This document shows, in pieces, positions 1-32,346 of a DNA stretch of 32,346 nucleotides (its first letter is position 1; each line of letters starts with the position of its first letter). This stretch comes from Bifidobacterium breve (lineage in GTDB: Bacteria; Actinomycetota; Actinomycetes; S36-B12; UBA5976): the NCBI GenBank assembly GCA_945866135.1, contig CAMBGF010000007.1, forward strand, positions 1-32,346. The letters run 5' to 3'. A program made the position numbers and the translations under genes. The notes beneath the pieces were generated by a model, which was not told the origin of the DNA, made no database searches, and worked only from the letters and a program-made list of their open reading frames with translations.

Positions 1-1
1 A

Positions 2-961
2 GCACCAGCAGGCTTAAGCAAAGTTATTTATGGCTCGGGCGGCGGCGAAGCAATCGACATTGCGCTTAAATCAGCACGACATGCCACGCAGAAGCGAAAA
101 ATCGTCTCAATTATTAAGGCGTATCACGGCCATACAGGTTTGGCTGTTGGAACTGGCGATGACCGATTTTCGAAATTGTTTCTCTCGGATCGCCCTGAAG
201 AGTTTCCACATGTTCCATTTAATGACTTAGCAGCGATGGAAGAGGCTTTGCGCGGCCGCGATGTTGCCGCAGTAATCATGGAAACTATTCCAGCTACTTA
301 TGGATTCCCGTTACCAAACCCTGGATATTTAGAGGCAGTCAAACTTTTGTGTGAAAAATATGACGCACTTTACATCGCTGATGAAGTGCAGACCGGATTA
401 ATGCGAACTGGTGAACTCTGGGGTATCTCAAAGCATGGAATTACCCCAGATATCTTGGTTACTGGAAAAGGTATTTCGGGTGGACTTTATCCGATCGCTG
501 CAGTGCTTGCTACTGACAAAGCTGCAAGTTGGTTAAATGAAGATGGCTTTGGACACATCTCGACATTTGGTGGTGCTGAACTTGGTTGCATCGCGGCACT
601 GAAAACTCTTGAAATCTGTTCGCGAGAAGAAACTCGCTCTATGGTTCACTACATCGCCGATTATGTGGCCATGCGGTTAGCAGATGTGCAAGCAACTTAC
701 CCAGATTGGTTCATTGGGATTCGCCAAAACGGCGTAATTCTTGGCTTGGAATTTGCTCACCCACAAGGCGCCAAATATGTAATGCGCCATCTTTACGAGA
801 ATGGCGTGTGGGCAATTTTTTCAACTCTTGATCCACGGGTGCTTCAATACAAGCCGGGTATTTTGCTTAAGCCTGAAGTTGCTGAAGAACTTTTAGATCG
901 CACCGAGTTAGCAATTGGAAAAGCGTATGCAGAAATTCGCAGTGAGCGCAGGTCAGCATGA
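2..961 (+). CDS. Class III PLP-dependent aminotransferase / amino-alcohol-phosphate phospholyase-like (5' truncated by window edge)
   Basis: Frame 2 stays open from base 2 (APAGLSKVIYGSGGGEAIDIALKSARHATQKRKIVSIIKAYHGHTG...), upstream of the tool's Met at 140. DEVQTGLMRTGELWG and VTGKGISGG (PLP Lys) motifs. Next to a BMC operon. Confidence 0.88.
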   Translation, partial: APAGLSKVIYGSGGGEAIDIALKSARHATQKRKIVSIIKAYHGHTGLAVGTGDDRFSKLFLSDRPEEFPHVPFNDLAAMEEALRGRDVAAVIMETIPATYGFPLPNPGYLEAVKLLCEKYDALYIADEVQTGLMRTGELWGISKHGITPDILVTGKGISGGLYPIAAVLATDKAASWLNEDGFGHISTFGGAELGCIAALKTLEICSREETRSMVHYIADYVAMRLADVQATYPDWFIGIRQNGVILGLEFAHPQGAKYVMRHLYENGVWAIFSTLDPRVLQYKPGILLKPEVAEELLDRTELAIGKAYAEIRSERRSA

Positions 962-2529
962 GTGAAATGACTTTTGAGCCATTAATGGTCGAACCTGCAG
1001 GAGTTCCACGCGGCCGAGCAATGGTTGAACGCGCAGATTGGGCAGCTCGAGCTTATGCAAAATACGACATTGCAACCGTCAATCGCATAGTTGATGCGGC
1101 GGCCGCAGCGCTAGCAAATCGCGCAACAGAATTTGCGCGGGATGCCGTTGCGGAAACCGGTTTCGGGGTAGTGGACCACAAAACTTTAAAGAACATCGCC
1201 TGCTCCACTGGAATTGTTGAAAACTATCGTGGTCAAGACTTTGTCACACCAGAAATTGATGAAGTCAACAAGATTGTGGCAATCCCGCGTCCAGCCGGTG
1301 TGATCTTGGCACTTACGCCATCAACAAATCCAGTTGCGACAGTATCTTTCAAAATTATTTTGGCATTGATGACTCGTAACGCAATCATCATTAGCCCGCA
1401 CCCTATGGCTAAGCGAGTATGTGTTGCAGCTGCAAAAGCAATGGCAGATGCCGCAGTTAGCGCGGGAGCTCCCGATGGAATTATTCAAATCGTTGAGGAC
1501 CCATCTATCCCGTTGATTAATGCCTTAATGACAGATGAAAGAACTGATGTAATTGTGGCAACTGGTGGTAGTCCAGTTGTTCGGTCGGCTTATCGCAGTG
1601 GCAATCCAGCATTTGGTGTTGGCCCGGGTAACGTTCCCGTCTTAGTTGATGCCACCGCTGACCTCGCAAAAACTGCAACCAGAATAATTGAAAGCAAGGC
1701 ATTCGATAATTCAATTTTGTGCACAAATGAAAGCGTTGTAATCGCTGAAGAAGTGATTGCCGACAAGTTGCTAATGGCATTTGCTCGCGAAGGCGCATAT
1801 GTGCTCAAAGATGAAGAACGCGACGCTGTGCGCAATATAGTTTTCCCTGATGGACACTTCAATACCAAAATGGTGGGCAAAGACGCCTCTTGGATTGCCG
1901 AGCAAGCTGGCATAAAAGTTCCAGTAAAAACCAAAGTCTTAGTCGCGCCCTTTGATTTAGCAGTACCCGAAGAGCCGTTAGCGCACGAAAAATTATGCCC
2001 GGTTTTAGGATTTATTCGAGTGCCGACTGCATCACGCGGCATTGATATTGCGCGTGCGATCCTGCGCATTGCCGGTGCGGGACATTCCGCAGCAATTCAC
2101 AGCGCAAATCCAGATCTCATAATGAGATTTAGCGCCGCTGTCCAAGTTCTTAGAGTTTCCGTAAATGTGGGCAATAGCTTGGGAGCCTCTGGCATTCAAA
2201 CTAATCTGCCACCGACCATGACAATCGGCACGGGCTTTGCTGGCAGGTCTTCATTGGGTGAAAACTTGCAACCAAAGCACTTGGTTAATTACACCCGGCT
2301 GGCTTATAACTCTGATGTTCGAGAAGTCATGCCTTCTTTTGCTGGACTAAATCCATGGACAAACCCAACTGGCCCAGTACCTTCCTATCCACGTGCCTCA
2401 AATGATCGCATTCAAGATCCAGTGCACGCACCAATTCAGCGGGAACCGATTTCACAAGATGTCGCTGAACTCCGTGATGAAATTCGCAAGTTAATTGTTG
2501 AAGAACTTCACGCATTGATTAAGAACTAA
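958..2529 (+). CDS. CoA-acylating aldehyde dehydrogenase, BMC-associated (PduP/EutE-like), with C-terminal encapsulation-peptide-like helix
   Basis: Motifs LTPSTNPVATVSFKIILAL, GGSPVVRSAYRSGNPAFGVGPGNVPV, catalytic Cys in DNSILCTNESVVI. Linker then VAELRDEIRKLIVEELHALIKN at the C-terminus. ATGA overlap with upstream gene. Confidence 0.92.
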   Translation: MSEMTFEPLMVEPAGVPRGRAMVERADWAARAYAKYDIATVNRIVDAAAAALANRATEFARDAVAETGFGVVDHKTLKNIACSTGIVENYRGQDFVTPEIDEVNKIVAIPRPAGVILALTPSTNPVATVSFKIILALMTRNAIIISPHPMAKRVCVAAAKAMADAAVSAGAPDGIIQIVEDPSIPLINALMTDERTDVIVATGGSPVVRSAYRSGNPAFGVGPGNVPVLVDATADLAKTATRIIESKAFDNSILCTNESVVIAEEVIADKLLMAFAREGAYVLKDEERDAVRNIVFPDGHFNTKMVGKDASWIAEQAGIKVPVKTKVLVAPFDLAVPEEPLAHEKLCPVLGFIRVPTASRGIDIARAILRIAGAGHSAAIHSANPDLIMRFSAAVQVLRVSVNVGNSLGASGIQTNLPPTMTIGTGFAGRSSLGENLQPKHLVNYTRLAYNSDVREVMPSFAGLNPWTNPTGPVPSYPRASNDRIQDPVHAPIQREPISQDVAELRDEIRKLIVEELHALIKN

Positions 2530-2546
2530 CGAGAGACGAGAATTTA

Positions 2547-3146
2547 ATGGCAGAGCTTCGGTCGTTCATTTATATCGACCAAATGCAACCTCAAACTATG
2601 TGCTACTTAGGCTCATGGGTTAAGGGAGCGCTGCCACGAGCAAATATGGCTGCGCAAGTAATTGAAGTTGCCCCTGGTTTGGATATCGAAGCTCTCACTG
2701 ACGTTGCGCTAAAGCATGCAAATGTGCAGGCGGGCATTTTGTTTGTGGAGCGTACTTTCGGCTACTTAGAAATTCACGGCCCAACAGAAGAAGTGCGCGC
2801 TGCGGGTCAAGCAGTTTTGGCAGCGCTTGGCACCACTGAAGCATCTGCCATGAAGCCAAAGATTTTAGCTTCCCGCGTGGTCCCATCAGTTGATCAACAG
2901 CATGCGTTCCTGATCAATCGCAACAAAGTTGGATCCATGATTTTGCCAGGAGAGTCCTTGTATATTTTGGAAGTTGCGCCTGCTTCATATGCAATTTTGG
3001 CTACTAATGAAGCGGAGAAAGCAACGGACATCAAGGTTGTCGACTACCGGATGATTGGTGCGACTGGGCGAGTTTACCTTTCGGGTAAAGAAGCAAATGT
3101 TCGAGCAGCAGCGGAAGTTGCCGAAAAAGTTTTGAGTGATCACTAA
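2547..3146 (+). CDS. BMC-T (tandem BMC-domain) shell protein
   Basis: Two BMC-domain-like halves: VIEVAPGLDIEALTDVALKHANVQAGILFVERTFGYLEIHG... and LYILEVAPASYAILATNEAEKATDIKVVDYRMIGATGRVYLSG. Confidence 0.88.
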   Translation: MAELRSFIYIDQMQPQTMCYLGSWVKGALPRANMAAQVIEVAPGLDIEALTDVALKHANVQAGILFVERTFGYLEIHGPTEEVRAAGQAVLAALGTTEASAMKPKILASRVVPSVDQQHAFLINRNKVGSMILPGESLYILEVAPASYAILATNEAEKATDIKVVDYRMIGATGRVYLSGKEANVRAAAEVAEKVLSDH

Positions 3147-3622
3147 TGGCATCTGAAAACGAAATGTTGCGATCACTTGTCCGCGATGCTCTTCGAGAGG
3201 CGTTGAATGGAGCAAACGGCGCTACCGAAATCGTGAAAGCACTTGCCGTTGAATCCAAGCCGGCACAGCTGGTTGAAGTTGTATCACTTAACAATGATTC
3301 AGATCTGAAATCACTGGTAAATCGAGTTTTAGATTTGGCAGCTGACCCGCAGACATTAGCTGCGCTGCGCGAAGGAACAATCGTCTTTCAGTTGAGCCAA
3401 CAGTCAAGTAATCATTCCGCGAGCGATTCAAACGCCACCCGAATTGAAAAGGGTGCGGTAACTGAATCAACAATAAGAAAAGCTGCCGAATCAGGATCAA
3501 CTTTGATCCTGGGTCGGAAGGTAGTTGTTACTTCCTTAGCACGCGATAAAGCGCGTGAAATGGGCGTAGCAATTATTAGAGAAAATCAACAAGAAAATCA
3601 GAAGGGATCGGTGATGCGCTGA
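3146..3622 (+). CDS. BMC-associated protein of unknown function; encapsulation-peptide-like N-terminal helix and EutQ-N-terminus-like C-terminal segment
   Basis: Between BMC-T and BMC-P with overlapping start/stop codons. N-term ENEMLRSLVRDALREALNG is amphipathic. C-term VTESTIRKAAESGSTLILGRKVVVTSLARDKAREMGVAII. Confidence 0.7.
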   Translation: MASENEMLRSLVRDALREALNGANGATEIVKALAVESKPAQLVEVVSLNNDSDLKSLVNRVLDLAADPQTLAALREGTIVFQLSQQSSNHSASDSNATRIEKGAVTESTIRKAAESGSTLILGRKVVVTSLARDKAREMGVAIIRENQQENQKGSVMR

Positions 3623-3891
3623 TGTTAAAAGCGCGAGTCATCGGAAATGTATGGGCGACCCGTCGTCTAACCGAGATTCCCAATGGGGCTTTTCTCGAGG
3701 TAGAAGTTGAAGGTGGCGCACACTTGGTTGCCTTCGACGTCCTAGGTTCCGGCATAGGTGAAAGTGTTCTGGTCTCAACTGGCTCAGTAGCAGCATCGTG
3801 GTTTCCAGACTCAACTCCACCTATTGACGCTCTCATCATTGGGTCAATTGATGAGGACACTAAAAGTACTGGGAAGCATGTCGCTTCTTAG
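3622..3891 (+). CDS. BMC-P pentameric vertex protein (EutN/CcmL family)
   Basis: 89 aa; MLKARVIGNVWATRR...VAFDVLGSGIGESVLVSTGSVAAS...PIDALIIGSID matches EutN/CcmL pattern. Confidence 0.92.
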   Translation: MLKARVIGNVWATRRLTEIPNGAFLEVEVEGGAHLVAFDVLGSGIGESVLVSTGSVAASWFPDSTPPIDALIIGSIDEDTKSTGKHVAS

Positions 3892-3972
3892 TACATCGCT
3901 TGAGAAATCAAGCCGTAATAACTGAAATATCCGAAAGCGAATCACGGTTCGCAATCACAAAAGGAGAAAGAT

Positions 3973-4257
3973 ATGTCTAGCAACGCACTGGGCTTGATCG
4001 AAACTAAGGGATATGTTGCCGCAGTTGCAGCAGCAGATGCCATGGTTAAGGCAGCCAATGTAACTATTGTTGCGCGTGAAGAAGTTGGCGACGGTCTTGT
4101 GACTGTTGTCATCGTGGGCGATGTCGGCGCAGTTAAAGCTGCGACAGATGCAGGCGCTGAAGCAGTTAACCAAGTTGGCGAACTAGTTTCACAGCATGTA
4201 ATTCCGCGTCCACACTTGGAGCTAAGTAAGTTCTTCAAAGTAGGCGAATCCGCGTGA
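3973..4257 (+). CDS. BMC-H hexameric shell protein (PduA/CcmK family)
   Basis: 94 aa; [60 protein letters not shown] is a canonical single BMC domain. Confidence 0.96.
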
Positions 4258-4910
4258 CCTCGGGCCCACTCGTAGCAGGGCCCGAATTACGCGTCTACTT
4301 ACTTGTTGAAGAGTTGCAACAGCAATTCGCTGCTTACATGAGCACACCGACGCGAGCCCGGGGTTATCCACCATATGGTGGTCAACATTCGTTGATCATT
4401 GAAGTGGCTCCCGGGCTTGCGATCGAGCGAGTAATTGATTTGGCGCTGAAGTCGGTACCGGAAGTTGAACCTGGCATTTTGTTTGTGGAGCGTCAGTTTG
4501 GTGTTTTGGAAGTTCATGCTTCTGACATTGAACTCGTAAAGCGAGCAGGACAGGCGATTCTTGATGGAATCAATGCCCGCGCAACAGATCAATTGCGTCC
4601 ACGCATTCTTTACAGCGACATCATTGAAAACATCACAGATCAACATGCCATTATTCTCAACCGCAATCGCCAGGCTTCCATGGTTATGCCAGGAGAATCA
4701 TTGTTGGTTTATGAAATGACACCAGCATTATTCGCAACCGTAGCTGCTAACGAGGCTGAGAAAGTTGCCCCGGACGTCACACTCGTTGACGTGCAAATGA
4801 TTGGCGCCGCAGGTCGGGTTTACATGAGTGGTACAACGCAGAGCGTCACCAAAGCGCGAGATGCAATCACCAAAGCACTTGAAGCAGTAGTCGGTCGCGA
4901 CCAGGCCTAA
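4254..4910 (+). CDS. Second BMC-T (tandem BMC-domain) shell protein, paralogous to 2547..3146
   Basis: [41 protein letters not shown] and [44 protein letters not shown] parallel the first BMC-T. GTGA overlap with the BMC-H gene. Confidence 0.88.
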
Positions 4911-4922
4911 TTGGTATACAAA
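4911..4922. promoter_or_regulatory. Candidate GntR/FCD-type operator upstream of the kinase gene
   Basis: TTGGTATACAAA is near-palindromic about GTATAC. TGGTATACAA is one mismatch from TTGTATACAA. Confidence 0.35.
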
Positions 4923-4933
4923 CTTTTCCAAAA

Positions 4934-5977
4934 GTGACAAAAAGTATTGGCGATAGAGCCAAAATGGATGTGGCGAAAGGATTAAGTGTGGCTAGCTATT
5001 CAAATGACCCGACTAAGTTGCAAGAGTTTGCCATTGATGCGGTTACTAAATTTGGCTATTCCTTAGATTCAACGATCACGCTAATAAATATATCGGAAAA
5101 CGCTACTTTTAAAGTTACAGATTTAAAAACTGGACTTGACACAATTTTGCGAATTCACCGCCCGTTTTATCACAGCAAACAGGCAATCCAGAGTGAACTG
5201 GATTGGGTGCAGTCTTTGCGCGAAGTTCAACTCGTGCGAACACCCTCGATTTTGCCTGCTGGCTCGGGTGAGCAAGTAATTCTTGTGCAAGATTCAACGG
5301 GCGAGCAACGTCACGCCGTAATGTTTGAATTTATGCCAGGGGTAGAACCCACTGAAGATCGACTTGTTGCGGACTTTGAAACATTAGGCGCGATCACTGC
5401 CCGATTGCACAACCAAGCCAAGCAATGGAAACATTCAAGTAATTTCACGCGCTTCACATGGAATTTTGAAACCGCGCTGGGTCCAAATGGACATTGGGGA
5501 TCGTGGCGAGATGGCCTGGCAATGGGCCCAGCTGAGCTGGAAACTTTGGGAAAACTTTCCGAAACTATTCATAAGAGATTAAATAATTTTGGAAGTAGTG
5601 AAGATCGCTTTGGATTAGTGCATGCTGACATGCGCTTAGCAAATCTTTTAGTTTCAGGTAAAGACGTCACAGTCATTGATTTTGATGACTGCGGGTTTAG
5701 TTGGTACATGTATGACTTAGGGTCCTCGGTTTCTTTTATTGAAGATCACCCCTTAGTGCCTGACATGACGGCTGCTTGGGTTGATGGGTATCGAGGGGTT
5801 TCGCAATTGTCCAAGGAAGAGGAAGCTGAACTACCTACTTTCATAATGTTTCGCAGGTTACTTTTGGTTGCTTGGATTGGTTCCCATCAAGACACTGATA
5901 CGGGCAAGCAAATGGGAGCAAACTTCACTAAAGTCAGTTGCGATTTAGCAGAAAACTACCTGTCAAAATTCGCATAA
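4934..5977 (+). CDS. APH-family (aminoglycoside phosphotransferase-like) kinase, probable amino-alcohol kinase; true start may be GTG at 4988
   Basis: Kinase motifs VHADMRLANLL and VIDFDDCGFSWYMYDLG. AAAGGA lies 6 nt upstream of the in-frame GTG at 4988. Confidence 0.85.
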   Translation: MTKSIGDRAKMDVAKGLSVASYSNDPTKLQEFAIDAVTKFGYSLDSTITLINISENATFKVTDLKTGLDTILRIHRPFYHSKQAIQSELDWVQSLREVQLVRTPSILPAGSGEQVILVQDSTGEQRHAVMFEFMPGVEPTEDRLVADFETLGAITARLHNQAKQWKHSSNFTRFTWNFETALGPNGHWGSWRDGLAMGPAELETLGKLSETIHKRLNNFGSSEDRFGLVHADMRLANLLVSGKDVTVIDFDDCGFSWYMYDLGSSVSFIEDHPLVPDMTAAWVDGYRGVSQLSKEEEAELPTFIMFRRLLLVAWIGSHQDTDTGKQMGANFTKVSCDLAENYLSKFA

Positions 5978-6043
5978 TCAGGGATACTTTCGGTAAACCG
6001 CAATGAATTTTCAATTGATTCAGGAAAGGCAAAAGGAGAAAAT

Positions 6044-6826
6044 ATGTTTACTTCAATTAGTGGTTATTCAGTAGTTGTCACTGGCGGCACTAAAGGAATT
6101 GGCAAAGGAATCGCCCGGGTATTTGCCAAGGCTGGTGCCAACGTTTTAATTACTGGCCGGGATGAAGCAAGTGCGAAAGCGGCTTGCAAAGAATTGACTG
6201 CTCTTGGCGGGGGAACTGTGACATATCTGCTTGCTGAAGTGAGTAGCAAATCGCAATGTGAACTAGTGGCAGCGACCGCCATTGAACGCAATGGTGGGAT
6301 AGATGTGCTGTGCGCTAACGCTGGCATTTTCCCAGATTCAAAACTAGCAACTATGTCTGAAGCTGACATGGACTTAGTTTTTGGAACGAATATAAAAGGA
6401 ACCATGCTTTCGGTGCAGGCATGCCTGCCAGCACTTGAAAAATCTGGCCACGGCCGAATTGTTCTAACGTCATCGATAACTGGTCCGATAACTGGATTTC
6501 CAGGCTGGTCTCACTATGGCGCAAGTAAAGCCGCCCAACTGGGTTTCATGCGCACCGCTGCAATTGAGCTGGCACCAAAAAAGATCACTGTTAACGCAGT
6601 GCTCCCTGGCAACATCGCAACCGAGGGTCTTGCTGACATGGGGCCGGAATACCGCAAAGCCATGGAAGCTTCGGTACCGCAAGGTCGACTTGGTGAAGTT
6701 GATGACATTGGTAATGCTGCTTTGTTTTTCGCAACAAAAGAAGCGGCATACATAACGGGTCAAGCTTTAGTTATTGATGGTGGACAGATCTTGCCAGAGT
6801 CCCTCGCTGCACTTGAAGCAATGTAG
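6044..6826 (+). CDS. Short-chain dehydrogenase/reductase (probable amino-alcohol dehydrogenase by context)
   Basis: TGGTKGIGKG, CANAGI and YGASKAA (YxxxK) motifs. AAAGGAG ribosome-binding site upstream. Confidence 0.9.
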   Translation: MFTSISGYSVVVTGGTKGIGKGIARVFAKAGANVLITGRDEASAKAACKELTALGGGTVTYLLAEVSSKSQCELVAATAIERNGGIDVLCANAGIFPDSKLATMSEADMDLVFGTNIKGTMLSVQACLPALEKSGHGRIVLTSSITGPITGFPGWSHYGASKAAQLGFMRTAAIELAPKKITVNAVLPGNIATEGLADMGPEYRKAMEASVPQGRLGEVDDIGNAALFFATKEAAYITGQALVIDGGQILPESLAALEAM

Positions 6827-6850
6827 ATCGTTCACAGTTACTGTTGACTT

Positions 6851-7642
6851 GTGTCTGAAAATGAAAGTGACTTAGGTCGGGCAGCGCAGGAAGCACGCAC
6901 CCGCATCCTTTCTCAAATCGCCAATGGACAGCTGCGGCCTGGCCAAAAACTTGGCGCAGAACGTGACTTAGCAATTGAAATGCAAGTAAGTCGATCCACA
7001 CTTCGCCAGGCACTAACTGTGCTGGAAGAAACTGGAGTTGTAAGAAGGCTTCCTGGGCGAGGGGGCGGTACTTTTGTTTCTTCCGAAAAAATTGATCGAG
7101 ACTTATCCCAAATCGTGGGAGTACCTTCTTTGCTTCGCGGCCAAGGATTTACTGCTGGCACAAGATTAATAAGTGCATCAGTGATTCCGGCTGATGTAAA
7201 AACTCAAATAGCATTGGGCTTAATGGATGGTGACCACATTTTTGATGTGATTCGAATCCGATTAGCGGATAGCGTGCCAATTTCGCTGGAACATGCAAGA
7301 TTTCCGGCAGAAATGTTTCCAGGATTACTCGAACGTCCCCTTGGAAATTCCCTCTATGAATTATTGAGCAAACATTACGAGACCACACCAGATGAAGCGG
7401 TAGAACATATCGATTTGGTGAATGCCTCTATCGACGAAGCGCGAATCCTTGAAGTATCAATTGGTTCGCCATTGCTTTCGGTAACTCGAACCACAATGGA
7501 CACCAGAGGTAGAAAAATTGAATATTCCCATGATCTATTTCGAGGCGACCGGACCCGAATTACGGTTCGAACTAAAGGTCGCCCAGCTACCGCAGAACAA
7601 CCAGGCCAACGCGGGCGAACTGTTGAGTTAAAAGACATTTAA
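6851..7642 (+). CDS. GntR-family transcriptional regulator, HutC/UTRA type
   Basis: wHTH LRPGQKLGAERDLAIEMQVSRSTLRQALTVLEETGVVRRLPGRGGGTFV followed by UTRA-like effector domain. GTG start. Confidence 0.88.
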   Translation: MSENESDLGRAAQEARTRILSQIANGQLRPGQKLGAERDLAIEMQVSRSTLRQALTVLEETGVVRRLPGRGGGTFVSSEKIDRDLSQIVGVPSLLRGQGFTAGTRLISASVIPADVKTQIALGLMDGDHIFDVIRIRLADSVPISLEHARFPAEMFPGLLERPLGNSLYELLSKHYETTPDEAVEHIDLVNASIDEARILEVSIGSPLLSVTRTTMDTRGRKIEYSHDLFRGDRTRITVRTKGRPATAEQPGQRGRTVELKDI

Positions 7643-7674
7643 CGCCTAAAAGAATTACCTTTTGCCAGCCCACA

Positions 7675-7688
7675 GATTGGATACAATC
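7675..7688. promoter_or_regulatory. Candidate operator overlapping the -10 of the CoA-transferase/GntR operon
   Basis: GATTG-GATA-CAATC inverted repeat. It contains TACAAT (7682-7687), 6 nt before ATG 7694. Confidence 0.4.
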
Positions 7689-7693
7689 AGGGT

Positions 7694-8803
7694 ATGGGTG
7701 CGTTAGACGGTCTAGTCGTGGCAGATTTCACGCGAGTTTTGGCTGGACCCTATGCAACTATGCTGCTCGGGGACATGGGCGCAACTGTTATCAAAGTTGA
7801 GCGCCCCGAGGTTGGCGACGACACTCGCCATTGGGGTCCACCCTTTGATGAGGCGGGGCGAGCCACCTACTTTGAATCTGTAAATCGAAACAAGACCTCC
7901 GTTGCAATAGATATGACAACGCCCGCTGGAATTACTGAAGCTCACGAATTGATAAAGCGGGCAGACATTGTTATTCATAATTTCCCACCCAGCCTTAGTC
8001 ACAAATTTGGACTTGACTACGTTTCGGTAAAAAATCTGAAGACTGATGTTATTTACTGCTCGATCACTGGATTTGGTTCGGGCGCTGGGGCAGCGATGCC
8101 TGGATATGATTTGTTAGTCCAAGCTATGGGCGGATTAATGAGTGTTACCGGACCTGCGCCAGGACACCCGACAAAAGTTGGTGTTGCTTTAGTTGATGTC
8201 ATCACTGGCATGCATGCAACGATCGGAATTCTTGCTGCCCTAAACCATCGCAATTCTTCTGGCGAAGGCCAAGAAATCGAAGTTAACTTACTTTCCTCAC
8301 TTCTGTCGGCAATGGTCAATCAAGCAAGCTCATTTGTAAGCGGGGGAGTTGTGCCAGGAATTCTCGGTAATGCGCACCCATCGATTAGTCCTTACGAGGT
8401 TTACCAAACTTTAGATCGATCGATAGTAATTGCGGTTGGAAATGATGGCCAGTTTGTTAAATTATGCGATGAATTGGGAATTCCAGAAATCGCTAGTGAT
8501 GTCAGATTTGCGACAAATCCTGATCGGGTAGCAAATCGGGATGAATTAAATGAAATTCTTAGTGCGCAATTTTCCAAGCAGGGTGCCGATCATTGGTGGA
8601 AGGCGCTATCGAGCTGCGGTGTTCCGTGCGGACCAATCAACGCCATTGATGATGCATTTGAATTGGCAACTTCGCTAGAACTAAATCCAATTATCACGAT
8701 TGAGCAAGATGGGCAATTGCGTCGCCAAATTGCAAATCCAATTACGTTTTCCAAAACTCCAGTTCGTTACGACGTAGCCCCACCAAGCTTGGATGAAGCA
8801 TGA
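7694..8803 (+). CDS. CaiB/BaiF (family III) CoA-transferase
   Basis: N-term LDGLVVADFTRVLAGPYATMLLGDMGATVIKVERPEVGDDTRHWGPPF and GYDLLVQAMGGLMSVTG typical of family III CoA-transferases. Confidence 0.92.
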   Translation: MGALDGLVVADFTRVLAGPYATMLLGDMGATVIKVERPEVGDDTRHWGPPFDEAGRATYFESVNRNKTSVAIDMTTPAGITEAHELIKRADIVIHNFPPSLSHKFGLDYVSVKNLKTDVIYCSITGFGSGAGAAMPGYDLLVQAMGGLMSVTGPAPGHPTKVGVALVDVITGMHATIGILAALNHRNSSGEGQEIEVNLLSSLLSAMVNQASSFVSGGVVPGILGNAHPSISPYEVYQTLDRSIVIAVGNDGQFVKLCDELGIPEIASDVRFATNPDRVANRDELNEILSAQFSKQGADHWWKALSSCGVPCGPINAIDDAFELATSLELNPIITIEQDGQLRRQIANPITFSKTPVRYDVAPPSLDEA

Positions 8804-9447
8804 GTGAATTAGTAACGGCGCAAGAAGGAGTCCTGCGAGAGTTACGCTTGCAAATCGCTTCTGGAAAACTCAGCCCTGGTCAGCAAGTAATTCAAGATGC
8901 CCTCGCGGCAAGTCTTGGAGTTAGCCGGGTACCACTGCGAGAAGCCCTAAAAGTTCTTGAAGGCGAAGGACAAGTTATTTATCATCCGCATCGCGGCTAT
9001 TTTGTGGCCGACTTGAGTGTGGCCGACTTGGTCGAGGTTTATCGAATTCGCTCAATCCTGGAAGACGAAGCGCTGCGAGTCGGGGTGCCATTGCTGACCA
9101 ATGAAGACATCGAATATTTAGAAGACATTTTGGTGGATGTTGAGTCGGCAGCTAAAACTGGCAACGTCACGGCTGTGACTGCGGCCAATCGGCGCTTCCA
9201 TTTCGCAATTTTTGAAGCAAGCAATATGCCTCGGTTAGTTCGCATGATTCGAAACCAATGGGATGCAACTGATGCTTATCGCAGTGTTTACTTCGCAACT
9301 CCCGCAAATTTGGCCCACATGAACACCGAACACCGATCCATGATTGCAGCGCTAGTGGCCCGCGATGTGGAAAAGTCCATTGCGCAACAGGCTGCCCACC
9401 GAGAAAACTCAGTGACAGTTGTAAGCCAGGCAATCAATAAGTCTTGA
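8800..9447 (+). CDS. GntR-family transcriptional regulator, FadR/FCD type
   Basis: wHTH LSPGQQVIQDALAASLGVSRVPLREALKVLEGEGQVIYHPHRGYFVADLS followed by all-helical FCD-like domain. ATGA overlap with the CoA-transferase. Confidence 0.88.
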   Translation: MSELVTAQEGVLRELRLQIASGKLSPGQQVIQDALAASLGVSRVPLREALKVLEGEGQVIYHPHRGYFVADLSVADLVEVYRIRSILEDEALRVGVPLLTNEDIEYLEDILVDVESAAKTGNVTAVTAANRRFHFAIFEASNMPRLVRMIRNQWDATDAYRSVYFATPANLAHMNTEHRSMIAALVARDVEKSIAQQAAHRENSVTVVSQAINKS

Positions 9448-9505
9448 GCTTGCTTAGGCGAGGGGATTTCCTTATTTTGCAAGGGTTTCGCTATTCTTAG
9501 TTGGT

Positions 9506-11191
9506 ATGACCCCGCAGGAACTAGCCGATCACATTCGATCCGCAGTTATGGCTGCAATTTCCACTGGTCAACTGACACTTTCGCAAGCCGATATCCCGCT
9601 TGAGATTGTTGTAGAGCGGCCAAAAAATTTAGATCATGGCGACTGGGCAACTAATATTGCGATGCAATTAGGTAAAAAAGCGGGTCTCAACCCACGCGCT
9701 GCTGCTGAAATTTTGCAACCATTTCTAGCACAACTTCCAGGTGTTGTTGAAGTTGATATTGCCGGACCTGGATTTATTAACCTTCGACTTTCCGCTGCTA
9801 GTCAAGGTGAGTTGGCCCTAGACATAATTGCCAAAGGAAATGCGTTTGGTCGAGGCAACAAGCTTGCTGGCAAAAAAATTAACGTGGAATTTATCTCTGC
9901 TAATCCAACTGGACCGCTGCACTTGGGACACACCAGATGGGCTGCGGTGGGCGATGCGATCGCTCGAGTGTTAGAAGCTGAAGGCGCCCAGTCATCACGA
10001 GAGTTCTATGTTAATGACTTAGGTGTTCAGATGGATAAGTTTGGGGCTTCAGTAAAAGCCGCAGCACTCGGTGAAACTATTGCTGAAGATGGTTATCACG
10101 GCGCCTACATTCCTGAATTAGCAGAACAAGTAGTCTTGCAAAATCCAGAAATTGTAAATCTGCCCGAGCCCGAACGCACTGATGCGTTTCGAGATGCGGC
10201 TTACGCATTGCAGTTAGTAGATCAAAAGCGAGTCCTTGACAATTTCAATACTCATTTTGATGTTTGGTATTCGGAAAAGTCGCTTCACACTTCTGGAGCC
10301 GTAGAGCGTGGGTTTGAAAAACTTAAATCCCAAGGTCACATGTTTATTGAAGGTGGCGCAACTTGGCTTCGAACCAGTGACTTCGACGACGATAAAGATC
10401 GAGTACTCGTTAAAGCCGATGGCGCATTAACTTACTTTGCCTCTGACACCGCTTATTATGTGGACAAACGTAATCGCGGCTTTGACTTATGCATCTACTT
10501 ACTTGGCGCCGATCATCATGGATATGTGAATCGGTTGCGGGCAGTTGCAGCTTGCGCAGGTGATGATCCTGATGAAAATATTCAAATTTTGATTGGCCAG
10601 ATGGTCAAGATGCTTAAGAACGGTGAAGAAGTTCGGCTATCAAAGCGGGCCGGAAATATCATCACGCTGGAAGATTTGGTTGATGAAGTTGGCGTTGATG
10701 CGGCGCGCTATTCCCTTATTCGTTACCCCGTTGAATCACCCCTTGTTTTGGATTTGGATTTGTTGGTATCAAGTACTAATGACAATCCGGTTTATTACGT
10801 GCAGTATGCCCATGCCCGAATTGCTTCGGTAATTCGTAACGCTGCCGAGCTTGGCTTAATACCTGCAAACACCTCAGATTGGGATCCAAAAACTTTCGAT
10901 CCTGCGGAACTTTCTGATGCTCGCGAAGGCGCCCTGCTTGGATTACTTGCGGACTACCCGCGCGTAGTTGCCAGCGCCGCAGAACTTCGGGAACCTCATC
11001 GAATAGCGCGGTATATCGAAGAAGTTGCCACAAGCTATCACTCGTTTTATGCCTCATGTCGGGTTTTGCCCCAAGGTGATGAACCCGTTACTGCACGTAA
11101 CATTTCCCGGCTTTGGTTGTGTGGCGCTACCTGCCAAGTCATATTTAATGGCTTGGAATTGCTAGGTGTAAGTGCACCCGAGAGAATGTAA
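9506..11191 (+). CDS. argS: Arginyl-tRNA synthetase
   Basis: NPTGPLHLGHTRWAAVGDAIARVLEA, LLGADHHGYVNRLRA, RLSKRAGNIITLEDLVDEVG. Confidence 0.97.
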   Translation: MTPQELADHIRSAVMAAISTGQLTLSQADIPLEIVVERPKNLDHGDWATNIAMQLGKKAGLNPRAAAEILQPFLAQLPGVVEVDIAGPGFINLRLSAASQGELALDIIAKGNAFGRGNKLAGKKINVEFISANPTGPLHLGHTRWAAVGDAIARVLEAEGAQSSREFYVNDLGVQMDKFGASVKAAALGETIAEDGYHGAYIPELAEQVVLQNPEIVNLPEPERTDAFRDAAYALQLVDQKRVLDNFNTHFDVWYSEKSLHTSGAVERGFEKLKSQGHMFIEGGATWLRTSDFDDDKDRVLVKADGALTYFASDTAYYVDKRNRGFDLCIYLLGADHHGYVNRLRAVAACAGDDPDENIQILIGQMVKMLKNGEEVRLSKRAGNIITLEDLVDEVGVDAARYSLIRYPVESPLVLDLDLLVSSTNDNPVYYVQYAHARIASVIRNAAELGLIPANTSDWDPKTFDPAELSDAREGALLGLLADYPRVVASAAELREPHRIARYIEEVATSYHSFYASCRVLPQGDEPVTARNISRLWLCGATCQVIFNGLELLGVSAPERM

Positions 11192-11193
11192 TT

Positions 11194-12534
11194 ATGTCTG
11201 GGCAACTTAATCCGCAAATCTGGCCAGCATCAGCAACACGAAATTCAGCGGGCGAAATTTCTATTGCAGGTTTGTCGGTAACTGAAATTGCCAAAGAATA
11301 TGGCACTCCAGTTTTCGTTTTTGATGAGGCTGACGTGCGAAAGCGTGCCAGGGATTACGTAACGGCCTTCACAGTTGATGACATCCAAACCACAGTGCAC
11401 TATGCAGCTAAAGCATTTATTACTACCAAAATTGCGCAATGGGTTCATCAAGAGGGTCTCGGTATAGATGTGGCAAGTGCCGGCGAACTTGAAGTGGCAT
11501 TGCGCGCTGGAATTGATCCAAGTCACATCATCATGCACGGTAATAACAAGAGCGTTAGCGATCTTGAGCGCGCAGTTGAAGTGGGTGTTGCGCGAATAGT
11601 TATTGATAGCTTGATTGAGATTGAGCGACTCAATGCGATCGCAGCCAGGGCCGGCATAGTTCAGCAAGTTTTATTACGGCTCACGGTAGGTGTAGAAGCA
11701 CATACCCATGAAGCAATTTCCACTGCTCATGAAGATCAAAAATTCGGTTTATCAGTTGCTTCTGGTATGGCTATGGCTGCAGTCGAAAGTGTTTTAGCTT
11801 GCGATGCTTTGTCGCTGGCTGGCTTGCACTCACACATAGGTTCACAAATCTTTGACGCTACCGGGTTTGAATTAGCTACCCATCGAGTGGTTGATTTTGC
11901 AGCGCAGATTCGGGACATTCACGGAATCTCTGTGAGTGAGTTGGATGTTGGCGGCGGCATGGGAATTGCTTATGTTGCTGGCGATGATCCGTTGGATGTT
12001 TTTGAAATGGCAAATTCCATATTGGACATAGTTCGAACTCAATGCGCGCGAGTTAAGTTACCAATTCCGCATATCAGCGTGGAACCAGGACGAGCAATTA
12101 TTGGAAATCCTGGAATCACCGTTTATGAAGTTGGAACTGTGAAACCAGTAGTACTTGATAGTGGAATGGTTCGGCACTACATATCAGTTGATGGTGGCAT
12201 GAGCGACAACATTCGCACTGCGCTATACGACGCGCAATACAGCATTAGTTTGGCTAACCGAACACCTGGCGATCTGCAGGTAATTTCTCGAGTGGTTGGA
12301 AAACATTGCGAAACTGGTGACATTGTTGTTCGAGATTGTGAGTTGCCTGCAGACATCCGACCTGGAGATCTGGTGGCGGTAGCAGCAACTGGCGCATATT
12401 GCAGATCCATGGCCAGCAACTACAACCACATTCCTCGCCCAGCCGTAGTGAGTGTGGCACGCGGGGTATCGCAAGTACTGCTTCGCCGAGAATCAATAGC
12501 GGACGTGCTGGCAACGGACCCAGGAATCAATTAG
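11194..12534 (+). CDS. lysA: Diaminopimelate decarboxylase
   Basis: Fold III decarboxylase: VHYAAKAF, LHSHIGSQIFD, ELDVGGGMGIAY, VEPGRAIIGNPG. Lies between argS and hom. Confidence 0.95.
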   Translation: MSGQLNPQIWPASATRNSAGEISIAGLSVTEIAKEYGTPVFVFDEADVRKRARDYVTAFTVDDIQTTVHYAAKAFITTKIAQWVHQEGLGIDVASAGELEVALRAGIDPSHIIMHGNNKSVSDLERAVEVGVARIVIDSLIEIERLNAIAARAGIVQQVLLRLTVGVEAHTHEAISTAHEDQKFGLSVASGMAMAAVESVLACDALSLAGLHSHIGSQIFDATGFELATHRVVDFAAQIRDIHGISVSELDVGGGMGIAYVAGDDPLDVFEMANSILDIVRTQCARVKLPIPHISVEPGRAIIGNPGITVYEVGTVKPVVLDSGMVRHYISVDGGMSDNIRTALYDAQYSISLANRTPGDLQVISRVVGKHCETGDIVVRDCELPADIRPGDLVAVAATGAYCRSMASNYNHIPRPAVVSVARGVSQVLLRRESIADVLATDPGIN

Positions 12535-12657
12535 CACCTAACCAGCCACGTATTTGGCTAGATTCCGCGCTTTCTGCCAGACTTAGAGGGCTTTGCCAAG
12601 GCTAACCGAGCCACTTGTTTCGGCGCTGTATTAATACTGCATTAATAAGGAGAAAAA

Positions 12658-13947
12658 ATGAGTTCCCCAATAACTGTTGCGCTACTGGGTGGTGGAACTG
12701 TTGGGGCCAGTGTTGCTCACTTGCTTTCCGAAAGTGCAGCTGATTTAACGGCGCGCATTGGCAGTGAACTGAAGTTGATCGGCGTTGCAGTCCAAGACAT
12801 CTCCAAGCCACGCCCTGGTGTTGATCCAAATTTACTGACAACTGACGCGGCAGCACTTGCTGCCTCTGGCGCAGATATTGTGATCGAAGTAATCGGTGGC
12901 ATTGAGCCCGCAAAAACTTTGATCGAATCTGCAATTGCGCATGGCTCATCCGTTGTAACTGCCAATAAAGCATTGCTTGCAGCGCACGGCGCGCACCTGC
13001 ATAAACTTGCTGAAGATGCTGGCGTTGATTTGTATTACGAAGCTGCAGTTGCCGGCGCAATTCCATTACTTCGCCCGTTACGCGAATCATTATCTGGTGA
13101 TAAAGTAACAAAAATTCTTGGAATCGTAAATGGCACAACAAACTTTATTTTGAGCAAGATGTACAACGATGGCGCAGCTTATGAAACTGTACTTAAGGAA
13201 GCGCAAGATTTGGGTTACGCAGAATCGGATCCAACTGCTGACGTTGAAGGATTTGATAGCGCAGCTAAGGCTGCAATTCTTGCGGGACTAGCTTTTCATA
13301 CGAACGTCACCGCGGAAGATGTTTACCGCGAAGGAATGACTAAAGTCACTGCAGATGACATCGCAGCTGCAAAGTCTCTCGGGTATGTCATCAAATTACT
13401 TGCAATTGCGGAACTTACTGACGATGAAAAAGGCATTATCGTGCGCGTGCACCCTTCGATGATTCCAGCAACTCATCCATTAGCAAGTGTGCGAGATGCC
13501 TTCAACGCCGTTTTTGTAGAAGCGCATTCTGCTGGCGAAGTTATGTTTTATGGTCGAGGCGCAGGAGGCGCACCTACGGCAAGTTCGGTAGTGGGTGACA
13601 TAGTTGCAGCCGCTCGAAATCGTTTAGCCGGATCGTTAGGTCCTGCGCAAAGTATTTATGCAGATTTAGAGTTGCGACCAATAGGTGAGGCTAAAACTTC
13701 CTATTATTTGAACCTGAAAGTAGCAGACGAGTCAGGTGTGCTAGCTGCCATCTCGAATGAATTTGCAAAGCATGACGTATCAATTCAGGCAGTTCGCCAA
13801 GATGGTCAAGGTGACGCTGCCAATTTGATCATCCGGACTCACCAAGCACCAGAGTCTCGATTGAGGGCAACTGTTGAAGCTTTAGAAAATATGAAAGCTG
13901 TTCGGGAAGTACTTGGTGTGATGCGAGTCGAAGGCGCAGGCGCGTAG
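12658..13947 (+). CDS. hom: Homoserine dehydrogenase
   Basis: [41 protein letters not shown]-terminal ACT-like region. AAGGAG ribosome-binding site. Confidence 0.96.
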
Positions 13948-13949
13948 TA

Positions 13950-15008
13950 ATGGCTCACATTTGGCGCGGAGTTATTGCGGAATATCGTGACCGTTTACCG
14001 ATTTCTCCTAATGACGTGGTCATAACTTTAGGTGAGGGCGGCACACCGCTTGTTTATGCCTGCACTTTGTCGGAAGCAACTGGCGCCAAGGTTTACTTAA
14101 AAGTTGAAGGCATGAACCCGACTGGATCCTTTAAAGATCGCGGGATGACAATGGCAATCACGGATGCTGCTCGAAATGGCGCCACTGCCGTAGTTTGCGC
14201 TTCCACCGGAAATACCAGCGCTTCAGCAGCAGCGTACGCAACTAAAGCTGGAATGAAATGTGCGGTCCTTGTTCCCCAGGGAAAAATTGCCATGGGAAAA
14301 CTTGCTCAAGCAGTAATTCATGGCGCAAGTATTTTGCAAGTTGACGGGAATTTTGATGATTGCTTGGACATAGCTCGCGGACTGGGACAGGACTATCCGA
14401 TTTCATTAGTGAATTCGGTAAACCCAGTGAGATTGCAGGGTCAAAAAACTGCGGCTTTTGAAATAGTTGATGAATTGGGTGATGCCCCAGATATTCATTG
14501 CTTACCTGTTGGAAATGCCGGAAATATTTCGGCGTATTGGATGGGCTTTACCGAGTATTACCAAGACAAGGTTTCAACTAAGCGGCCACAGCTATGGGGC
14601 TTCCAAGCCGCTGGCGCGGCGCCGTTCGTGGCAGGTCACCCAATTGCAAAGCCAGAAACTATCGCAACTGCAATTCGCATTGGTAAGCCAGCATCGTGGG
14701 ATTTAGCAATCGCAGCCCGCGACGATTCAGGCGGCTTAATTGACGCAGTAACTGATGAACAAATTTTGCAGGCTTATCGAATGTTGGCCGATAAAGAAGG
14801 ATTCTTTGTGGAACCATCAAGCGCGGCTTCTGTTGCTGGACTTTTGCAGCAAGCCCAGCGCGGCTTAGTTGATGCTGGCTCAACAATTGTTTGCACAGTA
14901 ACTGGCAATGGATTAAAAGATACGCAATGGGCGCTGGAAGATTCGCGAGATCCAGTCCTGATTCCAGTTGATGTTAAGGCCGCCGCCGCTGTATTAGGTC
15001 TTGCCTGA
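13950..15008 (+). CDS. thrC: Threonine synthase
   Basis: [15 protein letters not shown] (PLP Lys), [17 protein letters not shown]. Lies between hom and thrB. Confidence 0.96.
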
Positions 15009-15943
15009 TGTCACGCAAAGTTTCGGTATCCGTTCCGGCAACGAGTGCAAACCTTGGACCTGGTTATGACGCGCTTGGCCTAGCTCTAGAAATCCGCGAC
15101 TTCGTAACTGCAACTTTCACTGACGATAACAAGGTGACTGTTAATATCGTTGGTCAAGGCGCTGGCAAACTTCCAACTGATGAAACACATTTGATCGCAA
15201 AAACAATCATTGATGCCTGTAAAGCATTTGGCACCGAAGTAACTGGACTACATGTTGAGTGCAAGAATGCAATCCCGCAAGGTAGGGGATTAGGTTCCAG
15301 CGCCGCAGCAATAGTGGCTGGCTTAATTCTGGCGAGTGAATTAACTTACGCCCGTGCCAGCGAAGATGAGTTACTCCAGATGGCAAATGCGATCGAAGGT
15401 CACCCGGACAATGTGGCAGCCTGCTTACTCGGTGCGCTGACTATTGCTTGGCTGGAATCAGACAACAAAGCAAACAGCGTTTCGATGAATGTTCATGAGG
15501 ATATTTTTCCAGTTCTAGGAATCCCACAAACCCAGCTTGATACCCATAAAGCACGTGGTTTGATACCGGAAAATATTGCGCACGTGGATGCTGCTTTCAA
15601 TGCTGGGCGCTGCGCTCTTTTAGTCGCAGCCATGATCGGTAATCCAGATTTTTTACTCGAAGCGACCCAAGATAAATTGCATCAGCCATTTCGGGCAGTT
15701 GCCTACCATGAGTCAATGGAACTTATTGGCGTGCTTCGGGAAGCAGGCATTGCCGCCTGCATAAGTGGCGCTGGACCAACAGTTATCGCACTGACAACAT
15801 CTGATCAGGTCGCTCAAGCATCCGAAATCATCGCAAAATCTGGGTTTACTAGCGCTCCAGTGGCTGTGGCCGACCTAGGCGCAACGACTGAAGTATTGGA
15901 TTCGGGAGAGAGTAATTCAGCTCTGGAAACTAACGAAAACTAG
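15008..15943 (+). CDS. thrB: Homoserine kinase (GHMP family)
   Basis: VPATSANLGPGYDALGLAL, GRGLGSSAAAIVAGL, CISGAGPTVIAL. TGATG overlap with thrC. Confidence 0.96.
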   Translation: MSRKVSVSVPATSANLGPGYDALGLALEIRDFVTATFTDDNKVTVNIVGQGAGKLPTDETHLIAKTIIDACKAFGTEVTGLHVECKNAIPQGRGLGSSAAAIVAGLILASELTYARASEDELLQMANAIEGHPDNVAACLLGALTIAWLESDNKANSVSMNVHEDIFPVLGIPQTQLDTHKARGLIPENIAHVDAAFNAGRCALLVAAMIGNPDFLLEATQDKLHQPFRAVAYHESMELIGVLREAGIAACISGAGPTVIALTTSDQVAQASEIIAKSGFTSAPVAVADLGATTEVLDSGESNSALETNEN

Positions 15944-16111
15944 GGTTTCTAGCCCGGGAATTTCGCAGTTGTCGATTCGACCTGCTAGTGTTTTCACATC
16001 GGTTGAATTTCTTTCGCCGGACATCCCGCAAAATTTTAGCGAAACTCTCGCGCATTTCTGCTGGATAGAAAAATACGTAGAACTAACTACTCAAAACAAA
16101 GGGACACATAA

Positions 16112-17746
16112 GTGACCGAGACAAGTGCTAAAGATAATGGTTTAGCGACCAAACTACTTCCAGAACTAAAGGCAATGGCTGCCGGACTTGGAATTGACGG
16201 TTCATCAGGAATGCGAAAGGCCGAACTAGTATCGGCGATTGGCGCCAAGCAAGGTGGCGGTAGAGGCTCTCGTTCAGCTTCCCGTCCCGCTGGAGCTGCA
16301 ACTAATTCCGAAACTCGCGAAGACCGTGCGCCACGCGAAGACCGTGCGCCACGCGAAGACCGTGCGCCACGCGAAGACCGGGCGCCACGCGAAGACCGGG
16401 CGCCACGCGAAGACCGTGCGCCACGTAATAACGACAACAACAACGACAATGATTCTGGCGATCGCAATGACCGCAACAATCGCAACCGTCGCGGCCGTGA
16501 TCGCAATGACCGCAACAGTCGCAACGCCCGCAGTCCACGTGGTGGAGATCGGGATTACGACTTAGAAGTTTCTGATGATGATGTACTGCTTCCAGTAGCT
16601 GGAATCATCGACATTTTGGATAACTATGCATTCGTTCGAACCTCAGGTTACTTGCCAGGTCCAAGCGATGTTTACGTTTCAATGGGTCTAGTGAAGCGGT
16701 TCTCGCTTCGCAAGGGTGACGCGGTAACTGGTCAAGTTAAGCAGCCACGTGAAGGTGATCGGCCACAAAAATTCAACCCACTTGTTCGCATTGAATCAAT
16801 CAATGGTCTTGAACCAGATGAGGCAATCAAGCGCGTTGATTTTGGTAAGTTAACCCCGCTTTACCCGCAAGATCGGTTACGCCTTGAAACTGTTCCCAAT
16901 AACTTAGTAACTCGCGTAATTGACCTGGTTGCACCGATTGGTAAGGGCCAGCGTGGTCTAATCGTTTCCCCACCAAAGGCCGGTAAGACCATGATTCTGC
17001 AGAACATTGCAAATGCAATTGCAGAAAACAATCCAGAAGTTCACTTGATGGTAGTTCTAGTTGATGAACGCCCAGAAGAAGTTACCGATATGCAGCGCTC
17101 AGTTAAGGGCGAAGTTATTGCTTCAACTTTTGATCGCCCCGCAGAAGATCACACCACAATTGCCGAACTTGCAATTGAGCGCGCTAAGCGTTTAGTTGAA
17201 ATGGGCCACGACGTAGTTGTCTTGCTTGACTCGATGACACGTTTAGGTCGCGCTTACAACCTTTCAGCTCCAGCTTCCGGTCGTATTCTCTCCGGTGGTG
17301 TTGATTCCGCAGCGCTTTACCCACCTAAGAAATTCTTCGGTGCCGCTCGAAACATCGAAGAGGGCGGTTCGCTAACTATTTTGGCAACTGCGCTAGTTGA
17401 TACCGGATCTCGAATGGACGAAGTTATCTTCGAAGAATTCAAGGGAACTGGCAACATGGAACTTAAGCTTGATCGTCGCTTAGCAGATCGTCGCATTTTC
17501 CCTGCAGTTGATGTGGAAGCATCTGGTACTCGTCGTGAAGAAATTCTTTTAGCTGCTGATGAGCTAAAGGTAATTTGGAAACTCCGTCGCGTACTTCACG
17601 CCCTTGACTCACAGCAATCTCTTGAATTGTTGTTGACCAAACTTCGTGAGACTAAGAGCAACCTAGATTTCTTAATGCAGGTGCAAAAGACCACACCTGA
17701 AGCTCCTGGTGGCATGGGCTCGGACAGCATGGATAACGTTGATTAA
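16112..17746 (+). CDS. rho: Transcription termination factor Rho with Arg/Asn/Asp-rich N-terminal insertion
   Basis: Rho_N-like N-term, [16 protein letters not shown] (Walker A), [76 protein letters not shown]. Confidence 0.97.
16319..16426 (+). repeat. 18-bp in-frame tandem repeat x6 encoding (EDRAPR)6 inside rho
   Basis: Six consecutive copies of GAAGACCGTGCGCCACGC. Copies 4 and 5 carry CCGGGCG; the last copy ends ...ACGT. Confidence 0.97.
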
Positions 17747-17813
17747 TCAACGTCAGCGAATACCGACAAACTCCCAGAATAAACTCAGGTATTTCTGAAA
17801 ATATCGTCAACTT

Positions 17814-17851
17814 AAAAGACCCGATGCTCATCTGAGCAGCGGGTCTTTTTT
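17814..17851 (+). terminator. Intrinsic terminator downstream of rho
   Basis: AAAAGACCCGATGCTCA-TC-TGAGCAGCGGGTCTTTT: 17-nt inverted arms with one mismatch, followed by a T run. Confidence 0.93.
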
Positions 17852-17948
17852 GCACATTATCTATGGTTGCTAATTAGTACGTGTGAATATATCCCCGAAC
17901 CCCTTGACTTAAGTGGCCAGAGGCTATTTGATTCAAGAAGGGGTCCGT

Positions 17949-19772
17949 ATGAGGGGAAGCGATGCTGGAATGCAATTGATACCAGCCTCGTTTGTAGCTA
18001 CCAGAAATTCTAGAAAATATACCTCAACCATATTTTGGGCGATTGGAATCGCGCTAATTGGCTTAGTTGGAAATGGATTGTCGCAGGCGCCTCAATTACT
18101 TCTTGCTAACTCACTGACATTACTTATTGGCGTTTTAGCGTTGCAGATTTTTAGTGGCAATAGCGGAATTTTAAGTTTTGGACATGTTGGATTTGTTGGG
18201 GTTTCGGCCTACACCACTGGCATTTTGTCGATGACCCCAGAGATTAAGAATGCTTCACTATCCTCGCTCCCTGTTTCATTGCAAGAAATATCCTTACCGT
18301 TTCCAGTTGCAATGATTTGTGGCGTAGTTGCTGCCACTTTGGTAGGAGTGCTTTCAGGCTTAGTCATTGCGCGACTGCGAGATTCAGCATCGATTGCATC
18401 CGTTGGAATTCTCATAATCATCCACGGAACATTAGTTGGGGCAGAAGATTTTACTCGCGGAAGTCAAACCTTTTTTGGAGTAGAGCGATTTACCAGTGTT
18501 CCGGTGGCAGCTTCGGTTGCAATTATTGCGCTAATTGTTGCGCGCTGGTTTAGAGATTCTCGAGTTGGACTTCACGTCCGGGCCTCTCGCGACGATGTAA
18601 TTTCAGCATCCAGTTCAGGCGTTCGGGTGCAACAAAGTCAATTCAAGGCTTGGGTTTTATCAGCGGCAGTTGCAGGCGGAATGGGCGCTTGCTATGCCGG
18701 TCTATTGGGCGCATTCTCGCCAAAAGATTTCTACTTCACATTAACTTTGACGATGCTAACTATGCTCATTGTTGGTGGCTCAGGCTCCGTTGCTGGCGCT
18801 GTAATTGGTGTGGCATTGGTCATGGCTGTAATTGAAAATTTGCGAAAAATTGGTGACAGTATCGGCTTATTCGGTCTAACTAATGCTGGATTAGCAGTCA
18901 TTATTTTGTTGACTTTATATTTGCGTCCAAAAGGCATCATGGGATTTCATGAGCCCGAGGAAATTGCAGCTTTTGGCGGCGAGGCACCCACACTAACTGA
19001 GCAAGACTTACCGGACGGAATAGTTTCTGCCTCCGAAGAAGTTCTATCAGTGACTGGTCTAACTAAAAAGTTCTCAGGATTAGTCGCTCTCGATGATGCC
19101 AAGATATTCGTGCAGCGGGGCAAAATTTCGGGGTTGATTGGTCCAAATGGATCAGGTAAGTCCACAATGGTCAACTGCATAACTGGAGTCACTAAGGCAG
19201 ATTCAGTAGTTATAAATTTGGGCCCCTTGCAAATTCATAAGGAGCATACTTGGCAGCGTGCCAGAGCCGGCCTTGGTAGAACTTTTCAAAACATCAGATT
19301 ATTTAGAAATCTCACAGTTTTAGACAATGTCGTCGTTGCCTGCATTTCAGCAGGTGAGTCAGTAAAGTCGGCAGATAAATCGGCTTTGGCATTGTTAAAT
19401 CAAGTGGGAGTCTTACATCACGCATATCGATTTGCTGGTGAACTTTCCTTCGGTGATCAACGAAGGGTTGAGATTGCTCGCGCGCTAGCACTTCGGCCAT
19501 CCGTTTTGTTGTTGGACGAACCGGCTGCTGGTATGAATCCTGCTGAATCCGCGGCGCTTCTTGCCCAGTTCCGGGAAATTATGAAAAGAGCTAATGCAGG
19601 GATGCTTTTAATTGATCATGATGTAACCCTAATTCGGTCAGCTTGCGATTCGTTGACTGTGCTTGATCACGGAAAAGTGATTGCGCAAGGTAATCCAGAA
19701 CAAGTTTTGTCCCTACCTGAAGTGCATGCTGCATATTTAGGCTGGGGCGATGAGCCATCGAATGATGACTAA
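17949..19772 (+). CDS. LIV-type ABC transporter permease-ATPase fusion (LivM-LivG); ORF track start is GTG 17913, ATG 17949 has the better ribosome-binding site
   Basis: N-terminal LivM-like membrane region (GNSGILSFGHVGFVGVSAYTTGIL, GGMGACYAGLLGAFSPKDF). C-terminal NBD with GPNGSGKST, LSFGDQRRVEIARAL, VLLLDEPAAGMNP. Confidence 0.93.
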   Translation: MRGSDAGMQLIPASFVATRNSRKYTSTIFWAIGIALIGLVGNGLSQAPQLLLANSLTLLIGVLALQIFSGNSGILSFGHVGFVGVSAYTTGILSMTPEIKNASLSSLPVSLQEISLPFPVAMICGVVAATLVGVLSGLVIARLRDSASIASVGILIIIHGTLVGAEDFTRGSQTFFGVERFTSVPVAASVAIIALIVARWFRDSRVGLHVRASRDDVISASSSGVRVQQSQFKAWVLSAAVAGGMGACYAGLLGAFSPKDFYFTLTLTMLTMLIVGGSGSVAGAVIGVALVMAVIENLRKIGDSIGLFGLTNAGLAVIILLTLYLRPKGIMGFHEPEEIAAFGGEAPTLTEQDLPDGIVSASEEVLSVTGLTKKFSGLVALDDAKIFVQRGKISGLIGPNGSGKSTMVNCITGVTKADSVVINLGPLQIHKEHTWQRARAGLGRTFQNIRLFRNLTVLDNVVVACISAGESVKSADKSALALLNQVGVLHHAYRFAGELSFGDQRRVEIARALALRPSVLLLDEPAAGMNPAESAALLAQFREIMKRANAGMLLIDHDVTLIRSACDSLTVLDHGKVIAQGNPEQVLSLPEVHAAYLGWGDEPSNDD

Positions 19773-19805
19773 TAACAAAACAAAAAAACGAAAGGTAGTG
19801 AACTA

Positions 19806-21038
19806 ATGAATCGAAAGACAGGACCTTTAAAGGTCTCGAAAACAATTGCAGGCTTGAGCGTAATCATGCTTCTGGCTGCGTGCTCAAGTGGCGCAAGTGA
19901 TGCCGGCTCGACTGAAGAGGCGGCAGCGCCAGCTGCTGGCGAAGCGTGCATAGTCAAAGTCGGAGTTGCAGGTGGCCAAACTGGTGGTCTTGCATATGCT
20001 GACGTTCCTCACCTTGAAGGATTTGAACTTTGGGCTGAACAAGTAAATGCCAATGGTGGTATCGACGGTAAATTTACCATTGAAACAATTGTTAAGGACT
20101 CTCGTTCTGACATTACGCAATCGGCAACTGTTGCTGCAGAGTTACTTGCTCAAGGCATCAGTATTTTGATTACTTCTGCTGATGCAGATCCAACGATTGC
20201 TGCTGGCGCGCTAGCACAAGCAGAAGGCGTGACTGCCGTATCTTGGTTTGGTTCCGCACCAATTGTTCAGTTGGCGGCAGGTGACCATGTGTTCTCTAAT
20301 GCATTTGGTGACAATACCCAAGCAAAGGTCTTAGCTGATCATGCAACTGAAATGGGATACCAGAATGCTTACACTTTGGGTTCACCAGATAGTTCATATA
20401 CAAAAATGCTTCCGGTTTACTTTGGCGAAGCGTTTGAAGCTAATGGTGGAAAAGTTGTAGGGGCAGGCAGTTTCTCTATGGGCCAAGCAAGCTTCAGCGT
20501 AATTGTTGATGAAATTAAAGCTCTTAGCCCAGCACCAGATGTGATCATGACACCGGCTTATGAGCCAGATTTCCCAACTTTCATTAAGGCGCTACGTGGT
20601 GCAGGAATCACTGCTGCTGTTCTTGGAACAGATGGCATCGATTCACCTACAACACTGGCACTTGCAGACATTGCTGAAGGTGTTACTTACACAACACCTG
20701 GTGTCTTGAAGAATGAAGGCGTCATGGGAACCTTCTTCACCGATTACAACGCAAAATACGGTAAAGATCCGGAAACTATTTACGCGGTAACCGGATACGA
20801 GTTGGGTCTAACTCTAGAAGCTGTAGTTACGCAAGCACAAAGTTGCGATGCTGATGCAATTTGGAAGGCTTGGGCAAACCTAGAAGGAGCGCAAGGAATA
20901 ACTGGCAAAATCAGTTACAAGGGTGGTGACGGTATGGCAATTCGCGAAATTGCCCTAATTGAGATCAAGAATAGTGAGCGATCTCTAATTGGTACCTTCT
21001 CGCCAGATCCAGCAACTGTTCCAAAGGCTCAGTTGTAA
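19806..21038 (+). CDS. LIV-type substrate-binding lipoprotein (periplasmic-binding protein type 1)
   Basis: Lipobox LLAAC after a signal peptide; HLEGFELWAEQVNANGGIDGKFTIETIVKDSRSDITQSATVAAELLAQG. Flanked by LIV ABC genes. Confidence 0.92.
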   Translation: MNRKTGPLKVSKTIAGLSVIMLLAACSSGASDAGSTEEAAAPAAGEACIVKVGVAGGQTGGLAYADVPHLEGFELWAEQVNANGGIDGKFTIETIVKDSRSDITQSATVAAELLAQGISILITSADADPTIAAGALAQAEGVTAVSWFGSAPIVQLAAGDHVFSNAFGDNTQAKVLADHATEMGYQNAYTLGSPDSSYTKMLPVYFGEAFEANGGKVVGAGSFSMGQASFSVIVDEIKALSPAPDVIMTPAYEPDFPTFIKALRGAGITAAVLGTDGIDSPTTLALADIAEGVTYTTPGVLKNEGVMGTFFTDYNAKYGKDPETIYAVTGYELGLTLEAVVTQAQSCDADAIWKAWANLEGAQGITGKISYKGGDGMAIREIALIEIKNSERSLIGTFSPDPATVPKAQL

Positions 21039-21040
21039 GA

Positions 21041-21748
21041 ATGAGTGATACCTTGCTGACGACCACAGGCTTAGCTGTTTCATATGGAGCAGTTAAGGCT
21101 GTGCGCGGCAGCGACCTCGAGGTCAAGGAGGGCGAAGTAGTCGCCCTCCTTGGCCCCAATGGGGCTGGTAAATCTTCTACCCTGCGCGCGATTGTTGGAC
21201 TTATCAAGTATCAAGGCTCAGTTACTTTTGCTGGTGAAGATTTGACCGGTGCGCCAACGGAACGCATTGTTTCGATGGGAATCTCGATGGTGCCAGAGGG
21301 GCGACGACTTTTTCCACAACTCACAGTTCGTGAGAATCTGCTTTTAGGCGCGCCTCGCAAAGCAAAAATTGACGCACTCTTTGATGAGTTATTAGAAAAA
21401 CTTCCAATTTTGCGTGAGCGATTAAATCAACAAGCTGGAACGCTTTCGGGTGGCGAACAACAACAAGTGGCACTTGCCCGAGCACTTATGTCCAAACCCA
21501 GACTTTTACTAATTGATGAACCCTCACTTGGGTTAGCTCCAACCATTGTCGATGCGGTTTATCAGATACTTGCCGATTTGCGAAAAACTGGACTTGCGAT
21601 GGTAATTGTTGAGCAAGAAGTTATGCGTGTATTGAAATTTGCAGATCGGGCATATGCGATGACTACTGGACAAATTGCTCTTCAGGGACGTGCAGAAGAT
21701 CTATTAGCTTCAAATGAAATTAAAAAAGTTTACTTAGGTGGTGCATAG
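21041..21748 (+). CDS. LIV-type ABC transporter ATP-binding protein (LivF-like)
   Basis: GPNGAGKSSTLRAIVGL, LSGGEQQQVALARAL, LLLIDEPSLGLAP. Confidence 0.94.
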   Translation: MSDTLLTTTGLAVSYGAVKAVRGSDLEVKEGEVVALLGPNGAGKSSTLRAIVGLIKYQGSVTFAGEDLTGAPTERIVSMGISMVPEGRRLFPQLTVRENLLLGAPRKAKIDALFDELLEKLPILRERLNQQAGTLSGGEQQQVALARALMSKPRLLLIDEPSLGLAPTIVDAVYQILADLRKTGLAMVIVEQEVMRVLKFADRAYAMTTGQIALQGRAEDLLASNEIKKVYLGGA

Positions 21749-21751
21749 TTT

Positions 21752-22639
21752 GTGGATGCACTGATCTCCTATTTAGTTAATGTCATTTCCTTAGGTGGGA
21801 CCTATGCGCTCCTGGCCCTTGGTTTAGCTGTTGTTTTCAGCGTGCTCGGTTTGATTAATTTTGCTCATGGCGAATTGATGACATTGACAGGTTATGTCTT
21901 GCTTGCCGGAATACTTACTGGACAGCAATTTTGGGTTGCCGTTTTAATTGCAGTACTAGCGTGTGGCTTGGCAGCGGTGTTAATGGAGTTTGCAGCATTT
22001 AGACCTGTTCGTAATGCAAGTGGTGCCACGCTACTCATGACAAGTTTTGCCGTGTCTATGCTTTTACAAGTGTTATTTCAAAATGGAATTTCGGCAAGAG
22101 GTCAAGCAATTCCAGTTCCACCATGGCTAACAACTTCAATTTCAATTGGTAATTCCCAGATTTCAAAAGTTCAAGTAATGTCAATCACGATTGGAATTTT
22201 GGCACTAATTGCCCTCAAAATATTTTTTGATCGTAGTTATTGGGGCTGGGCAATTCGCGCGGCTGCCGATGACTTCGAAGTAGTAGGGCTTATGGGAATT
22301 AAGGCTTCGCGATTAATTTCATTTGCATTCCTGCTTTCCGGCCTGTTAGCCGGTATTGCTGGTGTGCTGTGGGTAGTTCAACGCGGCTCGGTGGATCCAC
22401 TAATGGGATTCAAACCAGTTTTAGCAGCTTTTATCGTGGCAGTAATTGGTGGACTTGGAAGTCTCACTGGCGCAGTCGCAGGTGGATTCATATTGAGCGC
22501 AATTGAAATCGCACTACAGACTTGGTTACCTGCTGGTGTCATGCCTTATCGCGATGCAATTACCTACACGGTTGTTGTCATTATTCTTTCATTTTTCCCA
22601 AATGGTATTTTTGGTAAACGCGACCAGGAAAAGGTGTAA
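21752..22639 (+). CDS. LIV-type ABC transporter permease (LivH-like)
   Basis: LGGTYALLALGLAVVFSVLGLINFAHGELMTLTGY; multiple TM segments; GTG start. Confidence 0.94.
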   Translation: MDALISYLVNVISLGGTYALLALGLAVVFSVLGLINFAHGELMTLTGYVLLAGILTGQQFWVAVLIAVLACGLAAVLMEFAAFRPVRNASGATLLMTSFAVSMLLQVLFQNGISARGQAIPVPPWLTTSISIGNSQISKVQVMSITIGILALIALKIFFDRSYWGWAIRAAADDFEVVGLMGIKASRLISFAFLLSGLLAGIAGVLWVVQRGSVDPLMGFKPVLAAFIVAVIGGLGSLTGAVAGGFILSAIEIALQTWLPAGVMPYRDAITYTVVVIILSFFPNGIFGKRDQEKV

Positions 22640-22641
22640 TT

Positions 22642-23400
22642 TTGTGTCGGTTATTTGCTTGGCATTCCAATGAAGAAATTTCCTTAGCGCAAGCACTCGG
22701 TGAAGATTTCCCCACTTTTACGCAGTTAAGTTCTTTACATCGTGATGGTTGGGGTATGGCCATTAAGAATCTTGACGAGATTAAAGTTGAGCGGGATGTA
22801 AAGGCAGCAATTGATTCAAGTTTGTACGCAAACGTATCTGTAAACCTCGTTTCATCGGATGCAATTACGCACTTGCGGTGGGCGACTGAAGATATTTCAG
22901 TTTGTATTCCAAATACCCATCCATTCATTAAGCAAGGTCCAAATAGTCCGATAGCGTTTTGTCATAATGGCGGCGTTGCAAGAGGGGCGCAGCTCACATC
23001 ACTAATAGCTGATGACTTGCTTGGCGAACTCGAGGGTGATACCGACAGTGAACAATACTTTGCGGCATTAATTACTAAACTTCGCGAATCTAATGGAGAT
23101 TTCGTAATGGCTTATAAAGAATTAGTCAAAGATCTAGCACCGATTCATTACACCTCGGTAAATGCCTTGATTTTGACGCCAGAAGAACTAGTAATAGTTT
23201 GCCAGCACAAGCCAGAAAATCTTTCCACAGATCTCGAAGCCGATTATTACGAGTTGTTTTGGCAAACAACTAACGACATCACGTCTGCCTGGTCATCTGG
23301 AATTAGACCTGACTCTCCCAACTTTCATAATTTAAAAAATGGATCACTACTTCACATAGATACAAACACGGGAGTAGCCACTACTCATGAAATCGGATAA
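22642..23400 (+). CDS. Class II glutamine amidotransferase, EgtC-like
   Basis: TTG start giving MCRLFAWHS with Cys2 nucleophile; SSLHRDGWGMAI; THLRWATEDIS...NTHPF...FCHNGGV. Confidence 0.88.
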   Translation: MCRLFAWHSNEEISLAQALGEDFPTFTQLSSLHRDGWGMAIKNLDEIKVERDVKAAIDSSLYANVSVNLVSSDAITHLRWATEDISVCIPNTHPFIKQGPNSPIAFCHNGGVARGAQLTSLIADDLLGELEGDTDSEQYFAALITKLRESNGDFVMAYKELVKDLAPIHYTSVNALILTPEELVIVCQHKPENLSTDLEADYYELFWQTTNDITSAWSSGIRPDSPNFHNLKNGSLLHIDTNTGVATTHEIG

Positions 23401-24751
23401 CTTAGAGGCTTCATTTGCTTCAGGAATTAATCCGTTGGTTCAAGACTTTTTAACGCGAGATGCAGCAAGTGTTGCGGGTGTAGAAAAGTTAAGGTTTTAC
23501 CCACTTGTCGTAGAGTCGGGAACCGGAACAATTTTGACAGAGCCAGGGGGTCGCAAACTCTTAGATTTTTCAAGTAGTTGGACAGCTGGTGGCCTTGGCT
23601 ATGGCAATCCCACAGTTACCAAAGCGATTATTGAAGCCGCAACAAATCCACCGGGCTTTGGTGGCATTTCAGCAATCCATCCCGACTTGATCAAATTCGC
23701 AGAATTACTTATTTCAATCGTCCCAGGCGAGAGCGACAGGCGTGTGTATATCGGGGTTACCGGCTCGGATGCAAACGATGTTGTACTCAGAGCTTGCAAA
23801 GTAAATACCGGAAAGTCTCGCGTCATTACCTTTGAAAATAGCTACCACGGCGGTGTCGGGTTTGCTATGGGCGTGTCAGGTGTCCATGTTGGAACAAATG
23901 CCACTGCGGCAGATGGTGCAGTATTCATTCCTTATCCTGATCCATTTCGCCCGCACCTGGGAAACATTACAGATTCAGTCGCAGATTCATTGCAGCGCAT
24001 CAAAAGCGAATTTGAAGTTGGTGATGTCGCCTGCTTGATCATGGAACCAATTCAATCAGACGGTGGATTAATAGTGCCACCAGCTGGATTCATAAAAGCA
24101 GTCGCAAATCTTTGTAAAGATTTTGATGTCCTGTTTATATGTGATGAAGTGAAAGTTGGGCTTGGCAGAACCGGAATGTTGCACGCATTTCAACGGGATG
24201 ATGTTGTTCCTGACATTGTGACTTTCGGAAAGATGTTAGGCGGCGGATTGCCATTGTCGGCAGCCGTTGGGCCAGCAAGAATTCTTGATGGACCGGTAGG
24301 TTCCGCTTTATTGACTGCTGCGGGCAACCCAATTTGTGTCGCGGCAGGAATTGCTGCATTAGAAGTCATTGTTTCTCAAGACCTATCTAACCAAGCCGAA
24401 AAGGCTGGTAAAAAACTTCGCAAAATCTTTAGTGAAAAAGTAATTGAGCTTGACATTTCTGATGTGGTTGGAGATGTCCGTGGTCACGGACTTGCTATAG
24501 GTATTGATTTGGTAACCGACCCAGATTCAAAAAATCGAAATAGTGAGCTAGCCCGAAAATCTGTTTATCGCGCCTGGGAACTAGGTGTCGTCATCTACTA
24601 CGTTGGCACGAATGTATTAGAAATCACCCCACCACTAACAATTCAAGACCACGAGATAGAGCAGGGTATTGGCCTGATTGCCCAAGCAATTGCGGATGCT
24701 AAAGCAGGCCTTGTAACTGATGAGATGGTTGCTGCCTTTACTGGTTGGTAG
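23387..24751 (+). CDS. Class III PLP-dependent aminotransferase-family enzyme (transaminase or epimerase)
   Basis: TGSDANDVVLRACKVNTGKSRVITFENSYHGG, FICDEVKVGLGRTG, FGKMLGGGLPLSAAVG (PLP Lys). Overlaps the upstream gene by 14 nt. Confidence 0.92.
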   Translation: MKSDNLEASFASGINPLVQDFLTRDAASVAGVEKLRFYPLVVESGTGTILTEPGGRKLLDFSSSWTAGGLGYGNPTVTKAIIEAATNPPGFGGISAIHPDLIKFAELLISIVPGESDRRVYIGVTGSDANDVVLRACKVNTGKSRVITFENSYHGGVGFAMGVSGVHVGTNATAADGAVFIPYPDPFRPHLGNITDSVADSLQRIKSEFEVGDVACLIMEPIQSDGGLIVPPAGFIKAVANLCKDFDVLFICDEVKVGLGRTGMLHAFQRDDVVPDIVTFGKMLGGGLPLSAAVGPARILDGPVGSALLTAAGNPICVAAGIAALEVIVSQDLSNQAEKAGKKLRKIFSEKVIELDISDVVGDVRGHGLAIGIDLVTDPDSKNRNSELARKSVYRAWELGVVIYYVGTNVLEITPPLTIQDHEIEQGIGLIAQAIADAKAGLVTDEMVAAFTGW

Positions 24752-24774
24752 CGTGACTGAGATATAGTCATGGA

Positions 24775-25581
24775 ATGCGCGCAAAATTCTGGCTTATAGC
24801 CATAAGTGGAATCAGCTTTCTGGTTGCATTAATTATTGCTGCTCAAGTTTCAAGCTCATTTCAGAACTTATTTTCAAGCAGTTCCACTTCGGCAACCCAA
24901 ATTGGATGTCAGCAAACTATAACTATTGGCAAATCAGTAGCCGGTACAGAAATTGAAGCCTGCCAGATTGCGGGTTCTTCAATCGATTCGCAAAATGCTC
25001 TCCTTGTTATTGGCACGATTCACGGCAACGAACCAGATGGCATTCGAGTAGTGGATGAGTTGCTGAAGAATCCAGCTCCTGAAGGCACAGAAATTTGGGT
25101 TATACGCGACGGTAATCCTGATGGCTCAGAACTAGTAACAAGACGCAACGCAAACAAAGTCGACATAAATCGAAACTTTCCAATCAAGTGGCTGGCATCA
25201 GATCCAAGCCTTCGAACTTACAGCGGACCAAGTCCGGCCAGCGAGCCAGAGACTGTTGCACTAATGAACGCCGTTCAGAAAATTAAACCCACTCGGATCG
25301 TGGTTTTCCACCAGCCTTTTGACCAAATTGATTGCCCGCCCGAGCGAACCACGCAGATAAGCGATCGCCTATCTGGGCTAACTGGTTACCGCTCAGAATG
25401 TATTCCAGGAGAAAAATCTGGATCAGTTACCAACTCTTACACTGGAACTTTCACGATCTGGGTCAACAGTACATTTCCTAAAACTACAGCGCTTACTTTC
25501 GAACTGGGATTAACAACAATGGATGAGAAAATCAAAACTATTTCAAAAGCGCTTCGAACCATAGCCCCTGAGGTGCCATAA
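24775..25581 (+). CDS. M14-family zinc carboxypeptidase / murein-peptide-amidase-like, N-terminal signal anchor
   Basis: N-term TM (FWLIAISGISFLVALIIAA); GTIHGNEPDG (HxxE), DGNPDGSELVTRRNANKVDINRNFP, VVFHQPFD, ALTFELG. Confidence 0.87.
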   Translation: MRAKFWLIAISGISFLVALIIAAQVSSSFQNLFSSSSTSATQIGCQQTITIGKSVAGTEIEACQIAGSSIDSQNALLVIGTIHGNEPDGIRVVDELLKNPAPEGTEIWVIRDGNPDGSELVTRRNANKVDINRNFPIKWLASDPSLRTYSGPSPASEPETVALMNAVQKIKPTRIVVFHQPFDQIDCPPERTTQISDRLSGLTGYRSECIPGEKSGSVTNSYTGTFTIWVNSTFPKTTALTFELGLTTMDEKIKTISKALRTIAPEVP

Positions 25582-25600
25582 TTGCGCCTAGAGGTGCGTT

Positions 25601-27343
25601 GTGAAAATTTCTGATCATGAATTCATGTCAAGAGAATTGCCGCAAGGTAGTGCGCTAGTTGCCCAAGGTCGTGAACTAGGGAAGCAACTAACTATGGGCG
25701 TTAGTAATTTCTGTAAATTTCATGGAGTTAAATCTGAGCTCGAGTACAAACAGAAAATGGCTCGTGAAGGCAGAACTATGACCGCTCTAACTATCGGTTT
25801 AACTGACTGGCCAGAGACAAAAAAAGGTCTGCAATACATTCAGCAAGAATCTGCTGACCGGGGCTTTTACATTGACAGATTCATAATTGCGTTAGACAGA
25901 CGAATGGGTTTGCCAGCAGCTATGCGAGCCGCAGCAATAAAGGAAACAGGCCCGATGTTGAACTCTGATCAAGAGTGGCTGGAAGTGGCACAGTCCGTTC
26001 AAATCCAGCCCCACATGGGCGACATGATGATCGGTTCACCAGCATCACTTGATAACACTCGCAGGGCGCTTGAAGCTGGCGTAAATTACATTGGAAATCT
26101 GTCCCAGTTTGCTTGGAAATATCCAGGCTGGCCCGGCGATGATGTAGCGCAAATGAGTGAAGTTGTTACAGCCCTTGGTTTGATGGCGAGCAAGGCCGAT
26201 GAAGGCGCAGTTGTTCACTCGTATTTAGATGATGGCTTTCCGGCGCAGTTTGGTGATTATTCCTCATACCTAGGATGGGCAAAATTCGAGCGTTATGTTG
26301 TCGAGGATCTAATCGGGGCAAAATTAGCTCACGCTTACGGCGGGCTTACACATGACCCAATAACTAAAACCATTGTCACGATGGCAATTGAGTCACTTCG
26401 ACCAGATGATGTTTGCTCATCCTTTTACTTTGGTAACACGACGCACTACACGCAAAACATCGAGAGTAATTACGGCGTATTAGGTATTGACGTGCTTTAC
26501 ATGATGTTGGCAGATCGCCGCTTAAGAGCAGGTTCATCGATAATGCCCGTACCCGTAACTGAGGCAATTAGAGTGCCAACGCCTGAAGAAATTATCGACG
26601 TTCAAACTATTGCGCATAACACCAAGGCCAAACTTGATTCAATATACGCAGTTACAAATTGGCAATCCCTTGAGGCTACGAGCCAAGAATTAGTAGCGAA
26701 TGGAAATCGATTTTTCGATAATTTGATCAATGGATTGGCAGACCTTGGAACTGACATTAAAGATCCATTGCAACTCTTGCTCGCAGTGCGAAGGTTGGGG
26801 CCTAGCGCAATCGAAAAGAAATTTGGAGTAGGAACTCCTACCGAAGACCCACTTTTCGATGGCTACGAACCTCTGGTGCCCACTAATGTCTTGCAGGATT
26901 TTCTTGCTGAACGAACAAAAATTCGGGCAGCGGTTCGGCCAAGCAACTGGATTTTGAATAAATCTCACAAACCAGTAATTGCCTCCAGTGATGTTCATGA
27001 AATTGGCATGAGATTAGTTATCGATGCTGTTGAAAGCCTGGACATCAAGCCAGTAATCGGAACGGTTGGAATTGATCCCGATGAGTTAGCGGAACTTGCC
27101 CTGCAAGAAAATGCAACCGCCGTCTTAATCTCAACTCATAATGGAATGGCGCTAAGTTTTGCCCAGAATTTGCTTGCCGAACTTTTGCTCCGAGACATAT
27201 CGCCCCAGGTAATTATTGGTGGGCGCCTAAATCAGGAAATTGAAGGTTTCGACATGCCAGTTGATGTGACCGAAGAGTTAAAGGCTTTAGGAATAGATAT
27301 TTGCTTAGACCTGAAGGACCTCGCCAAAATAATTAAAAACTAA
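25601..27343 (+). CDS. Putative cobalamin-dependent mutase: TIM-barrel-like N-terminal region fused to C-terminal B12-binding domain
   Basis: C-terminal SSDVHEIGMRLVIDAVESLDIKPVIGTVGIDPDELAELALQENATAVLISTHNG...QVIIGGRLNQ has the DxHxxG base-off motif and B12-domain spacing. N-term IQPHMGDMMIGSPASLDNTRRALEAGVNYIGNLSQF loosely resembles glutamate-mutase E-type barrels. Confidence 0.72.
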   Translation: MKISDHEFMSRELPQGSALVAQGRELGKQLTMGVSNFCKFHGVKSELEYKQKMAREGRTMTALTIGLTDWPETKKGLQYIQQESADRGFYIDRFIIALDRRMGLPAAMRAAAIKETGPMLNSDQEWLEVAQSVQIQPHMGDMMIGSPASLDNTRRALEAGVNYIGNLSQFAWKYPGWPGDDVAQMSEVVTALGLMASKADEGAVVHSYLDDGFPAQFGDYSSYLGWAKFERYVVEDLIGAKLAHAYGGLTHDPITKTIVTMAIESLRPDDVCSSFYFGNTTHYTQNIESNYGVLGIDVLYMMLADRRLRAGSSIMPVPVTEAIRVPTPEEIIDVQTIAHNTKAKLDSIYAVTNWQSLEATSQELVANGNRFFDNLINGLADLGTDIKDPLQLLLAVRRLGPSAIEKKFGVGTPTEDPLFDGYEPLVPTNVLQDFLAERTKIRAAVRPSNWILNKSHKPVIASSDVHEIGMRLVIDAVESLDIKPVIGTVGIDPDELAELALQENATAVLISTHNGMALSFAQNLLAELLLRDISPQVIIGGRLNQEIEGFDMPVDVTEELKALGIDICLDLKDLAKIIKN

Positions 27344-27936
27344 AGCGAGAAACTTGGGTACTCATCAGTAACAAGTAAGAAGGCATAGCCATAAACCCGG
27401 TTCCAGTACTGGGTAACTCCTAAGAGCACCTCACCACTAAATGCTGGCATCTGTCCCGTGAAAAGAATCGTAATCCAAGTGAAAAGCAAAACAGCTAATC
27501 CGTAAAGAACATAAACCACACCAACGATGTAAAGCGGAACTGCAAGTAGCCATTTGACTAAGGGTAAGTAGCGATTTAACTTAGCGCCCCCATCAATTTC
27601 AGGAAACGTAATCTTTACGTCGTCACTTTCTTCGATTGAAGGATAACTGTCGTTGAGCACAAGGATGTAGGCAGTTACGCGAGTAGAAAGTGACAAGAGT
27701 GATTTATTAAATGCCAACGCGTAAGAGGGATAAATCCCTCTAAATACAAGTGCGAGTACAACTGGCATGAAAAGTAGGCCCACTAAGAAAGTTGAAGCTT
27801 CAGCAGAGCCGGACCACGCGGTGAAAGCTGATAGGAATATCGCCATCGGAACTACCAAGAATATGCGAAGCGCTACAGATTTCCGATCGCGATTCTCCAG
27901 TTGAACGGTAATGAAGGTTTCAATTTGAGTACTCAT
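27340..27936 (-). CDS. DUF4389-like integral membrane protein
   Basis: 198 aa with several TM helices; FRGIYPSYALAFNKSLLSLSTRVTAYILVLNDSYPSIE and VYGYAFLLVTDEYPSFSL. Confidence 0.75.
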   Translation of the reverse strand: MSTQIETFITVQLENRDRKSVALRIFLVVPMAIFLSAFTAWSGSAEASTFLVGLLFMPVVLALVFRGIYPSYALAFNKSLLSLSTRVTAYILVLNDSYPSIEESDDVKITFPEIDGGAKLNRYLPLVKWLLAVPLYIVGVVYVLYGLAVLLFTWITILFTGQMPAFSGEVLLGVTQYWNRVYGYAFLLVTDEYPSFSL

Positions 27937-28110
27937 GCCTTCACATTATCCCTATGTCAGTGGAAGTCATTAATACTCGCAACCGTTGGTTTAGGTAACC
28001 TAGGCGCGAGTGAACATGTTCCATGGGTTATTACCAGAACTCTGGCACGGCGGTAGCGGGAGATTTTCTTGCCAGCAAATGGCACAGACTTAACCCTTTT
28101 TGTTTGCGTT

Positions 28111-28139
28111 TTGTAGGAATGCCTAAAAACTGGCAGAAT
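28111..28139 (+). promoter_or_regulatory. Candidate sigma70-type promoter for rpmE
   Basis: TTGTAG (28111-28116), 17-nt spacer, CAGAAT (28134-28139). Confidence 0.45.
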
Positions 28140-28147
28140 CAAGGGGT

Positions 28148-28188
28148 TGATCGGTTCACGTGCGGCATCCGAGCCTACGACCCGATCA
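28148..28188 (+). promoter_or_regulatory. Candidate rpmE mRNA leader stem-loop
   Basis: TGATCGG (28148-28154) and CCGATCA (28182-28188) are perfect complements, just after the candidate rpmE promoter. Confidence 0.4.
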
Positions 28189-28210
28189 CGGTATTAATAA
28201 GGAGTAAGTC

Positions 28211-28420
28211 GTGCAGACTGGAATTCACCCAGAGTACGTGGAGACTGCAGTTAGCTGCGGTTGCGGAAACACATTCACCACTCGCAGCACCCAAAAGAAC
28301 GGCACAATTCACGCCGACGTATGCAGCGCTTGCCACCCGTTTTACACAGGTAAGCAGAAAATTCTTGATACTGGTGGCCGCGTAGCCAAGTTCGAGAAGC
28401 GCTTCGGTAAGCAGTCCTAA
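28211..28420 (+). CDS. rpmE: 50S ribosomal protein L31 (zinc-type)
   Basis: [27 protein letters not shown]...[33 protein letters not shown] start with GGAG upstream. Confidence 0.97.
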
Positions 28421-28426
28421 CTTTTT

Positions 28427-28475
28427 AAATGAGGTGTTGTCGTCGTCTTCGGATGATGACAGCGCCTCATTTTTT
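28427..28475 (+). terminator. Intrinsic terminator between rpmE and prfA
   Basis: AAATGAGGTGTTGTCGTCGTC-TTCG-GATGATGACAGCGCCTCATTTTTT: 21-bp RNA stem (with G-U pairs), UUCG loop, T run. Confidence 0.93.
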
Positions 28476-28511
28476 ATACCGAAGTAAATTGTTACTAATT
28501 AAGGAAATCTG

Positions 28512-29594
28512 ATGGCGCAAGACTTCAACAAAGTCGATGCAATCGTTACTGAGCTCACTGGGCTTGAGACGAAGTTAAGCGACCCTGCAACTCATGGTGA
28601 TCCCAATGAAGCTCGGCGCATTGGAAAGCGTCATGCGGAATTAAAGCCAGTTGTTGCTAAGTATCGCGAGTACTTGCAATTACTCGACGATGAAAAAGTT
28701 GCGCGCGAAATGGGCGAGGAAGATGCTGCATTCTTAGCTGAAGCTGAGCAAATGGCAATTGCCCGAGATCTTGCTGCGGAAAAACTTCAAGAGATGTTGA
28801 TCCCGCGCGATCCCATGGATGGCAATGATGTAATCCTTGAAATTAAAGCCGGCGCTGGCGGCGAAGAATCTGCGCTGTTTGCTGGCGATTTAATGCGCAT
28901 GTATTTAAAGTATGCCGAGAAGCGTGGTTGGGCTACGCAAGTTTTAGAAGCAGAAGAATCAGACATGGGCGGCTATAAAGATATTGCAATAGCGGTTAAG
29001 TCAAAAGGTGTAGTTCCACCTGAGGATGCGCCATTTGCAAATCTTAAATTTGAAGGTGGAGTGCACCGGGTTCAGCGGGTTCCAGTAACTGAATCTCAAG
29101 GACGAATTCACACTTCTGCAGCAGGAGTATTAGTACTTCCTGAAGCTGAAGAAGTTGATGTCACCATTGACCCAAATGATTTGCGCATTGACGTATTTCG
29201 GTCTTCGGGTCCGGGTGGGCAAAGCGTTAACACTACTGACTCTGCGGTACGCATCACTCACATGCCAACTGGAATTGTGGTCTCGTGTCAGAATGAAAAA
29301 TCACAGCTACAAAATAAAGAATCAGCTATGCGAATTCTGCGCGCAAGAATGTTGGCTGCGGCGCAAGAGGCCGCCAATGCTGCAGCTTCTGATGTGCGAA
29401 AAAGCCAAGTTCGAACCGTTGATCGCTCCGAGCGAATTCGCACTTATAACTTTCCAGAAAATCGCTTAGCTGATCACCGGGTAGGTTTTAAAAGCAATAA
29501 TTTAGACGCCGTAATGAATGGTGATTTAGATCCCGTGATTAGTGCCTGCATCGAGGCAGACACTAAAGAGCGCCTGGCAACCTTCGGTGACTAA
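28512..29594 (+). CDS. prfA: Peptide chain release factor 1
   Basis: GGQ motif in [41 protein letters not shown]. Confidence 0.97.
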
Positions 29595-29600
29595 TTAGCC

Positions 29601-30497
29601 ATGGCTGCCGTTACTGCACTTATTGATTCCGCAACTAAGTTGTTAGAACAAGCTGGTGTTTCAAGCCCGCAAGTTGATGCGCAGTTACTTCTGGCTCACA
29701 CAATTGGAGTCCAACGCTCGCAACTACTAACCGCCGATTCATTAACTTCGCAACAAGAGTTAGAGTTTGAAGCCCTGGTTGCTCGGCGCGCCAATCGCGA
29801 GCCGCTGCAACACTTAACTGGTGTGGCTCACTTTCGTCACATTTCACTCGCAGTTGGGCCAGGAGTGTTTGTACCACGGCCAGAAACAGAATTATTAGTT
29901 GAAGCTGCAATTGCGCATCTGAAAAACATTCCGCAACCACGACTTGTAGCCGACCTTTGTGCAGGTAGTGGCGCAATCGCTCTTTCACTTGCACTTGAGG
30001 TTCCTGGAACCACCGTGCATGCAGTGGAACTTTCCGATGCTGCAGTCAAGTGGCTAACACGCAATGTCAGTGAACATGCAGCCCAACTTGAGGCCGCAGG
30101 TTCACAAGTGATCATTCACCATGGCAATGCAGGGGATCGCGATTTACTGTCCGAATTTGCTGGAAAGTTTGCGGCAGTAGTTTCCAATCCGCCTTACATC
30201 CCAGATGCCATGATTCCCCGTGACCCAGAAGCTCGAGACCATGATCCGGCAATTGCGTTATTTAGTGGCGATGATGGATTAGCTGCAGCGCGCGATATTG
30301 TCTTGGTCGCAGGTGAGGCATTGGCTGCCGGTGGCTTCTTTGGAATGGAGCATGCCGACGTGCAAGGGGAGAGTATGCCAAATTTGCTCAATGAAATGAC
30401 GGGCATCTGGTCGCAAGTTAAAGATAATCAGGACTACAACAAACTTCCCAGATTTACCACTGCCCTTAGATCTGCGAATTCAGGCGTAGGAAGATAG
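29601..30497 (+). CDS. prmC: Release factor glutamine methyltransferase
   Basis: VFVPRPETELLVEAAI, DLCAGSGAIALSLA, VVSNPPYIP (NPPY). Follows prfA. Confidence 0.96.
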   Translation: MAAVTALIDSATKLLEQAGVSSPQVDAQLLLAHTIGVQRSQLLTADSLTSQQELEFEALVARRANREPLQHLTGVAHFRHISLAVGPGVFVPRPETELLVEAAIAHLKNIPQPRLVADLCAGSGAIALSLALEVPGTTVHAVELSDAAVKWLTRNVSEHAAQLEAAGSQVIIHHGNAGDRDLLSEFAGKFAAVVSNPPYIPDAMIPRDPEARDHDPAIALFSGDDGLAAARDIVLVAGEALAAGGFFGMEHADVQGESMPNLLNEMTGIWSQVKDNQDYNKLPRFTTALRSANSGVGR

Positions 30498-30501
30498 TTC
30501 C

Positions 30502-31161
30502 ATGTCAGAAGTTTTCAAGGTTGATAAGCAAACATCCGTTGTGGATATTCAATTCGCAGTTGAGGCAGCTTTTACTGCGGTAAAAAATGGTGGCTTAGCC
30601 GTTATTCCAACTGACACCTCTTATGCCGTGATTTGCGATGCCTTCAATACCGCAGCTATTACAAAATTACGGATGGCAAAAAAACAAGTTTCTGATCTAG
30701 CCCTGCCCGTAGCAGCAGCTTCAATTGAAACCATTCGCGGCGTTGCAAATTTTTCAGTTGCCGCTAATGATTTAGCGTGCGCATTTTGGCCCGGCACATT
30801 AACTATTTTGACGGTTGCCCAAGATTCACTTTCTTGGAATTTAGGCCAACCGGGAACTGCGCTCGCAGTTCGGGTTCCACATAATGAGCTGGCGCTTGCA
30901 GTATTGCGTGAGATTGGTCCCACAGTCATGACGGGCGCGCAGCTTGCGGGGGAGGTAGCGATTCAGAATGTGGAACAAGCTAGGGCAGCTTTAGGTGAGT
31001 CAGTTGATGTCTATATAGATAGTGGGCAATTATCTGGCCAAGATTCAACGGTAATTGATGCCTCAACTGACCAAATCCGCTTGATTCGCAAGGGCGCACT
31101 AACTCTGGCGCAAATCCGCGCCATTATGCCTACAGTAATCGACGCTTCTGCATCCAACTAG
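30502..31161 (+). CDS. sua5: Sua5/YciO/YrdC-family L-threonylcarbamoyladenylate synthase
   Basis: GGLAVIPTDTSYAVICDAFN, FWPGTLTILT, ALAVRVPHNELALAVL, DSTVIDAS. Follows prmC. Confidence 0.93.
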   Translation: MSEVFKVDKQTSVVDIQFAVEAAFTAVKNGGLAVIPTDTSYAVICDAFNTAAITKLRMAKKQVSDLALPVAAASIETIRGVANFSVAANDLACAFWPGTLTILTVAQDSLSWNLGQPGTALAVRVPHNELALAVLREIGPTVMTGAQLAGEVAIQNVEQARAALGESVDVYIDSGQLSGQDSTVIDASTDQIRLIRKGALTLAQIRAIMPTVIDASASN

Positions 31162-31220
31162 TCAAGCCTTTAGACTTATGTCTTGCGCACCAGCGCTTCG
31201 AGTACCAAAGGTGAATAAAT

Positions 31221-32346
31221 ATGAGCGACACATTTTTCGGATCAGATTTCGACGAATTGCAATCAACCGACCCAGAAATTGCGAATGTTCTTCTTGCTGA
31301 ACTTTCCCGGCTGCGTACTGGTATTCAATTAATCGCATCGGAAAATTACACCTCACCGGCAGTACTGACTGCGCTTGGTTCAACACTTAGCAATAAGTAC
31401 GCCGAGGGATATCCAGGTAAGCGGTATTACGGCGGTTGTGAAGTTGTGGATGTCGCCGAGACCATCGGAATCCAGCGGGCCAAATCATTGTTTTGCGCAG
31501 ACCATGCGAACTTGCAACCACACTCAGGTGCGAGCGCAAACATTGCAATTTTTGGCGCATTCTTGCAACCAGGAGACACCTATTTATCAATGGCATTACC
31601 TCACGGTGGCCACTTAACTCATGGCGCAAAAGTTTCCTACTCTGGAAAATGGTTTAACCCAGTTCATTACGGTGTTGCTGAAGGTTCCGAAGATATCGAT
31701 TACGATCAACTTCGCGACTTAGCTCGCGAGCACAAACCAAAAATGATTATCGCTGGTGGGTCTGCGATTCCACGCTTGATTGACTTCAAGGCCATTCGTG
31801 AGATTGCTGACGAAGTCGGCGCGATCATGCACGTTGATGCAGCTCACTTCATTGGATTGGTGGCAGGCAAAGCGATTCCTTCGCCAGTGCCGTATGCAGA
31901 TGTTGTTTCCTTCACGACTCACAAAGTTTTGCGCGGTCCACGTTCTGGCATGATCGTTTGTAAAGAGCAGCACGCAGCAGCAATTGATAAGGCCGTCTTC
32001 CCAATGATGCAGGGTGGACCGATGATGCATGTAATTGCTGCGAAAGCAGTAGCACTTAAAGAATGTGCCACACCGGAATATCAAAAGTATGCAAAAGATG
32101 TCATCGTCAATGCCCAGGCGCTTACTGCTGGGCTTGCTGCCGAAGGTATGCGTCCCGTAACTGGTGGAACAGACACGCACTTGGCACTTATTGATTTACA
32201 AGGAATCAACGTTGACGGCAAGGATGCCGAGCAGCGCGCAGGCGATTCCGGAATTGTCTTGAATAAGAATTCAATTCCGTATGATCCAAAGCCAGCGGCA
32301 GTTACCTCGGGCATTCGAGTCGGAGCGCCTTCGATCACAACGCAAG
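31221..32346 (+). CDS. glyA: Serine hydroxymethyltransferase (3' truncated by window edge; missing from the ORF track)
   Basis: Open frame from ATG 31221 with AAAGGTG upstream: MSDTFFGSDFDELQSTDPEIANVLLAELSRLRTGIQLIASENYTSPAVLTALGSTLSNKYAEGYPGKRYYGG...THKVLRGPRSG. Confidence 0.95.
   Translation, partial: MSDTFFGSDFDELQSTDPEIANVLLAELSRLRTGIQLIASENYTSPAVLTALGSTLSNKYAEGYPGKRYYGGCEVVDVAETIGIQRAKSLFCADHANLQPHSGASANIAIFGAFLQPGDTYLSMALPHGGHLTHGAKVSYSGKWFNPVHYGVAEGSEDIDYDQLRDLAREHKPKMIIAGGSAIPRLIDFKAIREIADEVGAIMHVDAAHFIGLVAGKAIPSPVPYADVVSFTTHKVLRGPRSGMIVCKEQHAAAIDKAVFPMMQGGPMMHVIAAKAVALKECATPEYQKYAKDVIVNAQALTAGLAAEGMRPVTGGTDTHLALIDLQGINVDGKDAEQRAGDSGIVLNKNSIPYDPKPAAVTSGIRVGAPSITTQ

What the first reader, a model, noticed from the sequence alone, without database searches (positions are those of the whole stretch)
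25601..27343. Putative novel B12-dependent mutase with fused cobalamin domain
The C-terminal ~120 aa carry DVHEIG (DxHxxG, codons 26990-27007) and the spacing of a base-off/His-on B12 domain. The N-terminal ~430 aa look barrel-like, with segments (GSPASLDNTRRALEAGVNYIGNLSQF..., DDGFPAQFG...) only loosely reminiscent of the glutamate mutase E subunit, which is normally separate from its B12 subunit. I cannot assign it to methylmalonyl-CoA mutase, MetH, a radical SAM enzyme or the PLP aminomutases. With a PLP enzyme and an amino-acid-type transporter it suggests an uncharacterised carbon-skeleton rearrangement of an imported amino acid.
Basis: partly seen in the sequence, partly recalled or inferred. 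Interest (0 to 1): 0.8.

Follow-up and report, generated by a model that had tools for sequence, protein, structure and literature searches.

The report
Unnamed B12-dependent amino-acid isomerase family
The gene encodes a real, widespread but unnamed vitamin-B12-dependent isomerase whose relatives in other bacteria sit among hydroxyproline-breakdown genes, which suggests that the family opens the ring of this collagen and plant-wall amino acid by a B12 radical reaction not yet described.

Summary
The ORF is real (25601-27343, 580 aa, GTG start). The N-terminal barrel (about 1-430) matches nothing in Pfam, NCBIfam or the PDB by sequence. The C-terminal domain is a base-off/His-on type B12 domain in all 36 relatives examined. 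The AlphaFold model is good (pLDDT 92). Its best PDB fold matches are the adenosylcobalamin mutases: methylmalonyl-CoA mutase for the whole chain, glutamate mutase E and lysine 5,6-aminomutase for the barrel. So "novel fused B12-dependent mutase" is supported.

The proposed link to the neighbouring PLP enzyme and transporter is not supported: relatives of the same genus lack that island beside the gene. In other phyla the family sits beside GlmL-type chaperones, ProC, proline-racemase/4-hydroxyproline-epimerase genes and, in Firmicutes, a dedicated second OrtAB (2-amino-4-oxopentanoate thiolase).

Best explanation: an AdoCbl isomerase of 4-hydroxyproline-type ring amino acids. In the OrtAB clade it probably isomerises 4-hydroxyproline (C5H9NO3) to 2-amino-4-oxopentanoate (C5H9NO3) by moving the ring nitrogen. 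The main rival is B12-dependent dehydration of hydroxyproline to P5C. The window's own clade lacks this gene context and differs at active-site strands, so its substrate is the least certain part.

The parts
25601..27343 (+). fused AdoCbl-dependent isomerase (580 aa)
   Evidence: ORF; 41 relatives; model pLDDT 92.3
25601..26875 (+). catalytic TIM barrel with helical tail (residues 1-425), no named family; conserved K50, R93, QPHxGD (136-141), HSYLDDG (206-212), T280, PVTEAxRxP (318-326)
   Evidence: alignments A2/A3; fold
26969..27340 (+). C-terminal Rossmann-like B12-binding domain (about residues 457-580)
   Evidence: PF02310; PDB profile hits
26990..27007 (+). DVHEIG, the DxHxxG cobalt-ligand motif (residues 464-469)
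   Evidence: His466 invariant in 36 members
27131..27145 (+). STHNG loop (residues 511-515) of the B12 domain
   Evidence: N514, G515 invariant
27218..27223 (+). GG (residues 540-541), second conserved loop of the B12 domain
   Evidence: invariant
24775..25581 (+). M14 zinc carboxypeptidase-like gene, 19 bases upstream; the most often conserved immediate neighbour in the genus
   Evidence: PF00246; M14 directly upstream in L040, L042, L043, L045 but not L044 or L046
17913..24751 (+). LIV-type ABC transporter, class-II GATase and class-III aminotransferase; an island of this genome, probably not part of the mutase unit
   Evidence: absent between rho and mutase in L043-L045

Best explanation
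The protein is an AdoCbl-dependent isomerase of the mutase superfamily: a glutamate-mutase-like barrel fused to a His-on B12 domain. Shown by computation: the fold, the B12 domain, the conserved family and the gene contexts. Inferred: homolysis of AdoCbl gives a 5'-deoxyadenosyl radical that takes a hydrogen from a small amino acid in the barrel. The family most likely acts on proline-ring amino acids, above all 4-hydroxyproline. In the Firmicutes clade the most likely reaction is abstraction of H at C4 and migration of the ring nitrogen from C5 to C4 (ethanolamine-ammonia-lyase-like logic on a vicinal amino alcohol). The resulting hemiaminal then collapses to open-chain 2-amino-4-oxopentanoate. 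The adjacent OrtAB would cleave this to acetyl-CoA and alanine, and Alr/Ald would take the alanine to pyruvate. A GlmL/MutL protein services the cofactor where present. My layered estimates: AdoCbl mutase-superfamily enzyme 0.93; hydroxyproline/proline-type substrate for the family 0.6; this exact reaction in the OrtAB clade 0.45; the same reaction in the window's own protein 0.25-0.3. The stated confidence is for the fold/cofactor claim plus a hydroxyproline-type substrate for the family.
For: Fold. B12 domain. GlmL-family gene 14-102 bases upstream in most of the Firmicutes loci, a Hyphomicrobiales and a Solirubrobacteraceae. Firmicutes order GlmL, mutase, OrtA, OrtB, ProC with a HypD-like glycyl radical enzyme and a racemase/epimerase gene. 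Three genomes have one OrtB with ornithine aminomutase and a second OrtB beside this gene; G444 has only the latter and no OraE; G453 has OrtAB and no OraE. The OrtAB-linked epimerases carry the published hydroxyproline-epimerase residues Ser, His, Cys/Cys (PMC1964878). Proline-racemase-family genes lie near the mutase in 9 of 29 loci against 0.18 expected (loci not independent). Phyllobacterium: ProC plus mutase beside a 4-Hyp operon. L048: cis-3-Hyp dehydratase-like genes and two racemase-family genes downstream. Substrate and proposed product have the same formula (arithmetic). Adenosyltransferase present in the window's genome.
Against: No biochemistry. OrtAB linkage is known only in one clade plus one unlinked genome. 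ProC adjacency in Proteobacteria, Chloroflexi and Deltaproteobacteria-type genomes is not explained by this reaction and fits dehydration to P5C better. L061 and L076 carry a proline-type racemase (Phe, Leu), not a hydroxyproline type. The window's clade has TALTIG for YHAHIG on strand 1 and other changes on strands 6 and 7, no hydroxyproline genes nearby, and no GlmL in its genomes. The known B12 ammonia-lyase is of a different family and base-on (own knowledge).
Confidence: 0.5

Rival explanations
1. B12-dependent 4-hydroxyproline dehydratase: the radical is made at C5, the C4 hydroxyl leaves, and P5C is formed for the adjacent ProC to reduce to proline. This would be an AdoCbl counterpart of the glycyl radical enzyme HypD.
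For: A ProC-family gene is the immediate neighbour in L049, L051, L054, L058, L063, L074, L078 and the Phyllobacterium plasmid. L061/L076 combine ProC, proline-type racemase, GlmL and mutase without OrtAB. HypD itself is encoded near a P5C reductase, and GRE/B12 parallels are known (PMC7077986).
Against: Does not explain the dedicated second OrtAB. In Firmicutes a HypD-like GRE already sits in the cluster. Known B12 eliminases are base-on and of another fold (own knowledge). The proteobacterial ProC copies tested score below the ProC cut-offs, so their substrate may differ. PMC7077986 states that Hyp dehydration has no precedent in B12 enzymology.
Confidence: 0.2
2. Glutamate-mutase-like carbon-skeleton mutase on an unrelated amino or dicarboxylic acid, including the possibility that the family contains 2-methyleneglutarate mutase, also a single-chain enzyme of similar length (own knowledge).
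For: E. callanderi context of 2-oxoacid oxidoreductase, aminotransferase and glutamate dehydrogenase suggests amino-acid fermentation without hydroxyproline genes.
Against: No sequence-profile similarity to GlmE and no PF06368 match. No nicotinate-fermentation genes recognised in the neighbourhoods inspected. The 2-methyleneglutarate mutase sequence could not be compared with the tools held.
Confidence: 0.2
3. PLP- and B12-dependent aminomutase of the ornithine/lysine type acting on the imported amino acid suggested by the neighbouring transporter.
For: Barrel resembles lysine 5,6- and ornithine 4,5-aminomutase; OrtAB link.
Against: The only lysine invariant in 36 members is K50 in the N-terminal part; none is invariant in the B12 domain, where these enzymes hold PLP (own knowledge). 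OraE coexists as a separate gene. The transporter island is not conserved.
Confidence: 0.05

Closest known systems
Glutamate mutase (GlmE + GlmS, with GlmL)
   Same: Barrel fold (Foldseek top hit for the barrel), His-on B12 domain, GlmL-family accessory gene in several relatives
   Different: Single fused chain; no detectable sequence similarity in the barrel; other neighbours; no PF06368 match
D-ornithine 4,5-aminomutase OraSE and its pathway
   Same: AdoCbl superfamily fold; OrtAB and a GlmL-type protein beside it in Firmicutes
   Different: No invariant lysine in the B12 domain for PLP; no OraS or Ord needed in the proposed route; separate gene in the same genomes
Methylmalonyl-CoA mutase family
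   Same: Barrel then B12 domain on one chain; best whole-chain Foldseek hits
   Different: About 12% identity over the fold match, no Pfam or NCBIfam match in the barrel, no CoA-type neighbours
Ethanolamine ammonia-lyase EutBC (by reaction logic only)
   Same: Proposed 1,2 shift of an amine onto a carbinol carbon
   Different: No Pfam match of any member to that family; here a His-on B12 domain
HypD, glycyl radical trans-4-hydroxy-L-proline dehydratase (PMC7077986)
   Same: Possible substrate; ProC neighbour
   Different: Unrelated protein and cofactor

Membership tests
AdoCbl-dependent mutase superfamily (class I/III, His-on) | C-terminal Rossmann B12 domain with DxHxxG and GG | tested here: met
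   H466, G540, G541 invariant
AdoCbl-dependent mutase superfamily (class I/III, His-on) | TIM-barrel catalytic domain of the mutase type | tested here: met
   Foldseek: glutamate mutase, lysine aminomutase, MCM, ornithine aminomutase lead the list
AdoCbl-dependent mutase superfamily (class I/III, His-on) | AdoCbl binding and radical turnover | not testable with these tools
   needs purified protein; an adenosyltransferase is present in the genome
Glutamate mutase E | Match to PF06368 or profile similarity to GlmE | tested here: not met
Methylmalonyl-CoA mutase | Match to the MM-CoA mutase barrel model | tested here: not met
   MM-CoA mutase models are matched only through their B12 domain (window protein residues 463-541); no barrel model in Pfam
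PLP-dependent B12 aminomutases (OraE, KamDE) | Conserved PLP lysine in the B12-domain subunit | tested here: not met
   only K50 invariant, outside the B12 domain
Corrinoid methyltransferases | Helical cap B12-binding_2 domain before the B12 domain and best fold match to MetH-type proteins | tested here: not met
   no such Pfam match; MetH ranks below the mutases
Ethanolamine ammonia-lyase | EutB/EutC sequence families | tested here: not met
   no Pfam match
2-methyleneglutarate mutase | Homology to the Eubacterium barkeri enzyme | not testable with these tools
Hydroxyproline-catabolic enzyme (proposed) | Genomic linkage to hydroxyproline genes | tested here: inconclusive
   met in several phyla, not met beside the gene in the window's own clade

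The most novel reading that the evidence does not exclude
First AdoCbl-dependent enzyme that opens a proline ring: an isomerase turning 4-hydroxyproline into 2-amino-4-oxopentanoate by migration of the ring nitrogen, feeding OrtAB to acetyl-CoA and alanine without any redox step.
Probability: 0.35. Interest if true: 0.82.

Novelty: new variant of a known kind. Interest (0 to 1): 0.6.

Why it matters
Only a handful of AdoCbl isomerase reactions are known (own knowledge), and this is a phylogenetically wide family (Actinomycetota, Pseudomonadota, Bacillota, Chloroflexota, Synergistota, Thermodesulfobacteriota, Myxococcota) that public annotation calls only 'cobalamin-dependent protein' or 'hypothetical protein'. 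If it acts on hydroxyproline, a major amino acid of collagen and plant and algal walls, it would be a B12 route beside the oxidative pathway and the glycyl radical enzyme HypD. It would also tie freshwater, gut and soil use of hydroxyproline to B12 supply. The prediction can be tested with one purified enzyme and a mass spectrometer.

Tried and rejected
Single-sequence searches of Pfam, NCBIfam and PDB gave no barrel assignment. Profile comparison with Pelosinus GlmE found nothing. The LIV transporter and class-III aminotransferase looked like a shared module with Chloroflexi L048, but the aminotransferases are only 28% identical and hit different NCBIfam models (window: aspartate-aminotransferase/racemase type; L048: glutamate-1-semialdehyde aminomutase type), and the binding proteins are 20% identical; rejected as an orthologous unit. 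Co-occurrence of proline-racemase-family genes with the mutase in the window's taxonomic family was 7/7 carriers against 14/36 non-carriers, but within the genus it is 7/7 against 11/16, so I give it little weight. The own-genome racemase-family gene has a Ser/Thr pair and lies on another contig; not informative. Literature searches for a B12 enzyme of hydroxyproline, or for hydroxyproline together with 2-amino-4-oxopentanoate, found none; subscription journals are mostly not held, so this is weak.

Full report
Observation. The ORF 25601-27343 (+) encodes 580 aa from a GTG start. PF02310 matches residues 463-542 at E 3.8e-6, below its curated cut-off for this one member. The first ~430 aa match no Pfam, NCBIfam or PDB sequence.

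Relatives. Two full-length homologues at 36-37% identity appeared in other families of the phylum, and six in the genus at 70-85%. A pattern scan of one genome for each of 85,462 species gave 41 loci in Actinomycetota, Pseudomonadota, Bacillota, Chloroflexota, Synergistota, Thermodesulfobacteriota and Myxococcota. The alignment of 36 members (A2) has invariant H466, N514, G515, G540, G541 in the B12 domain and invariant R93, D141, D211, T280, E321 and R324 in the barrel. Every member carries the B12 domain. The family profile finds the B12 domains of mutases and MetH in the PDB, only in that region. Divergence is concentrated at third codon positions. Public annotation of homologues on rhizobial plasmids, where there is any for a full-length copy, is 'cobalamin-dependent protein' or 'hypothetical protein'.

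Fold. AlphaFold gives pLDDT 92.3 and pTM 0.92. Foldseek ranks methylmalonyl-CoA mutases, glutamate mutase E, ornithine and lysine aminomutases first, and MetH below them. For the barrel alone (residues 1-425, pLDDT 93.1), glutamate mutase E (E 4.6e-11, TM 0.63) and lysine 5,6-aminomutase lead. Profile comparison with one GlmE found nothing, so the relation is visible in structure only.

Context in the window. Directly upstream is an M14 peptidase-like gene. The LIV transporter, class-II GATase and class-III aminotransferase lie further upstream. In congeners L043 and L045 the order is rho, M14, mutase, and in L044 rho, mutase, so that island is not part of a conserved unit. The genome holds a cobalamin adenosyltransferase and CoA-mutase components. 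It and five congeners hold no GlmL/MutL.

Context elsewhere. A GlmL-family gene is 14-102 bases upstream in most of the Firmicutes loci, in Hyphomicrobiales L047 (nearest outgroup of the window's clade) and in Solirubrobacteraceae L062. In Pelosinus, Tissierella and a Bacillota MAG (L060) the mutase is followed by OrtA, OrtB and ProC (OrtA, OrtB and ProC above curated cut-offs in Pelosinus; the OrtB copies above cut-off); in a further MAG (L059) OrtAB lies about 6 kb downstream. A HypD-like glycyl radical enzyme (below the HypD cut-off) is in the same stretch in L059, L067 and L080, and an epimerase gene in all four. Pelosinus also has alanine racemase and alanine dehydrogenase. Three genomes hold two OrtB genes, one with ornithine aminomutase and one beside this mutase. 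G444 has OrtB only beside the mutase and no OraE. G453 has OrtAB and no OraE. The ornithine pathway that normally supplies OrtAB is described in PMC8803604.

Hydroxyproline signature. Proline-racemase-family genes occur in 9 of 29 neighbourhoods against 0.18 expected from gene number and genome size (the loci are not independent, about four lineages). In the OrtAB group the epimerases have Ser and His at the positions that PMC1964878 uses to tell hydroxyproline epimerase from proline racemase, with both catalytic Cys; the Pelosinus gene is cut by the end of the locus, so only its Ser and first Cys could be read. L061 and L076 have Phe and Leu, the proline-racemase type. In Phyllobacterium the ProC-mutase pair sits beside a GntR gene and an operon of racemase family, aldehyde dehydrogenase, FAD oxidoreductase, DapA-type and amino-acid transporter genes, which corresponds to the epimerase, oxidase, deaminase and dehydrogenase of the 4-hydroxyproline pathway named in PMC4113996. 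Chloroflexi L048 has cis-3-hydroxyproline dehydratase-like genes.

Mechanism. 4-hydroxyproline and 2-amino-4-oxopentanoate are isomers, and the oxygen is already on C4. Abstracting H at C4 and shifting N from C5 to C4 gives a hemiaminal that opens to the ketone. This is inference. The reaction needs neither PLP nor redox, and no PLP lysine is conserved in the B12 domain. The dehydratase rival explains the ProC neighbours better and OrtAB worse. Both may hold in different clades, since strands 1, 6 and 7 vary by clade.

For the window's own protein the substrate remains open: same catalytic core (QPHxGD, HSYLDDG, PVTEAxR), but TALTIG in place of YHAHIG and no hydroxyproline genes next to it. 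A hydroxyproline-type cluster (Ser/Cys racemase-family gene, DapA-type and aldehyde-dehydrogenase-like genes, the latter two judged by eye from their sequence) exists elsewhere in congener G425, so the substrate class is plausible in the lineage.

Verdict. Novelty: a new family within a known superfamily, with a testable new reaction.

Noticed in passing
L040 (CAMCXZ010000056.1): Contig titled Bifidobacterium breve MAG carries a mutase 90% identical to the window's protein, with the same M14 neighbour; the organism name of this MAG is probably wrong.
   Followed up: no
L103 9749-10714 (Rhizobium lentis plasmid p1): Only the C-terminal part of the mutase (query residues 353-574) remains, annotated as a DUF1349 protein beside IS66 transposase genes; looks like a decayed copy.
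   Followed up: no
L080 8574-11729 (Tissierella sp. P1): The mutase and its GlmL gene are each split into two frames, so both may be broken or contain sequencing errors.
   Followed up: no
L062 14746-19692: Two genes resembling acetone-carboxylase-type subunits (hydantoinase A; hydantoinase B fused to acetone carboxylase gamma) lie about 3 kb downstream of the mutase, which could suit a methyl-ketone product.
   Followed up: partly
L067 4615-6969 and L059 13550-15904: Glycyl radical enzyme related to HypD but at about half the HypD cut-off score (558 of 1100 bits for the L067 copy); possibly a dehydratase of another hydroxyproline derivative.
   Followed up: no
L116 8792-10586 (Desulfobacterales G453): OrtAB without any ornithine aminomutase found in the genome, beside an N-acyl-D-amino-acid deacylase-like gene and a dipeptide-type transporter.
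   Followed up: partly
window 22642-23400: Class-II glutamine amidotransferase-like protein (GATase_4), weakly like the gamma-glutamyl hydrolase EgtC, next to a class-III aminotransferase and LIV transporter; a possible gamma-glutamyl-amine pathway.
   Followed up: no
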